Assembly: GCF_001029285.1 (NCBI RefSeq)
Contig: NZ_LDZY01000004.1
Location: 186,001-250,000, forward strand
Origin: Desulfosporosinus acididurans
GTDB taxonomy: Bacteria; Bacillota; Desulfitobacteriia; Desulfitobacteriales; Desulfitobacteriaceae
Length of the DNA stretch: 64,000 bases
Reading direction: 5' to 3'
The translations under genes were made by a program, and so were the position numbers. This document shows positions 1 to 64,000 of the stretch, piece by piece (the first letter of the stretch is position 1; each line of letters starts with the position of its first letter). Below the pieces are notes generated by a model, which worked only from the letters and a program-made list of their open reading frames with translations, made no database searches and was not told the DNA's origin.

Positions 1-56
1 CTGATCCATCATCCTTGAAAGGGCGGCATCTGTTCTGGATTATAATTACTAATTTA

Positions 57-80
57 AAAGGACCGGATACCCGGTCCTTT
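57..80 (-). terminator. Intrinsic terminator of the NlpC/P60 gene
   Basis: Perfect 10-bp stem (57-66 pairing with 71-80) with a 4-base loop. Read leftwards it lies downstream of the stop at 173 and is followed by TTTTAAATTAG. The T-run is short, so it may also serve a rightward transcript that ends before the window. Confidence 0.6.
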
Positions 81-90
81 GTGAATATTA

Positions 91-156
91 TCCAGTGCCC
101 ACAGGACACTTTCGTCACCGAAGCCCTGATGTTCAGCTATAGCTGAATGAGTTCAC
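91..156 (-). repeat. Structured intergenic repeat, copy A
   Basis: Read on the minus strand this segment matches the plus strand at 1071-1138. Shared blocks are GTGAACTC, AGCTGAACATC, GGGCTTC and TGTCC. Copy A can fold AGTGTCC with GGGCACT. Copies A and B are inverted relative to each other and bracket the NlpC/P60 gene. The family is not recognised; it could be a MITE-like element or a structured RNA. Confidence 0.6.
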
Positions 157-172
157 TTTGTTCTGTGTAAAA

Positions 173-883
173 TTATAAAACCCTTTGAGCCCCTTTATAG
201 GCGTTTAGCCAATAGGATGAAGTCAGTGGGTAAATGGCCACACCTTTGTGAGTTGTAGCACTAATGAATTGTGAGTTACCGAGATAAATACCTACATGGT
301 CAATGGTTCCGTTTCCAGCTGTGGAGAAAAAGACTAAATCACCAGGTTTCAGGTCTCCATAGGATACTGAAGTTCCGACCTTTGCCTGATCCTGACTGGT
401 ACGAGGCAGATTAATCCCCTGGGAAGCGAAAACATATTGAGTAAAACCGGAACAGTCAAAACCACTAGAAGTAGTGCCTCCCCATAAATACGGTGTTCCA
501 AGCAGACTTTTGGCTTTGGCAATGATCCCATCAATTTGAGAGGAATTTGTGGCAGGAGCTTGGGTAGTTAGATCCTTATCTAAGGCGCTTTGAGTCAGCG
601 GGCCAACGATTCCATCTACTTGGAGATGATCATTTTGTTGGAAATTCTCGACAGCTGAAAATGTTTTGGAACCGAAAATTCCGTCGATTGGGCCAACAGT
701 ATATCCCAAATTAACTAATTCCTTTTGCAAGGTTACGACATTATTACCAGTTGAGCCAAATCTCATAAGGGTTGCTGCCTGAACTGTCGGTGTGAAAGTT
801 ACCAGGCTTGTAAAGATAAATGTACTGGCTGCTAAAAGCTTAAGTGTTTGACTCCATTTTTTAGATGAATAATTCTGCTGCAT
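173..883 (-). CDS. Secreted NlpC/P60 peptidoglycan endopeptidase with PG-binding domain
   Basis: Predicted to cut peptide stems in the cell wall outside the membrane. A signal peptide covers residues 1-36 (VQA before the cut). A peptidoglycan-binding type 1 domain follows (about 42-103, DGIFG and VDGIVG repeats), then an NlpC/P60 domain (about 117-236) with the catalytic Cys144 in FDCSGF and His196 in DHVGIYLG; His212 is the likely third catalytic residue. The start ATG has a good ribosome site (AGGAGG). The gene stands alone and is bracketed by two inverted repeats. Family assignment is firm; physiological role (growth, separation, spore cortex) is not shown. Confidence 0.92.
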   Translation of the reverse strand: MQQNYSSKKWSQTLKLLAASTFIFTSLVTFTPTVQAATLMRFGSTGNNVVTLQKELVNLGYTVGPIDGIFGSKTFSAVENFQQNDHLQVDGIVGPLTQSALDKDLTTQAPATNSSQIDGIIAKAKSLLGTPYLWGGTTSSGFDCSGFTQYVFASQGINLPRTSQDQAKVGTSVSYGDLKPGDLVFFSTAGNGTIDHVGIYLGNSQFISATTHKGVAIYPLTSSYWLNAYKGAQRVL

Positions 884-1070
884 TTTTGCCTCCTAATGAA
901 TTTTATCACTTTTTAGGTTTTCCGCTGCAATGTTCATGGACAAGTTATGGTTTAAATCTTAGCATCTAAAAACTCATGTGAAAAGTAAAGGTTGTTGGTT
1001 TAATATCCGTATTTTTCCTTCATATTAAATTTTTAATAAACATGTTTCGCATAATAAATATAAACTCTTA

Positions 1071-1138
1071 GTGAACTCGTTTACGCTAAAGCTGAACATC
1101 GGGGCTTCAGATACAATAATGTCCAGTGGACATTATTG
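1071..1138 (+). repeat. Structured intergenic repeat, copy B
   Basis: Same element as 91-156 but in the opposite orientation. It folds a perfect 10-bp hairpin, AATAATGTCC with GGACATTATT, around an AGT loop. In copy A the equivalent stem reads AGTGTCC/GGGCACT, so one G-C pair is replaced by A-T on both sides, a compensating change. This supports selection on, or common origin of, a folded structure. Confidence 0.6.
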
Positions 1139-1268
1139 CCGAGCTGCCTTTCCCAATAGGAATACTTAGCGGCGAAGGAGGACTCTACCCCACCTGAAGT
1201 TATCGAAGGACCTACCACCACTTATAGAAGTGTGGGTCTTAAAAACTGGATAAGCAAAGGAAGTTAAC

Positions 1269-1318
1269 AAAACCCTGCATAAATAGTGGCTTAAATCCTC
1301 CACTTATATGCAGGGTCT
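1269..1318 (-). terminator. Intrinsic terminator downstream of EamA transporter
   Basis: ACCCTGCAT near 1271 pairs with ATGCAGGGT ending at 1318, with a second inner stem (AGTGG/CCACT). Read leftwards the hairpin is followed by TTTTGTT, as expected after the leftward gene that ends at 1396. Confidence 0.75.
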
Positions 1319-1395
1319 TGTTTATAAAAAGGATAGATTTTCATTATGCAACGGACTCAGTAATCGCCAATCTTCACTTCATATATTCCCAACTC

Positions 1396-2370
1396 TCATT
1401 TGCTTGCTAAATCTGCTTGCTGAGCAGATGATTCAAGGTTTAGTCCTATTGCTTCCGGTTCGCGGCTCATCCGGGATAACAGAAGCACGGCTATCCAAAC
1501 TATGGCAAAACCAACCCATTGTCCCAGATCAATAGTCTGATGTAAAATCAGCCAGTTAAGAAGTAAGCCAGTTGCAGGAAAGGCAAGTTCCGCGATGGTG
1601 GCATGAGAGGCCTTGACGCCATCTAACCCACGGTAGTAAAGAAGTAAACTTACAAGGCTTGGTACGAGCGTTTGAAACAAAAGGTTTGCCCAAACAGGTG
1701 CCAGACTAAGGGCTTGACCGATGATAAGCCAGTTTGGATGTTGGACTAAGATAATTACTGTCAACAAAGGCAGAGCAACAGCGAAGCGAAGTGCCGTTAA
1801 AGTAGTAAACGACAATTTGCCAACGAGATGTTTACCCATCACTGTAGATCCCCCCCAAAGTGCGGCAGCACCGATGGCAAATAAGGACCCAATTAGCTGT
1901 GAGGTATTAGCAGCGGTAGTTGGAATGTGCAGGCCAAAGGTGAGTAAGTAGGCACCGATGAGTGCAGCAATAAATAATTTCCAATAGTTTTTCCGCAGTT
2001 GCTCCTTAAGTACCCAGGCGGCAAGCAGGACGGCAAAAATAGGCTGCAGTTTTTGCAGAATGAGAACAACATTCGGGTTGCCGTAAGTAAATCCGGCAGT
2101 AAACAGGATCGAAGCTATAGCAGATCCGCCCCAGCTGATGAATATGACGGCTAACCAGTCAGCGAGCTTTAATTGGCGCAGTTCCTGACGTTTCCAAATA
2201 AGCACCGGAGCAGCGAAGAGGAACAATAATAAATGTTCCATCCAGACAATTTGAGAGGACGTCACATAGTGGAGCAATGTAACAATAAAGACACCGTCAA
2301 GTCCCCACATGGCTGCTCCAAGGGCGATCCACCAAATGGCCCAAGGAGATGATTGCTTTTTTTGTATCAA
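1396..2370 (-). CDS. EamA/DMT-family transporter under FMN riboswitch, probable riboflavin transporter
   Basis: Ten-helix drug/metabolite transporter fold with two EamA halves (inner membrane, about 324 aa). The start chosen is TTG at 2370, 7 bases after a GGAGGG site at 2378-2383. The longer frame up to 2463 would begin inside the riboswitch terminator, and the in-frame ATG at 2385 overlaps the ribosome site. The FMN riboswitch just upstream is strong evidence for control by flavin level, and EamA-type riboflavin importers (RibN) are known, so riboflavin or a flavin precursor is the inferred substrate. No other rib gene is adjacent. Substrate is inference. Confidence 0.85.
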   Translation of the reverse strand: MIQKKQSSPWAIWWIALGAAMWGLDGVFIVTLLHYVTSSQIVWMEHLLLFLFAAPVLIWKRQELRQLKLADWLAVIFISWGGSAIASILFTAGFTYGNPNVVLILQKLQPIFAVLLAAWVLKEQLRKNYWKLFIAALIGAYLLTFGLHIPTTAANTSQLIGSLFAIGAAALWGGSTVMGKHLVGKLSFTTLTALRFAVALPLLTVIILVQHPNWLIIGQALSLAPVWANLLFQTLVPSLVSLLLYYRGLDGVKASHATIAELAFPATGLLLNWLILHQTIDLGQWVGFAIVWIAVLLLSRMSREPEAIGLNLESSAQQADLASK

Positions 2371-2442
2371 ATTCAAACCCTCCATATCTTTTGCATGTAT
2401 TTGAATTGAACCTTCACATGTCACAAAGAGAAAATTGTGCAT

Positions 2443-2477
2443 GAAAAATACCCCGAGAAACAATTCTTTTCACGAGG
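2443..2477 (-). terminator. Expression-platform terminator of the FMN riboswitch
   Basis: On the minus strand CCTCGTGAAA pairs with TTTCTCGGGG (one mismatch, one wobble) and is followed by TATTTTTC. It lies between the aptamer and the transporter start, so FMN binding probably favours this terminator. Confidence 0.75.
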
Positions 2478-2520
2478 CATATACGAGGAACCAGGATAGC
2501 AGCTTGGCTAAACCTAGTTT

Positions 2521-2667
2521 TAACCTTCTCTCGTCCGGACTTTACCGTCGGCCTTGGAATTTCACCAAGTCAGTCGATGCATCGTCAAAGACGCATCGAG
2601 TCGCGGGCTGAATTGCACATGCAATCGTCACCGCCGGTAGGGAATCTCACCCTGCCCCGAAGGATCA
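2521..2667 (-). promoter_or_regulatory. FMN riboswitch (RFN element)
   Basis: The minus strand carries the RFN signature blocks in order: CTTCGGGGCAGGGTG, ATTCCCTACCGGCGGTGA, a variable arm, CCCGCGACTCG, AATTCCAAGGCCGACGGT and AAAGTCCGGACGAGAGAAGG. The P1 stem closes with ATCCTTC and GAAGGTT. The FMN-sensing aptamer is followed by a terminator and the EamA transporter gene, so flavin excess should switch the transporter off. Confidence 0.95.
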
Positions 2668-2731
2668 AATTCAATTAATGAAAGTATAACAGAATTTACA
2701 GTTCTAGGGTAGCCTTTATTTTATTAAAACA

Positions 2732-2926
2732 TTAATTCTTGTCTCGGACTTCACAGGTCGAGATTCCCAAAATAGCGCTTACCGGACAATATCGCAGTAA
2801 TCCTGTTGCTATTCCCAGGAGTCCGATAATCCCCCACCAGCTTTTGAAGGCCAAACCTAAAAGTATAATAATTGTTCCTATGATAATTCTAACAATTTGC
2901 TCAGTTTTCCCAACATTACATTTCAT
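2732..2926 (-). CDS. DUF2892 small membrane protein
   Basis: A 64-residue protein with two hydrophobic segments (about 11-25 and 31-45) after an N-terminal MKCNVGKTEQIVR stretch, typical of the DUF2892/YgaP-type membrane domain. It keeps CPV and CEV cysteines near the C-terminus. The start has a strong AAGGAGGTGATT site 3 bases before ATG. It is a single gene, divergent from lepB. Family members often go with sulfur or rhodanese proteins, but none is adjacent, so no function is assigned. Confidence 0.8.
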   Translation of the reverse strand: MKCNVGKTEQIVRIIIGTIIILLGLAFKSWWGIIGLLGIATGLLRYCPVSAILGISTCEVRDKN

Positions 2927-3100
2927 ACAATCACCTCCTTATTATTTTGCCCAATATCTTGAAGAGTTAATGCAATCTAAGAAAGAGTCTGCATGAGAAG
3001 AAACAATAATATGGCTTAAAACAACAACATTAAAATTAGAGGGGATTTTTTAAAGACAGCGAATTAACTTGGTGGAGATCTTTGAAAGGAGGAATTTTTT

Positions 3101-3637
3101 TTGGCGAAAAAGCGAAGTTTAACCAGGGCAATAATGGAAACTGCAGAAATTCTGATATTTGCCTTTATATTATCGTGGGGTTTACGAAGTAATGTGGTGG
3201 AAGCGGCAACAATACCGACGCCATCGATGATGCCTACCATTCATGAACAGGATAGAGTGATTGTAGACAAGTTGTTTTATAAATTCACTGGAATACAAAG
3301 GGACGACATCATTGTTTTTAACCCTCCCAAGAACTTGGATTCCAGTGGCGACTATTGGATCAAGCGAGTTATTGGCTTGCCGGGAGATAAAGTTCAAATT
3401 ACGGGCGGAAAGGTCTATCTTAATGGTCAGCCTTTGACAGAACCCTTCGAAATGGAAGCTCCTGATTATAATTACGGTCCTGTAATTGTTCCCAAAGATT
3501 CATATTTTTTACTTGGCGATAATCGCAATCATAGTCTCGACAGTCATTATTGGGGAGCTTTGCCCGCCAAAGAGGTCGAAGGAAAAGCAGTTTTAAGATA
3601 TTGGCCCTTGCAGCGGTTTGGAACGATAGCTAAGTAA
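3101..3637 (+). CDS. lepB: Signal peptidase I
   Basis: Membrane-bound serine protease that removes signal peptides from exported proteins. At 178 aa it is the short Gram-positive form, with one N-terminal anchor helix (about 10-28). Catalytic Ser42 lies in PTPSMMPT and the general base Lys88 in WIKRVIGLPGD; the conserved GDNRNHSLDSHYWG box follows. The start is TTG after AAAGGAGGAA. It stands alone. Confidence 0.96.
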   Translation: MAKKRSLTRAIMETAEILIFAFILSWGLRSNVVEAATIPTPSMMPTIHEQDRVIVDKLFYKFTGIQRDDIIVFNPPKNLDSSGDYWIKRVIGLPGDKVQITGGKVYLNGQPLTEPFEMEAPDYNYGPVIVPKDSYFLLGDNRNHSLDSHYWGALPAKEVEGKAVLRYWPLQRFGTIAK

Positions 3638-3728
3638 TAAGTGATTAGAAAGATTTATGATAAGGGAGACTTTCTGGAAATGGAAAGGACTCTCTTCTTT
3701 ATTGGTTTCCTGAATTTTAGTTAGAAAG

Positions 3729-4241
3729 ATGGGGGATCATTTGACAAAGACGTCTCTCCAATCATTTCTGCCGATAATTGATTATACGTCCCGCATTTTA
3801 GTTCTCGGTTCAATGCCCAGTGTACAGTCTCTAAGGGAACAACAATATTATGCCAATCCTCGGAATCAGTTCTGGAGGATTATATATACTATTTTTTCCG
3901 CGTCTCTGGAGTCTGATTATATCCGGAGAATCGAGTTTATTAGGAGTAAGAGAATTGCCTTGTGGGATGTTATTGCTACCTGTCACAGAGAAGGAAGTTT
4001 AGATTCCAAGATCAAGGGTGAAAAAGCGAATGATTTCCATCAGCTATTCAATACCTATACAAACCTGGAGCTGGTGGTGTTTAATGGATCGAAGGCTTAC
4101 GCAACATTTAGAAAACAGGTAGGATTTGACTTCACCAATGTAAGCTTCAAGCAATTGCCTTCAACTAGTCCTGCCAACACTATAAAGCTGGAAGAAAAAA
4201 TTTGTCAGTGGTCGATTATCCGTAGTTTTTTAGACAATTAG
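3729..4241 (+). CDS. DNA-deoxyinosine/uracil glycosylase family protein
   Basis: Uracil-DNA-glycosylase-superfamily protein (170 aa) of the hypoxanthine-DNA-glycosylase type. The family signature is visible as LGSMPSVQSLREQQYYA followed by NPRNQFW. A second motif, VFNGSKA, and a late LPSTSPAN loop match the DNA-binding serine-proline loops of this fold. It would excise deaminated bases in base-excision repair. The start is either ATG 3729 or TTG 3741, which sits close behind GGGGGA. Confidence 0.85.
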   Translation: MGDHLTKTSLQSFLPIIDYTSRILVLGSMPSVQSLREQQYYANPRNQFWRIIYTIFSASLESDYIRRIEFIRSKRIALWDVIATCHREGSLDSKIKGEKANDFHQLFNTYTNLELVVFNGSKAYATFRKQVGFDFTNVSFKQLPSTSPANTIKLEEKICQWSIIRSFLDN

Positions 4242-4396
4242 TAGGCAATGATGATTTTGGCAATTTGTTAAGCATTATTCTTTAACTCAGGGTCTAGATC
4301 ATGATTGCACCTTGGATATTCCATAGTTAGTATTAAATACGCTATAATTATAAGTTCGCTTAAATTATTCAATGAAACAAGGAGGACAATTCTATC

Positions 4397-5047
4397 ATGA
4401 CCTACAAAGCTGTCATTTTTGATCTCGATGGGACCTTAGTTAACTCCCTTGAGGATATTGCTGATTCAATGAACCTGGTTTTGAAAACCTTAGACATGAA
4501 AGTGCACAACCTGGAAGATTATAAATACTTTATTGGAAATGGGATCAGAAATCTGGTTAGTCGAGCTTTGCCTGAACAATCCAGAGAAGAAACCTTCATT
4601 ACAGAATGTTTCGATCTGATGATGAAGGAATATCGCGAGAGATGCCTTGAAAAAACAAGACCTTATGAGGGTATCCCTGAGCTGCTTGATGAATTGACAA
4701 GACGTAAACTCAAGCTTTGCGTTCTGTCTAATAAGGTCGATGAACTGACTCAAAAAGTTGTGTCAGCTCTTCTTGCGAATTGGAAGTTTGAAGTTGTTTT
4801 GGGACCTAGGGAAGATATTCCTAGGAAGCCTGATCCCACAGGCGCTTTCTATATCAGCAAGCAATTAAATATCCCTCAGGCTGAGATTATTTATCTGGGA
4901 GATTCAGGCGTTGATATGCAAACGGCAGCTACTGCCAAGATGTACGCGGTGGGAGCTCTTTGGGGCTATCGCAGGAGAGAGGAGTTAAGCCAAAACGGTG
5001 CCCAATCTTTAATTAACCATCCCTTAGAATTTTTAGAGCTCTTATAG
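4397..5047 (+). CDS. HAD hydrolase, phosphoglycolate phosphatase-like
   Basis: HAD-superfamily phosphatase of 216 aa. Motif I is FDLDGTLVNS, motif II is VLSNK, the motif III lysine is in RKPDP, and motif IV is YLGDSGVDM. The cap is the small alpha-helical type of the Gph/PgpB subgroup. A good ribosome site (AAGGAGGA) precedes the ATG, and a TATAAT box at 4343-4348 is a possible -10. It may clear 2-phosphoglycolate or a similar small phosphoester; the substrate cannot be read from sequence. Confidence 0.88.
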   Translation: MTYKAVIFDLDGTLVNSLEDIADSMNLVLKTLDMKVHNLEDYKYFIGNGIRNLVSRALPEQSREETFITECFDLMMKEYRERCLEKTRPYEGIPELLDELTRRKLKLCVLSNKVDELTQKVVSALLANWKFEVVLGPREDIPRKPDPTGAFYISKQLNIPQAEIIYLGDSGVDMQTAATAKMYAVGALWGYRRREELSQNGAQSLINHPLEFLELL

Positions 5048-5156
5048 GAAATAATTGTTACGAGAAGGAATCTTTAGCATAATATGACCTTCCTTCGGAC
5101 ATCTTAGTTATTTAGAGAATTATTTAGACGATAGTGTTTGGTTCGGAGGGGTTACT

Positions 5157-5801
5157 GTGCGAGTTTTAGCCTTTTTACTCGCGTTAACGATTCTTTTTCT
5201 TTTAAGCTTAGCAATAAAAGCGGAGGTTGATTTTCGCTATCGGCGAGTGGAGGAAAAAGATCATCTGGAAATTGATTTTCGAGCATTACATGGGATTTGG
5301 CATACTCAATATCAAATTCCAACACTCCAATTGGAATGGGAAAAAGGTCCGGAATTAGAAGTAGATCAAGTCGCTGAAGGAAAGGGCGGCAGGCGAAAAG
5401 CAAAATCAAGCGTACGTTTTCGATATTTCCGCGGAGGATGGATCTATCGGCTTTGGCCTAAGCTGCAAATTTATGTTCATCGATTAGTTTGGCTAAAGAA
5501 CAAGTTTTATGGCGGAATCCATTGCAAAACTATTAAATGGCGAATTGAGATTGGCTTCAAGGATGCGGCTCAAACAGCGATGGCTGCGGGAGCTTTTTGG
5601 AGCCTGTTTGGATTTGCCCTGGCCCGTCTCTACAAACAAGTTATCGTGGAGGCTAAGAATCCTGAACTTGTGGTCGTTCCACAATTTAAAAAAGAAGGAT
5701 TTTTATGTGATATCCAATGCATATTCCAATTAAGAATCGGTCATATTATTTTTGTTGGATTTAAAGCTGTGCGTAGTTTCAAGCGGGCTAGAAGGGGGTA
5801 G
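5157..5801 (+). CDS. DUF2953 domain protein, upstream partner of gerW
   Basis: A 214-residue protein with one N-terminal hydrophobic segment (about 3-20), then a basic region and a second weakly hydrophobic part near 140-160. It matches the DUF2953 family, which in spore-formers is regularly found directly before ytfJ/gerW. That arrangement is seen here with only 4 bases between the genes. The start is GTG after GGAGGGG. Probable sporulation-associated membrane protein; biochemical role unknown. Confidence 0.8.
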   Translation: MRVLAFLLALTILFLLSLAIKAEVDFRYRRVEEKDHLEIDFRALHGIWHTQYQIPTLQLEWEKGPELEVDQVAEGKGGRRKAKSSVRFRYFRGGWIYRLWPKLQIYVHRLVWLKNKFYGGIHCKTIKWRIEIGFKDAAQTAMAAGAFWSLFGFALARLYKQVIVEAKNPELVVVPQFKKEGFLCDIQCIFQLRIGHIIFVGFKAVRSFKRARRG

Positions 5802-5805
5802 TAGC

Positions 5806-6243
5806 ATGGGTAATCATCCTATAGAATTATTGATGAAAACAGCCATGGAAAGTATCCAGCAAATTGTTGACGTTAATACCATTATTGGTGACCCGGTAGA
5901 AACCCATGATGGATCCGTTATTATTCCAATATCACGGGTAGCGTGTGGTTTTGCAGCAGGGGGCAGCGAATTTTCCCCGCCCGATCAGCAAAAAGAGAAC
6001 GGAAATAATTCAGGGGATTCGGCAAACCAACTTCCTTTTGGAGGCGGCGCAGGTGCCGGAGTATCCGTACAACCCGTCGGTTTCTTAGTCGTTGGCAATG
6101 GAACCATCCGCCTGCTGCCTGTCGACAGCAATGTCGTCATCGATCGTATCTTAGATACGGTTCCAGATCTTTTAGACAAACTGTCAGGAATGCTTCACAA
6201 AAAGAAGAAGACTTCAGATGAAATTATACTGGCCAGAGAATAA
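5806..6243 (+). CDS. gerW: GerW/YtfJ family sporulation protein
   Basis: A 145-residue protein of the YtfJ (GerW) family, needed for full germination of Bacillus spores. Visible marks are the N-terminal HPIELLMKTAMESI helix, the GDPVETHDGSVIIPISRVA strand region, a glycine-rich linker (GGGAGAGVSVQPVGF) and the DTVPDLLDKL C-terminal helix. The start at 5806 is chosen because GAAGGGGG precedes it and the longer frame overlaps the upstream gene. It forms an operon with the DUF2953 gene. Confidence 0.92.
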   Translation: MGNHPIELLMKTAMESIQQIVDVNTIIGDPVETHDGSVIIPISRVACGFAAGGSEFSPPDQQKENGNNSGDSANQLPFGGGAGAGVSVQPVGFLVVGNGTIRLLPVDSNVVIDRILDTVPDLLDKLSGMLHKKKKTSDEIILARE

Positions 6244-6279
6244 GTTCTAGCCGCCCAAATACATAGGCAATATTCAATA

Positions 6280-6307
6280 AAAGAACGAGAAGATCTCGTT
6301 CTTTTTT
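6280..6307 (+). terminator. Intrinsic terminator after gerW
   Basis: AAGAACGAGA and TCTCGTTCTT form a 10-bp stem with a short loop and run into TTTTTT, 40 bases after the gerW stop. Confidence 0.88.
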
Positions 6308-6346
6308 GTCCGCCCTTTTCATAGATTTTTTCAAGGGGGGTGGGCT

Positions 6347-6928
6347 ATGGTTAACCTCATCTGGCTGATTATGTTAGTCATTGGCATTTTGATTTCAGCA
6401 ATTAATGGACAGATAGAAATTGTCACAGTTTCGGCTATGAAAGCTGCCGAATTAGGGGTAGAGGTAGCCATTGAACTTATCGGAGTAATGAGTTTATGGT
6501 TAGGGTTGATGCGTTTAGCCGAAGAAGCGGGAATTGTAAAGGGAATCGCTCGTCTTTTTGGGCCCGTCGTTCGCCTCTTATTCCCCACCCTAAAACCGGA
6601 TAGTCCGGCTCTTGGAGCCATAATTATGAACTTAAGCGCCAACATTTTGGGATTGGGAAATGCAGCGACTCCTTTTGGACTAAAAGCTATGCAGGAATTG
6701 CAAAAGGAAAATCCCACGCCGGAAACGGCAAGTCCTGCGATGATAACATTTCTCGCCCTAAACACCTCGTGTATAACTCTAATACCCGCGACAATTATTG
6801 GGGTAAGGCTGAAGGCTAATTCGGCTAATCCAACAGAAATTATCGGAACAACTATTGTTGCAACGGGGTGTGCTATGACCTCGGCTATTATTGTGGATTA
6901 TCTTTTACGTAGGAGGGCAGCCAAATGA
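6347..6928 (+). CDS. spmA: Spore maturation protein A
   Basis: Integral membrane protein (193 aa) of the nucleoside-recognition (Gate) domain family, needed in Bacillus for spore-core dehydration. Several hydrophobic helices are visible, and the conserved segment NLSANILGLGNAATPFGLKA is present in full. AAGGGGGG precedes the ATG. The stop overlaps the spmB start by 4 bases (ATGA), so the pair is translationally coupled. Confidence 0.95.
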   Translation: MVNLIWLIMLVIGILISAINGQIEIVTVSAMKAAELGVEVAIELIGVMSLWLGLMRLAEEAGIVKGIARLFGPVVRLLFPTLKPDSPALGAIIMNLSANILGLGNAATPFGLKAMQELQKENPTPETASPAMITFLALNTSCITLIPATIIGVRLKANSANPTEIIGTTIVATGCAMTSAIIVDYLLRRRAAK

Positions 6929-7461
6929 AGGCAATTGCTGAAATTTCACGTTGGGCGATTCCGCTGCTTCTTTTGTTTATCCCGGTGATTGCCTTTTTAC
7001 GTAAAGTACCTGTTTATGAATCCTTTGTGGCAGGAGCCGAGGAAGGGTTTAATACCGGTGTTCGCATACTTCCGTTTTTAATTGGCATGTTGGTATCAAT
7101 TCGAATCTTTGTTGATTCGGGAGCTTTGAACATCCTGGCCCATTGGCTGCAGCCGATATTTGCTTATTTCGGATTGGATTCCAACGTCGCGGCAATTATT
7201 CCTTTAGCAATAATGCGTCCTTTAAGCGGATCGGGTGCCCTTGGAGTAGCGACTCAACTGATAAACCAATATGGTCCTGACTCTTATATAGGACGTTTAG
7301 CGTCTACCCTTCAAGGAAGCACAGACACAACATTTTTTGTGTTAACGATCTATTTTGGATCGGTAGGCATACGAAAGTATCGCTATGCTCTTAAATTGGG
7401 ATTATTGGCCGATTTTATAGGCTTAATTGCTTCGATTTGGATTGTTACAAAAACGTTTTAA
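6925..7461 (+). CDS. spmB: Spore maturation protein B
   Basis: Partner of SpmA (178 aa) with the second nucleoside-recognition domain. The conserved FVAGAEEGF and MRPLSGSGALGV segments are visible, followed by the GSTDTTFFVLTIYFGS helix. It is a polytopic membrane protein. It starts inside the last codons of spmA and is expected to be made in the forespore or mother cell with it. Confidence 0.95.
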   Translation: MKAIAEISRWAIPLLLLFIPVIAFLRKVPVYESFVAGAEEGFNTGVRILPFLIGMLVSIRIFVDSGALNILAHWLQPIFAYFGLDSNVAAIIPLAIMRPLSGSGALGVATQLINQYGPDSYIGRLASTLQGSTDTTFFVLTIYFGSVGIRKYRYALKLGLLADFIGLIASIWIVTKTF

Positions 7462-7512
7462 TGAGTAATTTTTGCGCATACTAACAATATCCGAAAGGAG
7501 GAATTTGTTAGT

Positions 7513-8307
7513 ATGCTTTATATTCTTTTACCAGCCTATAACGAAGCCGGTTCTCTTCCGGTGCTGCTTGATAATATTGAAGAGACCTGTGCTGATCTTC
7601 CTCATTTAATTATCGTAGTTAATGATGGAAGTACTGACACGACACCGGAGGTAATTGCGAGGTATACTCGGATTTATTCAACGGTGCACCAAGTTAACCA
7701 TGTTCAAAATCAAGGCTTAGGAGCAGCTTTAAACAGTGGATTTCAATACGTTTTAAACTACAATACAACTCATCAGCTTTCCTTGATAAATGCTCCGGAT
7801 GATTTTCCTGACTTGGTTATAACGATGGATGCTGATAACACACAACCAGCTGACCGCATTCCCTTGCTATTGGAGGCGATTCGGTCCGGTGCAGACTTAG
7901 CCATCGCTTCAAGATTTACTAAGGGCGGAGAGCAATATGGCCTTTCCTGGCTGAGAAAATTACTTTCTTGGGGAGCAGGAAAAGTTATGAATTTTTTCCT
8001 TCCAATCAGAGGTGTCCATGATTATTCCTGTGGTTACCGTGCATATCGGCTTTCCTTATTGGCAGAAGGAACAAGGCAATACGGACCGAACATAATTCAG
8101 AGCCGTAATTTTTCCGGAATGGTGGAACTGCTCTTGAAAATAGCCCCCTTTGCAGATCGTGTGACAGAAGTTCCGCTAAAACTTCATTACGAATTAAAAC
8201 AAGGTGCAAGCAAAATGAAAATTTGGGCTACGATTTGGGGCTATGTTCAGTTAATCTACCAGATTAAACGGCAAAGGTGGAGTCTTGTCGAATGGGTCGA
8301 AGAGTAA
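7513..8307 (+). CDS. Family 2 glycosyltransferase, polyprenyl-phosphate type
   Basis: A 264-residue GT-A enzyme resembling dolichyl/polyprenyl-phosphate sugar synthases. N-terminal LLPAYNEAGSLP, then VVNDGSTD, the metal-binding DAD in ITMDADNTQP, and ASRFTKGGEQYG. No strong C-terminal membrane helices are seen, so it probably acts at the inner face of the membrane. GAAAGGAGGAA precedes the ATG. It overlaps the next gene, a GT39-like transferase that would use the lipid-linked sugar it makes. Confidence 0.88.
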   Translation: MLYILLPAYNEAGSLPVLLDNIEETCADLPHLIIVVNDGSTDTTPEVIARYTRIYSTVHQVNHVQNQGLGAALNSGFQYVLNYNTTHQLSLINAPDDFPDLVITMDADNTQPADRIPLLLEAIRSGADLAIASRFTKGGEQYGLSWLRKLLSWGAGKVMNFFLPIRGVHDYSCGYRAYRLSLLAEGTRQYGPNIIQSRNFSGMVELLLKIAPFADRVTEVPLKLHYELKQGASKMKIWATIWGYVQLIYQIKRQRWSLVEWVEE

Positions 8308-9704
8308 GGTGGTGTTTGTCGGGATCCATCCTAGGGGTTGCTTTACTCCTTCGCCTCAAGGGGATTACAAATCCCTTACTGGATAATCAAGGATGGCGGC
8401 AGGCTGATACGGCCAGTATCGCAGTTCATATGCTCAGCCATCTGACGAATTTCCCTAATGTCCTGATACCTCAGCTGAATTATGACGGTGTAGTACCTCA
8501 AAATGTTGAATTAGAATTCCCCTTATTCCCCTATTTATTATCGTGGACATGGAAATTATTTGGCTGGGCGGATATCTGGGGGCGGCTTTGGGCTGTAGCT
8601 TTATCCTTGCTGGCAATTTACGGATTATATGATTTGGGGAAACATTTGATTTCCGAGAGAGCAGGTTTTTTAGCGGCAGCGATTTATACTTTATTGCCTC
8701 TTTCAATTTATTACGGAAGGGTGGTAATGCCCGAGCCAATGGCTCAAGCTTTAAGTATTTGGGCTTTGGCTCTTATTATTCGTTGGAGGAAGTCGCTTGA
8801 GAAACAAGGAGTCTGGATGATTGGAGTTATGATGGCAGGGGCAATATTAGCCAAGCTGCCTCAGTTGATGTTGTTTCCTGTTGCTCTGCTGTTCGGTTTT
8901 TATCCTTGGAGGCAAGCGGATCGGAGGAAATTTATCAGCTATAGCTTGATTGCACTTGGTTTCCCTATGGTATATTATTTATGGGTACATATGAATGTCA
9001 GCTCCTCAAGCCAATTTGTATCCGGAATAATAACCAATCAAGTTGCAGGTTCTAAACATTTGAATTGGAAACCACTTCTGAAAAATTTACATCTTGGTTT
9101 AACAGACAGCGTTCTTTTTCTTTCGGGAATGGGTTTGTTAAGGTTATTTTTTCAGCGATTTTATGGACGTATAGCCCTTTTGGCATGGTTAATCATAGCC
9201 TTGCTTTATCTTGGCATAATCTGTGTTCGTATTCCCTTGGATTATTATCTTGTTCCTATTATGCCTCTGGCTGCTTTATTAGGTGCTTACGCCTTAGAAG
9301 GATGTAAAAGGTTCCAACTCGTTTTTGTTCTTCTGCTCTTAATTGTACTCAACCGAGGATCTTATTCATATTTAAAGCCCAAATATCAATGGGATCCGGA
9401 ATACTTGACCCAGGCAGAGTGGATAAAGGATCACACACCTTCTTCTAGTGTTCTGGTGTTAAGCGACCCGGAACCTATGACATTTTATTATGCCCATCGT
9501 GTGGGTTTTCGCCTTTCCGAGGTGTTGGATATAAGTGATGAGAAATCTCCGGTCAGAGTGCTCTCGCAATTTCCGGGAGATTTTTTTATTCGACTTCCCA
9601 AAACCCAACAACATGAACTTTTTTGGAAAAAGGTTGAAGAAGCTTACCCTGAAATCGGACCTGGGGTTTTTGCTCTCAAACAACCAAAATTTAAGAAAGA
9701 CTAA
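8292..9704 (+). CDS. ArnT/PMT-like membrane glycosyltransferase (GT39/83 type)
   Basis: Polytopic membrane protein (470 aa, about 10-12 helices) with the ArnT/dolichyl-phosphate-mannose transferase N-terminal motif LLDNQGWRQADTASIA and an acidic loop facing the outside. It would move a sugar from a polyprenyl-phosphate carrier to a surface acceptor. The ATG at 8292 is chosen because GGTGGAG lies 8 bases upstream; GTG 8277 has no site. It overlaps the upstream transferase by 16 bases, so the two probably work as a pair. The acceptor is unknown. Confidence 0.85.
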   Translation: MGRRVRWCLSGSILGVALLLRLKGITNPLLDNQGWRQADTASIAVHMLSHLTNFPNVLIPQLNYDGVVPQNVELEFPLFPYLLSWTWKLFGWADIWGRLWAVALSLLAIYGLYDLGKHLISERAGFLAAAIYTLLPLSIYYGRVVMPEPMAQALSIWALALIIRWRKSLEKQGVWMIGVMMAGAILAKLPQLMLFPVALLFGFYPWRQADRRKFISYSLIALGFPMVYYLWVHMNVSSSSQFVSGIITNQVAGSKHLNWKPLLKNLHLGLTDSVLFLSGMGLLRLFFQRFYGRIALLAWLIIALLYLGIICVRIPLDYYLVPIMPLAALLGAYALEGCKRFQLVFVLLLLIVLNRGSYSYLKPKYQWDPEYLTQAEWIKDHTPSSSVLVLSDPEPMTFYYAHRVGFRLSEVLDISDEKSPVRVLSQFPGDFFIRLPKTQQHELFWKKVEEAYPEIGPGVFALKQPKFKKD

Positions 9705-9764
9705 GTGAACTTGAGGGTTTTAAAACTGGGTAAAAGCATTTAAAGAGGATAATAGTGAAAAGGA

Positions 9765-10571
9765 ATGAGATGCTTCATGGAGGTTAAATCCAAACATGAA
9801 AAAAAACCAGAATCAGGCGAACGGCTGCAAAAAGTGTTGGCTCAAGCTGGAGTTGCCTCGCGCCGCCAAGTTGAAAAATTAATTCAAGAAGGTCGAGTGA
9901 AAGTCAATGGTTTTACAGTAGCTGTTTTAGGTACTAAGGTCTGTGCCGAAGATGAGATTATTGTGGATGGAGTTCCCGTTAAAAAGGCTGAGGAACTGCA
10001 TTATTATTTGCTTAATAAACCGGCAGGAGTAATTTCGAGTGCTCGAGATCCTCGGGGAAGAGCAACTGTTGTTGATTTAATGAAAAATGTTCCAGTTAGA
10101 GTTTATCCAGTGGGTCGGTTAGATTATGATACTTCAGGTTTGCTGATTATGACAAACGATGGAGAATTAGCTCATCGCCTAATGCATCCCTCCTACGGAG
10201 TAAATAAGACCTATAGGGTTTGGGTTAAGGGTCCGATGGAACGGGAAGCTCTGGAACAGTTAAGAAAAGGGGTTGAGCTTGAAGACGGCAAAACCGCTCC
10301 GGCTAAAGTTATCAGCAGGAGCGGTTTCAGACAAGGCAAGCCGATGGATCATAAACAACATTTTCCTGAAATTCTCGAAGTCACGATTCATGAAGGGAAA
10401 AATAGGCAGGTACGGAGAATGTTTGAATCTGTCGGCTATCCTGTAGTTCAATTAGAGCGTATAGCTTATGGACCCTTAACCCTGGATAGGGAGCATTTTT
10501 CAGCAGGAAACTATCGATCTTTAACCATTGAGGAAGTAAAAAGGCTCCGCTTATTAGTTGGGCTGTCTTAA
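9765..10571 (+). CDS. rluB: RluB/RsuA-family pseudouridine synthase
   Basis: Converts uridine to pseudouridine in ribosomal RNA. An S4 RNA-binding domain (about 20-70, ERLQKVLAQAGVASRR) is followed by the catalytic domain with VGRLDYDTSGLLIMTNDG, which holds the catalytic Asp, and the EGKNRQVRRMFE motif. The length of 268 aa fits RluB. The start is uncertain: AGGA sits directly before ATG 9765 and 12 bases before ATG 9777. The stop overlaps the end of the convergent next gene. Confidence 0.93.
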   Translation: MRCFMEVKSKHEKKPESGERLQKVLAQAGVASRRQVEKLIQEGRVKVNGFTVAVLGTKVCAEDEIIVDGVPVKKAEELHYYLLNKPAGVISSARDPRGRATVVDLMKNVPVRVYPVGRLDYDTSGLLIMTNDGELAHRLMHPSYGVNKTYRVWVKGPMEREALEQLRKGVELEDGKTAPAKVISRSGFRQGKPMDHKQHFPEILEVTIHEGKNRQVRRMFESVGYPVVQLERIAYGPLTLDREHFSAGNYRSLTIEEVKRLRLLVGLS

Positions 10572-11080
10572 CCAATAGGATATAGAGGATGATCTATGGA
10601 GGTATTCCATTTTTCAATGTCTTTTCCTCCATAAGCTCCTAAAGCATTGGCGACTGAATTCTGCTTTTCATGATTGGTTGTGATAAGGACAAGCCAGTGT
10701 CCGGTTCTAACTTCGTGCTCATAATGACGAGCCCGTTCTGCAGAGATACCATAGACTAAGAGGGCTTCTGTCAATCCACGTCCCTGGGGTTGATGCATCA
10801 ACAGGTTGGCTATAGGTCCGGCTGCTGCCACCTCGCCAAGATTGGGAACGTTAAAAGGGGGAGCTTGAACAAGCCAAGCATTAAATTTGTCAAGATTAAT
10901 TTCGCTCGGATAGTAGGCAAGTTCATTAGCAATTTCTTCTTTAAATTCTCCTTGATGCAGATAATCGCTTAGAACAACAACAGAGATTTTACTATTGGCT
11001 AAGGATTCTCCTTGGATCTCTTCAATTGCTTCTTTTGTTTGTTGAGGGCCTTTAAATATTGCAACTACAGTTTTTCGCAT
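10568..11080 (-). CDS. YflT-like general stress protein
   Basis: A 170-residue soluble protein with a start like the YflT/GSP17M stress proteins (KTVVAIFKGPQQTKEAIEEI). A central AAAGPIANLL segment and the terminal GISAERARHYEHEVRTGHWL part resemble other members, where the protein often has a glycine/alanine-rich hydrophobic centre. It is convergent with the pseudouridine synthase and overlaps it by 4 bases. Biochemical role unknown. Confidence 0.65.
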   Translation of the reverse strand: MRKTVVAIFKGPQQTKEAIEEIQGESLANSKISVVVLSDYLHQGEFKEEIANELAYYPSEINLDKFNAWLVQAPPFNVPNLGEVAAAGPIANLLMHQPQGRGLTEALLVYGISAERARHYEHEVRTGHWLVLITTNHEKQNSVANALGAYGGKDIEKWNTSIDHPLYPIG

Positions 11081-11245
11081 ATCCTAATCTCCTTTGACAG
11101 CATTTCCTTTTCCTAATAATAAGTTTAGTATGTCCACAAAGTGTGAGCATATAGCAAATTAGGCAGGAGAAAATAATCCCTATGGAGAATATTTTGCTTA
11201 AAAGATTAAAAAAATGTAGCTTTAGATAGAACGGAGAGATCAGAG

Positions 11246-11710
11246 ATGAAAATACGGATCGGAGAGGAACTTCTAACGGAACATGTCCGTGTGAGGATTC
11301 GTTTAGATTATCGTGGTGAGGCACACAGCGGACGCTTTTTTTTCGGAAGCAAAAGTAAAGAACAAGTAGCTGAAGCAACGAGGGAACAGCAAGTTGCCGT
11401 TTTACGAAATGTCCCACTACAGGGAATTATGATAGAGGATGTTGATTTGAGTCTAGATGTCTACACAGTTACTGAAGGTTCGGGACGAAGAACCCAAGAG
11501 TCAGCATTTGCCCCTATTATTCTTACGCTTAGGGTAGAAGATCTCGATGATTTATTGCCATTATTAATCAAACCGGAATTTCGTAAGATTGAATTTTTAA
11601 GTCCCGAAAGTATTTCTTTGCATCGCTTGGACATGGAGCGCTTGTTATTTCGCTTAAGTCAATCTTTTCAACAGGAACTTAAAGCTATAGAACAAAAATA
11701 CTTGCGCTAA
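11246..11710 (+). CDS. Hypothetical protein
   Basis: A 154-residue soluble protein, not recognised. No signal peptide, cysteines or membrane helices. Charged throughout with a likely beta-rich first half (alternating RVRIRLDYRG) and an amphipathic C-terminal helix (MERLLFRLSQSFQQELKAIE). AACGGAGAGATC precedes the ATG. It stands alone, divergent from the YflT-like gene and followed by a long AT-rich gap, and appears truly coding from its regular start and ribosome site. Confidence 0.7.
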   Translation: MKIRIGEELLTEHVRVRIRLDYRGEAHSGRFFFGSKSKEQVAEATREQQVAVLRNVPLQGIMIEDVDLSLDVYTVTEGSGRRTQESAFAPIILTLRVEDLDDLLPLLIKPEFRKIEFLSPESISLHRLDMERLLFRLSQSFQQELKAIEQKYLR

Positions 11711-12298
11711 AGATTATTAGATTTAAACAATGTCTTACAATTTAAACAATATTAAAAATTAAAAATAATTAGATAATTTATTAAATAATTTATTCACAAA
11801 GATCCCAACATATTGTAATTTTTTCAATATTATATTATTCTAAGGGGGAGGTAAAGAATAACACATTTCTTGAATGTACATATTGGATATGAAACAGAGT
11901 TTTGAATATTGAAATAGTTCTGAAAGTAAATATTAAATAAAACCTTTTTAATATTTACTTTCAGCTCTGTAAATTTAAATAATAAAACAAGATACAAGAT
12001 ATATGAGAAAGGGTATTTTTCCGAATATAACTCTTGTATATTTTTTTATCATATATTCTAAAAATTCGGAATAGGCATCCAAAACTATTAAAATTAGATA
12101 ATAAGTTAAACAAAGAATTTATTAGCATATTGAAATTTTCGTTCTTTAGAGGTAGTATATTAACGGGTTAATGGTCTGACAGTCAAACAGTCAGCCATTT
12201 CCTATAATCTCAGCTTATGAAGGAGGGTGACGTAGTATAAGTTAATTCTTAATTGGAAACGCTCTAGACATAATTAAATGAAAGGTGGAATTAAACAA
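11711..12298 (+). promoter_or_regulatory. Long AT-rich leader and promoter region of the lactate permease
   Basis: 588 bases without a credible gene. It contains a perfect 15-bp inverted repeat (11920-11934 with 11950-11964, CTGAAAGTAAATATT arm), a GGGGGAGG ribosome-like site near 11841 leading only to an 11-codon frame, a CATATTGAAATTT box at 12126-12138 repeated before the lactate dehydrogenase (14077), an operator at 12173-12197 and a TATAAT box at 12203-12208. A second strong Shine-Dalgarno-like run, GAAGGAGGGTGA, near 12219 has no start codon behind it. Confidence 0.6.
12173..12197. promoter_or_regulatory. Operator of lactate permease promoter
   Basis: GGTCTGACAGTCAAACAGTCAG contains TCTGACAGTCA and a second GTCAG half-site. 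It matches the box before the dehydrogenase gene (14157) and sits directly upstream of the TATAAT at 12203, covering the -35 region. GntR/FadR-family lactate regulators bind such TGGTCNGAC-type dyads, so the regulator at 17098 is the likely ligand. The assignment is inference. Confidence 0.6.
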
Positions 12299-13948
12299 AT
12301 GCCATGGACACAGAATTACGCTGCCCTTGGAAATAGCATTCCATTAACTGCGCTTGCTGTTTCTCTGCCTATTTTTTATCTATTTTGGGCTCTTGCTATT
12401 AAGCGAATGAAAGGGCATATTGCAGGTACTACTACGCTCTTATTTACGATTATTGATGTTATTCTCGTTTACAAAATGCCAGTTGGCCTTGCTATTTCAG
12501 CAAGTATACTCGGTGTAATCAATGGATGGTTCCCGATCGCCTGGATTATTGTAGCCGCAGTTTTTCTATATAACTTGACAGTTGAAGCAGGTCAGTTCGA
12601 TATTATTAAAAGTTCAATCGCCTCTTTATCTGATGACCGTCGTCTTCAAGCTCTTTTGATTGCATTTTCTTTCGGCGCCTTCCTCGAAGGGGCTGCAGGA
12701 TTTGGTACTCCAGTGGCTATTACCGCTTCCATCTTGGTGGGATTGGGTTTTGAACCAGTTTATGCTGCAGGCATTTGCTTAGTTGCTAATACTGCCCCGG
12801 TTGCTTTTGGAGGAATTGGTTCTCCTATCATTGCAGCTCAAGCTGCTTCAGGATTTGATCAAAATATCATCGCAGCCGCAATTGGGCGACAATTACCATT
12901 TCTCTCCGTGTTTGTTCCTCTTTATTTGATCATTCTCATGGCTGGTTGGAAAGGCGCTAAAGAAGTACTCCCTGGAATTGCCGTTTCCGGTATTACCTTT
13001 GCCGTTGCGCAATGGTGGTCCTCTAACTATCTCGGAGCTATGCTTCCTGATATTATTGCCTCAATCTTCTCTCTAATCTGTACGGCTACCCTGCTGAAAT
13101 TCTGGAAACCCAAGAATATTTGGCGCTTCCCGAACGAAAAGAATGCCAAAATCGAGCAACACAAAAAATACACCGGTGGTCAGGTTTTAAAGGCTTGGTC
13201 TCCATTCATTGTCCTTACAGTTATGGTTGGAATCTGGGGTTCTAATCCTTTCAAAGATTTTGTTACGAAGCAGCTTAAATGGTTTATCATGATTCCTCAT
13301 TGGCCTGGTCTCGATGGCTTAGTTTATAAAGCTGCACCGATTGTCAATAAGCCGACTATTTATGGTGCCAATTATAAATGGGATTTCTTCCTGGCAACTG
13401 GAACAGTCATTTTATTCGCTTCTATCATCACCATGATCATTCTCAAAATCAGTCCTGCCCGAGCTAGTAAGGTTGCCGGAACTACTATTAAGAGCCTTAT
13501 CTATCCAATTATCACCATTGGTTCGGTACTTGGTTTCGCTTATATTGCTAACTATTCCGGACTTTCTTACACTCTTGGCTTATTCTTCTCTCTTACTGGA
13601 CATGCTTTCCCGTTCTTCGCTCCAATCTTAGGATGGCTCGGCGTTTTCTTAACTGGATCCGATACATCAGCCAATGCTCTTTTCGGACAATTGCAGCGTG
13701 TTACTGCTACTCAAGTGGGAATCAATCCTATCCTTACCGTTGCTGCCAACAGCTCTGGTGGTGTCGTAGGAAAAATGATCTCTCCGCAATCCATCGCCGT
13801 TGCTGCCGCAGCTACCGATTTGGTTGGACGAGAATCAGATCTCTTCCGCTTTACAATTAAACACTCGGTGTTCATGTTGGTAATTATTATGTGTATGACT
13901 TATATTCAGGCTTACTTCTTGCCTGGTATGATGCCTGTCTTACACTAA
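12299..13948 (+). CDS. lctP: L-lactate permease
   Basis: LctP-family proton-coupled lactate/glycolate importer (549 aa, 12 or more helices). Family marks include FSFGAFLEGAAGFGTPVAIT, NTAPVAFGGIGSPI, and the C-terminal GSDTSANALFGQLQ and SPQSIAVAAAATDLVG segments. ATG 12299 is chosen because AAAGGTGG lies upstream; the ATG at 12278 has no site. It feeds the dehydrogenase genes that follow. The codon choice differs slightly from neighbours (many GCC/TTC), as often seen in highly expressed genes. Confidence 0.96.
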   Translation: MPWTQNYAALGNSIPLTALAVSLPIFYLFWALAIKRMKGHIAGTTTLLFTIIDVILVYKMPVGLAISASILGVINGWFPIAWIIVAAVFLYNLTVEAGQFDIIKSSIASLSDDRRLQALLIAFSFGAFLEGAAGFGTPVAITASILVGLGFEPVYAAGICLVANTAPVAFGGIGSPIIAAQAASGFDQNIIAAAIGRQLPFLSVFVPLYLIILMAGWKGAKEVLPGIAVSGITFAVAQWWSSNYLGAMLPDIIASIFSLICTATLLKFWKPKNIWRFPNEKNAKIEQHKKYTGGQVLKAWSPFIVLTVMVGIWGSNPFKDFVTKQLKWFIMIPHWPGLDGLVYKAAPIVNKPTIYGANYKWDFFLATGTVILFASIITMIILKISPARASKVAGTTIKSLIYPIITIGSVLGFAYIANYSGLSYTLGLFFSLTGHAFPFFAPILGWLGVFLTGSDTSANALFGQLQRVTATQVGINPILTVAANSSGGVVGKMISPQSIAVAAAATDLVGRESDLFRFTIKHSVFMLVIIMCMTYIQAYFLPGMMPVLH

Positions 13949-13969
13949 GTGTTATTAATTTAACAGAAC

Positions 13970-14005
13970 GTGGGAAGGGGTAAAGTTAACCCTTTCCCAC
14001 TTTTT
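13970..14005 (+). terminator. Intrinsic terminator after lctP
   Basis: GTGGGAA(A)GGGT and ACCCTTTCCCAC form a long near-perfect stem, followed by TTTTT. It separates the permease transcript from the dehydrogenase genes, which have their own operator. Confidence 0.9.
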
Positions 14006-14076
14006 AATGCCGGCAATAAGCAAGTTTCCTAACAATGTTACTATATAAATTTGTCAACTTATTTATCTAAAATTCT

Positions 14077-14094
14077 CATATTGAAATTTCAATA
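14077..14094. promoter_or_regulatory. Palindromic box shared by both lactate promoters
   Basis: TATTGAAATTTCAATA is a perfect 16-bp palindrome at 14079-14094. Its left part CATATTGAAATTT recurs exactly at 12126-12138 before the permease, and a looser form lies near 11809. Possible site of a second regulator shared by the two lactate transcripts. Confidence 0.45.
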
Positions 14095-14156
14095 CAGTTA
14101 GATTATTATTATATATATCAAAGATATGAAGATTTTTTTATATTTAGCTTTTGTGT

Positions 14157-14172
14157 GGTCTGACAATCAGAC
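14157..14172. promoter_or_regulatory. Operator of lactate dehydrogenase genes
   Basis: TCTGACAATCAGA (14159-14171) is a perfect dyad (TCTGA-CAA-TCAGA), preceded by GG as in the permease operator. It lies 23 bases upstream of the chosen ATG, between an AT-rich promoter region and the ribosome site, the position expected for a repressor site. Confidence 0.65.
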
Positions 14173-14194
14173 ATTAAAAGGGGGAAACAAAAAA

Positions 14195-15583
14195 ATGTTA
14201 GCTCGTGAAGTTGTCGAAGAACTTGTGCAAGTGCTCGGTCGAGAAAATGTTCTTACAGAACAGGAAGATTTACTGACCTATGCCTACGATGCAACTGCGG
14301 CTTTGAAACATCAAAAGCCGGATGTTGTAGTTTCGCCCATATCTACAGAACAGGTTGCAGAGGTCGTGAAAATTGCTCAGCGTCATCAAGTTCCAATTTA
14401 CCCCCGGGGGTCAGGAACTAACCTTAGCGGGGGAACTGTTCCCATTCAGGGGGGCATTGTTCTTTCAATGCTCAACTTGAATAAGATTCTTGAATTTGAT
14501 CAGGATAATTTAACAGCTACCGTGCAACCGGGTGTTATTATACAGACCTTAAATGACGAAGCAGCCAAACATGGCCTGATTTATCCCCCTGATCCGGGAA
14601 CCGTCACTACAGCCACTATGGGCGGATCGGTGTCCGAATGTTCCGGAGGATTACGAGGCCTTAAATATGGTGTTACCAAGCATTATATCATGGGGTTAAC
14701 GATTGTTCTGGCCAATGGAAAGGTCATTCGCTGGGGCGGAAAAACTGTCAAGAATGTTACGGGCTATGATTTAGTGGCTCTTTTCACCGGTGCAGAGGGA
14801 ACTTTGGGAATTATTACTGAAATGATCGTCAAATTGATTCCGGCTCCCGAGACAAGAAAAAGCGTTTTAGGTGTTTTTGATAACCTTGATAAGGCAGGCA
14901 ATGCCATAGCAGCAATTATTCGCAATAAGATCATTCCAGCGACCCTGGAAATCATGGATAACGTGACCATTCAAACTGTAGAGCATTTCGTTCATGCCGG
15001 ACTTCCTCTGACTGCTGAAGCCGTACTCTTATGTGAGGTGGATGGTTACAAAGAAGTTGTGGAACGTGAGTCCGTATTAGTGGAACGTATATTAAAAGAA
15101 GAAGGCGCCGTTGAAGTTAAAGTGGCTAAAAACGATCAGGAACGTGACCTTCTCTGGCTTGCACGCCGCAGTGCCCTTCCTGCTCTGGCACAGAAACGCC
15201 CGACGACTGTTCTCGAGGACGCTACTGTTCCGCGGAGTAAGATTCCTGAAATGCTTAAAATAGTCCGTAAAGTTGCTGATAAGTATAACCTTCAAATAGC
15301 AACCTTTGGGCACGCAGGAGATGGAAACCTGCACCCAACGATTTTAACGGATGTACGTGATGAGGACGAAATGAAGCGGGTTCATCTCGCCGTCGACGAA
15401 ATTTTCCATGGGGCTATTGCGCTGGGCGGTACTCTTTCGGGTGAGCATGGAATCGGAGTTGCCAAAATGGACTTCTTGAGTTTGGAATTTGGTGAAGCGG
15501 GAGTAGAAGCCTTGAAGGCGCTCAAAGAAGCCTTGGATCCTAACTATATGTTGAACCCTGGCAAAATTGTAAGGAGGGATTAA
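14195..15583 (+). CDS. glcD: FAD-linked lactate/glycolate dehydrogenase subunit (GlcD/Dld-type)
   Basis: Flavoprotein (462 aa) oxidising a 2-hydroxyacid, most likely lactate, to the 2-oxoacid. The N-terminal FAD-binding fold (about 40-220) shows PRGSGTNLSGGTVP and PPDPGTVTTATMGGSVSE; the C-terminal cap holds FGHAGDGNLHPTI and GEHGIGVAK. ATG 14195 is chosen because AAAGGGGG precedes it; the longer frame would run through the operator. It is followed after 2 bases by the Fe-S subunit, and together they send electrons to the quinone pool or a Fe-S carrier. Confidence 0.93.
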   Translation: MLAREVVEELVQVLGRENVLTEQEDLLTYAYDATAALKHQKPDVVVSPISTEQVAEVVKIAQRHQVPIYPRGSGTNLSGGTVPIQGGIVLSMLNLNKILEFDQDNLTATVQPGVIIQTLNDEAAKHGLIYPPDPGTVTTATMGGSVSECSGGLRGLKYGVTKHYIMGLTIVLANGKVIRWGGKTVKNVTGYDLVALFTGAEGTLGIITEMIVKLIPAPETRKSVLGVFDNLDKAGNAIAAIIRNKIIPATLEIMDNVTIQTVEHFVHAGLPLTAEAVLLCEVDGYKEVVERESVLVERILKEEGAVEVKVAKNDQERDLLWLARRSALPALAQKRPTTVLEDATVPRSKIPEMLKIVRKVADKYNLQIATFGHAGDGNLHPTILTDVRDEDEMKRVHLAVDEIFHGAIALGGTLSGEHGIGVAKMDFLSLEFGEAGVEALKALKEALDPNYMLNPGKIVRRD

Positions 15584-15585
15584 TC

Positions 15586-16881
15586 GTGTCCGTATATGAT
15601 TCTTTGGATTCGATTAACGAGGAACTCCATAAATGCATGAAATGTGGTAACTGTCAGGCCGTTTGCCCAATTTATAAGGAGACGCGCCAGGAAGTTGGAG
15701 TTGCACGAGGGAAAATAAGCCTGGCAGAATTTATTCTTTCAGGCGAGGCAGAAATGACTGAAGGCATGGCTGAGCGTTTTTCTCTTTGTACCACATGCAT
15801 GGCTTGTAATCAAAATTGTCCATGTGGAGTTCGTTTTGACAAAATTATTTTAGCGGCTAGGGCAGAAGCGGTTCGTAAAAAGGGACTGCATCCTGTGAAA
15901 AAGATCGCCTTTACAGCCTTGAAAATGCAGCGCCTTTTTGATTTTGGCATGAAAACAGGCAGCGTTTTTCAAGGGGTCGCTTTGAAACATTTACCTCACA
16001 AAAGTGACCGCCTTGCCCGGATGCGTTTTGACATTGGCATAGGAACAGAAAAAGTATTCCCTATGCTCGCTAAACGTCCTTTGCGCTCTGAGCTGCCCGA
16101 AGTTGTCAAGGTTAAAAATCCCAAAATGAGGGTCGCTTTCTTTACAGGATGTATGATTAACTATTTTTACACGGATATCGGTAAAGCAGTCGTTGAAGTT
16201 TTGACAGAAAATAATATTGAAGTTGTTATTCCTCGAGGACAAGGCTGTTGTGGGATACCAGCATCAGTAAATGGAGACACTGTGTCAGCCCGAGCGCTTG
16301 CACGACGAAACTTACGAGCTTTTGAACGATTGGGTGCAGATGCCTTAGTTGTTGCTTGTTCTTCAGGAGGAACAGCTTGGAAACATGTATTTATGGAGCT
16401 TTTGGAGAATGATCCGGAATTCAGCGCTTTGGCCAAGAAGTGGTCGGAAAAATCTTATGACATTTCGGAGTTTCTGATCCACAAAGTACCCTTTAAGAAA
16501 GAAGGCTTAGGCCGCGTTGACCGTAAAGTGACTTATCATGATCCCTGCCATTTAAATCGTGGACAAGGTATTAATAAAGAACCACGAGAGATTCTTAAAA
16601 GTATTCCCGGAGTAGAATTGATTGAAATGAAAGAGCCTGGACGTTGCTGCGGTATGGCTGGATCGTTTAGTCTGGTTCACCCGGATCTTTCGGTTAAGAT
16701 TTCGGATCGTAAAATTGCCGATATTTCTCAAACTCAAACGAATACTGTAGCTACCGGCTGCCCTGCTTGTCGATTACAGCTGCAGAGCGGGGTCGAAAAT
16801 GCAGGTATTCAGGAACAAGTTATGCATACGGTTCAAATCCTGGCTGAATCGTATCGTGCCGGTAAAAAAGGATCTAAGTAA
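15586..16881 (+). CDS. glcF: Fe-S subunit of lactate/glycolate dehydrogenase (GlcF-type)
   Basis: A 431-residue electron-transfer subunit. Two [4Fe-4S] ferredoxin motifs lie near the N-terminus (CMKCGNCQAVCP and CTTCMACNQNCP). Two cysteine-rich CCG domains follow (GCCGIPA about 221, RCCGMAG about 352), as in GlcF, LutA and HdrB-like proteins. The start is GTG after GGAGGGATT. It partners the FAD protein directly upstream and passes electrons onward to the membrane. Confidence 0.93.
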   Translation: MSVYDSLDSINEELHKCMKCGNCQAVCPIYKETRQEVGVARGKISLAEFILSGEAEMTEGMAERFSLCTTCMACNQNCPCGVRFDKIILAARAEAVRKKGLHPVKKIAFTALKMQRLFDFGMKTGSVFQGVALKHLPHKSDRLARMRFDIGIGTEKVFPMLAKRPLRSELPEVVKVKNPKMRVAFFTGCMINYFYTDIGKAVVEVLTENNIEVVIPRGQGCCGIPASVNGDTVSARALARRNLRAFERLGADALVVACSSGGTAWKHVFMELLENDPEFSALAKKWSEKSYDISEFLIHKVPFKKEGLGRVDRKVTYHDPCHLNRGQGINKEPREILKSIPGVELIEMKEPGRCCGMAGSFSLVHPDLSVKISDRKIADISQTQTNTVATGCPACRLQLQSGVENAGIQEQVMHTVQILAESYRAGKKGSK

Positions 16882-16941
16882 TTTTAACCACTAACTAAAA
16901 CTATTATGGTTTGATATTATTTAGAGGACGGTAAACTAAAT

Positions 16942-16974
16942 GGAAACACTAATTGACTTAGTGTTTCCTCTTTT
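16942..16974 (+). terminator. Intrinsic terminator after glcF
   Basis: GGAAACACTAA pairs with TTAGTGTTTCC around a 5-base loop and is followed by TCTTTTATT. Confidence 0.9.
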
Positions 16975-17097
16975 ATTATAGAAGATATTGGATTTTCGCC
17001 GATACTCATGCTAAACTAAAAAGTATGATAGAATATGACTATAAAATTGTGAGTTGTCAGCTATTGGCGGAGAAAGTGTTAACAAGGAGTGAATAGG

Positions 17098-17817
17098 GTG
17101 ATTTTAAAACCCATAAAAACCCAAAAAATTTATGAGCAAATTGTTGATCAAATTAGTCAACTTGTCATCGATGGTCATCTAAAACCCGGCGATCGTTTGC
17201 CATCGGAACGTGAGTTAGTTGACCGATTTAAAGTTAGTCGATCCTCAATCCGTGAAGCTGTAAGTGCCCTGGAATTAATGGGACTTATCGAGGTTCGTTC
17301 CGGAGAAGGGATGTATATCAGACAGGTTAACGTTGATTCCGTAGTAGCTCCTTTAGCATGGATGCTGTTTATTGAAAAAGATTCGGATTTAGAACTTTAT
17401 GAAGCTCGAAAGGTTCTTGAGGTGCAAGCTGCCGGATTAGCGGCGGAGAGAGCAGAAGAGGATGAGATCGCCGAGATGCACAAACATCTGGAACTTATGC
17501 GAACTGATCTTCAATTAGAACGAACCGGAGAAGAAGCTGACCACAATTTTCATTATTGCATCGCTAAAGCTACCCACAATAAGATCTTGATACGTCTAAT
17601 GAACACGATTTCAGATACCATGCGCATAACTTTAAAAACCAGCCGTGATATACTTGCATCTGATAGAAACAAGCCGCAGAGATTGTATGATGAACATTTT
17701 GCCATCTACGAAGCGATACGATTGCACGATATTGAACAAGCTCAGAAATTGATGCTGGATCACTTAGTTGGTGTGGAGAATGAATTGGCAAAAGATTTGC
17801 TTCGTAAGTACAAATAA
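17098..17817 (+). CDS. GntR/FadR-family regulator, probable lactate regulator
   Basis: Transcription factor of 239 aa. An N-terminal winged helix (about 5-70, GDRLPSERELVDRFKVSRSSIREAV) is followed by an all-helical FCD ligand domain with the expected metal-binding His/Asp pattern. The GTG at 17098 is chosen because AAGGAG lies 8 bases upstream; GTG 17089 overlaps that site. It lies directly after the lactate genes, and two similar dyads in front of them are its likely targets. Ligand identity (lactate) is inferred from context. Confidence 0.9.
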   Translation: MILKPIKTQKIYEQIVDQISQLVIDGHLKPGDRLPSERELVDRFKVSRSSIREAVSALELMGLIEVRSGEGMYIRQVNVDSVVAPLAWMLFIEKDSDLELYEARKVLEVQAAGLAAERAEEDEIAEMHKHLELMRTDLQLERTGEEADHNFHYCIAKATHNKILIRLMNTISDTMRITLKTSRDILASDRNKPQRLYDEHFAIYEAIRLHDIEQAQKLMLDHLVGVENELAKDLLRKYK

Positions 17818-17818
17818 C

Positions 17819-17858
17819 AGAGGCGGAAACACTAGATGATGTGTTTCCCGCCTCTTTT
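17819..17858 (+). terminator. Intrinsic terminator after GntR regulator
   Basis: AGAGGCGG(G)AAACAC arm pairs with GTGTTTC(C)CGCCTCT and runs into TTTTAC, close behind the stop codon. Confidence 0.9.
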
Positions 17859-17924
17859 ACTTCAGAGCGTTTTAGAACAGACTGTTGTTTGGAACGAAAA
17901 AGTATAGAACAGTGAGGCCTAAAT

Positions 17925-18998
17925 ATGACTTGCCAAGTTGTTTATCACAACGGAAATTGTCTTAATACTAAAAAGGCTTATACGAATACTTGCCGGTTAT
18001 GTATTGAAGTTTGTCCCTACCAAGCTATTTCTGAATACCGGCAGCTCGATGCCCAGAAATGTTCTGAATGTGGGGCTTGTATGGCCGTTTGTCCAAGTGA
18101 TGGTTTTGTTGATGTTCAAATTGATAAGTTCTATGAGTATCTAGAAGAAACCAATGAAATCCGTTTAAATTGCCCCAAGGCTCTTCCCGGAGGTTTTGAG
18201 ATTCCTTGTTTAGGGATGTTTGATATAGATGGTTGGATGACCTTAATTCTTTGGGCGAAGAAAAAACCTGTAACCATGCTTACAGGAGTTTGTTCAGCTT
18301 GCGAGGATCGTACAGCCTGTTCCGTCAGTGTCCAGGCCTTTAAGCAAGTGCATTCGTTCTGGCCGGATCATCCTCAGGTTTATATTCAAGTACGGCCGGA
18401 TGATAGCGAAGTAAACAAAGGTCCTAAGGGTATGGGAGCGTCTAAATCGTTTGAACGAAATTTTTCCTTGGATAATTGGCGCCAAAAAAGCATGAAACAG
18501 GTTGAACATTGGTTACCGAATTTAACGGCCGATCAGACCTATCCAATTCCTAAGAGTCGACAGAGTTTGCTGCGGGCTCTGGAAAAAGACGAAGATGACA
18601 AGATACCATTCAGAGTTTTATCCGTTTCTAAGATGTGTACGAATTGCGGCGTTTGTGCCTCGATTTGTCCTCAGGGTGCTCTGCAAAAAACAGAGGAATG
18701 GGATCCTGATCCGGCGGCCAAGGAGTCGCCGCTGGAAGATAAAATAGTATCCCAGCGGCTTATCCTTGAGCCTCAGAAATGCGTCCATTGTAATCGTTGT
18801 CTCGAGGTCTGCCGCATTGAAGCTTTGTCCTATTCTACTAAAATGTTAAATTATCGGTTTTTAACGGGTAAGGTACTGATTCATGAAGGCAGCCCATTGT
18901 ATTGTAAACAATGTGGAAAACGTATTTTTGACAATTCGGAGTTATGTCTGGTCTGTTCAACGAGTGACCCCAAGGGACGAAGTTCTTTCTTCCTTTAA
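17925..18998 (+). CDS. Polyferredoxin-type 4Fe-4S protein
   Basis: A 357-residue soluble protein with four ferredoxin cluster motifs in two pairs: CRLCIEVCPYQAI and CSECGACMAVCP near the N-terminus, and CTNCGVCASICPQGAL and CVHCNRCLEVCR near residues 230-310. A middle CSACEDRTAC segment and a C-terminal zinc-ribbon-like CKQCGKR with CLVC add further metal sites. Probably an electron carrier between oxidoreductases; the partner is not visible here. It overlaps the convergent PAP2 gene by 42 bases. Confidence 0.82.
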   Translation: MTCQVVYHNGNCLNTKKAYTNTCRLCIEVCPYQAISEYRQLDAQKCSECGACMAVCPSDGFVDVQIDKFYEYLEETNEIRLNCPKALPGGFEIPCLGMFDIDGWMTLILWAKKKPVTMLTGVCSACEDRTACSVSVQAFKQVHSFWPDHPQVYIQVRPDDSEVNKGPKGMGASKSFERNFSLDNWRQKSMKQVEHWLPNLTADQTYPIPKSRQSLLRALEKDEDDKIPFRVLSVSKMCTNCGVCASICPQGALQKTEEWDPDPAAKESPLEDKIVSQRLILEPQKCVHCNRCLEVCRIEALSYSTKMLNYRFLTGKVLIHEGSPLYCKQCGKRIFDNSELCLVCSTSDPKGRSSFFL

Positions 18999-19847
18999 CG
19001 GGTTTTCCCATTTGAAGTGCCGGAAGAGGGAGGGAGCCCCGAAGGACGTCCATAATCCGCCGACGGTAAGGACGGGAAGATAGATCCAAGGATACATGCG
19101 GGTAAGCGGATGCCAGATCCAGACCCAGAGTCCTAAAATGCAAAGGCCAAGAAAAGTTTTGAAGATCGAGGGGACTAGAGGGGTACGTTCACGGTAGTCA
19201 AGATAATAATCTTCTAAAAAATGTCCGCAGGTGAAACCGATAACAAAACCGACCATTTGCAGCCCCTGATGGGTATGATACAGCAAGAGAAACAGCAGGG
19301 GGACTAAGAAGGATATGAAGAGTTTTAAACCTAGGGACATTTGAAGTTTTAAAAATCGTTCATCAATCTTTTGAAACCCGATAACCACCACAGCCCCCAG
19401 CAAATAGGCCCCTAAGACATCTTGAGGCCAGTGTACGCCAAGATAAAGGCGGGAAAAGCCAATTCCAAGGATCATGAAGGTACCAATACCCAGATAGATT
19501 TTGCGGGACCGCCAACGGTTCCAAACATAGGGGTAAAAGGTAGCCGCTCCTTGGCTGTGTCCGCTTGGGAAAGAACTGCCTGTTGCCGAAGAAAGATAGA
19601 GAGAGCGAATACCAGGTTGCCCAATGGGACGAGGGGCATTAAATATACCCTTAAAAAATCCGTTTAAACCCATAGACGTCAGAAATAAAATAGCCAGTCT
19701 AAAACCAAAACGCTTATCAATATTCCAATAGATGACGGTAATTAGAAAAATATAACTTGGCTCGCTGCCTAAAAAGCTAAGCAGAATAAAGAAATAATCA
19801 ATCAGCGGAGTATGAATGGATTGAATTGCTTGATAAAAGCTTACCAT
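18957..19847 (-). CDS. PAP2-family membrane phosphatase
   Basis: Type 2 phosphatidic-acid phosphatase superfamily (296 aa, about 7-8 helices). The three active-site motifs are visible: KGIFNAPRP, PSGHSQGA and SRLYLGVHWPQDVLGA, the last with the catalytic His. Likely substrates are lipid pyrophosphates such as undecaprenyl-PP or phosphatidate. The C-terminal third is longer than in minimal family members. It is transcribed against the polyferredoxin gene with overlapping 3' ends. Confidence 0.9.
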   Translation of the reverse strand: MVSFYQAIQSIHTPLIDYFFILLSFLGSEPSYIFLITVIYWNIDKRFGFRLAILFLTSMGLNGFFKGIFNAPRPIGQPGIRSLYLSSATGSSFPSGHSQGAATFYPYVWNRWRSRKIYLGIGTFMILGIGFSRLYLGVHWPQDVLGAYLLGAVVVIGFQKIDERFLKLQMSLGLKLFISFLVPLLFLLLYHTHQGLQMVGFVIGFTCGHFLEDYYLDYRERTPLVPSIFKTFLGLCILGLWVWIWHPLTRMYPWIYLPVLTVGGLWTSFGAPSLFRHFKWENPLKEERTSSLGVTR

Positions 19848-19862
19848 ACCTTGCGCCCCTGC

Positions 19863-20138
19863 TTACACATGGTGACCGCCGCATCCGCAAGTGCAATGAG
19901 CATCGTGTTCGTGGGGCTTTTTCATGGGTTCGCGTAAAAGCTGTTCAGTAAGATGAGTTACATGGTTAATGGGTTGCTGCTGAATTTCTAAGGCTAAGTT
20001 TATGGCCTCGTTAATGTCTGCCTTATTGATACCCATTTCTAAAGCCTCCATAATCGCTACACGAAGAGAAGCAAGGGCATTACAGGCAACTGAAGCGGAA
20101 ATTCGGGCTAAAATAGCGGTGCGGTTGTCAAGACTCAT
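19863..20138 (-). CDS. Small helical protein with His/Cys-rich tail
   Basis: A 91-residue soluble protein of unknown function. The body (1-70) looks all-helical (SVACNALASLRVAIMEALEMGI, then INEAINLALEIQQ), reminiscent of carboxymuconolactone decarboxylase/AhpD-like helices but lacking the CxxC motif. The tail HEHDAHCTCGCGGHHV is a likely metal-binding patch. AGGAGGAAT precedes the ATG. It probably shares a transcript with the PAP2 gene 16 bases downstream. Confidence 0.7.
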   Translation of the reverse strand: MSLDNRTAILARISASVACNALASLRVAIMEALEMGINKADINEAINLALEIQQQPINHVTHLTEQLLREPMKKPHEHDAHCTCGCGGHHV

Positions 20139-20410
20139 GAAACATTCCTCCTAAATATTTAGTTTTGTTCAATTTTTATGGCCTACTCAGTGAAGCGCAA
20201 AAGGTTTTCCTGAATTGTTTATAAAGAAGACCTTTTATGTAAATAGTTTGAGTAGGGATAATTTTAGCACAGTCAGGTTTTAAGGGCAAAACTCGGACCT
20301 TCTATTAAGATAGGGAAGAAAAACCGTACTAATTAAAGTATATGTTAATTTAAATAAACGGATCAAGAGATACAGATAATCTAATGACAAGTGAATGAAA
20401 GGAAATTAGG

Positions 20411-21670
20411 ATGAAGGACTATCAGGTAATTGTTGTCGGCGGAGGCGCTGCCGGCATGATGGCGGCTGGTCAAGCCGCGAAAAACGGTGCAAAGGTTCTT
20501 TTGCTTGAGAAAAAAGAACGCTTGGGCAGAAAAATTGCCATTTCAGGTAAAGGACGCTGTAATGTCACTAATGAAGAGAATGTCTCGGATTTTATTCGTA
20601 ACTATCCAGGCAACGGGCGGTTTTTGCATGGAATCCTCCGGGATTTCGATAATGCAGCCTTACGACATTTTCTTGCTCGCTATGGAGTAGAGACTAAAGT
20701 TGAACGCGGAGGGCGTGTTTTTCCTGTTTCTGATGATGCAGAAAGTGTCAACAAGGCTTTGACTGCGTATTTGACTGAAATGGGAGTTACGATTCTTACC
20801 GGCATTACTATCGAGGATATTCTGGTTGAGAATGACCGTGTTATCGGTGTCCAAGGAACGGGTCAAAAGCGGTTTTTAGCCCGGAGTGTGATTATCTGTA
20901 CAGGAGGAGCTTCCTATCCGGCAACGGGATCAACAGGTGATGGCTTTCGCTTTGCCCGTAAGCTGGGACACCACGTGATTACTCCGCGACCGGCTTTAGT
21001 CCCCCTCAAAACGGCCGAGACCTGGGTCAAGGAATTGCAAGGTTTGTCACTAAGGAATGTTGAAGCTTCTTTGTGGATCGGAGGAAAGAAAAAAATTACT
21101 GAGTTTGGGGAAATGCTCTTTACACATTTCGGAGTATCTGGCCCCATTATCTTAACCTTAAGCCGGCAAGCAGGCGAAGAAATACGTAAGGGGGAGACTG
21201 TTCAGCTGCGGATTAATTTAAAACCGGCTTTGAGCAGGGAACAACTCGATCTGCGTCTGCAAAGGGACTTTCAAAAGTACAGCAATAAACAATTTAAAAA
21301 TGCTCTTGAAGACCTTCTGCCCCAAAGCTTGATCCCGGTGATGATTCAGTTAAGCGGAATTAATTCTGAACGAGTTGTCCATCAAATCAATCGAGAAGAA
21401 CGAAAAACGTTGCTTGCTTTACTGCAAGGGTTAACTCTCACTATAACTGATACCCTCTCTCTTGAGACCGCAATTGTCACGGCCGGCGGGATCGATGTTA
21501 AAGAAATTAATCCTAAAACCATGGCTTCCAAACGAATCGAGGGGCTGTACTGGGCAGGGGAAGTGGTTGATGTTGATGGAATAACCGGCGGTTATAATTT
21601 ACAGGCTGCTTTCGCCATGGGTTTTCGCGCCGGACGCGCAGCTGGTGAAGAAGTCTGTTCTCTGGTCTGA
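20411..21670 (+). CDS. NAD(P)/FAD-dependent oxidoreductase, HI0933/YhiN (BaiN-like) family
   Basis: Flavoprotein of 419 aa. The Rossmann motif VGGGAAGMMAAGQAA starts at residue 8, the family segment RLGRKIAISGKGRCNVTN follows, and the C-terminal GGIDVKEINPKTMASK and GEVVDVDGITGGYNLQ stretches bind FAD. Members reduce varied substrates (for example bile-acid intermediates in BaiN), so the physiological substrate is open. AAAGGAAATTAGG precedes the ATG. Confidence 0.9.
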   Translation: MKDYQVIVVGGGAAGMMAAGQAAKNGAKVLLLEKKERLGRKIAISGKGRCNVTNEENVSDFIRNYPGNGRFLHGILRDFDNAALRHFLARYGVETKVERGGRVFPVSDDAESVNKALTAYLTEMGVTILTGITIEDILVENDRVIGVQGTGQKRFLARSVIICTGGASYPATGSTGDGFRFARKLGHHVITPRPALVPLKTAETWVKELQGLSLRNVEASLWIGGKKKITEFGEMLFTHFGVSGPIILTLSRQAGEEIRKGETVQLRINLKPALSREQLDLRLQRDFQKYSNKQFKNALEDLLPQSLIPVMIQLSGINSERVVHQINREERKTLLALLQGLTLTITDTLSLETAIVTAGGIDVKEINPKTMASKRIEGLYWAGEVVDVDGITGGYNLQAAFAMGFRAGRAAGEEVCSLV

Positions 21671-21711
21671 TAAAGATACTTGACGCATAAACTTTTTTTG
21701 AGGTGGTGTTT

Positions 21712-22182
21712 GTGCGTAGAAAAGTATCAATGATGGAACAGCTTTGGAGCAATGTTCAAAATGGAGAACGGCGAATTATCCGGGTCATGGTCCTGGCCTC
21801 CGTAATACTTGTTGTTATGCAGTTAAGTGTTGCTCGTGATCCCCTGCAATTCTACATATCTGTCGCCTCGAAAGTAGAGTCCCCCCCTTTGGATTTGACT
21901 TCTCTAGCTGCCGGTAAGTCGACAAAATTATGGCAATTAACTTTAAAGTCAATTCCTGCAGCGTCCATTCGTGTCTTGCAAAATGGCAAGGAAATAGGGA
22001 CTCTGACGAAGGGAGAACAGAAGGTACTTGCTCAAAGGGGCCAAATTCAGCTGGATGGCACGGGCTTATCCCAGATAATACGGGTTCAGATTATTAAGAA
22101 CGACGGCGGATTAAAAGAGCCGCATCAGACTCAAGTGATTGTCTTACCAGGATCTGTTCAGACCTTCCAGGTTAGCCCGTAA
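21712..22182 (+). CDS. Hypothetical single-pass membrane protein
   Basis: A 156-residue protein with one hydrophobic segment (about 25-41 in IRVMVLASVILVVMQLSV) and an outside-facing C-terminal domain that looks beta-rich. The GTG at 21712 is chosen because GAGGTGG lies 5 bases upstream; the GTG codons at 21703 and 21706 lie inside that site. No family recognised. It lies between the flavoprotein and the promoter of the aromatic operon. Confidence 0.7.
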   Translation: MRRKVSMMEQLWSNVQNGERRIIRVMVLASVILVVMQLSVARDPLQFYISVASKVESPPLDLTSLAAGKSTKLWQLTLKSIPAASIRVLQNGKEIGTLTKGEQKVLAQRGQIQLDGTGLSQIIRVQIIKNDGGLKEPHQTQVIVLPGSVQTFQVSP

Positions 22183-22184
22183 TA

Positions 22185-22213
22185 TTGCAAATCCGCAATC
22201 GGTGGACTATAAT
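22185..22213 (+). promoter_or_regulatory. SigA-type promoter of the aromatic operon
   Basis: -35 TTGCAA (22185-22190), 17-base spacer and -10 TATAAT (22208-22213). It lies just after the previous stop and 88 bases before the hutP-like gene. Confidence 0.65.
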
Positions 22214-22301
22214 GCAATCATTAGGCGATGAATTTGCCTTGAAGAAGAAGGAGGGCAGGATGGTAGGAGTTATTAAAGCATGATAAGAAAGGAAGGACGG
22301 A

Positions 22302-22721
22302 ATGATGGCACAAAGTAAGAAAATCGCCCTTGCCGCTTTAAAAATGGCCATGACAGAGAGCAGAGACGAGGAAACTCACCTTAAGGAGCTCTATCACAAA
22401 CAGGGTGTTAAAACTGCTGCTGTTGATTATGGCGGCGAGTATATTAATTCAGTACGCAAGATTGTAGAACGAGCTATCGTAGCGGCTAAACGCGAAGGGG
22501 CTATTCACGAAACCCATGGAGACGAAGGTGCTGTGGCAGGTGCCACACGTGAGGCCTTAAGCCAAATTATGAATAAAGCTATGGGTTTAAATATTGGTGG
22601 TAAAATCGGAATTGCACGTCAAGACGACCATTTGAGTGTTGCTGTCTTCTTTGGTATTGGGCTTCTTCATTTAGATGAAGTAGCTGTAGGGCTGGGGCAC
22701 CGCGTTGCTCCCAAGGATTAA
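22302..22721 (+). CDS. HutP-family RNA-binding regulator
   Basis: A 139-residue protein matching the HutP family: helical N-terminus, central GAIHETHGDEGAVAGATREALSQI and the closing VAVGLGHRVAP, equivalent to the GVGINH end of Bacillus HutP. HutP is a Mg- and histidine-dependent antiterminator that binds NAG triplets in leader RNA. Here there is no hut gene; it heads an aromatic amino acid operon and is followed by aroH after 13 bases. It may control this operon, perhaps through the leader at 23104-23534. The ligand is unknown. Confidence 0.75.
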   Translation: MMAQSKKIALAALKMAMTESRDEETHLKELYHKQGVKTAAVDYGGEYINSVRKIVERAIVAAKREGAIHETHGDEGAVAGATREALSQIMNKAMGLNIGGKIGIARQDDHLSVAVFFGIGLLHLDEVAVGLGHRVAPKD

Positions 22722-22734
22722 AGGAGGAACAGAA

Positions 22735-23103
22735 ATGGTACGTGGAATACGCGGTGCAACCACCGTTATGAACAACGATTCAGGAGAGATTCGAGAGGCA
22801 ACGAAGGAACTCTTGCAGTTGATCCTTAAAGAAAATAAACTGAACACTGAAGATCTGGTTAGTGCGATTTTTACCGTGACGTCAGACTTAAATGCGGATT
22901 TTCCCGCGTCCAGCGCCAGGGAGATCGGCTGGCAGTTAGTTCCTTTGCTTTGTGCCACCGAAATACCGGTGCCCGGTTCTCTGCCTCGCTGCATTCGTGT
23001 CTTGCTTCATGTTAATACATCCTGTACGCAAAAGGAAATTCGGCATATTTTTCTCAGAGAAGCTGCAAGCTTACGAAAGGATCTTTTGGAAACGATTGAA
23101 TAA
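22735..23103 (+). CDS. aroH: Chorismate mutase, AroH type
   Basis: Converts chorismate to prephenate in the Phe/Tyr branch. It is 122 aa, the size of the trimeric AroH class. Visible marks are VRGIRGATTVMNNDSGEI with the active-site Arg, a central SAIFTVTSDLNADFPA and the VPGSLPRCIRVLLHVN segment. The start at 22735 is set by AAAGGAGGAACAG; the longer frame overlaps the upstream gene. Confidence 0.93.
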   Translation: MVRGIRGATTVMNNDSGEIREATKELLQLILKENKLNTEDLVSAIFTVTSDLNADFPASSAREIGWQLVPLLCATEIPVPGSLPRCIRVLLHVNTSCTQKEIRHIFLREAASLRKDLLETIE

Positions 23104-23213
23104 TCTAATTTTTCTCAAGGGGTTGTAGGGGCAGCCTCTTATGTGGTAAGATGATTTCAATTTATTACTCTAGTGATGAATGAATTGGCTTTGTTAGGCA
23201 AAGCTTAGGTAGG

Positions 23214-23288
23214 ATGGTATTTATTAAATGGGGAATCCTTAAAGGACAAATAAAGGATCGTAGGATAGTAGGATGGGCGCAGTTATAA
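23214..23288 (+). CDS. Putative leader peptide with two Trp codons
   Basis: A 24-codon frame starting ATGGTATTTATTAAATGG and ending 8 bases before the terminator hairpin. Trp codons are at positions 6 and 22. AGGT precedes the ATG at very short spacing, so translation is uncertain. It is reported because a short Trp-containing frame just before a terminator in an aromatic biosynthesis operon is the classical attenuator layout. Confidence 0.25.
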   Translation: MVFIKWGILKGQIKDRRIVGWAQL

Positions 23289-23295
23289 ACGGAGT

Positions 23296-23327
23296 AAAAG
23301 CACCCTCTTCATTTGGGGTGTTTTTTT
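23296..23327 (+). terminator. Terminator inside aroF leader
   Basis: AAAAGCACCC pairs with GGGTGTTTTT around a 10-base loop and continues as a run of seven T. It lies between aroH and aroF, that is, inside the operon, so it would act as an attenuator. Confidence 0.75.
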
Positions 23328-23534
23328 GTAACTATCATCAGCCTCCCATGATGCTATGCGATATATTTTTTAAGCATAAGTGCAGCAGCTTGGCAGCTGC
23401 CTGTGTCAAAGGAGGTAGGATAAGAACTTTTTCGAGAGATATCAAACAGTTTAGGTTAAACTTAGGTTAAGCAGGATGGTAGTAAGTGAATAAACGAGTA
23501 AAAAAGTAGTATGGTTGAAAGGGGTAGGTCGCAA

Positions 23535-24566
23535 ATGATTATTGTTTTAAAAAAGGGTGCTACACCTGAGCAGGTCGAAGAAGTCTCCACAAGATTGACG
23601 GAAGAGGGCTTTAAAATTCATCTATCTGAAGGAGTCGAGAAGACAATTATGGGTGCGGTTGGAGATCGCACTCGACTTAAGGCTCTTGACTTAGAAGCTT
23701 TGCCTTGGGTCGAGAAGGTTGTGCCCATTTTAGCGCCTTATAAATTAGTCAGCCGCGAGTTTCATCCCGCAGACAGTATTATTCGCATTGGTGACCATGA
23801 AATTGGTGGCCATCACGTTCATATGATGGCTGGACCCTGTGCCGTGGAAAGCAGAGAGCAGATCATCGAAACGGCTCATGCTGTCCGCGCAGCGGGGGCA
23901 ACCTTTTTGCGCGGCGGAGCGTTCAAGCCGCGAACATCTCCTTATTCCTTCCAGGGGTTGGAAGAAGAAGGACTGCGCTATTTAGCAGATGCTCGGGAAG
24001 AAACAGGACTTCTGGTCGTGACGGAGGTTATCGATGCCCGAGACGTTTCTCTGGTCGCCCATTACTCCGATATTCTGCAAATTGGTGCCCGGAATATGCA
24101 AAATTTCAATCTGCTTAAAGAAGTTGCCAAATGCGGTAAAGCTGTTCTTTTGAAACGAGGTCCTTCAGCAACTTTAGAAGAGTGGATGATGGCGGCAGAG
24201 TATATTATGGATGGCGGCAATTACCAAGTCATGTTCTGTGAACGCGGAATTCGCACCTTTGAGACGTATACTCGCAATACTCTTGATTTGACTATGGTCC
24301 CGGCACTGCATTCTCTGTCTCACTTACCGGTTATCGTTGACCCCAGCCATGGAACAGGCCGCTGGCAATTAGTTCATCCGATGGCTAAAGCAGCCTTGGC
24401 AGCCGGTGCCGATGGCCTGATCGTTGAAGTTCACCCTCAGCCGGAGAAGGCAGTATCTGATGGGAAGCAGTCGTTAACTCCGGAAACGTTTAAACTGATG
24501 ATGGATGATCTAATCGGATTAAGCAAAGCCCTTGGTCGTTCACTAGGGGATGTGAGTTTGTGCTGA
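23535..24566 (+). CDS. aroF: 3-deoxy-7-phosphoheptulonate synthase (DAHP synthase)
   Basis: First enzyme of the shikimate pathway, joining phosphoenolpyruvate and erythrose-4-phosphate (343 aa). A ferredoxin-like N-terminal regulatory domain (about 1-70) precedes the KDPS-type barrel, with MAGPCAVESREQI, FLRGGAFKPRTSPYSFQG, LKRGPSATLEEW and VDPSHGTGRW. Such N-terminal domains give allosteric feedback by Tyr or Phe in related enzymes. ATG 23535 is preferred since GAAAGGGG precedes it. Overlaps tyrA by 7 bases. Confidence 0.96.
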   Translation: MIIVLKKGATPEQVEEVSTRLTEEGFKIHLSEGVEKTIMGAVGDRTRLKALDLEALPWVEKVVPILAPYKLVSREFHPADSIIRIGDHEIGGHHVHMMAGPCAVESREQIIETAHAVRAAGATFLRGGAFKPRTSPYSFQGLEEEGLRYLADAREETGLLVVTEVIDARDVSLVAHYSDILQIGARNMQNFNLLKEVAKCGKAVLLKRGPSATLEEWMMAAEYIMDGGNYQVMFCERGIRTFETYTRNTLDLTMVPALHSLSHLPVIVDPSHGTGRWQLVHPMAKAALAAGADGLIVEVHPQPEKAVSDGKQSLTPETFKLMMDDLIGLSKALGRSLGDVSLC

Positions 24567-25453
24567 AACCTGCAGCGGTCATGTTGACACCCGGATGGTC
24601 AGGCCTTCGGATTCCGAAGGCCTGCATCTTTGGCTTAGGACTAATCGGCGGTTCCTGGGCCGGTGCGTTACACCAGCTCGGCTGGCAGGTTGTTGCCGTT
24701 GATCCTGAAAAATCAAGTATTATTGAAGCGATTCGTCGAGGCTGGATCCAAGAAGGCTGGGCAGAACTACCGGAGCAGCTGGATGTTGATCTTGTTGTTT
24801 TAGCCCTTCCGCTTAAAGAATTAGTTGGAGGCTTTAATCATTTCGCCTTAAAACTTCCTCAAGGAGCCATTGTCACAGATGTCGGGAGTATAAAGTCTGA
24901 GGTTTGTCAAAAATATCAAGAAGGTTTAAGCGGGTCTGAGGTTTATTATGTTGGCGGTCACCCCATGACGGGTTCTGAACAGTCTGGTTTTGAAGCGGCC
25001 AATCAAGATCTTTTCCGCGGTTATCCTTACGTTTTAACTCCCTCAGCGGATTGCCCGGAAATCGTTGTGGATAAAATTGTTCAACTTGTTCAGGGATTTG
25101 GGGCCAGGGTAGAATTCAGAGAGCCTTTGGATCATGACCGTGAAGTTGCTATGGTGAGTCATATTCCCCATATCTTAGCAGTTACTTTGTCTCTAGCGGC
25201 TAAAGATGCTTCCTCTGACGGGGAATCGTTGTTATCTTTAGCAGGACGAAGTTTTCGGGATATGACACGTGTTGCAGACAGCTCCCCTGAGATGTGGAAG
25301 GAAATCATGGTTAGAAATTCCGAGACGATTCTCGAGGGTCTGACCCTTTGGGAAAAGAGGCTTCAAGAATTCCGGGAATACCTTGAGCAAGGAGATGGGG
25401 AGAAAATAGCTGACGTCTTTCGGATTGCCCACACGATTCGAGCGGCTCTTTGA
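24560..25453 (+). CDS. tyrA: Prephenate dehydrogenase
   Basis: Oxidises prephenate to 4-hydroxyphenylpyruvate for tyrosine synthesis, NAD(P)-dependent. At 297 aa it is without an ACT domain. The dinucleotide motif is FGLGLIGGSW. The GGHPMTGSEQSGF and MVSHIPH segments carry active-site His residues. The GTG start lies inside the last codons of aroF, so translation is coupled. Confidence 0.94.
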   Translation: MLKPAAVMLTPGWSGLRIPKACIFGLGLIGGSWAGALHQLGWQVVAVDPEKSSIIEAIRRGWIQEGWAELPEQLDVDLVVLALPLKELVGGFNHFALKLPQGAIVTDVGSIKSEVCQKYQEGLSGSEVYYVGGHPMTGSEQSGFEAANQDLFRGYPYVLTPSADCPEIVVDKIVQLVQGFGARVEFREPLDHDREVAMVSHIPHILAVTLSLAAKDASSDGESLLSLAGRSFRDMTRVADSSPEMWKEIMVRNSETILEGLTLWEKRLQEFREYLEQGDGEKIADVFRIAHTIRAAL

Positions 25454-25572
25454 TATGGGAACCACTCTCCTTGTAGAAGTGGAAGTCTTACGATTGGATA
25501 GATATAATTATAATTCTTAACGTTAACGTAATAATAGTTCTGCGATATGCTGCAGTGGAAAGGGGAATTCCA

Positions 25573-26859
25573 ATGGGAGGCGTTTTTGTTAAGCCGATCA
25601 CCGGCGTTAAGGGTGAAATACGAGTCCCCGGAGATAAATCCATCTCTCATCGGGCAGCGCTTTTGGGCGGAATGGCCTTTGGGGAAACCCATGTTACGGA
25701 TTTCTTACTGGGTCAAGATTGTTTAAGCACCCTAAAATGTTTAAGAGAACTAGGCGTAGCTTGGGAAAGACAAGGAACTGAAGTTTGGCTTCATGGTCAA
25801 GGTATGGACGAGTGGCGAGAACCGACCAATATTTTAGATGCGGGTAATTCTGGGACGACGTTCAGGCTCATGTTGGGCGTGTTGGCAGGTAGTCCCTTTT
25901 CTGTTACCTTGACAGGAGACGATTCTCTGCGTTCACGCCCCATGCGGCGTGTTACAGAGCCTCTAAAGCAAATGGGCGCCCGTATTTTGGGACGAAGAGA
26001 AGGAAATTTGGCACCAATCACGATGCAAGGCGGTTATCTGCAGGGGCAATCATTTCAGACCGAGGTTGCTTCGGCCCAAGTCAAATCCGCTCTGCTTTTA
26101 GCTGGCTTAAGAGCAAAGGGTGAGACGAGTGTACAGGAGCCCTCTCGTTCACGAGATCATACAGAACGGATGCTCAGAGGTTTTGGTGTGGAAGTTCACA
26201 GCAGCGGTAACTTAGTGAAACTTCAGGGCGGCGGAAGATTAACGGGTCAGGAGGTTTCTGTCCCGGGAGATATATCCTCTGCAGCTTTTTTTCTTGTTTT
26301 AGGAAGTTTGGTTGAAAAAGGCGAGCTTCTTCTTCCGGAAGTTGGAATAAACCCGACACGCACTGGAATTATCGATGTTCTAAAAGCCATGGGAGCAGAC
26401 ATTGAATTTCTGAAGAGTTCGGAAATATGTGGTGAACCAAGAGCGACTTTACGAGTTAGGCCGTCACATTTGAAAGGAATTGAGCTTGGGGGAGATCTGA
26501 TTCCACGTCTGATTGATGAAATTCCAATTTTAGCCTTAGCCGCAAGTCTGGCGGAGGGAGAGACAGTCATTCGGGATGCATCGGAATTAAGGGTCAAGGA
26601 AACCGATCGTATCGCACGAGTTGCAGAAGGCTTGAATGCTTTAGGTGCCAAGATAGAGGAATTGCCTGACGGAATGAGAATCCACGGTCAAAGAACGCTG
26701 CGAGGCGGAGAAGCGAGCAGTTTTGGCGATCATCGCTTAGCCATGGCTTGGGCTGTAGCCGGTATGCTTTCTCAGGAAGGAGTCAGTGTGGAAAACATGA
26801 CTGCGGCAGATGTCTCATTTCCTGATTTTTTAGAAATTATCAAGAAGGTTGTTCTATGA
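25573..26859 (+). CDS. aroA: 3-phosphoshikimate 1-carboxyvinyltransferase (EPSP synthase)
   Basis: Makes 5-enolpyruvylshikimate-3-phosphate (428 aa, full length). Visible sites are PGDKSISHRAALLG (phosphoshikimate binding), LDAGNSGTTFRLM, SAQVKSALLLAGL and the ELRVKETDRI motif. ATG 25573 is chosen because AAAGGGG lies upstream; GTG 25555 has none. The ALGAKI and GDHRLAMAWAVAG segments near the end are typical. Confidence 0.96.
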   Translation: MGGVFVKPITGVKGEIRVPGDKSISHRAALLGGMAFGETHVTDFLLGQDCLSTLKCLRELGVAWERQGTEVWLHGQGMDEWREPTNILDAGNSGTTFRLMLGVLAGSPFSVTLTGDDSLRSRPMRRVTEPLKQMGARILGRREGNLAPITMQGGYLQGQSFQTEVASAQVKSALLLAGLRAKGETSVQEPSRSRDHTERMLRGFGVEVHSSGNLVKLQGGGRLTGQEVSVPGDISSAAFFLVLGSLVEKGELLLPEVGINPTRTGIIDVLKAMGADIEFLKSSEICGEPRATLRVRPSHLKGIELGGDLIPRLIDEIPILALAASLAEGETVIRDASELRVKETDRIARVAEGLNALGAKIEELPDGMRIHGQRTLRGGEASSFGDHRLAMAWAVAGMLSQEGVSVENMTAADVSFPDFLEIIKKVVL

Positions 26860-26912
26860 TACTGTGCCGAAAGAATTGACACATTGGCACATTGCTGCTG
26901 CTAAAAAAAGAT

Positions 26913-26941
26913 GAAAACTCCGAGAATGACTCGGAGTTTTT
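26913..26941 (+). terminator. Intrinsic terminator of the aromatic operon
   Basis: AAAACTCCGAG pairs with CTCGGAGTTTT around AATGA and ends in TTTTTG. Perfect 11-bp stem, 53 bases after the aroA stop. Confidence 0.92.
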
Positions 26942-27064
26942 GATTTTGGCTGGTAAATTAGTGTTAAGTTAGGTATAGTAAAAGTCATGGGTTATATTCG
27001 CTTGCTTGATAGTTTTAGTATAGTAAGGTTATGTGGCGGGCTTAAGGTTTAGTTCCCTTGCTAA

Positions 27065-27268
27065 TTAACTTTGATAGTTAGTCTCTGCTTGGGAATCATT
27101 CATCATCCCCATCTCATTATCGTTGTCATCCGAATCTGAGTAATTACTTCCTCGTGAAACAATGGTGTATCCATATTGTTCGGATTTGCGGCCTAACATA
27201 AAGGCTGCAATGAGGCTAAGGATAAAGAGTAATCCATGCGAATGGTAGTGTTGTCTTTGCCAGAACAT
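27065..27268 (-). CDS. Hypothetical small membrane protein
   Basis: A 67-residue protein with one hydrophobic helix (about 12-25, GLLFILSLIAAFML) and a very acidic, Asn/Ser-rich C-terminal tail. GAAAGGAGGATAAACT precedes the ATG, which supports translation. No family recognised; a single gene divergent from the HAD hydrolase. Confidence 0.65.
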   Translation of the reverse strand: MFWQRQHYHSHGLLFILSLIAAFMLGRKSEQYGYTIVSRGSNYSDSDDNDNEMGMMNDSQAETNYQS

Positions 27269-27355
27269 AGTTTATCCTCCTTTCTTACATTTTAGATTAG
27301 CCATTTTGAGGAATTTCATCCGGGTAATATAAGGAAAAAACGAGGAGGTCCAATT

Positions 27356-28009
27356 GTGCGTTTTGATTATTTGCTCTGGGATCTTGATGGGACGTTAACT
27401 GACCCTAAACCAGGAATAACTCGCTCTGTACAGTATGCGCTTCAAAAACTCGGTTTTGCCTATCCCCATGAAGACGAGTTAGAGTGGGTTATTGGGCCGC
27501 CTTTAAAAGCGAGTTTTCAAGTTCTCCTTCAGTCAAAGAATGAGGACTTAATAACAAAGGCTGTCACCTTCTACCGAGAGCGTTTCCAAGAGATTGGAAT
27601 GTATGAAAATATGGTTTACTCCGGTATTCCTGAATTATTGGACTTGTTAAAGGAAAAAGGTTGTCAACACCTTTTGGCTACTTCAAAACCGAAGGTCTTT
27701 GCCGAAAAAATTCTGCAGCATTTCTCTTTGAACAATAGTTTTTCTGAAATCATGGGCAGCGAATTGAGTGGGAACTTTGTGGAAAAGGAAGATTTAATCC
27801 GTGAAGTTTTAAAAAGTGTTTCTCCCCAAGCACGGTCGAAAACGGTAATGATCGGTGACCGTCTCTATGATGTTAAGGGTGCCAGAGCAAACAATATTAA
27901 GGTTATATCTGTCGGCTATGGCTACGGGACTCTTGATGAGTTGGAAGCTGCAGCTCCGGATTATTTTGTTTCCAGTGTCCAAGACTTGAAACAGCTTCTT
28001 TTAAGTTAG
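27356..28009 (+). CDS. HAD hydrolase, phosphoglycolate phosphatase-like
   Basis: Second Gph-like HAD phosphatase in the window (217 aa). Motif I WDLDGTLTDP, motif II LATSKP, motif III lysine near EKEDLI, motif IV MIGDRLYDVKGA. The cap helices match the PGP/pyrophosphatase PpaX subgroup, and GVGYGYGT-like ending (SVGYGYGTLDEL) is typical. GTG start after ACGAGGAGGTCC. Substrate not determinable. Confidence 0.88.
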   Translation: MRFDYLLWDLDGTLTDPKPGITRSVQYALQKLGFAYPHEDELEWVIGPPLKASFQVLLQSKNEDLITKAVTFYRERFQEIGMYENMVYSGIPELLDLLKEKGCQHLLATSKPKVFAEKILQHFSLNNSFSEIMGSELSGNFVEKEDLIREVLKSVSPQARSKTVMIGDRLYDVKGARANNIKVISVGYGYGTLDELEAAAPDYFVSSVQDLKQLLLS

Positions 28010-28014
28010 AGCAT

Positions 28015-28281
28015 TTAATCCGACACCTTTTCGATGGTTGCCTGCTGGATTATAGGGTACCGTACTGCTGCATCAAGATAAATATAGTTTTCATCCTTAT
28101 CTTGACGAACCATGCCTACGATGCCATGATCATCGGTTGTTTTAAGGTATTGCTGAACAAAGTGCTGGTATGCGCGTTCGTCCCAGGGATCTAAAAAATC
28201 AGTAACGGTATTTAAATAGTGTTCTACGGGAATTTTAAAATAACGATGGTAAACTTGTAGTGTTGTTTCATTGGAATGCAT
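28015..28281 (-). CDS. Hypothetical protein
   Basis: An 88-residue soluble protein, not recognised. It is rich in Tyr, His and Gln (VYHRYFKIPVEHYLN, YQHFVQQYL), with no membrane helix or cysteine. AAGGGAGGAAT precedes the ATG. It converges on the HAD gene with 5 bases between stop codons and is divergent from the CPBP protease gene. Confidence 0.65.
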   Translation of the reverse strand: MHSNETTLQVYHRYFKIPVEHYLNTVTDFLDPWDERAYQHFVQQYLKTTDDHGIVGMVRQDKDENYIYLDAAVRYPIIQQATIEKVSD

Positions 28282-28359
28282 ATCTATTCCTCCCTTGAGA
28301 GTTAGTCTGAGATATTTGCCAATAAACTATGTGTCAAAACCATAAAAGGGAGAGTGTAT

Positions 28360-29091
28360 ATGGACGAAGGACTTGAAAATCACGAACACTCTGAGTGCTC
28401 TGAACCTCCTGAGCGAAAACGCACCTTAAACTGGGTCGACTTACTGACAGTTATGATTGGAATTGCCGTGATTTATATTATCCTGGCTCTGGGAACAGTT
28501 TGGTTGATGAAGTGGTGGCCTAATGAACGGGTATTGATGTATTTAAATGCTTTTCTAACTCAGTTTTCCTTTTTTCTTTTGATTTGGCTGCTTAAAAAAC
28601 TACGACATTGGGAATGGTCCGACTTTGGCTGGCGGCGGCCGGTTTTTCTGCGGAAGGCCCTGCCGAATATTTTGGGGATTTATGGGATTAGCTGGCTTTT
28701 TAATATTGCCTATGCTATTTTCTTATATAAACAAGGAATGTCTCCGCCCACGACAGATGTCTATACTAAACTTCTGGGACAATCTTCGGGAGTTACCTTG
28801 TTTTTAAATCTAATTCTGGCAGGCGTTTTAGCTCCTTTGGTGGAAGAAACCATGTTCCGGGGACTTATTTTTGGAAGTCTAAGAACTTATTGCGGTAAAT
28901 GGACAGCTGCTGTTATTAGCGCAGCAATCTTTTCGGGACTCCATTTTCAGGCTTACGGTTTCATCCCGCGCTTTATTCTTGGGATCGCTTTAGTTTATCT
29001 TTACGATAAATACAAATCTCTTTATCCTAATGTTGCACTACACTCCTTAAACAATATTATTGCAACCTTAATTGCTGCTAAATTTGTTTAA
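28360..29091 (+). CDS. CPBP-family intramembrane metalloprotease
   Basis: Polytopic membrane protein (243 aa) of the CAAX protease/bacteriocin-processing family. The glutamate pair and Arg of motif 1 are in VEETMFRGLIFGSL, the motif 2 His in FSGLHFQA and the motif 3 His in LHSLNN. GGGAGAG precedes ATG 28360. In Firmicutes such proteins act in peptide processing, immunity or sigma-factor control; no partner is adjacent. Confidence 0.88.
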   Translation: MDEGLENHEHSECSEPPERKRTLNWVDLLTVMIGIAVIYIILALGTVWLMKWWPNERVLMYLNAFLTQFSFFLLIWLLKKLRHWEWSDFGWRRPVFLRKALPNILGIYGISWLFNIAYAIFLYKQGMSPPTTDVYTKLLGQSSGVTLFLNLILAGVLAPLVEETMFRGLIFGSLRTYCGKWTAAVISAAIFSGLHFQAYGFIPRFILGIALVYLYDKYKSLYPNVALHSLNNIIATLIAAKFV

Positions 29092-29116
29092 CCAGGTTGT
29101 AAGAGTTTATCCGTTA

Positions 29117-29170
29117 AATAAAGGCGTTCTCACTCCACTGTCATACTAGTGGTGCGAGAACGCCTTTATT
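29117..29170 (+). terminator. Long intrinsic terminator after CPBP gene
   Basis: AATAAAGGCGTTCTC pairs perfectly with GAGAACGCCTTTATT, with a weaker inner stem (CCACT/AGTGG). It ends in TTATTATT and is probably bidirectional. Confidence 0.9.
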
Positions 29171-29179
29171 ATTTCACTG

Positions 29180-29200
29180 CCTAGTTCCTAGTTCCTAGTT
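29180..29200 (+). repeat. Three tandem CCTAGTT repeats
   Basis: CCTAGTT occurs three times in a row with a period of 7 bases, in the short leader of the hydrogenase operon. Function unknown. Confidence 0.7.
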
Positions 29201-29284
29201 CTTTGGAATAATTTTCTTTTCATGGCAAACACTAATGAACATAAATCCAAGACCACTATGCTTAGACTGAGGGAGGGAGACTAT

Positions 29285-30373
29285 TTGTCGAAATCTGAAA
29301 CCTATTACCAATGGGCTCGCCGCAAAGGAGTATCTAGGAGAGACTTCTTTAAATTCTGCACTCTTATGGGAGCGATGCTGGGTTTAGAGGCCACAGAGTT
29401 TCCAAAAATCGTTTCGGCGTTACAGTCGAAACCTCGCTTGCCGGTTATTTATCTAAACTTGCAGGAATGTACCTGTTGTGGAGAATCGTTTTTGCGCTCA
29501 TCGCATCCATTAGTCTCTGATCTGATCTTTAATATGATTTCACTTGACTATATGGAAGTTCTTCAGGCAGCCGCGGGTAAGCAAGCTGAAGAAGTACGTT
29601 TGAAAACGATGAAGGATCATCCTGGCGGTTATATTTTGGTTGTTGAAGGCAGCGTAACTTTAGGGAACGGAGGAGTCTTTTGCACTATTGGCGGTGTATC
29701 TACAACGGATATACTTAAGCAAACCGCTGAGGGAGCGGCTGCCGTTATCGCCTATGGCTCTTGTGCTACAAACGCTTGTGTTCAAGGGGCCTATCCTAAC
29801 CCTACAGAAGCTGTGCCGATACGGCGAGTTATAAAAAACAAGCCAGTTATTGACGTTCCCGGCTGCCCTCCCATTGCTGAAGTAATCACGGGAACCATTG
29901 TACACTATCTTACTTACGGAGAAATCCCGGAGCTGACTAATCAAGGACGGCCTAAGGCATTCTACGAACATCGCGTCCACGACAATTGTGTGCGGAGAGC
30001 ATTTTTTGACGCGGGTCAGTTTGTTGAGTCCTTTGATGATGCCGGAGCAAAACAAGGGTGGTGTCTCTATAAAATGGGCTGCAAAGGTCCCACGACCTAT
30101 AATGCTTGTGCCATCACTGAATGGAATGATGGTGTAAGCTATCCCATAAAATCGGGGCATCCTTGTATAGGATGTTCGGAAAACAACTTTTTTGACAATA
30201 CTCCCTTCTATACGCATTTGGCGAAAATACCGAACAATGCCCTTGGCAAGGATGTCGATCAGGTTGGGATGGATGTGGTCGGTGTCGCCGGTCTTGCAGT
30301 GGTAGCTCATGCTGGAATGACAGCAGTTGTGAAACATGGCGAAAAAAAGGCTAAGGAAGGAAGCAAACCATGA
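29285..30373 (+). CDS. hyaA: [NiFe] uptake hydrogenase small subunit, Tat-exported
   Basis: Electron-transfer subunit of a membrane-bound periplasm-facing hydrogenase (362 aa). The start is TTG 29285, 5 bases after GGGAGGGAG; ATG 29222 lacks a ribosome site. The twin-arginine motif SRRDFFK is then at residues 17-23, well placed. Fe-S cysteines appear in ECTCCGES, CATNACVQGAYPNP, PGCPP, and the distal CIGC segment. It is coupled to the large subunit by a 4-base overlap. Exported folded together with the large subunit. Confidence 0.95.
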   Translation: MSKSETYYQWARRKGVSRRDFFKFCTLMGAMLGLEATEFPKIVSALQSKPRLPVIYLNLQECTCCGESFLRSSHPLVSDLIFNMISLDYMEVLQAAAGKQAEEVRLKTMKDHPGGYILVVEGSVTLGNGGVFCTIGGVSTTDILKQTAEGAAAVIAYGSCATNACVQGAYPNPTEAVPIRRVIKNKPVIDVPGCPPIAEVITGTIVHYLTYGEIPELTNQGRPKAFYEHRVHDNCVRRAFFDAGQFVESFDDAGAKQGWCLYKMGCKGPTTYNACAITEWNDGVSYPIKSGHPCIGCSENNFFDNTPFYTHLAKIPNNALGKDVDQVGMDVVGVAGLAVVAHAGMTAVVKHGEKKAKEGSKP

Positions 30374-32082
30374 CCACAAGAATCGTCGTTGACCCAATTA
30401 CCCGAATTGAAGGACATTTACGAATTGAGGCAGTAGTTGATGGTAATCGGATTACCGATGCAATCAGTGCCGGTACAGTCTTTCGAGGAATCGAAAAAAT
30501 TGTTGAAAACAGAGACCCGCGTGATGTATGGGCCTTTGTGCAAAGAATTTGCGGAGTATGTACTCATATTCATGCTTTAGCTTCAATTCGGGCGGTTGAA
30601 GATGCATTAGATATACGTATTCCCAAAAATGCCAACTTAATCAGGAATATTATGACAACAACCCAGTTTGTCCAAGATCACGTGATCCATTTTTACCATT
30701 TGCATGGTTTCGACTGGATCGACGTCCTAAGTGCTCTCAAGGCTGATCCTGCTCAAGCAAGTGCTTTAGCTCGTTCTATTTCTGATTGGCCAAGGTCCTC
30801 AGATGGCTATTTCCGAGATGTACAGAATAAGGTTAAAACGTTTGTGGAAAGCGGGCAGCTCGGCATATTTGCCAATGCCTACTGGGGGCACCCGGCTTAT
30901 CGGCTTCCTCCGGAGGCTAATTTAGTTGGCGTTGCCCATTATCTCGACGCTTTGTCCTGGCAAAAAGAAATAGCGAAGATTCATACCATTTTCGGCGGAA
31001 AAAACCCCCATCCCAACTACTTGGTTGGAGGGATGGCCAGTACTCTTAATATGAATGATAATGACGTTATTAATATGGAACGTTTGGATTTAGTAAAAAC
31101 TAAAATTGATGAAGCTCAGGTTTTTGTTGACCAGGTACTTATACCGGACATTTTTGCCATCGCAAACTTTTATAAACAGGATCTTTATGGCGGAGGCGTG
31201 GGAAATTATCTGGCTTATGGTGGTATTCCAACGGTTGATATTCGCGAACCGGATAGTTTTCTATTTCCCGGGGGAGTTGTTCTCGATCGTAATTTAAGTA
31301 AAGTAGAGGAGGTTAATCTCAAAGATCCTCTGCAAATTCAAGAATTTGTTCCCCATTCCTGGTATCGTTATGATGATCCTAAAGCTGGACTGCATCCCTG
31401 GCAAGGAAAAACTGAAGTCGCTTATAATGGGCCGCTTCCGCCATATAGCAATTTAGACGAGAGTAAAGGGTATAGCTGGATAAAAACACCTCGCTGGAAG
31501 GGGCGTCCGGTAGAAGTGGGCCCCTTGGCCCGCTTTGTTGTAGCCTATGCCAAAGGTAATCAAGAAATCAAGGGTTTGGTTGATGATGCCCTTCATCGCT
31601 TGAATTTGCCGGTTACGGCTCTTTATTCGACCTTGGGAAGGACTTTGGCCAGGGCTTTAGAGTCTAAATTTCTGGTAAATCATCTTGCCGGTTTTTACAA
31701 TGATCTAGTAGCCAATATTAAAGCCGGTGATAGTCAGACCTTCAACGGTGAAAAATGGGAGCCGGAAAAGTGGCCTTCTCAAGCTCAAGGCGTCGGCTTT
31801 GCTGAGGCTCCTCGCGGGGCCTTAGGGCATTGGGTCAAGATCAACCAAGGTAAGGTTAGTAGTTATCAAGCGGTTGTACCGACAACCTGGAATGCCTCTC
31901 CTCGAGATGCATCCGGTCAAAAGGGGCCTTATGAAGCATCATTATTGGATACCCCCCTTGCCCGACAAGATCAGCCTTTAGAATTGTTGCGAACGATTCA
32001 CTCCTTTGACCCATGTTTAGCTTGTGCCACTCATTTGTTAAATCCTCAAGGGAATGAAGTTCTCAAAGTTCGAGTGATTTAA
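30370..32082 (+). CDS. hyaB: [NiFe] uptake hydrogenase large subunit
   Basis: Catalytic subunit (570 aa). Nickel ligands are Cys61 and Cys64 in RICGVC and Cys549 and Cys552 in DPCLACATH. The 15-residue tail after His555 is the part removed by a maturation endopeptidase. The conserved N-terminal VDPITRIEGHLRIE is present. It oxidises H2 and passes electrons through the small subunit to the cytochrome b encoded next. No maturation protease gene is in this cluster. Confidence 0.97.
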   Translation: MTTRIVVDPITRIEGHLRIEAVVDGNRITDAISAGTVFRGIEKIVENRDPRDVWAFVQRICGVCTHIHALASIRAVEDALDIRIPKNANLIRNIMTTTQFVQDHVIHFYHLHGFDWIDVLSALKADPAQASALARSISDWPRSSDGYFRDVQNKVKTFVESGQLGIFANAYWGHPAYRLPPEANLVGVAHYLDALSWQKEIAKIHTIFGGKNPHPNYLVGGMASTLNMNDNDVINMERLDLVKTKIDEAQVFVDQVLIPDIFAIANFYKQDLYGGGVGNYLAYGGIPTVDIREPDSFLFPGGVVLDRNLSKVEEVNLKDPLQIQEFVPHSWYRYDDPKAGLHPWQGKTEVAYNGPLPPYSNLDESKGYSWIKTPRWKGRPVEVGPLARFVVAYAKGNQEIKGLVDDALHRLNLPVTALYSTLGRTLARALESKFLVNHLAGFYNDLVANIKAGDSQTFNGEKWEPEKWPSQAQGVGFAEAPRGALGHWVKINQGKVSSYQAVVPTTWNASPRDASGQKGPYEASLLDTPLARQDQPLELLRTIHSFDPCLACATHLLNPQGNEVLKVRVI

Positions 32083-32096
32083 GGAGGATTCTTAAG

Positions 32097-32777
32097 ATGA
32101 GTATTCTTCGCAGCCAGGTTTATGTTTGGGAATTTCCTGTGCGCTTTTTTCATTGGGTTAATGCTCTGGCCATCACGATTCTTTTTTTAACGGGAATGTA
32201 CATTGGACATCCTATATTAGATACTCCGGGCGAAGCTGTTGGACATTTCTTTATGGGAAGAGTCCGTTATTGGCATGGCATATTTGCCTTTATTTTCATG
32301 GCCAACATGCTTTTTCGCTTGTATTGGTTTTGGGCAGGCAATGAGTATTCTAAAATGAGACTTTGGAAGAAAGAGTTTTGGCGGGATGCTGTTACAACGT
32401 TTAAATATTATACATTCATGACTCGAGAACACGCGGAGCACGTGGGCCATAATGCCCTTGCTCAGTTAATGTATTTCTTTTTTGTATGGCTCGGCGGTTT
32501 GCTCATAATGTTGACGGGTTTGGCGATGCGTGGGGGAAGTGATCCGAACGGAACAATTCAGACCCTTTTTGGCTGGGTGGTTCCTCTTTTGCGAAATGAG
32601 TATCAGGTGCGCAATTTACACCATTTTTTGGCCTGGGGATTCGCTGTTTTCTTAATCGGACACTTGTATATGGTTTTCCGTCAAGACATTTTAGATGACG
32701 ACGGAACGATTTCTTCAATGATTAATGGCTATAAATTTGAACTATCTTCCCAAAATAATAAGAAAGCCAGGCCCTGA
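32097..32777 (+). CDS. hyaC: Hydrogenase cytochrome b subunit
   Basis: Membrane diheme cytochrome b (226 aa, four helices) that takes electrons from the small subunit to menaquinone. Heme-ligand histidines are expected in RFFHWVNALA, RYWHGIFAF and LHHFLAWGF/GHLYMVF, matching the Ni/Fe-hydrogenase b-type family. AAGGAGGATTCTTAAG precedes the ATG, 14 bases after the large subunit stop. It is the last gene of the operon. Confidence 0.94.
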   Translation: MSILRSQVYVWEFPVRFFHWVNALAITILFLTGMYIGHPILDTPGEAVGHFFMGRVRYWHGIFAFIFMANMLFRLYWFWAGNEYSKMRLWKKEFWRDAVTTFKYYTFMTREHAEHVGHNALAQLMYFFFVWLGGLLIMLTGLAMRGGSDPNGTIQTLFGWVVPLLRNEYQVRNLHHFLAWGFAVFLIGHLYMVFRQDILDDDGTISSMINGYKFELSSQNNKKARP

Positions 32778-32816
32778 TAGTTTAGGAGAATCTAGGGCAG
32801 ACCCCAAAAATGCATA

Positions 32817-32859
32817 CAGAACTGAGGCCGCGAAAGAAAGTGGTCTCAGTTCTGTTTTC
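32817..32859 (+). terminator. Intrinsic terminator of hydrogenase operon
   Basis: CAGAACTGAGGCC pairs with GGTCTCAGTTCTG (one wobble) around a loop and runs into TTTTCT. Confidence 0.9.
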
Positions 32860-33040
32860 TCGTTTTATCCAATCGAAAGACTCCATTTCTTCATTAAAAA
32901 CGAAGGATTGTTTGGCCTCAAAGTCGTATGTTATAATCTGTTTAATAGTATTTTAAAAAATAGGTCTTTAATAGGATACATCAAGATCGTCCTGATTTTA
33001 TAAGACTATGAATATTCTTTGAACAGACAGGAGTATAATT

Positions 33041-33718
33041 GTGGTACATAGAAAACAAAGTGACCTGCAAATTGCTATTGATGGCCCTGCCGGAGCAGGG
33101 AAAAGTACGGTTGCCAAACTCGTGGCCAAAGGGTTGGATTTATTTTATGTCGATACTGGTGCCATGTACCGGGCCATAGCTTATAAAGCCTTGTCAAGCG
33201 GAATTTCTATTAACGATGAAGAAAAAGTCAGTCAAATTGCTCAAAGAACTGAGGTGATGTTAGACCATTCCGATGAACGTCTCGTATGGTGTGATGGTCA
33301 AAATGTAACCCAAGCCATTAGAAATCCGGAAGTTTCCCGAGCTGTTGCTACTGTAGCTGCATATGCAAAGGTGAGAGAACGGTTAGTAGAGCTTCAACGT
33401 ATGGAGGCGGCTCGAGGCGGAGTAGTTATGGATGGCCGGGATATCGGCACTCATGTACTGCCCGAGGCGGATCTCAAAATTTTTTTAACGGCTTCAGCTG
33501 ACGAACGAGCTAGGCGCCGGTGGATTGAGCTCCAGAATTCCGGCCGAAATGTCTCCTTTGAAGAAGTGTTCCAAGATATGCAGCGACGTGATCGTCAGGA
33601 CATGGAGCGGGAAGTGTCTCCCTTAAAGCCTGCCCGAGACGCGAAAATTCTGGATACCACTGGCTTAAAGGTGGAGGATATTGTCACAAAAATCCTTCGT
33701 TTAGCACAGGAGGGATAG
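33041..33718 (+). CDS. cmk: Cytidylate kinase
   Basis: Phosphorylates CMP and dCMP (225 aa). P-loop GPAGAGKST at residues 15-23, the [12 protein letters not shown] substrate segment, [20 protein letters not shown] and the [10 protein letters not shown] lid. The start is GTG after ACAGGAGT. It begins the cmk-plsC-ispH/rpsA cluster, a common order in Clostridia. Confidence 0.96.
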
Positions 33719-33720
33719 TA

Positions 33721-34323
33721 ATGACGTTATACAACGTTGCTAAAGGAATGTTTCGCCTGCAATTCAAACTAATGGGGTGGAAAATTCAGGGGGTTGAGAA
33801 TCTGCCTCTTGAAGGCCCGGTGATTTTGGCGATTAATCATGTCAGTATGTGGGATCCTGTTGTGGCGGCCTCCAGTCTGCCGCGTCCTGTTCGTTTTATG
33901 GCTAAGGAGGAGTTGTTTTCTTTACCTATATTAGGAAAGCTGTTTCGTACTTTGGGAGCTTTCCCGGTGAAAAGAGGACAGGGTGATATGAATGCCATCA
34001 GACAATCCTTGGCAATTCTGAAGGAAGGGCAAGTGTTGGGCTTGTTCCCCGAAGGAAAACGTTCAAAAACCGGGACAATACAAAAAGGGATGCCCGGGAT
34101 GGTCCTTTTAATGGAAAAAAGTAAGGCCTCCATCGTTCCTATAAAGGTCAATGGAACGAAACATATGTTCACAAAAGGCTGGGGAAAGATTTCTGTTGTT
34201 ATTGGCAAGCCTTTAACCTCTGAAATGCTTAAGGCCCCGGCAGGGATTGACAATCGGCGAGAATGGATTGCCGACCGCATTATGCAGGCTGTCTTGGACC
34301 TGCAGCTGCCCAAAGCCCAGTAA
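33721..34323 (+). CDS. plsC: 1-acyl-sn-glycerol-3-phosphate acyltransferase
   Basis: Makes phosphatidic acid from lysophosphatidate (200 aa). Catalytic motif NHVSMWD has His40 and Asp45 (HX4D), and the acceptor-binding motif is FPEGKRS. The protein is peripheral to the membrane. ATG follows the cmk stop by 2 bases with AGGAGGGATAGT as ribosome site, so the two are cotranscribed. Confidence 0.94.
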   Translation: MTLYNVAKGMFRLQFKLMGWKIQGVENLPLEGPVILAINHVSMWDPVVAASSLPRPVRFMAKEELFSLPILGKLFRTLGAFPVKRGQGDMNAIRQSLAILKEGQVLGLFPEGKRSKTGTIQKGMPGMVLLMEKSKASIVPIKVNGTKHMFTKGWGKISVVIGKPLTSEMLKAPAGIDNRREWIADRIMQAVLDLQLPKAQ

Positions 34324-34347
34324 ACAAACATTTGCTTCTGATAGGGG

Positions 34348-34400
34348 ATGCGAACAGAATAAGCGGCTATGAATAGGAACGCCGCTTATTTTGTCGCATC
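34348..34400 (+). terminator. Terminator hairpin after plsC
   Basis: AATAAGCGGC (34358-34367) pairs with GCCGCTTATT (34381-34390). The stem is extended by GATGCG with CGCATC. The short T-run (TTTTG) lies within the outer stem. Confidence 0.7.
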
Positions 34401-34556
34401 TTTTTTAGCAGATAGGGCAGGCTAATTTCGAAAGAACCTTAGACAGAATCGAAAAGTGTCATTATACATAAAACTCGTTCATATAGCAGGATTTTTGAGC
34501 AAGAGTAGAGAAAGAGTAAGGGACAAGTTCTTATAATTTTGTGGGAGGGTCTTGTT

Positions 34557-36548
34557 TTGAAAGTCAAACGGGCAGATAAAGCCGGGTTTTGTTTTGGCGT
34601 AAAACGTGCTTTAGATATGGCAGAACGAACCGTTGAAATATCATCGGCAGTATCACTTGGACCATTGATTCACAACCAACAGGTTGTGAAACGATTAGAA
34701 GAGCGAGGAATCCGAGTTATTAATGGGCTGGAAGAAACAAAAGCCGCCCAGGCTTTAATTATTCGGTCCCATGGCGTAGCTCCTTGTGTCTATCTGGAGG
34801 CGGAGAAAAAAGGTGTCAAGATCGTCGATGCTACCTGTCCTTTTGTGCAAAAAGCTCAGCGCTTAGCGGCTGAATCGGCTCAAAAGGGACAGCAGGTCAT
34901 TGTCATTGGAGACAAACTCCATCCGGAGGTGCAGGGAATTCTGGGCTGGGCAGGTGAACAAGCCATCCCAATCCAGACAGTGGAGGAGGCTCGTGAGCTT
35001 CCTGTTTACTCTCAGTTAGCAGTTTTAGCTCAAACGACACAGCTGGCGGAAAGTTTTAGCAAGATTGTCGAGGAATTAAAACACCATTCGGAGCATTTAA
35101 CCGTTCATGATACAATTTGCAATGCTACTGCAGAACGTCAGAAGGCCGCCCGTGAGTTGGCGGGGCTTGTAGACATTATGGTTGTTGTCGGTGGGCGTAA
35201 CAGTGCCAATACACGAAAATTGGCAAGCATCTGTGCCGAAAGCACAAAAACCTATCTTATCGAAACAGCGGATGAATTAGAACCTGACTGGTTTGCCGAA
35301 GCCAAGAGTGCGGGCTTAACCGCCGGAGCTTCGACTCCAGATTGGATAATTGAGGAGGTTTTTAAGAAAATGTCGGAAATGAATGATGACGGAATGGACA
35401 TGGCCAGTTGGGACGAGGGTTTTCAGGAACTTCATCTTGGAGCTCATGTCACGGGGAAGGTTGTAAAAATTACGAATGATGAGGTCTTCGTGGATATTGG
35501 CTGGAAGTCTGAGGGAGTAATCCCTTTGTCAGAGCTAAAGGTAACCCGCCAAACAAACCCCGAAGATGTGGTTTCCATTGGCGATGAAATAACGGCGGTT
35601 GTTATCCGTGTGGAGAACTCAGAAGGGCATACCGTCCTGTCAAAACGTAAAGCTGATGAAGCAAATGCTCAGGAACACCTCAAGAAATTAGCAGAAAGTA
35701 AGGAAGAAATCCAGGCTAAAGTTATTGAAGTGGTTAAAGGTGGTTTGGTTGTTGATGTGGGAATGCGCGGATTTGTTCCGGCATCCCAGATACAATTAGG
35801 CTATGTTGAAGACTTAAATCAATTCTTAGGGCAAACCTTGCGTTTGCGAATGTTGGAGTTTGAACCTGCTAAACGAAAAGTTATTCTTTCCCAGAAGAGT
35901 ATTTTGGAAGAAGAAAAAGCAGAAAAACGAAAACATCTGTTGGAGACTCTCCAAGAAGGTGACATTGTTACGGGAGAAGTTCGCAGAATGGCCGATTTTG
36001 GCGTCTTTATTGATATCGGCGGGCTTGATGGACTCCTTCACATCTCAGATATGGCATATTCGAGGATAAAGCATCCATCAGAGATATTGAATGTTGGGGA
36101 TAAGGTCGAAGTTCAAGTGTTAAAGCTTGATCAGGCAACCGGCAAGATATCGTTAGGATTGAAACAACTTAAAGAAAGCCCTTGGGCCCAAGCTGCACAA
36201 AAATATCCCGTGGGATCGACGGTAACGGGAAAAGTTGTTCGTATTGTGACCTTTGGTGCCTTTGTACAGCTTGAGGATGGTGTGGACGGATTGATTCATA
36301 TCTCCCAAATTTCCAACAAGCATATCAATAAAGTTGAAGAGGTACTTAAAGCGGGAGATATGGTCAATGCTAAGGTTATTGAATCTAACCCTGAAGCAAA
36401 ACGAATCAGCCTTAGTATTCGTGAAGCAGCTGCAGACGCTGACAAAGCCCAAGATCAACAGGCTATGGCTGAACAACCGGAGGTTAAAGCCATGACCATT
36501 GGAGACGCAGTAGGTGAAAAGCTTTCCTCAGAAAATAATAACGACTAA
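34557..36548 (+). CDS. ispH-rpsA: IspH fused to ribosomal protein S1
   Basis: A 663-residue bifunctional protein. The N-terminal 280 residues are 4-hydroxy-3-methylbut-2-enyl diphosphate reductase, last step of the MEP isoprenoid pathway, with [4Fe-4S] cysteines in GFCFGVKRA, DATCPFV and DTICNAT. Four S1 RNA-binding domains follow (for example GAHVTGKVVKI, IQAKVIEVVKGG, GDIVTGEVRRM, GSTVTGKVVRI). The start is TTG 34557, 7 bases after GGGAGGG. The fusion is known in Clostridia and is not a sequencing artefact: the frame is open throughout. Confidence 0.95.
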   Translation: MKVKRADKAGFCFGVKRALDMAERTVEISSAVSLGPLIHNQQVVKRLEERGIRVINGLEETKAAQALIIRSHGVAPCVYLEAEKKGVKIVDATCPFVQKAQRLAAESAQKGQQVIVIGDKLHPEVQGILGWAGEQAIPIQTVEEARELPVYSQLAVLAQTTQLAESFSKIVEELKHHSEHLTVHDTICNATAERQKAARELAGLVDIMVVVGGRNSANTRKLASICAESTKTYLIETADELEPDWFAEAKSAGLTAGASTPDWIIEEVFKKMSEMNDDGMDMASWDEGFQELHLGAHVTGKVVKITNDEVFVDIGWKSEGVIPLSELKVTRQTNPEDVVSIGDEITAVVIRVENSEGHTVLSKRKADEANAQEHLKKLAESKEEIQAKVIEVVKGGLVVDVGMRGFVPASQIQLGYVEDLNQFLGQTLRLRMLEFEPAKRKVILSQKSILEEEKAEKRKHLLETLQEGDIVTGEVRRMADFGVFIDIGGLDGLLHISDMAYSRIKHPSEILNVGDKVEVQVLKLDQATGKISLGLKQLKESPWAQAAQKYPVGSTVTGKVVRIVTFGAFVQLEDGVDGLIHISQISNKHINKVEEVLKAGDMVNAKVIESNPEAKRISLSIREAAADADKAQDQQAMAEQPEVKAMTIGDAVGEKLSSENNND

Positions 36549-36579
36549 TAGTGTTCGTTGGTATAAAAATTTTGGTTTC

Positions 36580-36622
36580 GAAATGACTTCTTGCTCATTA
36601 ATGCAGGGAGTCATTTCCTTCT
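36580..36622 (+). terminator. Weak terminator-like hairpin after ispH-rpsA
   Basis: GAAATGACT (36580-36588) pairs with AGTCATTTC (36609-36617) over a 20-base loop, followed by CTTCT. The T-run is poor, so partial read-through into the next gene is possible. Confidence 0.5.
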
Positions 36623-36664
36623 AAACCCCCATGCAGCTAATACGGGTAGAAAGAGGACAGGAAG

Positions 36665-37828
36665 GTGATTAAACTGGTTAAACGGCAACCGATTTCACCT
36701 ATTGATTTTCCCATTTTATTTTTAACCCTGGTGCTTCTCGCTTTTGGCTTGATTATGGTTTTGAGTGCCGGAGCGGTTCTTGGCTTTAATACCAATCAAA
36801 ATTCCTATTATTACGTTTTGCAGCAGCTTAAATGGGTTTGTATTGGCGCCGTCTTTGCGGCTATTGCCATCAAATTGCCTTACACGTTCTGGCGCCGCTT
36901 TGCAGGCCTGGGAATTATCGTGAGCGTATTGCTGCTTGTTGCTGTTCTCTTTACAGGAGCAGGGATCGCAGCTAAAGGTTCAGCCCGTTGGATCTCATTT
37001 GCCGGTTTGCGAATTCAGCCTTCAGAAATCACAAAATTGACGCTTGTAGTTTTTTACGCTCATATTCTGGATCGTTATCCAATTAAAAAGGGGAAAGACT
37101 GGCGTGTGCCTTTAGGAATACTTTTGCCCCTTACCGGTGTGGTTTTGGCTCTCGTATACAAACAGCCGGACCTTGGAACGGTTATGGTCTTGGGTTTGAC
37201 AAGCGCCGTTATGCTGCTGCAGACAGAGATCCCGACTCTGTGGTTTGTATCTGCAGTTCCCGCTCTCGGAATTCCCTTGATGTATTTTATTCATGGTTAC
37301 CAATGGCAGCGAATTTTAGTTTGGCTTAATCCGTGGAAATATGCCAGCGACATTGGTTATCAAATTACGAACGCCGAGATATCCTTCGGTTCAGGAGGCG
37401 TGTTTGGAGTAGGCTTGGGAAGGAGTCTGCAGAAATATGGTTTTCTTCCTGAAAACCATACGGACATGATTTTTGCTATGGTTGGAGAAGAATTGGGGCT
37501 TATTGGAACATTTTTCTTAATTGCTCTCTTTGCGGCTCTTTTCGCCCGCGCCTTCTATGTTATACGGAAATGTCCGGATCGTTTTGGCCGTCTTTTAGGT
37601 TTTGGACTTATCTCTTCTTTGGCCATTCAGACAGCAATTAACCTCTCCGTTGTAACAGGTGTTTTACCCGTTACCGGAATAACCTTGCCCTTAATTTCTT
37701 ACGGCGGGAGCTCCTTGGTTATCACTTTGACAGAACTAGGCATGATTTTAAACGTCACTCGTTATTGCCAAAAATCCCAAAACAACAATAAAAGCAACAA
37801 CCCAGGTATATCCAACGTCCCGGTGTAA
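36665..37828 (+). CDS. ftsW: SEDS-family cell-wall polymerase (FtsW/RodA/SpoVE)
   Basis: Polytopic glycosyltransferase (387 aa, about 10 helices) that polymerises peptidoglycan from lipid II. Family segments are KGSARWISFAGLRIQPSEITKL, GFLPENHTDMIFAMVGEELGLIG and LPLISYGGSS near the end. GTG start after GACAGGAAG. It could be the division (FtsW), elongation (RodA) or spore (SpoVE) member; neighbours do not decide, so the symbol is tentative. Confidence 0.9.
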   Translation: MIKLVKRQPISPIDFPILFLTLVLLAFGLIMVLSAGAVLGFNTNQNSYYYVLQQLKWVCIGAVFAAIAIKLPYTFWRRFAGLGIIVSVLLLVAVLFTGAGIAAKGSARWISFAGLRIQPSEITKLTLVVFYAHILDRYPIKKGKDWRVPLGILLPLTGVVLALVYKQPDLGTVMVLGLTSAVMLLQTEIPTLWFVSAVPALGIPLMYFIHGYQWQRILVWLNPWKYASDIGYQITNAEISFGSGGVFGVGLGRSLQKYGFLPENHTDMIFAMVGEELGLIGTFFLIALFAALFARAFYVIRKCPDRFGRLLGFGLISSLAIQTAINLSVVTGVLPVTGITLPLISYGGSSLVITLTELGMILNVTRYCQKSQNNNKSNNPGISNVPV

Positions 37829-37885
37829 TCTCTTTCTAAGTGGGAATAATAAGTATAGGTTTTCCCATTAGAGGAGGAGTTCTCA

Positions 37886-38524
37886 GTGAATTTTCCTTAT
37901 GGAGAATGGATTCTCTTAGGTATAACCCTTGTAACCTTTGTGGAAAAGCAACGATCACGTTGGTTTTTTTTGAAATTATTGGCGATCTGGCTTGGAGGAA
38001 AGGTTTTTGAGCTAATCCTCGGTTCATCAAGTGTTTGGCATTACCATTATGCTCGGCTGGCTGTTATCCTCTTCGTGGGCGGATATGCTTGGAAACGTGC
38101 TCGGCGCAGAGTTTGGCCTTTGGTTTCAACAAGTTTTGTCATAAGTATAGAAACCTTATTCCTAGTCAATGATCCTGGAGTTCTTCCATTCAGTTCTTGG
38201 CTTTTCGCCCTAGCTCTCGTGTCAGTTGCCTGGTTAACCGCGAAAACGTACTGGGGAACAGTTTTAGCCTTAGTTGGGAGCGTTCTATGGGATCAAGGCT
38301 TAGAACGATTTGTCTATGAGGGGATTCTAAGGCACGTAGATTTGCCGGACCCTTTTATTTGGAACTTTGGTACGCTTTTCTTGACTGTTTGGGCGGGTTT
38401 GCTCTTAGGTTTAAAATGGAAGGCTGATTCACGTGAAGTAAGGGCAATTCCAGCTTCTGATAGTCTAATATCTGCCCGTGATGAAGGAACTTTTGACCTT
38501 TCAAAGGAGCAAGATCTCAGGTAG
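37886..38524 (+). CDS. Hypothetical membrane protein
   Basis: A 212-residue protein with about 5-6 hydrophobic helices (for example ILLGITLVTFVEK, LAVILFVGGYA, LFALALVSVAWLTA, FLTVWAGLLLGLK) and a polar C-terminal tail. GTG start after GAGGAGGAG. The family is not recognised. It lies between ftsW and the DUF512 gene. Confidence 0.75.
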   Translation: MNFPYGEWILLGITLVTFVEKQRSRWFFLKLLAIWLGGKVFELILGSSSVWHYHYARLAVILFVGGYAWKRARRRVWPLVSTSFVISIETLFLVNDPGVLPFSSWLFALALVSVAWLTAKTYWGTVLALVGSVLWDQGLERFVYEGILRHVDLPDPFIWNFGTLFLTVWAGLLLGLKWKADSREVRAIPASDSLISARDEGTFDLSKEQDLR

Positions 38525-38611
38525 CATGTGCAATCTAAATATAGTATACTGTAAGGCAGTAAAGAACTGGGATAATATTCCCTGCTCTGATTGCTTAGGA
38601 GGATGGAACGT

Positions 38612-39940
38612 TTGGTTAAAGGTCTGGTGATTGCGGGGGTTAGCCCAGGCAGTATCGCAGAAGAAATGGAAATTCAGGTCGGGGATCGAGTTCTGGCTGT
38701 AAATGGTGAGGAATTGAGAGATGTTATTGATTTCCAGTATGGCATTTCTGATGAGGAATTCACGTTACTTATCGAAAAAGGTAATGGCGAAGAATGGGAA
38801 TTGGAAATCGAGAAGGCTCCAGGGGAATTTCTAGGTATAGACGTCGAAACTATTAGCTCAGAAGGAACGAAACTCTGTTGTAATAATTGTACCTTTTGCT
38901 TTGTAGCTCAAATGCCAAAGGGGATGCGGGCTACACTTTATGATAAAGATGATGATTATCGGCTTTCTATGACTCAAGGGAGTTTCATTACACTCTCGAA
39001 TTTGAGTGACGAAGAAATCAAGAGGATTATTGACTTTCATCTTAGCCCGCTCTATATTTCTGTTCATGCTTGGAATCCGGAAATACGTGTCAAGCTAATG
39101 AAGAATCCACAAGCCGGGAAACTGCCTCAGCAAATTCAACGCCTAACGGAGGCAGGCATAGCTATTCATGCTCAAATTGTCTTAGTTCCTGAGCATAACG
39201 ATGGAGAGGTGCTGACGGAGACAATTATGAAGCTGGGGGAACATTATCCGTCAGTGCAGTCAATCGCCGTAGTTCCCGTGGGATTAACCCGCTATCGGGA
39301 ACATTTAACGTCCCTGCGTGGATTTACTCCCGCAGAAGCAGCTCATATATTGGATCAGGCTGAACTGTGGCAGCAGGATTTTTATAAGCGAACAGGACAG
39401 CATTTGGTTTATTTTGCCGATGAGTTTTATGTTTTAGCAGGACGGGAGTTTCCTGAAACTTCAGTTTATGACGATTTTCCCCAATTAGAAAACGGAGTGG
39501 GTATGGCTCGAACGTTTATTTCGGAACTGGAAATAGGGTGGCCCTATTTGCCAAATTCAATTTCTCAAAGACATGTGCATCTTGTCACCGGAACTTCGGC
39601 CCAGGGGCTTTTTGAGAAATGGTCTCGGAAATTAATGGATCACGTGAGGGGCTTAACGATATCCGTTCATGCCATTCGCAATGACTTTTTCGGATCCTCG
39701 GTGACAGTAGCCGGTTTACTGACTGCTCAAGATATTGCCCTTCAACTGGGTGATTTGGCGGGGGATGACTTTCTTATTCCGCGGGTTATGCTGAAAGCGG
39801 ATGAGCCGATCTTTCTCGATGATTACAGTGTTCAATGGTTAGAAGAAAAGGTTAACGGCCGGGCTAAAATTGTTGAAAATCATGGAACAGCGTTTTTAGA
39901 ACAGGTCATTGGATATAGCTTGGGGGGGAAAACAGTTTGA
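38612..39940 (+). CDS. DUF512 family Fe-S protein with PDZ domain
   Basis: A 442-residue protein with an N-terminal PDZ-like domain (about 1-60, IAGVSPGSIAEEMEI), a radical-SAM-like cysteine motif CCNNCTFCF, and the DUF512 C-terminal region (DDFPQLENGVGM, then GLTISVHAIRN). The start is TTG 38612, 9 bases after AGGAGG. The gene is nearly always found directly before der in Clostridia and related phyla, as here with a 4-base overlap. Function unknown; a role in ribosome assembly or metal chemistry has been guessed from this linkage. Confidence 0.9.
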   Translation: MVKGLVIAGVSPGSIAEEMEIQVGDRVLAVNGEELRDVIDFQYGISDEEFTLLIEKGNGEEWELEIEKAPGEFLGIDVETISSEGTKLCCNNCTFCFVAQMPKGMRATLYDKDDDYRLSMTQGSFITLSNLSDEEIKRIIDFHLSPLYISVHAWNPEIRVKLMKNPQAGKLPQQIQRLTEAGIAIHAQIVLVPEHNDGEVLTETIMKLGEHYPSVQSIAVVPVGLTRYREHLTSLRGFTPAEAAHILDQAELWQQDFYKRTGQHLVYFADEFYVLAGREFPETSVYDDFPQLENGVGMARTFISELEIGWPYLPNSISQRHVHLVTGTSAQGLFEKWSRKLMDHVRGLTISVHAIRNDFFGSSVTVAGLLTAQDIALQLGDLAGDDFLIPRVMLKADEPIFLDDYSVQWLEEKVNGRAKIVENHGTAFLEQVIGYSLGGKTV

Positions 39941-41268
39941 GTAAGCCAGTGGTAGCAATTGTCGGACGTCCTAATGTTGGCAAATCAACTCTTTTTAATC
40001 GTATAGCCGGAGGGCTTGTAGCCATTGTCGAAAATAAACCTGGAGTAACGAGGGATCGTCTCTATCGGGATGCTGAGTGGTTGGGCCGCAAGTTTGCCTT
40101 GATTGATACCGGAGGGATCGAGTTTAAAGCTGAAGGGACGCCTATCGCTTCACAGATGCGCAAACAGGCAGAGATTGCTGTGGAAGAGGCTGATGTGGTA
40201 ATTTTAGTTGTAGATGCCCAATTGGCGCCCACGCCTGATGACGATTTGATTGCGCGTACTCTGCGGCGTTCAGGTAAACCAGTGTTGTTGGCGGCAAATA
40301 AAGTTGAAGACTTTGAAAAGGCTGAGGGACAACTCTACGACTTTCTGGCCTTGGGGCTTGGGGAAGCGATTCCTATTTCAGCGGTTCATGGCATGAATAT
40401 GGGTGACCTGTTGGATATGGTTGTTTCCAATTTGCCGGAAAATGCTGGGGAGGATTATGACCCTGACGTTATTCGAATTTCAGTTATCGGACGTCCTAAT
40501 GTGGGAAAATCATCCTTAGTCAATAATATGCTGGGGAGAGAACGAGTTATCGTCAGCAACATCCCTGGAACGACCCGAGATGCTATCGATACTCCCTTTG
40601 AGTATGAAGGAAAACATTATATTCTTATTGATACTGCCGGTATGCGCCGCAAAGGTCGTATCGAGGAACTAACTGAACAATACAGCGTCGTGCGTTCCTT
40701 ACATGCCGTTGATCGTTCCGATGTGATTCTTATGCTCCTTGATGCCACAGAAGGTGTCACAGAACAAGATAAAAAAATAGCAGGCTATGCCCATGATGCC
40801 GGTAAAGCCATCGTTATCGTGGTCAATAAATGGGACCTCGTGGAAAAAGACGATAAGACGATTAACAAATTTGAAAAGACGATTCGCGAAGAATTGGGGT
40901 TTTTGCAATATGCGCCTACTATGTTCATTTCTGCAAAAACCGGGCAGCGTGTGCATAAAATATTAGAGCTCGTTGATTTTGTAACCGAGCAGAATTCTAC
41001 GCGAGTAACAACTGCGACCTTAAACACTTTGGTGCGCGAATGGCTTCATCTCAATCCCCCTCCAACAGATAAAGGGCGGAGATTAAAGGTGCTTTATCTT
41101 ACCCAGGCAAGTGTAAAACCACCTACGTTTGTTTTCTTTGTCAATGATCCGGAATTGATGCATTTTTCTTATAAACGTTATTTAGAGAATCAAATGCGGA
41201 AACATTTCGGATTTGAAGGAACACCGATCCGAATTATAATTCGTCAAAAAGATGAAGAGAAGGAGTAA
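39937..41268 (+). CDS. der: Ribosome-associated double GTPase Der (EngA)
   Basis: Essential GTPase for 50S subunit assembly (443 aa). Two G domains are visible, each with GRPNVGKST/S, DTAG/DTGG and NKxE/NKWD motifs (residues about 8-165 and 180-350), then a KH-like C-terminal domain. TTG start overlaps the DUF512 stop. It is in the canonical order der-plsY-gpsA-spoIVA. Confidence 0.97.
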   Translation: MSKPVVAIVGRPNVGKSTLFNRIAGGLVAIVENKPGVTRDRLYRDAEWLGRKFALIDTGGIEFKAEGTPIASQMRKQAEIAVEEADVVILVVDAQLAPTPDDDLIARTLRRSGKPVLLAANKVEDFEKAEGQLYDFLALGLGEAIPISAVHGMNMGDLLDMVVSNLPENAGEDYDPDVIRISVIGRPNVGKSSLVNNMLGRERVIVSNIPGTTRDAIDTPFEYEGKHYILIDTAGMRRKGRIEELTEQYSVVRSLHAVDRSDVILMLLDATEGVTEQDKKIAGYAHDAGKAIVIVVNKWDLVEKDDKTINKFEKTIREELGFLQYAPTMFISAKTGQRVHKILELVDFVTEQNSTRVTTATLNTLVREWLHLNPPPTDKGRRLKVLYLTQASVKPPTFVFFVNDPELMHFSYKRYLENQMRKHFGFEGTPIRIIIRQKDEEKE

Positions 41269-41271
41269 GTG

Positions 41272-41862
41272 ATGTTACGCTACTTGATATTTATCTTAGC
41301 GTATTTTCTTGGAGCAATACCTTTTGCTTATTTCGCAGGTCTCCTTAAAGGAATTGACGTCCGGCGGCATGGCAGCGGAAATGTTGGTACCACCAATGCC
41401 TTTCGCCTTTTAGGCGTAAAATTGGGAATTGCTGTGCTGTTCGGCGATTTTATGAAAGGAGCTTCAGCGGCGGCTTTGGGTTATTGGGCTTTTGGTGCCT
41501 GGGGCGGCATTGCAGGAGGATTATTGGCTATGGCCGGTCATAGTTGGAATCCTTTTTTTGCTTTTCGGCCAAGCGGTAAAGGAGTAGCTGCAGGATTTGG
41601 AATTATCACAGTCTTGATGCCCAAGGTTATGCTGCTGGCTGTCGGGTTGTTTATTCTCGTTGTTTGGGCAACACGCTACGTTTCCTTGGGATCGATTGTT
41701 GCGGCTCTTACAGTGGCCATATCAGTGTTCCTCTTTCGAGAGCCCCTGGCTTATCGGATTTTTGGTTTAGTTGGGGCTTCAATTGTGATAGTTCTTCATC
41801 GCTCGAATATCAAACGGCTACTACACGGGACTGAAAATAAATTTGGGAATAAGAAGAGTTGA
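41272..41862 (+). CDS. plsY: Acyl-phosphate:glycerol-3-phosphate acyltransferase
   Basis: First acylation step of phospholipid synthesis (196 aa, five helices, inner membrane). Motifs include [25 protein letters not shown] and [25 protein letters not shown] 41272 follows GAAGGAG and the der stop by 3 bases. Confidence 0.96.
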
Positions 41863-41942
41863 TTAGGAAGTGAACTCGTTCAGGACCCACCTAATCGAAC
41901 CTCGAATATCGAGTACTTAACATCGAATTAGGAGGTAGGTTA
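41861..41942 (+). promoter_or_regulatory. Mutually exclusive hairpins before gpsA
   Basis: CCTAATC (41890-41896) can pair either with upstream GATTAGG (41861-41867) or, extended as CCTAATCGA, with downstream TCGAATTAGG (41923-41932). An inner CTCGA/TCGAG stem sits in the second fold. The downstream arm includes the first bases of the gpsA ribosome site AGGAGG, so the second fold would hide it and the first would free it. It looks like a translational switch; the signal is unknown. Confidence 0.45.
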
Positions 41943-42956
41943 ATGTCGAAAGTTGCGGTTTATGGAGCTGGGAGCTGGGGAAGTGCCTTGGCTGTTCTCT
42001 TGAGCAAAGCGGGTCATCAAGTCTCATTGATTGGCCGGAAGGCTGATGAAATGGCACAAATGAGCAAGCTCCGTGAAAATGTGCGCTATCTACCGGGAGT
42101 TGTCTTGCCTTCAGGACTCACACCCACCACAGATGTCACAGAACTGAACGCTGATCTCGTGATTTTGAGTGTCCCCTCCCACAATATTCGCGAGGCTGCT
42201 CAGTTTATAAAACCTAACTTAAGACCGGGCGGAATTGTGGTTAATACGGCTAAAGGATTGGAAGAAGAAACACATAATCGTCTTTCGGAAGTATTGAAAC
42301 AAGAACTGACCGAGCAGGCTATTGCTGTTTTATCAGGGCCTAGTCATGCGGAGGAAGTCGGCAGAGATATTCCGACAACCGTGGTGGTGGCTTCCGATGT
42401 TGAGATTGCTGAAAAAGTTCAGGATTTAATGATGACCCCAAAATTCAGAGTATATACCAATCCCGATGTCATCGGCGTGGAACTTGGGGGAGCCTTAAAA
42501 AACGTCATTGCCTTATGTACAGGCATTGCCGAAGGGTTAGGTTTTGGGGATAACACAAAGGCTGCTTTAATGACCCGAGGGCTGGCAGAAATTGCTCGTT
42601 TGGGAGTAGCCATGGGTGGGCATCCTCTTACCTTTGCCGGGCTGTCCGGTGTTGGTGACCTAATTGTGACGTGTACGAGCCAACATAGCCGCAACCGGCG
42701 AGCGGGCGTTGCTCTTGGACAGGGGAAACCTCTGGATACTGTTCTTCATGACGTAGGTATGGTTGTTGAGGGGGTTAGAAATACTCGAGTAGCCTATCAA
42801 CTCAGTCTAGAAAAGAATATTTCCATGCCGATCACTCAACAAGCCTACAAGGTCTTGTTCGAAGGCGCTGATCCAAAAATTGCTGTTACAGATTTGATGA
42901 TGCGCGGGAAGAAGCATGAACTTGAGGAAGTCGTAGAAATGAGTTGGTTTAAGTAA
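41943..42956 (+). CDS. gpsA: NAD(P)-dependent glycerol-3-phosphate dehydrogenase
   Basis: Reduces dihydroxyacetone phosphate to sn-glycerol-3-phosphate for lipids (337 aa). GAGSWGSALA dinucleotide motif at residues 7-16, catalytic Lys in GGALKNVIAL, and GLSGVGDLIVTCTSQHSRNRR near 220-245. Functional partner of plsY next door. Confidence 0.97.
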   Translation: MSKVAVYGAGSWGSALAVLLSKAGHQVSLIGRKADEMAQMSKLRENVRYLPGVVLPSGLTPTTDVTELNADLVILSVPSHNIREAAQFIKPNLRPGGIVVNTAKGLEEETHNRLSEVLKQELTEQAIAVLSGPSHAEEVGRDIPTTVVVASDVEIAEKVQDLMMTPKFRVYTNPDVIGVELGGALKNVIALCTGIAEGLGFGDNTKAALMTRGLAEIARLGVAMGGHPLTFAGLSGVGDLIVTCTSQHSRNRRAGVALGQGKPLDTVLHDVGMVVEGVRNTRVAYQLSLEKNISMPITQQAYKVLFEGADPKIAVTDLMMRGKKHELEEVVEMSWFK

Positions 42957-42978
42957 GTGAAAACAATTTGCTTACAGC

Positions 42979-43015
42979 ACAGGGCAGGATAAAAATCCTG
43001 CCCTGTGTTTTTTTC
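42979..43015 (+). terminator. Strong intrinsic terminator after gpsA
   Basis: CACAGGGCAGGAT pairs perfectly with ATCCTGCCCTGTG around AAAA, followed by seven T. It separates gpsA from spoIVA. Confidence 0.95.
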
Positions 43016-43020
43016 TACTG

Positions 43021-43050
43021 TCATATTTCCGGAAAAACCTCAATATAATT
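43021..43050 (+). promoter_or_regulatory. Candidate SigE promoter of spoIVA
   Basis: TCATATT (43021-43027) and CAATATAATT (43041-43050), separated by 13 bases, resemble SigE -35 and -10 boxes. It lies about 125 bases before the spoIVA start. SpoIVA is a known mother-cell SigE target in Bacillus. Confidence 0.5.
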
Positions 43051-43174
43051 ATATTGCTTAATGTGCTAGTCCAGTTATCGGGTATCCACGAGTTACAGGG
43101 AGGTGGAAGGGGAGATAAGGTGGAGGCCCTTCCCCAATTTTTGGGACAGCACTCAAAAGGGAGGGAAATTTCTA

Positions 43175-44659
43175 ATGGAAAAACTAGACATTTTTAGGGA
43201 TATCGCAGAACGTACGGGGGGCGATATTTACCTCGGTGTCGTCGGGCCAGTCCGCACAGGTAAGTCCACCTTCATCAAACGTTTCATGGACCTCCTGGTC
43301 CTACCCAACATTCAAGATGCCTTTGAGCGGGAACGGGCTAAAGATGAGCTTCCTCAAAGCGGGACAGGTCGAATGATTACGACGACAGAACCGAAGTTTA
43401 TTCCCTCGGAATCCGTGGAAATCGTCGTCAAAGACTCCATCCATATGAATGTACGTTTAGTGGATTGTGTGGGTTACGGCGTTGAGGGCGCTATAGGTTA
43501 TGAGGCCGAAGATGGAGAAGAACCACGTATGATGAAGACCTCTTGGAGCGATGAACCCATGTCTTTCCAGGAGGCAGCGGAATTAGGCACTCGCAAAGTT
43601 ATTACCGACCATGCGACCATTGGGGTTGTCATTACAACCGATGGTTCGATCACCGATCTTCCTCGGGAAGCTTACTTAGATGCCGAGGAGAGAGTCATCT
43701 ACGAGCTTCGTCAACTTGGAAAACCCTTTGTTGTACTATTGAATACGACTCGTCCTTATGCGGACAATACCATGGAATTATGTCGTGATTTGGAAGAAAA
43801 ATACAGTATTCCGGTTCTCGCAGTGAACTGCTTGGATATGACCCAAGAGGATATCACTCAGATTCTCGAAGAAGTACTTTATGAGTTCCCGGTGGCTGAG
43901 GTTAATATTGATCTGCCGAAATGGGTTGAAGAACTTGAAAGTTCCCATCCGGTACGGTCGGCTTTTGAAGATACCGTCCGCAAAGCTATCGAAGGTGTTC
44001 GCCGCTTGCGGGATATTGATCAAGCTTTGGATGCTTTAGCAGAATGCGAGTATGCTCAAGATGTTCTTTTAAAGGAAATGAACCTAGGTACAGGCGTAGC
44101 CAATATCGAAATGACTGCTGTCGAGGGCCTCTTTAAATCAGTCTTACAGGAGCTTACAGGGCTGGAAATAGAAGGGGATCACTCCTTGCTGCGTATAGTT
44201 CAGGATTACAGCAAAGCTAAGAGGGAATGGGATAAAATGTCCGTCGCCATCGAAGAAGTTCGGGTCAATGGCTATGGCGTTGTAACTCCCCAATTAGAAG
44301 AAATGTTCTTGGAAGAACCTGAACTTGTTAAGCAAGGAGGGCATTATGGCATCAAGCTCAAAGCGAGTGCTCCTTCCCTCCATATCATCAGGGCAGATGT
44401 CACGACTGAAATCACCCCGTTGATTGGTACTGAAAAACAAGCAGAGGAACTGGTGAAATACATTCTCGATGAATTTGAAAGCGATCCTAAAAAGGTTTGG
44501 AGTTCTAATATCTTCGGCAAATCACTGCATGATTTAGTCAGGGAAGGAATCCAAAATAAACTCTACAAGATGCCGGAAAATGCCCAGCACAAACTGCAAG
44601 ATACATTACAGCGGATAGTTAATGATGGCAACGGCGGGCTGATCTGCATCATTATTTAA
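43175..44659 (+). CDS. spoIVA: Stage IV sporulation protein A, spore-coat morphogenetic ATPase
   Basis: Base-layer protein of the spore coat (494 aa, full length; the Bacillus protein is about 492). An ATPase domain with Walker A GPVRTGKST near residue 30 polymerises the protein on the forespore surface. The ending GNGGLICIII matches the membrane-sensing C-terminus. ATG 43175 follows AAAGGGAGGG; the longer frame from 43103 reads through the leader. Confidence 0.97.
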   Translation: MEKLDIFRDIAERTGGDIYLGVVGPVRTGKSTFIKRFMDLLVLPNIQDAFERERAKDELPQSGTGRMITTTEPKFIPSESVEIVVKDSIHMNVRLVDCVGYGVEGAIGYEAEDGEEPRMMKTSWSDEPMSFQEAAELGTRKVITDHATIGVVITTDGSITDLPREAYLDAEERVIYELRQLGKPFVVLLNTTRPYADNTMELCRDLEEKYSIPVLAVNCLDMTQEDITQILEEVLYEFPVAEVNIDLPKWVEELESSHPVRSAFEDTVRKAIEGVRRLRDIDQALDALAECEYAQDVLLKEMNLGTGVANIEMTAVEGLFKSVLQELTGLEIEGDHSLLRIVQDYSKAKREWDKMSVAIEEVRVNGYGVVTPQLEEMFLEEPELVKQGGHYGIKLKASAPSLHIIRADVTTEITPLIGTEKQAEELVKYILDEFESDPKKVWSSNIFGKSLHDLVREGIQNKLYKMPENAQHKLQDTLQRIVNDGNGGLICIII

Positions 44660-44735
44660 CCACGAGAATCTAACCCCAAAACGTGGATATTCATTAGGTA
44701 TTTATCGGTTATCATTTGTTGATGCTGAAGTGCAA

Positions 44736-44783
44736 AACAGGAACGTTAGAGCGCCTGAAGGCTGTGTCTGACGTTCCTGTTTT
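44736..44783 (+). terminator. Terminator after spoIVA
   Basis: AACAGGAACGT pairs with ACGTTCCTGTT with an extra AGA/TCT pair inside, then TTTCT. Confidence 0.8.
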
Positions 44784-44937
44784 CTATGGCTGGCTGACTT
44801 TTTTGAGAATTGACCTCTTGTCCTATCAGGACAAAAGGTTTAGACGGTGCGTTAATAAGTTTGAGTTCTTGCAAAACTTGTACTAATTAGCTTATAATAA
44901 TCCTGGACATTTAGGATGATCGAGAGATAGGTGAGAT

Positions 44938-45387
44938 TTGGTGGTTGGCAAGACGAACGATTTTTTAATAGTTAGTAAAGACATACTGCCTGAAGCCATT
45001 TTGAAGACTGCAAAGGCAAAGGAACTCCTGGTAAAAGGAGATGTCTATACGATTAATGAAGCAGTTGAACGAGTAGGTTTAAGCAGAAGCGCCTACTATA
45101 AGTATAAAGACGGCGTGTTTCCGTTTTATGAAGCCAGCCGCGAAAAAATCTTAACCATTTCTCTGATTTTGGAAAACAAAGCCGGAGTGCTTTCTCATGT
45201 CCTGAATTTTATTGCTTCCTTAAAAGGAAATGTCTTAACCATCAATCAGGGAATTCCCCTTCAGGGCATTGCCAATGTTTCAATTTCCTTGGAAACAGCA
45301 GGAATGGATGACATCCCTGAAGATCTCTTGAACGGACTTGGTAAAATCACCGGGGTCCGAAAAATTGAGATAATTGGTCAAACCTAG
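44938..45387 (+). CDS. ACT domain protein, PheB/UPF0735 family
   Basis: A 149-residue regulatory-type protein. The N-terminal half has a helix-turn-helix-like segment (TINEAVERVGLSRSAYYKYKDG) and the C-terminal half is an ACT domain (LENKAGVLSHVLNFIA), which binds amino acids. Members were called PheB by association with phenylalanine metabolism. GTG start after ATAGGTGAG. Effector unknown. Confidence 0.88.
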   Translation: MVVGKTNDFLIVSKDILPEAILKTAKAKELLVKGDVYTINEAVERVGLSRSAYYKYKDGVFPFYEASREKILTISLILENKAGVLSHVLNFIASLKGNVLTINQGIPLQGIANVSISLETAGMDDIPEDLLNGLGKITGVRKIEIIGQT

Positions 45388-45515
45388 AGGCAGAGAGAGG
45401 ATTGCTTGATAATTTGCTTGTTTAATAGAAAAAAAGGATAAAATGAGTTTGGCTTGGGGTTGCATTTCTTTCTTTAATATGTTAATCTGTATAAGTCTTC
45501 TTTTGGAGAAACAAT

Positions 45516-45592
45516 CGGGGCGTGGCTCAGCTTGGTAGAGCGCTACCTTGGGGTGGTAGAGGTCGCACGTTCAAATCGTGTCGCTCCGACCA
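45516..45592 (+). tRNA. tRNA-Pro (anticodon GGG)
   Basis: Full cloverleaf: acceptor CGGGGCG with CGCTCCG, anticodon stem CTACC/GGTAG around loop TTGGGGT (anticodon GGG, reads CCC), T-arm GCACG/CGTGT around TTCAAAT, and encoded ACCA. Its 3' end borders the prophage and is the likely integration target; the tRNA itself is intact. Confidence 0.97.
45568..45592 (+). other. Putative attL core (3' end of tRNA-Pro)
   Basis: The integrase gene starts just beyond the tRNA and points towards it, as with many elements that insert into a tRNA 3' end and rebuild it. The core should include part of the T-arm and acceptor stem. A second copy (attR) would be past the right edge of the window, so the boundary is inferred. 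Confidence 0.6.
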
Positions 45593-45638
45593 TAATTTAT
45601 GCGGATCGTCGGCCATTTTGTTAGGCAAGGAAAATGGG

Positions 45639-45659
45639 AATGCCCAACAAATGCCCAAC
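45639..45659 (+). repeat. Direct repeats, candidate integrase arm sites
   Basis: AATGCCCAAC occurs twice with an 11-base period, between the putative attL core and the integrase gene. That is the position and spacing expected for arm-type binding sites of a tyrosine integrase with an N-terminal arm-binding domain. Confidence 0.5.
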
Positions 45660-45670
45660 TGAAAATAAAG

Positions 45671-45695
45671 AGAGACCATTTGGAGAAATGGTCTC
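45671..45695 (-). terminator. Bidirectional terminator at integrase 3' end
   Basis: GAGACCATT (45672-45680) pairs with AATGGTCTC (45687-45695). Leftwards it is followed by TCTTTATTTT and rightwards by ATTTTG. It ends the integrase transcript before the tRNA. Confidence 0.8.
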
Positions 45696-45707
45696 ATTTT
45701 GTATAAT

Positions 45708-46817
45708 TTAATTGATTTCCTGTTGTTGGAGTTCTATAATTTTTTTGTTAATTGTTTCTTTCTTTTGAACTCCAAGATGTTGATATATCGCTTTTAAAAC
45801 CTTAATATCGTGTCCCAGTCGCTCGGCTGCTAAATGATCTAGTACATCATTTTCATAAAGCCAAGTGGCATGATAATGCCGGAGGAAGTGCAATCTTGTC
45901 TTCGGTATTTTTTTGTCTTTTACGAGTTTGGCTAGATAACTGGTATAGGAATCTGGACGCATCGGAAAGATAAGCTTTTCTTCCTTGTTTTTTATCTCAG
46001 TGATTTCAATAACTTTTCGCTCTTTCTTGGTGAGCGTAAACCCATTCTTAATTACATCGTTTATCAGATTCATAAGATAAGGGGGGGCGGCAACGGTTCT
46101 AAGTCCATTTTCTGACTTAGTAGTTTTAATTTCATATTTACCTTGATCATTAATGACATATGCTTCATCAATTCTGATCGTACAATTATCGAAATTCAAG
46201 TCGTTAGGTTTTAGCGCGAATATCTCTTCACGTCTCAATCCACACCAACCGGCTAGAAGAATAATTGGTTCATCTCTGGTACCCTTGACTGCGCTATGGA
46301 TCGCTCGGAATTTTTCAGTTGTTGGGACATCAGAATAATCAACTTTTTCCTCCTTTGGCAACTTGACGTCTTTCATTGGATTTCGATTCTTTAGCGCATC
46401 GTATAATATTGGCCTTAAACAAGACATTACTCTTCGTGCGCTAGTGGAAGACATTTTTCCCAGGAGTTCGTTTTGCAATTTTTTGATGTGAATTTCTCTC
46501 AGATCCTTGAATTTCATTTGCTTAAAGAACGGGCGAAAATGATTTTTCAAATATCCCTTATACAAAACAATAACGCTTGGGCTATATTGCTTGTTATGGA
46601 TATCGATCCAATTTTTAATCCATTCGGCAATTCTAATGTTATCAACTTGAGATAATGACCCATCAATTAATTGCTGCTCAATCTCCCTGGCTGCGGCCTT
46701 GCATTCTTTCATCGTGGACTTAGTAACGTACTTGAAAAGTTGCTTGCCATCATCATCCCTTCCCACATAGATTGTAGCCTGATACGATCCGTTTGGGCGT
46801 TTTTTTATGCTTGCCAT
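45708..46817 (-). CDS. int: Tyrosine-type phage integrase
   Basis: Site-specific recombinase (369 aa) expected to insert the prophage into tRNA-Pro. An arm-binding AP2-like domain covers about 1-53, then a SAM-like core-binding domain (60-145) and the catalytic domain. Catalytic residues are Arg195 (GLRREE), His310 and Arg313 (HFLRH), His336 (LGHD) and nucleophile Tyr345. It starts right after the stop of a small gene that copies its first domain. Confidence 0.95.
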   Translation of the reverse strand: MASIKKRPNGSYQATIYVGRDDDGKQLFKYVTKSTMKECKAAAREIEQQLIDGSLSQVDNIRIAEWIKNWIDIHNKQYSPSVIVLYKGYLKNHFRPFFKQMKFKDLREIHIKKLQNELLGKMSSTSARRVMSCLRPILYDALKNRNPMKDVKLPKEEKVDYSDVPTTEKFRAIHSAVKGTRDEPIILLAGWCGLRREEIFALKPNDLNFDNCTIRIDEAYVINDQGKYEIKTTKSENGLRTVAAPPYLMNLINDVIKNGFTLTKKERKVIEITEIKNKEEKLIFPMRPDSYTSYLAKLVKDKKIPKTRLHFLRHYHATWLYENDVLDHLAAERLGHDIKVLKAIYQHLGVQKKETINKKIIELQQQEIN

Positions 46818-46979
46818 TTACATTGTCACTTTCCTTTGCTCAATTTCTGAAACGGCTTGCTTGCATTCTCTTAAAGAGTCTCGAGTAAGATATTTAGTTA
46901 ATGTCTTTCCATTCTCATCCTTACCAATAACAATTCTTGCTTGCCACCTTCCATTTGATCTATGAGTAAAACTAGCCAT
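46818..46979 (-). CDS. Stand-alone copy of the integrase arm-binding domain
   Basis: A 53-residue protein that aligns without gaps to integrase residues 1-53, with 25 identical positions including MAS, NG, QA, GKxLxKY, ECK and EIEQ. GGAGGTGAG precedes the ATG. It begins 1 base after the repressor stop and its TAA is directly followed by the integrase ATG, so all three are translationally linked. It may compete for arm sites, helping excision or limiting integration, like an Xis or decoy; alternatively it is a duplication remnant. Confidence 0.75.
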   Translation of the reverse strand: MASFTHRSNGRWQARIVIGKDENGKTLTKYLTRDSLRECKQAVSEIEQRKVTM

Positions 46980-46980
46980 A

Positions 46981-47619
46981 TTATCTCACCTCCGATTGAA
47001 AACGAATTGCCTTACCCAATATAGAAACATCCTTCATATCCCTTTTGGAATATACTTGTTCGGGATAATTCGGATTCTCGGGTCGAAGTATTATACTGCT
47101 ATTGATCTTATAGACTCGCTTAAGAGTTGCTTCTCCATCTATCATCACGGCAGCAATCTCGCCCGTTTCAACTTCCGATTGCTGCCTAATAAAAACAATA
47201 TCTCCGTCCAAGATCCTTGCCCCCGTCATACTATCGCCTTTAACACGAAGGCAAAAATCAACATTAATGTCTTCTGGAACGAATTCAAATCCTTCGATAT
47301 TTTGTTGAGCTAAAATTGGTATTCCTGCAGCTATAGTTCCAACCAAAGGGACACGTTTAAATGTCCTGGTTGACTTGTCAGTTTCCAAGTATTTATCTAC
47401 ATCACATCCCATTAACCAAGTTGGGTTAACCCTGTATTTTGTGGATATAGCATCAATGGTAAGAATCTTAGGTTTCATACTTCCTGATGTATATCGACTA
47501 ATGGCACTTGGACTAAGGTGTAAATACTCGGCTAGACTGTATATTGTGTCGTTATTTTCGGTCATTAGCTTTATCAATCGCTCCGCAAATTTCTCTTGAT
47601 CGAAGGCCTTGTTATTCAT
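46981..47619 (-). CDS. LexA/CI-type self-cleaving prophage repressor
   Basis: A 212-residue repressor. An HTH domain (about 10-68, YSLAEYLHLSPSAISRYTSG) is followed by an S24 peptidase domain with cleavage site Ala98-Gly99, nucleophile Ser130 (KGDSMTGA) and Lys167 (ATLKRVY). DNA damage with RecA should trigger self-cleavage and induction. ATG 47619 follows GGGGAG; the longer frame would cross its own promoter. The repressor probably binds the GTTGA-N5-TCAAC sites. Confidence 0.93.
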   Translation of the reverse strand: MNNKAFDQEKFAERLIKLMTENNDTIYSLAEYLHLSPSAISRYTSGSMKPKILTIDAISTKYRVNPTWLMGCDVDKYLETDKSTRTFKRVPLVGTIAAGIPILAQQNIEGFEFVPEDINVDFCLRVKGDSMTGARILDGDIVFIRQQSEVETGEIAAVMIDGEATLKRVYKINSSIILRPENPNYPEQVYSKRDMKDVSILGKAIRFQSEVR

Positions 47620-47657
47620 GACACTCCCCATCCATAATGTTATTTCCTTAACGTACA

Positions 47658-47688
47658 TTATATGCAACTGTGTTGATTTTATCAACAT
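47658..47688 (-). promoter_or_regulatory. Repressor promoter with operator O1
   Basis: On the minus strand -35 TTGATA (47681-47686), 17-base spacer and -10 TATAAT (47658-47663). The dyad TGTTGA-N5-TCAACA (47672-47688) covers the -35, implying autoregulation by the repressor. Confidence 0.8.
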
Positions 47689-47725
47689 TAATATAATATT
47701 TTTTATTATATATATTGATAAAATG

Positions 47726-47755
47726 GTTGACACGCTCAACATAAAGATTTATAGT
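47726..47755 (+). promoter_or_regulatory. Early rightward promoter with operator O2
   Basis: -35 TTGACA (47727-47732), 17-base spacer, -10 TATAGT (47750-47755). The dyad GTTGA-CACGC-TCAAC (47726-47740) overlaps the -35, so a bound repressor would block lytic transcription. Confidence 0.85.
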
Positions 47756-47806
47756 ATTTCCAAGAGGTTGAGTAACTAAACATTATACTCATTAGGGGGT
47801 GAATTT

Positions 47807-48088
47807 ATGACAAAAAAGAAACAACAAAAATATTTGGAATTGTCGGCCCTTAAGGGTTTGATTCGCGAGAAGAAATCCTCATACGATAAACTTAGTACCG
47901 AGTTAGGTATTACAACTAATAATTTCTGCGACAAAATCAATGGGTTTCAATTATTTGATGTAAAAGAAGTAGACACTCTTTCCGATCTACTTGACATTAA
48001 ACAAACTGAATTAAACCGATATTTTTTTCCTCATAAGTTGAGTGGCTCAACATTGAAAGAGTACTTATCAAAGAAAAAAGTTGTGTAA
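47807..48088 (+). CDS. Cro-like phage regulator
   Basis: A 93-residue first gene of the rightward transcript. A helix-turn-helix-like core (SSYDKLSTELGITTNNFCDKI) resembles the DUF739/Cro-type proteins of Firmicute phages. AGGGGGGTGAATTT precedes the ATG. By position it should be the Cro counterpart of the repressor. Operator O3 lies inside its last codons. Confidence 0.75.
   Translation: MTKKKQQKYLELSALKGLIREKKSSYDKLSTELGITTNNFCDKINGFQLFDVKEVDTLSDLLDIKQTELNRYFFPHKLSGSTLKEYLSKKKVV
48037..48052 (+). promoter_or_regulatory. Operator O3 inside the Cro-like gene
   Basis: GTTGA-GTGGC-TCAACA has the same half-sites and 5-base spacing as O1 and O2. It overlaps the 3' end of the Cro-like gene, about 150 bases before the XRE gene, and could act as a distal looping site or block elongation. 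Confidence 0.6.
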
Positions 48089-48199
48089 GTTAACATAGTT
48101 AATGGGATCTGAAACGGTCCAATCTAAGCAAGGCGTTTAGGTTTATCGAGAGTAGGAGAACAGGTAGTTTGCGAAAACCTTGGTATTCCATTAAGGGAG

Positions 48200-48583
48200 G
48201 TGGAAACTATAAAAGCAAATGATTTTCGAATTGACCTTGGAAAGCGCTTAAGAGGTCTTAGATTAGCAAAGGGTTTAAAACAAGATGAGTTGGCTGAGAA
48301 AATCAGTATTGCGCGTGGTTCTATCGGTAACTATGAGACCGGGGCGCGTACTCCGGATGCAGAAATATTACTGAAATTTGCAGACTTCTTTGATGTTTCA
48401 GCAGACTATCTTTTAGGTATAAGAGAGGATCAGAAAGAACGGGAGTTTGACAAACGATTATCATCTTTAGAAAAAGAAATAGCCGAACTGAAAGGGCAAG
48501 TTTCAGTTCGGCATGAAGCTGACATTGATGAGTTAATCAAAAATATTACCGCTAAAATTAACCGGTCTACTCAACAACTTTAA
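48200..48583 (+). CDS. XRE-family HTH regulator
   Basis: A 127-residue protein with an N-terminal XRE domain (about 10-70, LGKRLRGLRLAKGLKQDELAEKI and GNYETGARTPD) and a helical C-terminus with coiled-coil character (LSSLEKEIAELKGQV). The GTG start abuts GGGAG, so initiation may be weak or at an unusual codon a few bases on. The 3' end overlaps the convergent small gene by 17 bases. Confidence 0.85.
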   Translation: METIKANDFRIDLGKRLRGLRLAKGLKQDELAEKISIARGSIGNYETGARTPDAEILLKFADFFDVSADYLLGIREDQKEREFDKRLSSLEKEIAELKGQVSVRHEADIDELIKNITAKINRSTQQL

Positions 48584-48764
48584 GATTTTTAAGTTCTTCC
48601 CAAATTAATCTGTTATTTTCCTCCAAAAAGTCACGACATACATTAGAGGCTATTAAAGCTATTGAATTAACCATATTTTGTGGGCCGGTTTCTTCTCCAA
48701 CATTTTGACGTACCTTAGCTAAAATCGATTCCTGAACATCCTTGAGGTTGATATCAAATCCCAT
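48567..48764 (-). CDS. Small phage protein of unknown function, antisense orientation
   Basis: A 65-residue, mostly helical acidic protein; no family recognised. ATG 48764 is chosen because AGGAGGTG lies 6 bases upstream; the longer frame has no site. It is the only leftward gene after the early promoter and is convergent with the XRE gene, which it overlaps by 17 bases, so the two transcripts may interfere. Confidence 0.65.
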   Translation of the reverse strand: MGFDINLKDVQESILAKVRQNVGEETGPQNMVNSIALIASNVCRDFLEENNRLIWEELKNLKVVE

Positions 48765-48862
48765 ATCTAACACCTCCTCTCTTCTGAATTTGGAAGTCTG
48801 GACAACAACCATTTCGACATAAGGGTGGAGAATCCTGTAAATATTTTCAAGGAGGTGATGCC

Positions 48863-48976
48863 ATGTCATACACGATCATCCAGAAGCGGGGCTACGTCGA
48901 ACTCTGGATTGATGGAGAATTTGCCGGGTGTTTTGACTCCGAGGAAGAGGCAAAAGCGGAACTAAACGTGGCATGA
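48863..48976 (+). CDS. Tiny phage protein (37 aa)
   Basis: Frame of 37 codons with a strong ribosome site (AAGGAGGTGATGCC). The sequence is compact and beta-like (YTIIQKRGYVELWIDGEF, then an acidic helix). Probably a real small early protein; no family assigned. Confidence 0.6.
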   Translation: MSYTIIQKRGYVELWIDGEFAGCFDSEEEAKAELNVA

Positions 48977-48992
48977 GAAAGGGGCGAGATTA

Positions 48993-49181
48993 TTGCTAAG
49001 AACAATACTTGAATCAACCCTGGGAACTCTAACCGACTCGGAATTCCGTCTTATCCTTGAACTAGCGTCCTCTGACATAAGAATCAACCGCTCCATCTTT
49101 GGCAAGAGGACAAGCCTTCGTGAAGCGGTTGATATCGCGGAGCGGTGTTATTTAGCCCTCCAGAGAGGAAAAATCGCTTGA
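48993..49181 (+). CDS. Small phage protein
   Basis: A 62-residue helical protein with TTG start after AAAGGGGCGAG. No cysteines or membrane segment, no recognised family. It follows the preceding mini-gene by 16 bases in the rightward early transcript. Confidence 0.55.
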   Translation: MLRTILESTLGTLTDSEFRLILELASSDIRINRSIFGKRTSLREAVDIAERCYLALQRGKIA

Positions 49182-49238
49182 TACCTTCTTGATTCAAGGA
49201 CATATCAATGTTTACACCCTAACGAGGGAGGTGAAGTC

Positions 49239-49376
49239 ATGAAAACGCTCCGCCAATTACTCCTTAGGTCCGACCGCATTAAACGCATAGTTTCCGATTA
49301 TCAATGGAGGAAAAAGAAGCAGCGGCATCATCAACGCTGGCAGATGTTATTGCGTTCTGGCGGCAGGCTGCGGTAG
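49239..49376 (+). CDS. Small basic phage protein (45 aa)
   Basis: A 45-residue, very basic protein (LLRSDRIKRIVSDYQWRKKK, then RHHQRW) with an excellent site GAGGGAGGTGAAG before the ATG. It could bind nucleic acid. Its last 70 bases overlap another frame (49304-49462). Confidence 0.55.
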   Translation: MKTLRQLLLRSDRIKRIVSDYQWRKKKQRHHQRWQMLLRSGGRLR

Positions 49377-49462
49377 AAAGGAATGAGCGCTTTGACCAAT
49401 ACCCTGCATCGCTTTTCCGGAAAATAAAAAAGAGCCGTAAAACGGCTCCACAAGAAAATTAA
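49304..49462 (+). CDS. Overlapping small phage ORF (52 aa)
   Basis: A 52-codon frame overlapping the 45-aa gene in another phase. The predicted product is helical (AASSTLADVIAFWRQAAVER) and reads like protein, but there is no clear ribosome site. It may be translated by coupling to the upstream gene. Low confidence. Confidence 0.35.
   Translation: MEEKEAAASSTLADVIAFWRQAAVERNERFDQYPASLFRKIKKSRKTAPQEN
49421..49448 (-). terminator. Leftward intrinsic terminator inside early region
   Basis: GAGCCGT (49432-49438) pairs with ACGGCTC (49442-49448). Read leftwards it runs into TTTTTTATTTT; rightwards there is no T-run. No leftward gene is seen to its right, so it may stop antisense transcription. 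Confidence 0.7.
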
Positions 49463-49592
49463 TCAAGACTATTGTACCTTTTATTCTCCCCAGTGACAAG
49501 AAAGGGGTTGAAAAGAGTTGTATGCGCTTTCCTGCACAGAAACTGTAAGACTAAACTATTATGCCCTTGTAGTTTCTATCTTCGGAAACTGT

Positions 49593-49790
49593 ATGCCGGA
49601 AACAGCTTTCGAAAAAATTCAAAGCGACAGGCCAAGTAAAGTTCGCAATAAGATTACTGATGATGACATTCAAGATATGGCAAAACTTCGAGAGAAAGGA
49701 TTATCTCTTAAGGACATCGGCGAGATCTATGGCATAGACCAAACGGTTATCTGCCGGAAATTAAAGGCGATTGCTACGCAGGGAGTGTGA
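49593..49790 (+). CDS. HTH domain phage protein
   Basis: A 65-residue protein whose C-terminal part is a resolvase-like helix-turn-helix (DDIQDMAKLREKGLSLKDIG, then IDQTVICRKL). ATG 49593 has only a weak site (CGGAAA); an alternative TTG at 49518 follows AAAGGGG but adds a non-conserved-looking stretch. Its stop overlaps the region before the next gene. Likely DNA-binding. Confidence 0.6.
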   Translation: MPETAFEKIQSDRPSKVRNKITDDDIQDMAKLREKGLSLKDIGEIYGIDQTVICRKLKAIATQGV

Positions 49791-49795
49791 TTCTT

Positions 49796-50056
49796 ATGTT
49801 AATCCCAACCTGTGTGTGCGGTAGAGCCATGGAATTCGAACCTGGTAAAACAAGGTCATTTTGTAAGGCTCCTGGCTGCGGTGTGGTTCTCGAAAAATGC
49901 CCAGAGGGATATTGGGCTTACGGAAAAACCAGACTTGCCTTCACTCCTATTTTGCCGAAACTAAAAGTGAAAAAAGGGGTTAAATCTAGGGCTGAAAAGT
50001 ATCGCAATTATCCTAAGAGTCGACGGAAGAAAAAGGGTCATTCAAGACATAAATAA
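49796..50056 (+). CDS. Small zinc-ribbon phage protein
   Basis: An 86-residue protein with two cysteine pairs (PTCVCGRAM, then SFCKAPGCGVVLEKC), a likely zinc ribbon, and a very basic C-terminus (KSRRKKKGHSRHK). GGGAGTG precedes ATG 49796. Possibly nucleic-acid binding; no family assigned. Confidence 0.6.
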   Translation: MLIPTCVCGRAMEFEPGKTRSFCKAPGCGVVLEKCPEGYWAYGKTRLAFTPILPKLKVKKGVKSRAEKYRNYPKSRRKKKGHSRHK

Positions 50057-50097
50057 TTTCCTCAAACCCAAAATTAAAAATGGAAAGAAGGATTTTT

Positions 50098-51042
50098 ATG
50101 AACACGACTGTAATTTTCGATAACTCCGGAAAACCGGGTATGATGGTGCGAGTGCCAAAGTTTAAATATTCTGATGTTATTTCTGGAGGCAGAGAAGTTA
50201 CCTGTTCGGCATTTATTATCGATGGGGTTGAAGTGCCGGAGATCTTCATTTCAAAATTCCAGAACATTATCGTAAACGGCAAAGCGTATAGCCTACCCTT
50301 TCAGAAACCAACTGTCAGCTTAACCTTTGATCAAGCCAAGGAGGCCTGTGAGTCTAAGGGCAAAGGATGGCACCTTATAACAAATGCCGAATGGGCTGCG
50401 ATCGCATTGTGGTGCAAGAAAAACGGTACGCTTCCTCGCGGCAACAATTACGGAGGATCGGATTATTCCCATCGAGACGAGAAAGGCATTTGCTTTGACG
50501 ATTGTAAGGTTCTCACAGGGAGCGGCCCAGATACTTGGTCCCATGACCACACACCGGATGGAATCTTTGACCTGAACGGAAACGTCTGGGAATGGGTCGG
50601 TGGCTTAAGGCTTTTAGACGGTGAAATCCAAATAATACCTGACAACAATGCCGCCAAACATATAGACCAGTCGAAAACGAGCCATGAATGGCAGCCTATA
50701 AAAGTAGATGGAAAAACGTTTAAATACACCGAGGATGAAAACGGATTAAAGGTCACCACAGAAAAACCAGAGGGCTGGAATGGATGCAAGTTTTCCAACC
50801 TGGGAGCAGATGTTGAAATACCGGATGTATTAAAGGAACTTGCTTTGTACCCCTCGGACAACGCTGACCTGACAGAATATATCTTCGCCGATGCCGATGG
50901 CGAACGCCTCCCGTATCGTGGCGGCAACTGGGGCTACGGCTCCAGCGCTGGCGTGTTCTCTTTGTTCCTGTACAACCCCCGGTCGATCGTGAACACGAAC
51001 ATCGGGTTTCGCTCCGCTTTTGTCCAGATCCCTGAAATCTAA
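50098..51042 (+). CDS. C-type-lectin/FGE-fold protein, putative DGR variable protein
   Basis: A 314-residue protein of the formylglycine-generating-enzyme (SUMF1-like) C-type-lectin fold, without signs of oxidase activity. Core motifs are LTFDQAKEACESKGKGWHL, NAEWAAIALW and DGIFDLNGNVWEWVGG. The last 45 residues (RGGNWGYGSSAGVF..., NIGFRSAF) match the variable region of diversity-generating-retroelement targets. ATG 50098 follows AAGAAGGA. Such proteins display variable ligand-binding surfaces. Here it lies in the early region, not next to tail genes, and no reverse transcriptase is in view. Confidence 0.8.
   Translation: MNTTVIFDNSGKPGMMVRVPKFKYSDVISGGREVTCSAFIIDGVEVPEIFISKFQNIIVNGKAYSLPFQKPTVSLTFDQAKEACESKGKGWHLITNAEWAAIALWCKKNGTLPRGNNYGGSDYSHRDEKGICFDDCKVLTGSGPDTWSHDHTPDGIFDLNGNVWEWVGGLRLLDGEIQIIPDNNAAKHIDQSKTSHEWQPIKVDGKTFKYTEDENGLKVTTEKPEGWNGCKFSNLGADVEIPDVLKELALYPSDNADLTEYIFADADGERLPYRGGNWGYGSSAGVFSLFLYNPRSIVNTNIGFRSAFVQIPEI
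50906..51021 (+). other. Putative DGR variable repeat (VR)
   Basis: Hand count of 50901-51020 gives 73 G or C in 120, far above the surrounding AT-rich gene. Variable-looking codons end in C and fit AAC with changed first or second bases (GGC, TAC, TTC, ATC, AGC, TCC), whereas framework codons (GCT GGC GTG TTC, CCC CGG TCG, ATC GGG TTT CGC) look fixed. This is the expected product of adenine-specific mutagenesis from a template repeat. The template repeat was not found in the window. Confidence 0.7.
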
Positions 51043-51059
51043 TAACCTGTAATCTGATG

Positions 51060-51077
51060 GGCGCTCGATAGAGCGCC
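51060..51077 (+). other. Hairpin after the VR, possible DGR target hairpin
   Basis: GGCGCTC-GATA-GAGCGCC: perfect 7-bp GC-rich stem (8 with a G-T pair), 4-base loop, 17 bases after the stop codon. Bordetella phage DGRs need a similar short hairpin/cruciform just past the VR for efficient homing. There is no T-run, so a terminator is less likely. Confidence 0.6.
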
Positions 51078-51112
51078 TTACTCTAAAAGTTCTTAAACGG
51101 AGGTCGAGTTAC

Positions 51113-51286
51113 ATGGAGGAAAGTATTCATCCTCCCCTCTATCACGAATTGAGAAAGTGGGCAATTGAAGAAATGCGATCAGGAAACGAGGAGAAAGCTT
51201 TTAGAATCGCTGACGCAAGTCTTCTTGTAAGCCTTCGTTATTGGAAGTGGCTTGGTAGCCGAGGGAGGCGGAGAAGAAATGGCTAA
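51113..51286 (+). CDS. Small phage protein (57 aa)
   Basis: A 57-residue protein with helical body (YHELRKWAIEEMRSG, then AFRIADASLLVSLRYWKWLG) and basic end. ACGGAGGTCGAG precedes the ATG. It overlaps the next start by 8 bases, implying coupling. In DGR cassettes a small accessory gene (Avd) often follows the target, but Avd is larger (about 120 aa) so this is not called one. Confidence 0.6.
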   Translation: MEESIHPPLYHELRKWAIEEMRSGNEEKAFRIADASLLVSLRYWKWLGSRGRRRRNG

Positions 51287-52226
51287 GACAAGTATTGAAT
51301 GGACGGATACTGTTTGGAACCCGGTTACGGGCTGCACCAAAGTATCTGAAGGTTGCCGTAATTGTTACGCCGAGAGAATGAGCAAACGTCTAGCCGGGCG
51401 TTGTGGGTACCCAGCAGATAATCCTTTTAGAGTGGTCCTTCATCCCGAGAAGCTAGATGAACCATCGAAGTGGAAGAAACCCAGAAGAATATTTGTAAAT
51501 TCCATGAGCGATTTGTTTCACGAGGATGTGCCGTTCGAATTTATTAGGGCAGTATGGGCACGAATGGTCACTCTTCCCCAACATACCTTTATGATTTTGA
51601 CTAAAAGGCCTGAAAGAATGTTGGAGTTCTTTATTTGGATGGATAGTCAGGAATTTAGGGTTGAAACATTTCGTTCCAATGTCTGGCTTGGTGTTTCGGC
51701 AGAGAACCAAGGTGCAGCGAATAAAAGAATTCCTCTTCTACTACGGGCTCCCGTACTTGTTAGGTTTGTTAGCTGTGAACCATTATTAGGACCGATTAAT
51801 TTGGAACGGATAGAACCAATGGGAGTCGATGCCTTCATTCACTCATTATCAGGTACCGTGTCAGTTCCCTTTACCATACTAGATAACAGGCCAAAACTAG
51901 ACTGGGTTATTGCGGGTGGAGAATCAGGTCCTGGAGCGCGACCAATGCATCCTGATTGGGCAAGCGGGCTAAGGGATCAATGCCAAGCAGCTGGCATACC
52001 GTATTTCTTTAAACAATGGGGAGAGTGGAAAACTTTCTATGACCGTGATCAAGATGATCCCGATTGGCAGAACATACCCGAGGAAAAACCAAATATTCGT
52101 CGCTTGAATTTTGCTGGAGGACATGGATTTCACGGAGACAGAGTTGTCTATTTAAAAAAGGTCGGAAAGAAAAAAGCTGGCCGCGAATTAGATGGCCGGA
52201 CGTGGAACGAAATACCCAAACTTTGA
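51279..52226 (+). CDS. DUF5131 (phage Gp37/Gp68) family protein
   Basis: A 315-residue protein with the family's N-terminal cysteine motif C19-x6-C26-x2-C29 in NPVTGCTKVSEGCRNCYAERM-type context. Other family segments are FVNSMSDLFHEDVP, ILTKRPERM, NVWLGVSAENQ and WVIAGGESGPGARP. The cysteines suggest a metal or Fe-S site, but the biochemical activity is unknown. GAGGGAGGCGGAG precedes ATG 51279. Common in phage and mobile elements of Firmicutes. Confidence 0.85.
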   Translation: MAKTSIEWTDTVWNPVTGCTKVSEGCRNCYAERMSKRLAGRCGYPADNPFRVVLHPEKLDEPSKWKKPRRIFVNSMSDLFHEDVPFEFIRAVWARMVTLPQHTFMILTKRPERMLEFFIWMDSQEFRVETFRSNVWLGVSAENQGAANKRIPLLLRAPVLVRFVSCEPLLGPINLERIEPMGVDAFIHSLSGTVSVPFTILDNRPKLDWVIAGGESGPGARPMHPDWASGLRDQCQAAGIPYFFKQWGEWKTFYDRDQDDPDWQNIPEEKPNIRRLNFAGGHGFHGDRVVYLKKVGKKKAGRELDGRTWNEIPKL

Positions 52227-52245
52227 GGAAAGGAGCTAATAGATC

Positions 52246-52617
52246 ATGCTGACAAAAGCCATTGAAAAGCTGCAGTCGGAAATGACTAAAAACAACAATA
52301 ACTCTTATATCCAAGTTGTTGGTTCATTCCTACTTCAGCATTTGAACGATAACCCAACCGATGCGGAAAAGATAATAAACACGGATAAGACCGTAGCCAA
52401 AAGCCTCGAGGAAATGCGCAAGGTGGCCGAAAAGAAAAAGAACGGAAACTGTGCAGTGCTCACGGATCAGGAAGGCTTCGAGGTTGTTTTGAAATACTTC
52501 GGAATTGATGCAAAGCCTACCGTAATCGTTACTAAACCCGCTCAAAACGTTACGGAAAAGCCTAAAAGTGTTACAGCGGCTGCCGATTTCGATATCAAGC
52601 TTGAGGATTTGCTATAG
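52246..52617 (+). CDS. PcfK-like protein
   Basis: A 123-residue protein of the PcfK family (named from the pCF10 conjugation region). Helical N-terminus and a conserved end (FDIKLEDLL). GGAAAGGAGC precedes the ATG. It is directly followed by a PcfJ-like gene, the same pairing as on plasmids. Function unknown. Confidence 0.75.
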   Translation: MLTKAIEKLQSEMTKNNNNSYIQVVGSFLLQHLNDNPTDAEKIINTDKTVAKSLEEMRKVAEKKKNGNCAVLTDQEGFEVVLKYFGIDAKPTVIVTKPAQNVTEKPKSVTAAADFDIKLEDLL

Positions 52618-52629
52618 GAGGTGGTAAAG

Positions 52630-54261
52630 GTGCTAATAGCGGAATTAGTAATACCTCAAATGTTTTCCTCCTATGCTGAAGACTTAGACTACCTGAAAAA
52701 TGGATTACATCATTTTCAATATTTCTGCGAAGAATGCGATCAGGTCTTTAGTTCAGCTTGGGGAAAAATACCCGGAAGTATGAGTTGGTATGAACGTGGT
52801 AATTACTTCACTTGCCCATCTTGTGGCCATCACCATCAAAAGAATGTAGTTTACCTCAAGCGCAGCGAGCGAGCACCGAACAAAATACGTCTATCCGTGA
52901 AGGAATTTAAAAAAATAGTCACGTTCGAGGTATCAAGTAAAACAGTCTATTTTAGTGACTATTTACACCTCCATGAGGGGGATCATAAAGAAGTTTTTAG
53001 GTTTGATATCGCTAAGCAGAGGGCAACACTTGTGATTAATAAAGACGACCCAATTGAACTCGGTAATCCTTTTAAGTCTGAAATATTTGATAGTATTCTA
53101 AAGTTCTTTTTACCCTGCAGTCTTGCCAATACAAATCAAAAGAAAGAACTAAATAATATCCTAAAAGTCCTGAGAACGACCATCCAAAACAAGCTTGAAA
53201 AGCACCTTGGTTATAAAATTCCATCCATGTATGTCAGCCCTGGGCAATTCCACGGAACCTTTTTACTCCCACTCTTAAACATTGCCTATCGATCAGCCTG
53301 CCCAGATGCCCCAAACTTGCCCGTTGAGTACCGTGAGCCAACTCAAAATATCGAGGGTTTCTGGAAGAAAAAAATGCTCACTGGTGACACATTTAATACT
53401 TACTTTATGGACAACGTCTTATCGTTAACACGTCAGAAGAAAAACATGGTTACAGCTTTGATAATAGCTTCAGGTCTCCCAAATCTCCCTTCTGTTCGGC
53501 GATCACTCAATGAAGACCCGTTTAATATAAACATTCTGGCCAAGTCATTTGAGATTTGTGAAAACCATGATTATGCCATGCGATTATTCGAGTCCCTTAG
53601 AAACATTGGCAATGATACTCGAGTCCGGTTTGTTTTAAGTAGCGACTTAACCAATTTCCTTAAGGAAATGAAACCTATTTATCAAGAAACAGGAATTGTA
53701 CGCATGGTTGAAAACTGCGTAGAGATGGAGCTGTGGGATTGCATCAATTTATACCAGCAATTAAACAAGGAAAATCGGGAAGCCTTAATGGCTGAATCCG
53801 TGAGACTCCGGGAACTTCATAACTGGATGTCACTGAGGCACAAAAAGCAAACCCATAAGAATCTTACGTTTAATGTACCGGATCACATCATTAAGCGCCT
53901 GTCGATGCAAAAGGAGCGGTTAAAGTTCTTTATGCCTAAGGAATCGATGGAGCTGCTAGAAGCCGGACATAAATTGCATAACTGCGTTGCTTCCTATGGG
54001 CAAGCCATGAAAGACAACTCTAAATGGATTGTTTTGGTGGCCGACGATAAGGGGAAGCTGGCCGCTTGCCTTGAGATTAAGGATAATCAATTAGTTCAAG
54101 CCAAGATCGACAGAAATGCTTCTGTCAGGACTGATTCCAAGCTTAACAGCGAGATTTTAGCCTGGGCAAAAGAGTCCGGTCTCAAGATTGAAACTCAAGA
54201 TGTAAAGGTACCCGACAAGAAAAAGTCAGAAAAAACAGGTCTTGTCACCATACCAGCCTAA
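52630..54261 (+). CDS. PcfJ-like protein
   Basis: A 543-residue protein of the PcfJ family. An N-terminal CEECDQVF/CPSCGHHH zinc ribbon (about 30-70) is followed by a long helical middle part and the conserved C-terminal region with AGHKLHNCVASYGQAM and IVLVADDKGKLAACLEI. GTG 52630 is chosen because AGGAGG lies 8 bases upstream and covers GTG 52621. Forms a two-gene unit with the PcfK-like gene. Found in conjugative elements and phages; role unknown. Confidence 0.8.
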   Translation: MLIAELVIPQMFSSYAEDLDYLKNGLHHFQYFCEECDQVFSSAWGKIPGSMSWYERGNYFTCPSCGHHHQKNVVYLKRSERAPNKIRLSVKEFKKIVTFEVSSKTVYFSDYLHLHEGDHKEVFRFDIAKQRATLVINKDDPIELGNPFKSEIFDSILKFFLPCSLANTNQKKELNNILKVLRTTIQNKLEKHLGYKIPSMYVSPGQFHGTFLLPLLNIAYRSACPDAPNLPVEYREPTQNIEGFWKKKMLTGDTFNTYFMDNVLSLTRQKKNMVTALIIASGLPNLPSVRRSLNEDPFNINILAKSFEICENHDYAMRLFESLRNIGNDTRVRFVLSSDLTNFLKEMKPIYQETGIVRMVENCVEMELWDCINLYQQLNKENREALMAESVRLRELHNWMSLRHKKQTHKNLTFNVPDHIIKRLSMQKERLKFFMPKESMELLEAGHKLHNCVASYGQAMKDNSKWIVLVADDKGKLAACLEIKDNQLVQAKIDRNASVRTDSKLNSEILAWAKESGLKIETQDVKVPDKKKSEKTGLVTIPA

Positions 54262-54276
54262 GAAGGAGGAAATTCC

Positions 54277-55287
54277 ATGAACGAACTTTCCCTCGAGAGA
54301 TCACCATCTATCATTGCAGCTGAGATCAACAGCATTAAAGAACAGACTCGAAAGATGGTTCTCTTTAACAGTATTGAAATTGGACGACGCCTAGTTGAAG
54401 CCAAAACTATGATTGGTCATGGTGAATGGGGAGAATGGCTCGAAAAGTCCGTCGACTACTCCCAGAGAACCGCCAGTAACTTGATGAGAATCTTCGAAGA
54501 GTATGGGTCCAACCAAATTACTTTCTTCTGCGACAACGCAAAATCGCAAGCGCTTGCCAATTTGAGTTATACGCAGGCCGTTGCACTCCTGGGGATCCCT
54601 CCGGAAGATCGAGAAGCGTTCATAGAGGAGCATAACATTGACGACATGTCTACTCGTGAACTGCAGCAAGCCATTAAAGAAAAGCAAGAGCTGGAGGAAA
54701 GGCTTAGAGAGGTTGAGTCTAACTGGATCAAGGATAGAAGCAATGCCGAAAGCTCAAAACGCATCGCTGATGAAAAGGCCGAGGAAGTCAGAGAATTACT
54801 CGAGGAAAAACAAAGTCTTAAATCTGATGTTAAAACCCTTCAAGAAACCCTCGAGAAAGAGCGACGGCATTCAAAGGACGAGGCAGAACGCTTGGCCGGG
54901 CTACTTCAAGAGGCTAAGGATAGCGGCGCTTCTGATGAAATGGTAAGTCGCCTACAGGCTGAGCTTAAAGAGGCCAGGAACTTAGTTGATAAACTGACAA
55001 AGGAACTGGATGAACCGGTTGAAGTAACAGCTGCCGAGGTCATTGAAAAGGTCCCTGAAGACGTAGAGCGTGAGCTCGAGGAACTAAGGGAGAGAAACAA
55101 AGAACTCGAAGCTAAGGCATCCCAGCCGATCGGCACCGCTCCTATTAGGTTTAAACTTCATTTCGATTCCTTAGTAAAGGGATTTGGGGACTTGCTAAGG
55201 ACTCTGGAGGAAATCGATGCTGGTGAGCATGATAAATACAAGAACGCTGTAAAAGGGCTGCTAGGTAAAATGTCGGAGCGGTTGTGA
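54277..55287 (+). CDS. DUF3102 domain coiled-coil protein
   Basis: A 336-residue protein. The DUF3102 domain (about 5-130) shows FNSIEIGRRLVEAKTMI and GEWGEWLEKSVDYSQRTASN. A long coiled coil follows (about 130-300, rich in Glu, Lys, Leu). The N-domain resembles ParB-like/HTH helices and may bind DNA. AGAAGGAGG precedes the ATG. It contains one copy of the 20-base GCAAGCGCTTGC repeat. Confidence 0.8.
   Translation: MNELSLERSPSIIAAEINSIKEQTRKMVLFNSIEIGRRLVEAKTMIGHGEWGEWLEKSVDYSQRTASNLMRIFEEYGSNQITFFCDNAKSQALANLSYTQAVALLGIPPEDREAFIEEHNIDDMSTRELQQAIKEKQELEERLREVESNWIKDRSNAESSKRIADEKAEEVRELLEEKQSLKSDVKTLQETLEKERRHSKDEAERLAGLLQEAKDSGASDEMVSRLQAELKEARNLVDKLTKELDEPVEVTAAEVIEKVPEDVERELEELRERNKELEAKASQPIGTAPIRFKLHFDSLVKGFGDLLRTLEEIDAGEHDKYKNAVKGLLGKMSERL
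54546..54565 (+). repeat. 20-base repeat, copy 1 (inside DUF3102 gene)
   Basis: GCAAGCGCTTGCCAATTTGA is repeated exactly at 59238-59257. It contains the perfect palindrome GCAAGCGCTTGC. One copy is in coding sequence and the other is intergenic, so chance or codon constraint does not easily explain it. Confidence 0.7.
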
Positions 55288-55308
55288 TGATTCAAGTGAG
55301 GTGTAAAA

Positions 55309-56238
55309 ATGGCCAGAGCAAGAAATATAAAACCGAGTTTCTTCGCTAACGATCAACTAGGAGAGCTTCCCCCTCTGGCCCGTCTCCTATTTATAGGATT
55401 ATGGGGATTAGCTGATCGCAGAGGCAAGCTAGAAGATCGACCCAAGCGAATAAAAGCGGAAGTTCTGCCTTATGATGACTGCGATGTCAATGAACTTTTG
55501 AACTTATTAGAACCTGAATTCATAGTCCGTTATACAGTTGATGGTATTTCGTGCATTCAGATCGTAAACTTCTTAAAACATCAGAAACCCCATCCGAAAG
55601 AAGCGGAGTCCAATCTTCCTAATATGCCTGAAGATAACCAAGCCGTAACTAGGTGTGAACAAGCCGCGAAAATAAACGGCAAGGACATACCTAAAAATTT
55701 AGAGACACAAACCAGCAATTTAAATGTTAGTACGAGCCCGGCTGAATCCCTCTTATTGAATGTTGAATCCCCTATCATGAATGATGATTGTTGTTTGCCT
55801 CAAAACGAATCCGCGGACGAGAACAACAACGCCACGGAAAAAAGTGAGAATACAGAGCCAAACGAAGGAAACATGGCCGTAGGAACTAGAGCTCTTATCT
55901 GGGCTGAGAAGAATTGGGGACGTATGCTTTCTCCTGGGGAGTCTAGAGAAATCATGACCTGGTGTGATGAGTTCTCGACTCGAGGTAGCCAGCATCCTGA
56001 TGATTTAGTGGTCGAGGCGCTGAAGCAGTGTGATTATGCTAGCGTCCGCAATATGAAATATCTTCGAGCGGTATTGACGGACTGGAGAGAAGCTGGGGTC
56101 TTATCAGTATCTCAAGTTGAAGCCCGTGAAGCGGAGCGTAAAAGCCAAAAAGAACACAAGCGTAACAAGGATCCGGGGAACATGCCTTCAGGATCGCCAC
56201 GGGTGCCATCAGACAAGTACGAGAAATTTTATTTGTGA
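55309..56238 (+). CDS. DnaD-like phage replication protein
   Basis: A 309-residue protein. The N-terminal winged-helix-like part (MARARNIKPSFFANDQLGEL, LARLLFIGLWGLADRRGKLE) is typical of phage replisome organisers. A low-complexity linker follows and then a DnaD-like helical domain (about 190-270) with YLRAVLTDWREAGV. It would open the phage origin or load helicase. GAGGTG precedes the ATG. No separate helicase loader is seen nearby. Confidence 0.8.
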   Translation: MARARNIKPSFFANDQLGELPPLARLLFIGLWGLADRRGKLEDRPKRIKAEVLPYDDCDVNELLNLLEPEFIVRYTVDGISCIQIVNFLKHQKPHPKEAESNLPNMPEDNQAVTRCEQAAKINGKDIPKNLETQTSNLNVSTSPAESLLLNVESPIMNDDCCLPQNESADENNNATEKSENTEPNEGNMAVGTRALIWAEKNWGRMLSPGESREIMTWCDEFSTRGSQHPDDLVVEALKQCDYASVRNMKYLRAVLTDWREAGVLSVSQVEAREAERKSQKEHKRNKDPGNMPSGSPRVPSDKYEKFYL

Positions 56239-56249
56239 GGTGAAAAACC

Positions 56250-57008
56250 ATGGCCAACCACAAAGGCAGATCTTACGGAACTGTCCTAATCGACAACCTA
56301 GTTCGTGATAAAACCAAAACTGAAGCATCACCGTGTGTTCGCTATTTTGTGGACAAGGACGGAAATCCCATAACCCAACCCGAGGAATATGTTCCTGAAC
56401 GTTCTCCAATTATGAACCACCAAGATTATTGGAAGGCGGCGGAGAGTTTGAAAGGTAATAAAAACGCAGTGATTAATAAGCCAACAAAAGAGCAGTTAGC
56501 AGAAGATATCAAAACCATGGGCAATGAAGAAATTGCCAAAAAGTACAACATGGGTAGATCGACTATCGCGCGTTATCTTTGCGATTATGGACTAAAACGG
56601 GATGAAGAATATCACAAAAACCTCGCAGAGAAGAAAAACGAGGCTGATAATCAATTGGAGCATATTCCTGAGAGTGATTGTGCTAAAGATGGTAAGCGGA
56701 ACGATCATGAGGAAAATTTGGGCGGGCAAAAAGAGATAACATCAGTGACATTCTGCAGGGAATGCGGAGAGCTAATTGTTCCGCCAACAGAAAATTGTTT
56801 ATGCCCGGAATGCTCCAGCGAAAATGCAGCTTTGGATGAAGATGTTAATAAAATTGAAGCTGTTTACGAAAGTTCTGACAACATTGAATCCATGTGGAAG
56901 GTTGTCGAGAGTGACTTGAATATACTTCTTGGATTGTACATGGAGAAGGCCGAGAAAGAGTTTGAGGCGCGAAAAGCTCAGATGTTTGGAGGAGCAAGGT
57001 TGTGTTAA
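56250..57008 (+). CDS. HTH and zinc-ribbon phage protein
   Basis: A 252-residue protein. The middle holds a helix-turn-helix (about 85-120, [20 protein letters not shown], then [13 protein letters not shown]); residues 165-190 form a zinc ribbon (CRECGEL and CLCPECS). The C-terminal 60 residues are helical and acidic. GTGAGGTGAAAAACC precedes the ATG. Probable DNA-binding protein of the replication region; family not recognised. Confidence 0.65.
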
Positions 57009-57403
57009 ACAGAGTCGTATTAATTGGCCGCCTAACGAAAGATCCCGAATTACGATACACTCCATCCGGAGTTGCCGTATCAAATTTTACTCTGGCCATT
57101 GATCGTAATTTTAAAAATTCCCAAGGAGAGCGCGAAACAGATTTTATCCCATGCGTTGCCTATCGGCAGCTTGGAGAGTTGTGTGCGAATCACCTAGCTA
57201 AAGGAAAACTAGCGGCAGTAGACGGTAGGATTCAGATCCGCTCATATACCGCTCAAGACGGACAACGTCGATGGGTGACCGAGGTAATTGCAGAGAACGT
57301 GCGGTTCCTAAGCCCGAAAGAAGGACAAGCGGGTGGGTCAACCACATCGTCTGATTATCCTTATGGACATGAAGTTAATTTAAACGATGATATCCCCTTT
57401 TGA
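57002..57403 (+). CDS. ssb: Single-stranded DNA-binding protein
   Basis: Phage SSB of 133 aa. OB-fold with [22 protein letters not shown] at the N-terminus and the acidic DDIPF C-terminal tip that recruits partner proteins. GTG start overlaps the previous stop, 7 bases after GGAGGAG. Confidence 0.96.
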
Positions 57404-57427
57404 TTTCGAGAAAGAGAGGAAGCGCTG

Positions 57428-57547
57428 ATGATGTTTGGATTTGGTTTATTCCTTGGCGGGTTTATTGGGACGCTTGTTGGGATAGTGACCTGCTCGTTAA
57501 TGGTGATGGCTAAAGATGCGGATGAGAGGATGGGAATTGATGAATAA
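57428..57547 (+). CDS. Small membrane protein, DUF3789-like
   Basis: A 39-residue protein with one glycine-rich helix (FGLFLGGFIGTLVGIVTCSL) and a charged end. GAGGAAG precedes a double ATG (57428, 57431). Similar mini-proteins are frequent in Firmicute phage early regions. It overlaps the next gene by 8 bases. Confidence 0.6.
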   Translation: MMFGFGLFLGGFIGTLVGIVTCSLMVMAKDADERMGIDE

Positions 57548-57905
57548 ATCCAAGAAACAATTGGTCTATATCTGCAGCCCTCTTCGCGGAGACATAGAGC
57601 GGAATATCATCAAGGCTCAAGGATACTGCCGCGATGCCATTAATTATAATGTCGTGCCTATCGCACCGCATGTTTATTTTACTCAATTTCTAAACGATCT
57701 CATTCCCAAAGAACGCGAAATAGGGATGGAACTTGGCATTGAACTATTAAAGAAGTGCGACGAAGTATGGGTATTCGGCCTCCAGAACCCGAGCGAAGGT
57801 ATGAAGGCCGAGATCGAGCTTGCCAATGAATTAGGAATACCTGTTCGGGATATTGCGGACATCGTTTTTGAGCGGTCGCAGAATCTCGACCTTCCTGGGG
57901 AGTGA
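57540..57905 (+). CDS. DUF4406/DUF7768-type nucleoside-deoxyribosyltransferase-like protein
   Basis: A 121-residue Rossmann-like protein. QLVYICSPLRGDIERNI at the N-terminus, GYCRDAINYNVVPIAPH, and WVFGLQNPSEGMKAEIELA resemble the nucleoside 2-deoxyribosyltransferase fold. ATG 57540 follows AGGATGGG. Phage versions may act in nucleotide metabolism; activity not proven. Confidence 0.75.
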   Translation: MNKSKKQLVYICSPLRGDIERNIIKAQGYCRDAINYNVVPIAPHVYFTQFLNDLIPKEREIGMELGIELLKKCDEVWVFGLQNPSEGMKAEIELANELGIPVRDIADIVFERSQNLDLPGE

Positions 57906-57910
57906 GTTAA

Positions 57911-58495
57911 GTGAATATAGACCCGCGCAAGAACGCTGAGTTTTACCATGATCCAACTGCTTATGAAGCCATAAAGCGTTGTAAGGATCCAAAAAGGCAG
58001 CTCCAGGGCAAGCGGTCAAAGGTTGTTGGTGAATACTTTGAGAATCTTATTTCTGCGGCTTGTGATTTTTATAATGAGCAAGGATTAGCTCGTATAGAAA
58101 AAACTCCAGAACCCATGAAGGTCTTAAGGCCAATAGTGAAGCAGCCGGGGAGATTTATCGCTTGCTTTGAAAAAGCAGCTCAACCGGATTACAAAGGAAC
58201 CGTTAAAGGTGGCAGGGCAATTGTCTTTGAGGCAAAACATACGGATCACGATCGTATTGAGCGGAGCCGGTTAACCCAGGAACAACTCGAGGGGTTAGAA
58301 AAGCATTATCGATTAGGAGCATTAGCGTTTGTCTTGGTTTCTTTTGAATTTAAAGACTACTTCAGAATCCCCTGGGATATTTGGAGAGATATGAAAGAAA
58401 TTTATGGACGCAAATATGTTAAGGCTGAAGAACTTGAAAACTATCGAGTTAAGGCAACAAGCCAAATGATATTGCTTCTGAGCGGAATTGCCTAA
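57911..58495 (+). CDS. recU: RecU-like Holliday junction resolvase
   Basis: A 194-residue nuclease of the RecU family. GKRSKVVGEYFENLI helix, catalytic PDYKGTVKGGRAIVFEAKHT (Asp and Glu-x-Lys of the PD-D/ExK core), and ALAFVLVSFEF near the end. GTG start after GGGAGTGAG. It would resolve phage recombination intermediates. Confidence 0.9.
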   Translation: MNIDPRKNAEFYHDPTAYEAIKRCKDPKRQLQGKRSKVVGEYFENLISAACDFYNEQGLARIEKTPEPMKVLRPIVKQPGRFIACFEKAAQPDYKGTVKGGRAIVFEAKHTDHDRIERSRLTQEQLEGLEKHYRLGALAFVLVSFEFKDYFRIPWDIWRDMKEIYGRKYVKAEELENYRVKATSQMILLLSGIA

Positions 58496-58505
58496 AGGAG
58501 CCGAC

Positions 58506-58790
58506 ATGAGGATAGATACCTACTATCAATGCCCGGTATGTCAAAAGGCATGGGAGACTGAAAGTAAAGCGATTATTTGCAGGAATCAGCATCCAGCAAT
58601 TAAAAAGCAATGGTATACATGCGGAGTTTGTGGTGCGGGATGGAACCCTGATGCTCACTGGGGCGAAAAAGGAGCTGCGAAACAAGCAAGGACTTGTGAG
58701 CAAAAGCACCAAAAAAAAGGAGAAGTCGAAGAGGTAAGCAGGCAGACATTCTTTTTGAGCGGAGGTTTACAAGGTAAATATTATCCCTAA
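58506..58790 (+). CDS. Zinc-finger phage protein
   Basis: A 94-residue protein with two CxxC pairs (YYQCPVCQKAW and YTCGVCGAGW) and further His/Cys (CRNQH, CEQKHQKK), so probably two zinc-binding modules. AAAGGAGCCGAC precedes ATG 58506. Function unknown. Confidence 0.6.
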   Translation: MRIDTYYQCPVCQKAWETESKAIICRNQHPAIKKQWYTCGVCGAGWNPDAHWGEKGAAKQARTCEQKHQKKGEVEEVSRQTFFLSGGLQGKYYP

Positions 58791-58807
58791 AAGAGGAGGA
58801 TGGTTAA

Positions 58808-59227
58808 TTGAGAGCGTTAACATTATGGCAGCCTTGGGCATCCTTAATGGCCGAGAAGCATAAGAAGATCGAGACACGAGGCTGGAGTACGAAGATACGA
58901 GGAGAAGTGGCTATTCACGCTGCCAGGAAGCCAGTCATTGAGACGATGAAACTTATGGCTCCCAAAACTTTAAGAACTATTAACAACCTCCTATTTCCTT
59001 TCGCCTTGGAGCGGCTGCCGGTTGGTTGTGTCCTGGCTACAGGTAATCTTGTCGATTGTAAATTGATCGACGATGCGTTTCTGGAGACCTTAAGTGAAAA
59101 GGAATTGCCGCTCGGGGATTACACGCTTGGCCGTTATGCCTGGATCTTTGAAGATATTCAATCTTTCCAATCGCCTTTTCCGGCCAAAGGAGCACAGGGA
59201 TTCTGGGATTGGAAAAGACCAGCATGA
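58808..59227 (+). CDS. ASCH domain protein
   Basis: A 139-residue protein with the ASCH fold. MRALTLWQPWASLMAEKHKK, IETRGWSTKIRGEVAIHAAR and the closing GFWDWKRP are characteristic. ASCH domains bind or process RNA or modified nucleotides (YqfB is an amidohydrolase for N4-acetylcytidine). TTG start after AAAGAGGAGG. Confidence 0.85.
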   Translation: MRALTLWQPWASLMAEKHKKIETRGWSTKIRGEVAIHAARKPVIETMKLMAPKTLRTINNLLFPFALERLPVGCVLATGNLVDCKLIDDAFLETLSEKELPLGDYTLGRYAWIFEDIQSFQSPFPAKGAQGFWDWKRPA

Positions 59228-59230
59228 TTT

Positions 59231-59257
59231 CAAATTAGCAAGCGCTTGCCAATTTGA
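59231..59257. repeat. Intergenic palindrome with 20-base repeat, copy 2
   Basis: CAAATT-A-GCAAGCGCTTGC-C-AATTTG is a 26-bp palindrome with one mismatched pair. Its right 20 bases equal 54546-54565. It lies between the ASCH gene and the next ribosome site. Candidate binding site for a phage regulator or partition/replication protein. Confidence 0.65.
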
Positions 59258-59276
59258 ATCCTTAAGGAGGGAAATA

Positions 59277-59477
59277 ATGAAACATTTATTGGTTCTAAAC
59301 GGCCAATATTATTCCGGTGAAAATGCCGCTGAAAACAAGCTTGTTTTCAAAGAAGGCCGATCAAACGCCGTGGCCATCGATGAAAGACGGTTACGGTATC
59401 TCATACAAACAATTATTGGGTGGTTTATGTCCGGAGAGATCGAACTTAAAAGGATTGAGGTGCTGAAAGTTGTGTAA
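59277..59477 (+). CDS. Hypothetical phage protein (66 aa)
   Basis: A 66-residue protein with a beta-like N-terminus and helix (YLIQTIIGWFMSGEI). ATG 59277 follows CTTAAGGAGGG; the longer frame overlaps the ASCH gene. No family recognised. It overlaps the Cys-rich mini-gene by 8 bases. Confidence 0.6.
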   Translation: MKHLLVLNGQYYSGENAAENKLVFKEGRSNAVAIDERRLRYLIQTIIGWFMSGEIELKRIEVLKVV

Positions 59478-59604
59478 TTGCCGCAATTGCAAAGGCAAAA
59501 CTCAAACAGGGAGTTGCCAATGTAATAAGTGTACAGAAAAGAAGACATGTGGATATCCAAAGATCGATGAGTGCCGGTGGGAGCGGATCGGGGGTAAAAA
59601 ATAG
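59470..59604 (+). CDS. Cys-rich mini-protein (44 aa)
   Basis: A 44-residue frame with eight cysteines (CNCRNC, CQCNKC and two more), TTG start 7 bases after GAGGTG. Spacing suggests a compact zinc-binding knot. It is tightly packed: overlaps the previous gene and its TAG is directly followed by the next ATG. Probably real given this packing. Confidence 0.55.
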   Translation: MCNCRNCKGKTQTGSCQCNKCTEKKTCGYPKIDECRWERIGGKK

Positions 59605-60228
59605 ATGGCTAAAATTACAATTAACCTTACGGACGAACAAGAGAAGTTCCTGAAACTATTTTCTAAAAATCATTACCCTGGAGCCCATGACAATGTATGC
59701 ACTCCTCAGCCAATTCACGTTGTTCAATCATATAATCCCAGCTATGTTCCTTTTGGTGAAGATACAGCAGAATATTACGACAGCGATGACCTACGGTTTT
59801 GTTGGGATAGTGAATATGGCATGTGGTTTAAAAGTGATATTGAGGCCATTAAAGGCTGGTATGATTATCATAATGAAGAGTGCCCAATTCCGATAGAGCC
59901 TTTTAGTCAACTTGAATTTGAAGAAATAGAAGATGTAACCGGCCAAGAGGTTCAAATTCTTGATTATAAGGATTACTTCAAGGCTTATGGAATAGAATGG
60001 ATAGCTATGGCCTGGGAACTTGAAGATTGGAAAGATATTGCTTATTTCTTCATCCTTGAGGAAGCTAAACGCTATATGGATTATCAATCACATAACCTGA
60101 AAAAACCACGGACCTATACGCTTCATGGCGGTTACTCTAATAAAGGCGAATATCATCACTTCTGGCAATTGCTTTATGATATTGGGAAAGAACTCAATGA
60201 TCAGATGTGTGTATACTCTTGTGGATAA
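59605..60228 (+). CDS. Hypothetical phage protein
   Basis: A 207-residue acidic soluble protein, not recognised. Many Tyr and Trp in the middle and C-terminal parts (FCWDSEYGMWFKSD, YGIEWIAMAWELEDW). GGGGG precedes the ATG. Its stop codon lies inside the first DnaA-box-like sequence. Confidence 0.65.
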   Translation: MAKITINLTDEQEKFLKLFSKNHYPGAHDNVCTPQPIHVVQSYNPSYVPFGEDTAEYYDSDDLRFCWDSEYGMWFKSDIEAIKGWYDYHNEECPIPIEPFSQLEFEEIEDVTGQEVQILDYKDYFKAYGIEWIAMAWELEDWKDIAYFFILEEAKRYMDYQSHNLKKPRTYTLHGGYSNKGEYHHFWQLLYDIGKELNDQMCVYSCG

Positions 60229-60251
60229 CTCTGTGGAAAACTTGTGTATTA
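60220..60251 (+). other. Cluster of DnaA-box-like sequences
   Basis: TGTGGATAA (60220-60228, a perfect DnaA box), TGTGGAAAA (60232-60240) and TGTGTATTA (60243-60251) follow each other at 12 and 11 bases. It resembles boxes in Firmicute chromosomal origins and could be the phage replication origin. Confidence 0.5.
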
Positions 60252-60302
60252 AATATTGACAGATAGGAGACGGTCGGGACGGAAACGACAGAGAGAATTA
60301 TT

Positions 60303-60701
60303 TTGCTTTGTGATGCCGATAAGCGCTTGGTATCTCCAATACTGAATGAGGCAACTAGATTCATAACGATCCGGGATTTTATCCTTGATTATATCGGATA
60401 TCAATGGGGAGAAGCTTACAAAGAGGCCGTAGCCAACATCATGAATGCTATTACCCCAGGGCTTGAAAAGATAGCTAAACAACTTAAAGAGTTTTTGGAG
60501 AATTTCAAGGATATTATTACTAAGCCGAAATGGTACAGGTTCAATATGGATAATAACTATCGCAAGATTCACCGAATGCCTATGATCCGGAAGCTTAGAC
60601 AAAGATGCCGATGGCGTCAGAGAGAAAGTCATAGAAAATTGGCAGAATTAAGCCCTGATAGTGATAGCACTGAGGGAGTGAGCGGTATTGAAATTGAATA
60701 A
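60303..60701 (+). CDS. Hypothetical phage protein
   Basis: A 132-residue protein; helical, basic at the C-terminus (RKLRQRCRWRQRESHRK). TTG start with a weak site (AGAGAGAAT), so the true start may differ. No family recognised. Overlaps the next gene by 14 bases. Confidence 0.55.
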   Translation: MLCDADKRLVSPILNEATRFITIRDFILDYIGYQWGEAYKEAVANIMNAITPGLEKIAKQLKEFLENFKDIITKPKWYRFNMDNNYRKIHRMPMIRKLRQRCRWRQRESHRKLAELSPDSDSTEGVSGIEIE

Positions 60702-61242
60702 TGAAGTTCTTAAAATAATTGAAACAGCCGTTAACAAAGCGGCCAAGGAGAGCGCCAAGGCAATCATGCAAGATCCGCCTGTCGAACGAAATTATTTTAG
60801 AGAAACGGAGATCCTGCTTTATAATTATCAAGCATTAAAATTAAAGGTCGAGCAGGACGAAGAATTCCTTTATGATCCGGAAGCCTCTGCCGCTCCACCA
60901 AGTGGCCGCTCAAAGGATATTGTTATATATTCGACCAGGAGCACCGGCAGCCATGGCCTAGATCTAGACAAATACACCCAGGGCGTTAAGTCGAGTATGA
61001 TGCGAACCAGACAGGAAGTATTAAGGATTGATCGGGCGCTCGAGGTTATTAAGGGCGATAAGTATCATGACATAATTCCGATGAAATATTTTGATGGAAT
61101 GACCATCGAAGATATTGCACTAAGCCTTGGATGCGATGAAAAAACCGTTAGAAGAAACAAAAGTCGAATGGTCAATAAACTTAAGATTATGCTTTTTGGA
61201 GCCGATGCATTAAGTGAAAATGTCCGATTTGTGCCCGAATGA
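60688..61242 (+). CDS. ArpU/RinA-like late transcription regulator
   Basis: A 184-residue protein with a C-terminal sigma-70 region-4-like helix-turn-helix (IIPMKYFDGMTIEDIALSLG, CDEKTVRRNKSRMVNKL). Phage proteins of this form switch on late genes. It is the last gene before a candidate promoter and terminator and the packaging genes, the usual place. TTG start after GGGAG. Confidence 0.8.
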   Translation: MKLNNEVLKIIETAVNKAAKESAKAIMQDPPVERNYFRETEILLYNYQALKLKVEQDEEFLYDPEASAAPPSGRSKDIVIYSTRSTGSHGLDLDKYTQGVKSSMMRTRQEVLRIDRALEVIKGDKYHDIIPMKYFDGMTIEDIALSLGCDEKTVRRNKSRMVNKLKIMLFGADALSENVRFVPE

Positions 61243-61259
61243 TGCCCGAAACCATGTCC

Positions 61260-61288
61260 TGTACAGTACCTTTTTAATGTGTTATGAT
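61260..61288 (+). promoter_or_regulatory. Candidate late promoter
   Basis: -35-like TGTACA (61260-61265), 17-base spacer, -10 TATGAT (61283-61288), right after the late-regulator gene. The imperfect -35 fits a promoter that needs an activator. Confidence 0.5.
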
Positions 61289-61313
61289 TTCTACAATGCG
61301 AAAAATGTTTATT

Positions 61314-61340
61314 AAAAGCGTTCCGAAGGGGGCGCTTTTT
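61314..61340 (+). terminator. Intrinsic terminator after late regulator
   Basis: AAAAGCGTTCC pairs with GGGGCGCTTTTT (two G-T pairs) around GAAG, with T-run. It lies 26 bases downstream of the candidate late promoter, so it might be an antitermination point. Confidence 0.75.
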
Positions 61341-61359
61341 CTATTTAAGGAGCGGCTTT

Positions 61360-61629
61360 ATGCGATTAATAATCTTCTTAGCAATCATCCTTTTAGTCTT
61401 GGGAGCGGCTATTCGAAAACTTTATGTTTCGTTACGGAAAGGGGGAACACCTCTATGGTCAAGGTCGGGGAAGCTATTAGATGCAAACAACCGGAAGTAT
61501 ATCGGCAGCTTATGCTCACGTATACCTCCGAGGACAAGAAACAAGACATCGAGACCTCTTTTAGGGAGACTGAGAAGCTCATGCGTCATGATGCTTACGA
61601 TCGTCGTCGCGGTGGCATTAGGCAAATAA
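61360..61629 (+). CDS. Small membrane ORF overlapping the next gene
   Basis: An 89-codon frame; the first 28 residues are a clear membrane helix followed by basic residues (IIFLAIILLVLGAAIRKLYV), with AGGAG 7 bases upstream. The rest overlaps the 61-aa gene in another phase and is low-complexity and Ser/Arg-rich, so the natural product may end earlier or be a truncated holin-like protein. Confidence 0.35.
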   Translation: MRLIIFLAIILLVLGAAIRKLYVSLRKGGTPLWSRSGKLLDANNRKYIGSLCSRIPPRTRNKTSRPLLGRLRSSCVMMLTIVVAVALGK

Positions 61630-61640
61630 GGCGCGGTTAA
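61455..61640 (+). CDS. Hypothetical phage protein (61 aa)
   Basis: A 61-residue polar protein (VKVGEAIRCKQPEVYRQLML, then a charged C-terminus). AAAGGGGG precedes ATG 61455. The longer frame back to 61284 reads across the terminator hairpin and is rejected. No family recognised. Confidence 0.55.
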   Translation: MVKVGEAIRCKQPEVYRQLMLTYTSEDKKQDIETSFRETEKLMRHDAYDRRRGGIRQIRRG

Positions 61641-61679
61641 CTTTGACGCAAATCAGACTCCTTTAAGTAGGTGTTGTAT

Positions 61680-62285
61680 TTGGATGATCAATTATTATGC
61701 CAAAAGTGCATTATTAAATGTGGAGATTCTTGTGCAGCGCTAGAGGCGCTAACAAAGTTATATAAAGACTTAAGGACAGAAGAAAAATCAGAGATTATTA
61801 GAAATCTTAGAAAAGATCTTAGCCTTATTGATTACGAAGTTGCGGATGATTTAAAGACCATGGGCGAAAAGGTTATAAATGCCATGCCTGAGCTAAGCTT
61901 CATTAAGGAATATGGAGTAAGGATCGGCTATGTCCGCAGCTACGAAGCCAAGCGAGACAAAGGAAGGCAAGTTAATGCAAATTGCAGGAAGGTTAATGGT
62001 ACATACACCGCTTACCTTCCTTTTGATTTTATCGTCACTTTCTTTGAACCTAATATTTATTACATGAGTGATAACCAAAAAAAGATTTTAATGCTTCACG
62101 AATTGAGGCATATTGGTATCGGCGAAAGAGGGTTAAGGCTTGAAAACCATGATGTAGAAGATTTCAAGAGCATCCTGGATAGATTCGGCATCGATTGGAG
62201 CGGCTTTGATCAAGAGGTGCCAGATATTTTATTGGCGGGTGGTGATAGTGTCAAAAAAACCAAGGGAAAAGGTAAGAAAAAGTAA
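61680..62285 (+). CDS. Putative phage metallopeptidase
   Basis: A 201-residue protein. The zinc-protease-like HELRHI motif (about residue 141) and the segment YMSDNQKKILMLHELRHIGI fit the putative phage metallopeptidase family. An N-terminal CQKC-x4-CGDSC cluster may bind zinc too. TTG 61680 is chosen because TAGG lies 9 bases upstream; GTG 61671 is also possible. The basic Lys-rich tail overlaps the next gene. Often found beside terminase genes. Confidence 0.75.
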   Translation: MDDQLLCQKCIIKCGDSCAALEALTKLYKDLRTEEKSEIIRNLRKDLSLIDYEVADDLKTMGEKVINAMPELSFIKEYGVRIGYVRSYEAKRDKGRQVNANCRKVNGTYTAYLPFDFIVTFFEPNIYYMSDNQKKILMLHELRHIGIGERGLRLENHDVEDFKSILDRFGIDWSGFDQEVPDILLAGGDSVKKTKGKGKKK

Positions 62286-62583
62286 TGAATGGCAACCTCA
62301 CGCGAAACAAATAAAAATGGCCGAACTGCTATTAGATCCCGAGGATAGGAGAACAAAAAAAGAGAAATGCGCAGAGGTAGGAATTACCCCTAAAACTCTT
62401 TGGAAATGGATGAATGACGCGAGGTACGTTGACTTTGTAAATAGCCAACTTGATCGATATACGAATGGTGAATTAGCCGAGGTATGGCGGGCATTAATCA
62501 ATCAATGCAAGCGCGGAAATGTTCAAGCGATCAAATTATTTTTTGAAATGAAAGAACTACACCCAGATACAAAGGCGTGGTAA
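62248..62583 (+). CDS. phBC6A51-type HTH protein, terminase-associated
   Basis: A 111-residue protein with a homeodomain-like HTH (TKKEKCAEVGITPKTLWKWM). The phBC6A51 family precedes or replaces the small terminase subunit in Bacillus-type phages. GTG 62248 follows GGTGGTGA and overlaps the metallopeptidase by 38 bases. Confidence 0.75.
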   Translation: MSKKPREKVRKSNEWQPHAKQIKMAELLLDPEDRRTKKEKCAEVGITPKTLWKWMNDARYVDFVNSQLDRYTNGELAEVWRALINQCKRGNVQAIKLFFEMKELHPDTKAW

Positions 62584-62588
62584 CATCC

Positions 62589-63035
62589 ATGGCGAACAGC
62601 AAGTGGCCGCAAGTCAAAGAAAAGTTAATGCTTATTGAAAAATGGGCACGGGACGGTTTGACTGAAGAACAAATAGCTAAAAACTTAAGAATTAGCAAAA
62701 GTACGATGAACGAGTACAAACAACGATATCCGGAGTTTTTGAATGCCCTAAAAAAGGGCAAAGAATTTGCAATAACCGAACTTGAAAACGCGTTATTTAA
62801 ACGAGCGTTGGGCTACGATTATGAAGAGATCAAGACTTCTATTAGAATGGTCGATGGAAAAGAGACCAAGTTTACTGAGAAGACCAGAAAGCATATGCCA
62901 CCAGATGTAGCAGCATGCAGTATTTTGCTAAAAAATAAAGATAAGGGCAACTGGTCGGATAACCCCATGAAAATTGAGATCGAGAGAGAATTATTAGAGC
63001 TTAGAAAGAAAATTGAAGAGGAGAAACTGTTTTGA
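62589..63035 (+). CDS. Probable small terminase subunit (HTH protein)
   Basis: A 148-residue protein. HTH near the N-terminus (GLTEEQIAKNLRISKSTMNEY), then a conserved KGKEFAITELENALFKRALGYDYEE segment typical of terminase small subunits and related phage transposase-like proteins. ATG 62589 follows AAAGGCG weakly. It would recognise phage DNA for packaging. The large subunit should lie beyond the window. Confidence 0.75.
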   Translation: MANSKWPQVKEKLMLIEKWARDGLTEEQIAKNLRISKSTMNEYKQRYPEFLNALKKGKEFAITELENALFKRALGYDYEEIKTSIRMVDGKETKFTEKTRKHMPPDVAACSILLKNKDKGNWSDNPMKIEIERELLELRKKIEEEKLF

Positions 63036-64000
63036 TTGTTCGTGATTTAGATATAAGCGGCATTAAGCCCTATAAAAATAACCCTCGAAAAAATGATCAA
63101 GCGGTCGATGTTGTGGCAAACTCCATTCGACAATTTGGCTTTAAGGTTCCTCTGGTAATTGATAAAGATAATGAAATTGTATGCGGTCATACAAGATACA
63201 AAGCCGCTATACAACTAGGGCTTAACACGGTACCGTGTATTATTGCCGACGATCTAACCGATGAGCAAATCAGAGCCTTCAGGTTAGCTGATAACAAAAC
63301 TGCAGAACTTGCAGATTGGGATTTTGATTTACTCGGAGTTGAACTTGAAGAACTCGGAAAACTTGACCTGGATTTTTCGATGGCTGATTTTGGGTTTGAA
63401 TTAAATCAATCCTCTGAAATTGAGGAAGATGAATTTGATGTTGATCAAGCGGTAGCCGATATTAAAGAACCCGTTACTCATCGTGGCGATATTTGGTCAC
63501 TTGGAAAGCATCGGCTAATGTGTGGGGATTCCACTTCTAACGAAGATGTCTCTCGCCTAATGAGCGGCCAACAAGCGGATCTTATACTTACTGATCCTCC
63601 GTATAATGTTGATTATGAGGGAGCTACCAAGGATAAGCTTAAGATCCAAAACGACAAAATGACAGACGATCAGTTCTTACAGTTCTTAGTTGATGCCTTT
63701 ACCCAAATGCATGAATATTCTAAGAAGGGAGCGGCTATCTATGTCTTTCATGCAGATAGCGAAGGTTATAACTTTAGATGTGCATTTAAGTTGGCCGGTT
63801 ACTGCTTACGCCAATGCTTGATATGGGTAAAGAACTCAATGGTTCTTGGTCGACAGGATTATCAATGGCAGCATGAGCCGATTCTTTATGGATGGAAAGA
63901 TGGAGCGGGCCATGCCTGGTATTCAGATCGGAAGCAAACTACTTTAATTAAGTTTGATAAGCCGCTCAGAAATGGTGAGCATCCGACCATGAAGCCGATT
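63032..64000 (+). CDS. ParB-nuclease domain fused to DNA methyltransferase (partial)
   Basis: At least 323 residues; cut by the window edge. N-terminal ParB/Srx domain (about 1-100, IKPYKNNPRKND and EIVCGHTRYKAAI), then an N4/N6-type DNA methylase with motif IV DPPYNVDYEG (about residue 192) and the target-side HPTMKP motif near the end. TTG start overlaps the terminase stop, after AGAGGAG. It may protect phage DNA from restriction; common between terminase subunits in Firmicute phages. Sequence specificity unknown. Confidence 0.9.
   Translation, partial: MIVRDLDISGIKPYKNNPRKNDQAVDVVANSIRQFGFKVPLVIDKDNEIVCGHTRYKAAIQLGLNTVPCIIADDLTDEQIRAFRLADNKTAELADWDFDLLGVELEELGKLDLDFSMADFGFELNQSSEIEEDEFDVDQAVADIKEPVTHRGDIWSLGKHRLMCGDSTSNEDVSRLMSGQQADLILTDPPYNVDYEGATKDKLKIQNDKMTDDQFLQFLVDAFTQMHEYSKKGAAIYVFHADSEGYNFRCAFKLAGYCLRQCLIWVKNSMVLGRQDYQWQHEPILYGWKDGAGHAWYSDRKQTTLIKFDKPLRNGEHPTMKPI

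Follow-up and report, generated by a model that had tools for sequence, protein, structure and literature searches.

Phage DGRs are usually understood as tools for altering receptor binding. The DGR gene set of Bordetella phage BPP-1 comprises Avd, a template repeat (TR), and a reverse transcriptase (RT), as in the prophage analyzed here, and the gene for the BPP-1 target, Mtd, adjoins its DGR cassette. TaqVP, the target of a Thermus aquaticus prophage DGR, was reported to be monomeric (PMC6328139). About 13% of DGR cassettes have two targets (as cited in PMC10743442). Of the two Quimbyvirus targets, one lies in the structural module and the other lies remotely near nuclease and methyltransferase genes; the authors read the remote target as non-structural and conflict-related (PMC8008677). 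Virions of the Faecalibacterium phage Lagaffe were reported from A2-165 cultures (PMC5883640), and a 2024 study, in which Lagaffe_CP was not induced, described two variable repeats (VRs) in Lagaffe_CP, with an adenine signal at both and both targets called MTD-like (PMC11792537). The word "early" is absent from the main text of PMC11792537. Multi-target DGRs, the two VRs of Lagaffe, and a putative non-structural remote target in Quimbyvirus are already published. In searches of PMC, in which few subscription journals are covered, we saw no description of a leaderless early-region clade of DGR targets.

Here, we analyzed a 64-kb stretch of DNA (the window; C4:186001-250000 of a 4.64-Mb genome) holding part of a prophage that appears to rewrite two different binding proteins with one mutation machine, one encoded near structural genes and the other, VP1, in the early control region. 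The features around VP1 are as follows, in window coordinates:

45708..46817, minus strand: ORF that we take from its sequence to be integrase-like; the IMG/VR contig of the prophage starts here
46981..47742, minus strand: CI-type repressor (HTH_3 and Peptidase_S24)
47727..47755, plus strand: PR-like sigma-70 promoter match, TTGACA-17-TATAGT, 11/12, a consensus match only
48200..48583, plus strand: HTH_3 regulator, upstream of VP1
50098..51042, plus strand: VP1, 314 aa, DGR variable protein of the early region with a TaqVP-like C-type lectin (FGE) fold and no N-terminal leader
50908..51020, plus strand: 113-bp variable repeat VR1; mismatched to the TR at 10 positions, 10/10 of them template adenines
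51060..51077, plus strand: DGR-type hairpin, 7-bp stem GGCGCTC/GAGCGCC, loop GATA (fits GRNA)
51252..52226, plus strand: DUF5131 protein, encoded 3' of VP1, with matches to the PADLOC candidate-defence models PDC-M41B and PDC-M30B
55309..56238, plus strand: replication protein (DnaB_2)
57002..57403, plus strand: single-strand binding protein (SSB)

VP1 starts at the ATG at 50098, with a ribosome-binding site (AGAAGG) ending 6 bases upstream, and stops at the TAA at 51040-51042. The gene is located downstream of the repressor and the PR-like promoter match and before the replication genes (the order after VP1 is DUF5131, PcfJ, DUF3102, DnaB_2, and SSB), which agrees with the early location, away from tail genes, proposed in a preliminary description of this DNA. 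A divergent minus-strand promoter match (47685-47657) faces away from the PR-like match. Promoter-like sites numbered 15 versus 7.0 in shuffles, and terminator-like sites numbered 4 versus 4.1; four terminator-like sites were detected in 47600-51400, all on the minus strand. Just outside the prophage lies a large, GTPase-like ORF (43103-44659), presumably resembling the sporulation protein SpoIVA, which hints that the host is a Bacillota member able to form spores.

The 3' end of VP1 is GC-rich, as previously noted, although our count for 50902-51021 was 72 of 120 bases (60.0%) rather than 73 of 120 (61%); from 45.7 kb onward in the 64-kb window, 4 of 909 sliding windows of 120 bases reach 60% GC. 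The 7-bp GC hairpin with a 4-base loop was also as described, with stems at 51060-51066 and 51071-51077 and the loop GATA at 51067-51070, 17 bases from the VP1 stop and 39 bases from the end of VR1. An identical 18-base hairpin occurs 3' of a second VR in the prophage (VR2, see below), at C4:273672 and 40 bases from the VR2 end. Published DGR hairpins have a GC-rich 7- to 10-bp stem and a GRNA loop, 4 to 34 bp past the VR (PMC3240598). Stem and loop of both hairpins match this type, and their spacing of 39 and 40 bases is slightly longer. A strict scan (perfect 7- to 10-bp stem, GRNA loop) was positive 3' of the window VP1 and of two related early targets, L022 and L161, and negative after the other early targets scanned (e.g., L019, L021, L023, L110, L111, L114, L127, and L141); the hairpin is thus no constant mark of early targets. 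VP1 and the second target, VP2, each match one PHROG of unknown function and one tail-protein PHROG (E 5e-16 and 1e-13, respectively). PADLOC gave no match at E 0.01 for VP1, VP2, or the proteins of L127 and L161, so the candidate identity of VP1 as a known defence gene had no support.

When the DNA of the VP1 3' end was compared with the whole genome, three strong matches were obtained: VP1 itself, C4:273510-273689 (90%), and C4:274110-274222 (91%). The latter two lie in a DGR cassette with the following features:

C4:272451-273641, plus strand: VP2, second target, 396 aa; VR2 at C4:273519-273631
C4:273730-274071 (L100:7730-8071), plus strand: bAvd, PF22296, E 1e-34
C4:274110-274222, plus strand: template repeat TR, 113 bp
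C4:274396-275475, plus strand: reverse transcriptase RT, 359 aa; RVT_1 domain at C4:274606-275259, E 2.5e-20

All four are on the contig and strand of VP1. The RT ORF begins 174 bases after the TR, and its DGR type was judged from the cassette. A virion structural protein (phrog_1394) and a DUF4815 protein are encoded upstream of VP2. TR and RT are 24 kb beyond the right edge of the window, and 37.1 kb separate the VR1 end from the TR. Since VP1, VP2, and RT are all contained in one IMG/VR contig (IMGVR_UViG_2651869844_000001; 55,038 bp), they are members of one predicted prophage. As had been observed before, the window itself holds neither an RT nor a template repeat: a genome-wide RVT_1 search gave no match within C4:186001-250000, and when the TR was used as a pattern with A as N, exactly three matches were found in the genome, of which VR1 is the only one in the window (reversed control pattern, 0). 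This absence is a window-edge effect, the cassette lying just past the right edge, and an orphan VR without an RT is ruled out. The near copy differing only at adenines and the RT, for which the preliminary description had proposed a genome-wide search, were thus both found. Its view of VP1 as a remote target diversified in trans holds as to trans; the cassette, though, is in the same prophage, 37 kb away. Further reverse transcriptase matches occur in the same genome at G000:C28:2361-3938 and G000:C16:8566-9399.

Between VR1 and the TR, 10 of 113 positions are mismatched, and every one of the 10 is a TR adenine (25 of 113 bases are A; chance probability, 5e-8); for VR2, the mismatches number 8 of 113, again all at TR adenines (2e-6). 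These adenine-only mismatches rule out chance similarity between VR1 and TR and, together with the TR, RT, and bAvd, confirm the first reading of VP1 as a DGR-type variable protein with its repeat. The changes fall in template codons AAC and AAT and, in VR2, also in one ATC. In VR1, AAC is changed to GGC, TAC, AGC, TTC, TAC, and ATC, and AAT is changed to TCT; the earlier derivation of variable codons from AAC is therefore right for GGC, TAC, TTC, ATC, and AGC, while TCC, listed with them, is fixed framework. The bodies of VP1 and VP2 share 51% nucleotide identity, and 32% at third codon positions, versus 100% identity at the third codon positions of the VR (36 codons). In three other phages, VP1-type and VP2-type genes have third-position identities of 0.40, 0.45, and 0.39 in the body and 1.00 in the VR. 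Third positions that diverge in the bodies and are fully identical in the VR, in four of four phages, indicate that the VR was rewritten from a common TR after the two genes diverged. Copying from one template produces this pattern, which shared descent by itself would not. Judged from these sequence comparisons, VP1 is a second, trans target of the prophage DGR, with a real adenine-mutagenized VR. At the five adenine sites altered in both VRs of the window prophage, the same base is present in all five (expected, 2.1), including AACAAC to GGCTAC. Over nine phages, same-base sharing between VR1-type and VR2-type repeats was 27 of 62 doubly altered sites against a summed expectation of about 22, so the two repeats look like largely independent copies.

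The AlphaFold model of VP1 (mean pLDDT, 94.2) is a single domain whose best structural match is TaqVP (5VF4; TM 0.93, E 1.2e-37, 36% identity). In a phmmer comparison with PDB sequences, VP1 matched TaqVP alone (E 1.8e-54), from chain residue 26 onward. The VP2 model has an N-terminal extension of two helices (residues 10-31 and 37-51; block pLDDT 82-98). The VP1 model opens directly in a strand (E2-7) at the domain start, and inspection by eye reveals neither a signal peptide nor a membrane segment.

To place VP1 among its relatives, we used loci on viral and genome contigs that were selected for their similarity to VP1, A2, Lagaffe gp40, L161, and L114 (at least 80 loci in each of two collections; these counts give no share of early targets among all DGR phages). 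A template was available for 11 phages or prophages, window included, and 133 of their 143 early-type VR mismatches over 110 bases fall at template adenines: window, 10/10; L022, 9/9; L110, 12/12; L111, 10/10; L114, 13/13; L127, 15/18; L161, 13/13; L141, 17/18; Lagaffe gp40, 11/15; L214, 14/16; and L216, 9/9. The 10 non-adenine mismatches (three in L127, one in L141, four in Lagaffe, and two in L214) include several at the 5' edge. The count left out L223, L221, L210, L019, and L023, the last being identical to L111 over 10,948 bases, and no template partner was found for L220, L155, L162, or L019 in the DNA tested. The second published VR of Lagaffe_CP is, we infer, that of gp40. Gp40 and L210 (94% identical DNA) differ at 46 of 1,143 body positions; in the VR, 17 of 25 template-adenine positions differ versus 0 of 80 others, the clustering at TR adenines for which the preliminary description had proposed a test among related prophages. 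By this comparison, diversification is active in these two relatives of VP1. L161 differs from L219, L223, L162, and L220 at 12 to 14 of 21 adenine sites and at 6 to 14 of 83 other VR sites; such non-adenine differences are expected if the templates of these relatives, none of which was found, themselves differ.

In eight cases on one contig (window, L022, L110, L114, L127, L161, L214, and L216), about 23 to 40 kb separate the early gene from the TR or RT. The Lagaffe record begins at the terminase, and there gp40 follows the TR by 9.5 kb. In the L114 genome, early gene and cassette are on opposite strands. Judged by record titles, the named hosts are Bacillota (Bacillota, Clostridia, and Lachnospiraceae MAGs, Paenibacillus, Sporofaciens, Faecalibacterium, and "Bacterium D16-51"). 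A search for close copies in the genus, covering 29 genomes with that of the window among them, gave VP1-type matches only in the window's genome and in the incomplete G024 (a 413-aa frame). No RT was detected in 4 of 5 virus records with the closest relatives or, in another scan, in 11 of 14 records; many of these are fragments, and the larger RT-less records are G058 (46 kb) and G061 (40 kb). Several individual loci depart from the general form. The RT of the cassette serving L110 and L113 (G034:C23:133615-134688) has one in-frame TGA; the early target gene at L223:10001-10983, on a metagenomic phage contig, is split into two overlapping ORFs; and in L127, L214, and Lagaffe gp40 a C-terminal extension of roughly at least 100 residues follows the VR, which is thus internal there. 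The TaqVP-family genes L168, L170, and L176, from MAGs without a match to this DGR RT, carry a similar VR motif (RGGRWGQ) and are possibly non-diversified relatives.

Early-region neighbours are also found beside related targets in several other phages. Lagaffe gp40 has a regulator and a transposase before it and exonuclease, Gam, ERF, and SSB genes after it. The early target of L127 stands between LPD15 and ERF plus SSB; that of L114 precedes DUF2800, an ssDNA-binding protein, and DNA polymerase A; and that of L161 precedes a methylase and an exonuclease. An exonuclease and ERF follow in L211, an exonuclease is next in L210, an SSB gene lies about 4 kb past the target in L214, and L155 adjoins an SSB gene. 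In L216, L220, and L221, a minus-strand HTH repressor-type gene is located upstream. The L110 target is found between Mu-type transposase plus AAA genes and an amidase; with this position between MuA/MuB-type genes and the amidase, it may be a middle gene in Mu-like relatives. In Dulem virus 37, a second remote target (L256:29248-30393) with an unrelated N-terminal extension, and hence not leaderless, has 16 of 20 mismatches at template adenines, and its neighbourhood includes genes for an HTH protein, a methyltransferase subunit, and restriction alleviation (Lar).

Early and late targets also differ at the N terminus. We classified 143 distinct proteins (of 156 matches) as cassette-linked (bAvd no more than 1.5 kb or RT no more than 4 kb downstream; 101 proteins), remote (at least 3.5 kb of downstream DNA with neither; 20), or unclassified (22). 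Leader length was defined as the number of residues between the start codon that ranked best by a simple ribosome-binding-site score and an invariant aspartate (the anchor). Of the cassette-linked proteins, 100 of 101 were scoreable, and all 100 have at least 22 residues before the anchor, mostly 22 to 28. Eleven of the 20 remote proteins have 7 to 13 residues and the other nine have at least 22, so remoteness alone is no proof of leader loss; VP1 has seven. In an alignment of 30 proteins, late proteins carry a recurring leader such as FDDMKLAVEALSGG and early proteins carry none. When leader and VR were left out of the tree, 13 rows lacking the leader grouped with L155 on one side of a branch with SH-aLRT 99. 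This tree, made by a quick method, included 71 of 125 eligible rows (15 leaderless, nine other, and seven chosen plus 40 random cassette-linked); rows that were truncated at the 3' end, short, or unclassified were not eligible, apart from those of L019, L141, and L162, and the second remote target of Dulem virus 37, found later, is outside it. No cassette-linked row occurs among the 14 in the clade, four of which (L019, L141, and two of L162) have too little flank for classing. The leaderless remote proteins L168 and L176, whose MAGs had no match to this RT at 1e-10, fall outside the clade; the start of L155, which falls inside it, is uncertain, and neither a template for L155 nor an RT match in its genome was found. 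On one short contig, L162 has two leaderless family members about 1.3 kb apart (anchors 8703, on a long branch, and 10019). Body dN/dS was 0.08, 0.14, and 0.16 in three of six pairs (L019/L110, L022/L023, and L161/L162), values indicating that the bodies of these measurable pairs are under purifying selection. In the three pairs involving the window VP1, synonymous sites are saturated (pN 0.19-0.20 versus pS 0.85-0.86).

Taking these data together, we consider it probable that VP1 is a trans DGR target of a separate, leaderless early clade that acts as an intracellular diversifiable binder, with VP2 as the receptor binder. By established DGR knowledge, the TR RNA would be reverse-transcribed by the RT with bAvd, and the cDNA would home to both VRs. 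The leader would dock the late protein VP2 to the virion, where VP2 would bind receptors, and VP1 would be expressed from the early operon and work in the cell as a diversifiable lectin-fold binder. The early role of VP1 is suggested by its map position, its recurrence in other phages, and the missing leader, and the cytoplasm is the most likely place of action for a protein that has no leader and, by eye, no evident export signal. The main competing reading, which we regard as unlikely, is that VP1 is a second virion adhesin, early for historical reasons and docked by another route, that widens receptor range as VP2 does. VP1 and VP2 do share fold and family, VP1 matches a tail-protein PHROG, and viral DGR targets of several clades are described as mostly tail proteins (PMC8144416). 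However, VP1 lacks two tail-linked marks of the Mtd/TaqVP type: adjacency to structural genes and the cassette, and the leader of at least 22 residues that every scoreable cassette-linked relative has. The absence of cassette-linked rows from its clade (with the flank limit given above for four of them) also speaks against an adhesin, as do the neighbours that could be read, which are regulatory, replication, nuclease, methyltransferase, or SSB genes.

Less probable still is that VP1 is made in the lysogen or early and reaches the surface or medium, where it masks receptors or binds rival phages in superinfection exclusion. This would suit a location in the early or immunity region, and cellular DGRs are described with membrane-anchored diversified targets (PMC8144416), but the model that opens in strand E2-7, with no signal peptide or membrane segment seen by eye, argues against export, and a site downstream of the repressor suggests that VP1 may be off in the lysogen. 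We give very little weight to VP1 as a spare VR or duplication relic that merely stores sequence for exchange with VP2. The five of five shared bases in the window prophage would favor such storage; the low body dN/dS of the three measurable pairs, none of which is the window's own, and the near-expected sharing over nine phages do not, and an archive as the sole role of VP1 was rejected on purifying selection of the body and near-independence of the VRs. That there is no DGR at all, and that VP1 is a C-type lectin gene whose end is GC-rich and whose hairpin arose by chance, is already refuted by the comparison of VR1 with TR and has next to no probability given the TR, RT, bAvd, adenine-only mismatches, and recurrence.

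For the intracellular binder that we favor, the most likely service would be in contests with host defences or with rival phages. Diversification is usually explained by partners that change fast; this consideration, together with the neighbours of the Quimbyvirus and Dulem virus 37 targets and the DUF5131 gene adjoining VP1, points tentatively to counter-defence or inter-phage conflict as the arena of VP1, an assignment to which we give somewhat less than an even chance. In the same way, one template may diversify both a virion receptor binder and a leaderless cytoplasmic early binder directed, antibody-like, against varying host-defence or rival-phage proteins, a suggestion that is rather more likely wrong than right. 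A leaderless early clade whose template is about 23 to 40 kb away implies that phages may diversify a non-tail function too, and the clade lends itself to direct tests of what such a hypervariable protein would do within infected cells.

Among known systems, BPP-1 Mtd resembles VP1 in having a lectin-fold VR mutagenized at adenines and, past the VR, a hairpin with a GRNA loop (PMC3240598). Mtd is a trimeric tail adhesin, whereas VP1 is remote and modelled as a single domain, and the Foldseek match between them is at E of about 3e-4. TaqVP is closer, with the same C-type lectin/FGE fold and a C-terminal VR; unlike the leaderless VP1, 37 kb from its template, it is cassette-linked (PMC6328139). 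The Quimbyvirus DGR resembles that of the window prophage, by description, in having one structural and one remote target, but its remote target is on the opposite strand and its phages are those of Bacteroidetes (PMC8008677). Lagaffe (NC_047911), like the window prophage, has two targets and one template. Its gp40 differs from VP1 in its C-terminal extension past the VR and otherwise matches it in being leaderless, in belonging to the same clade, and in lying beside exonuclease, Gam, ERF, and SSB genes.
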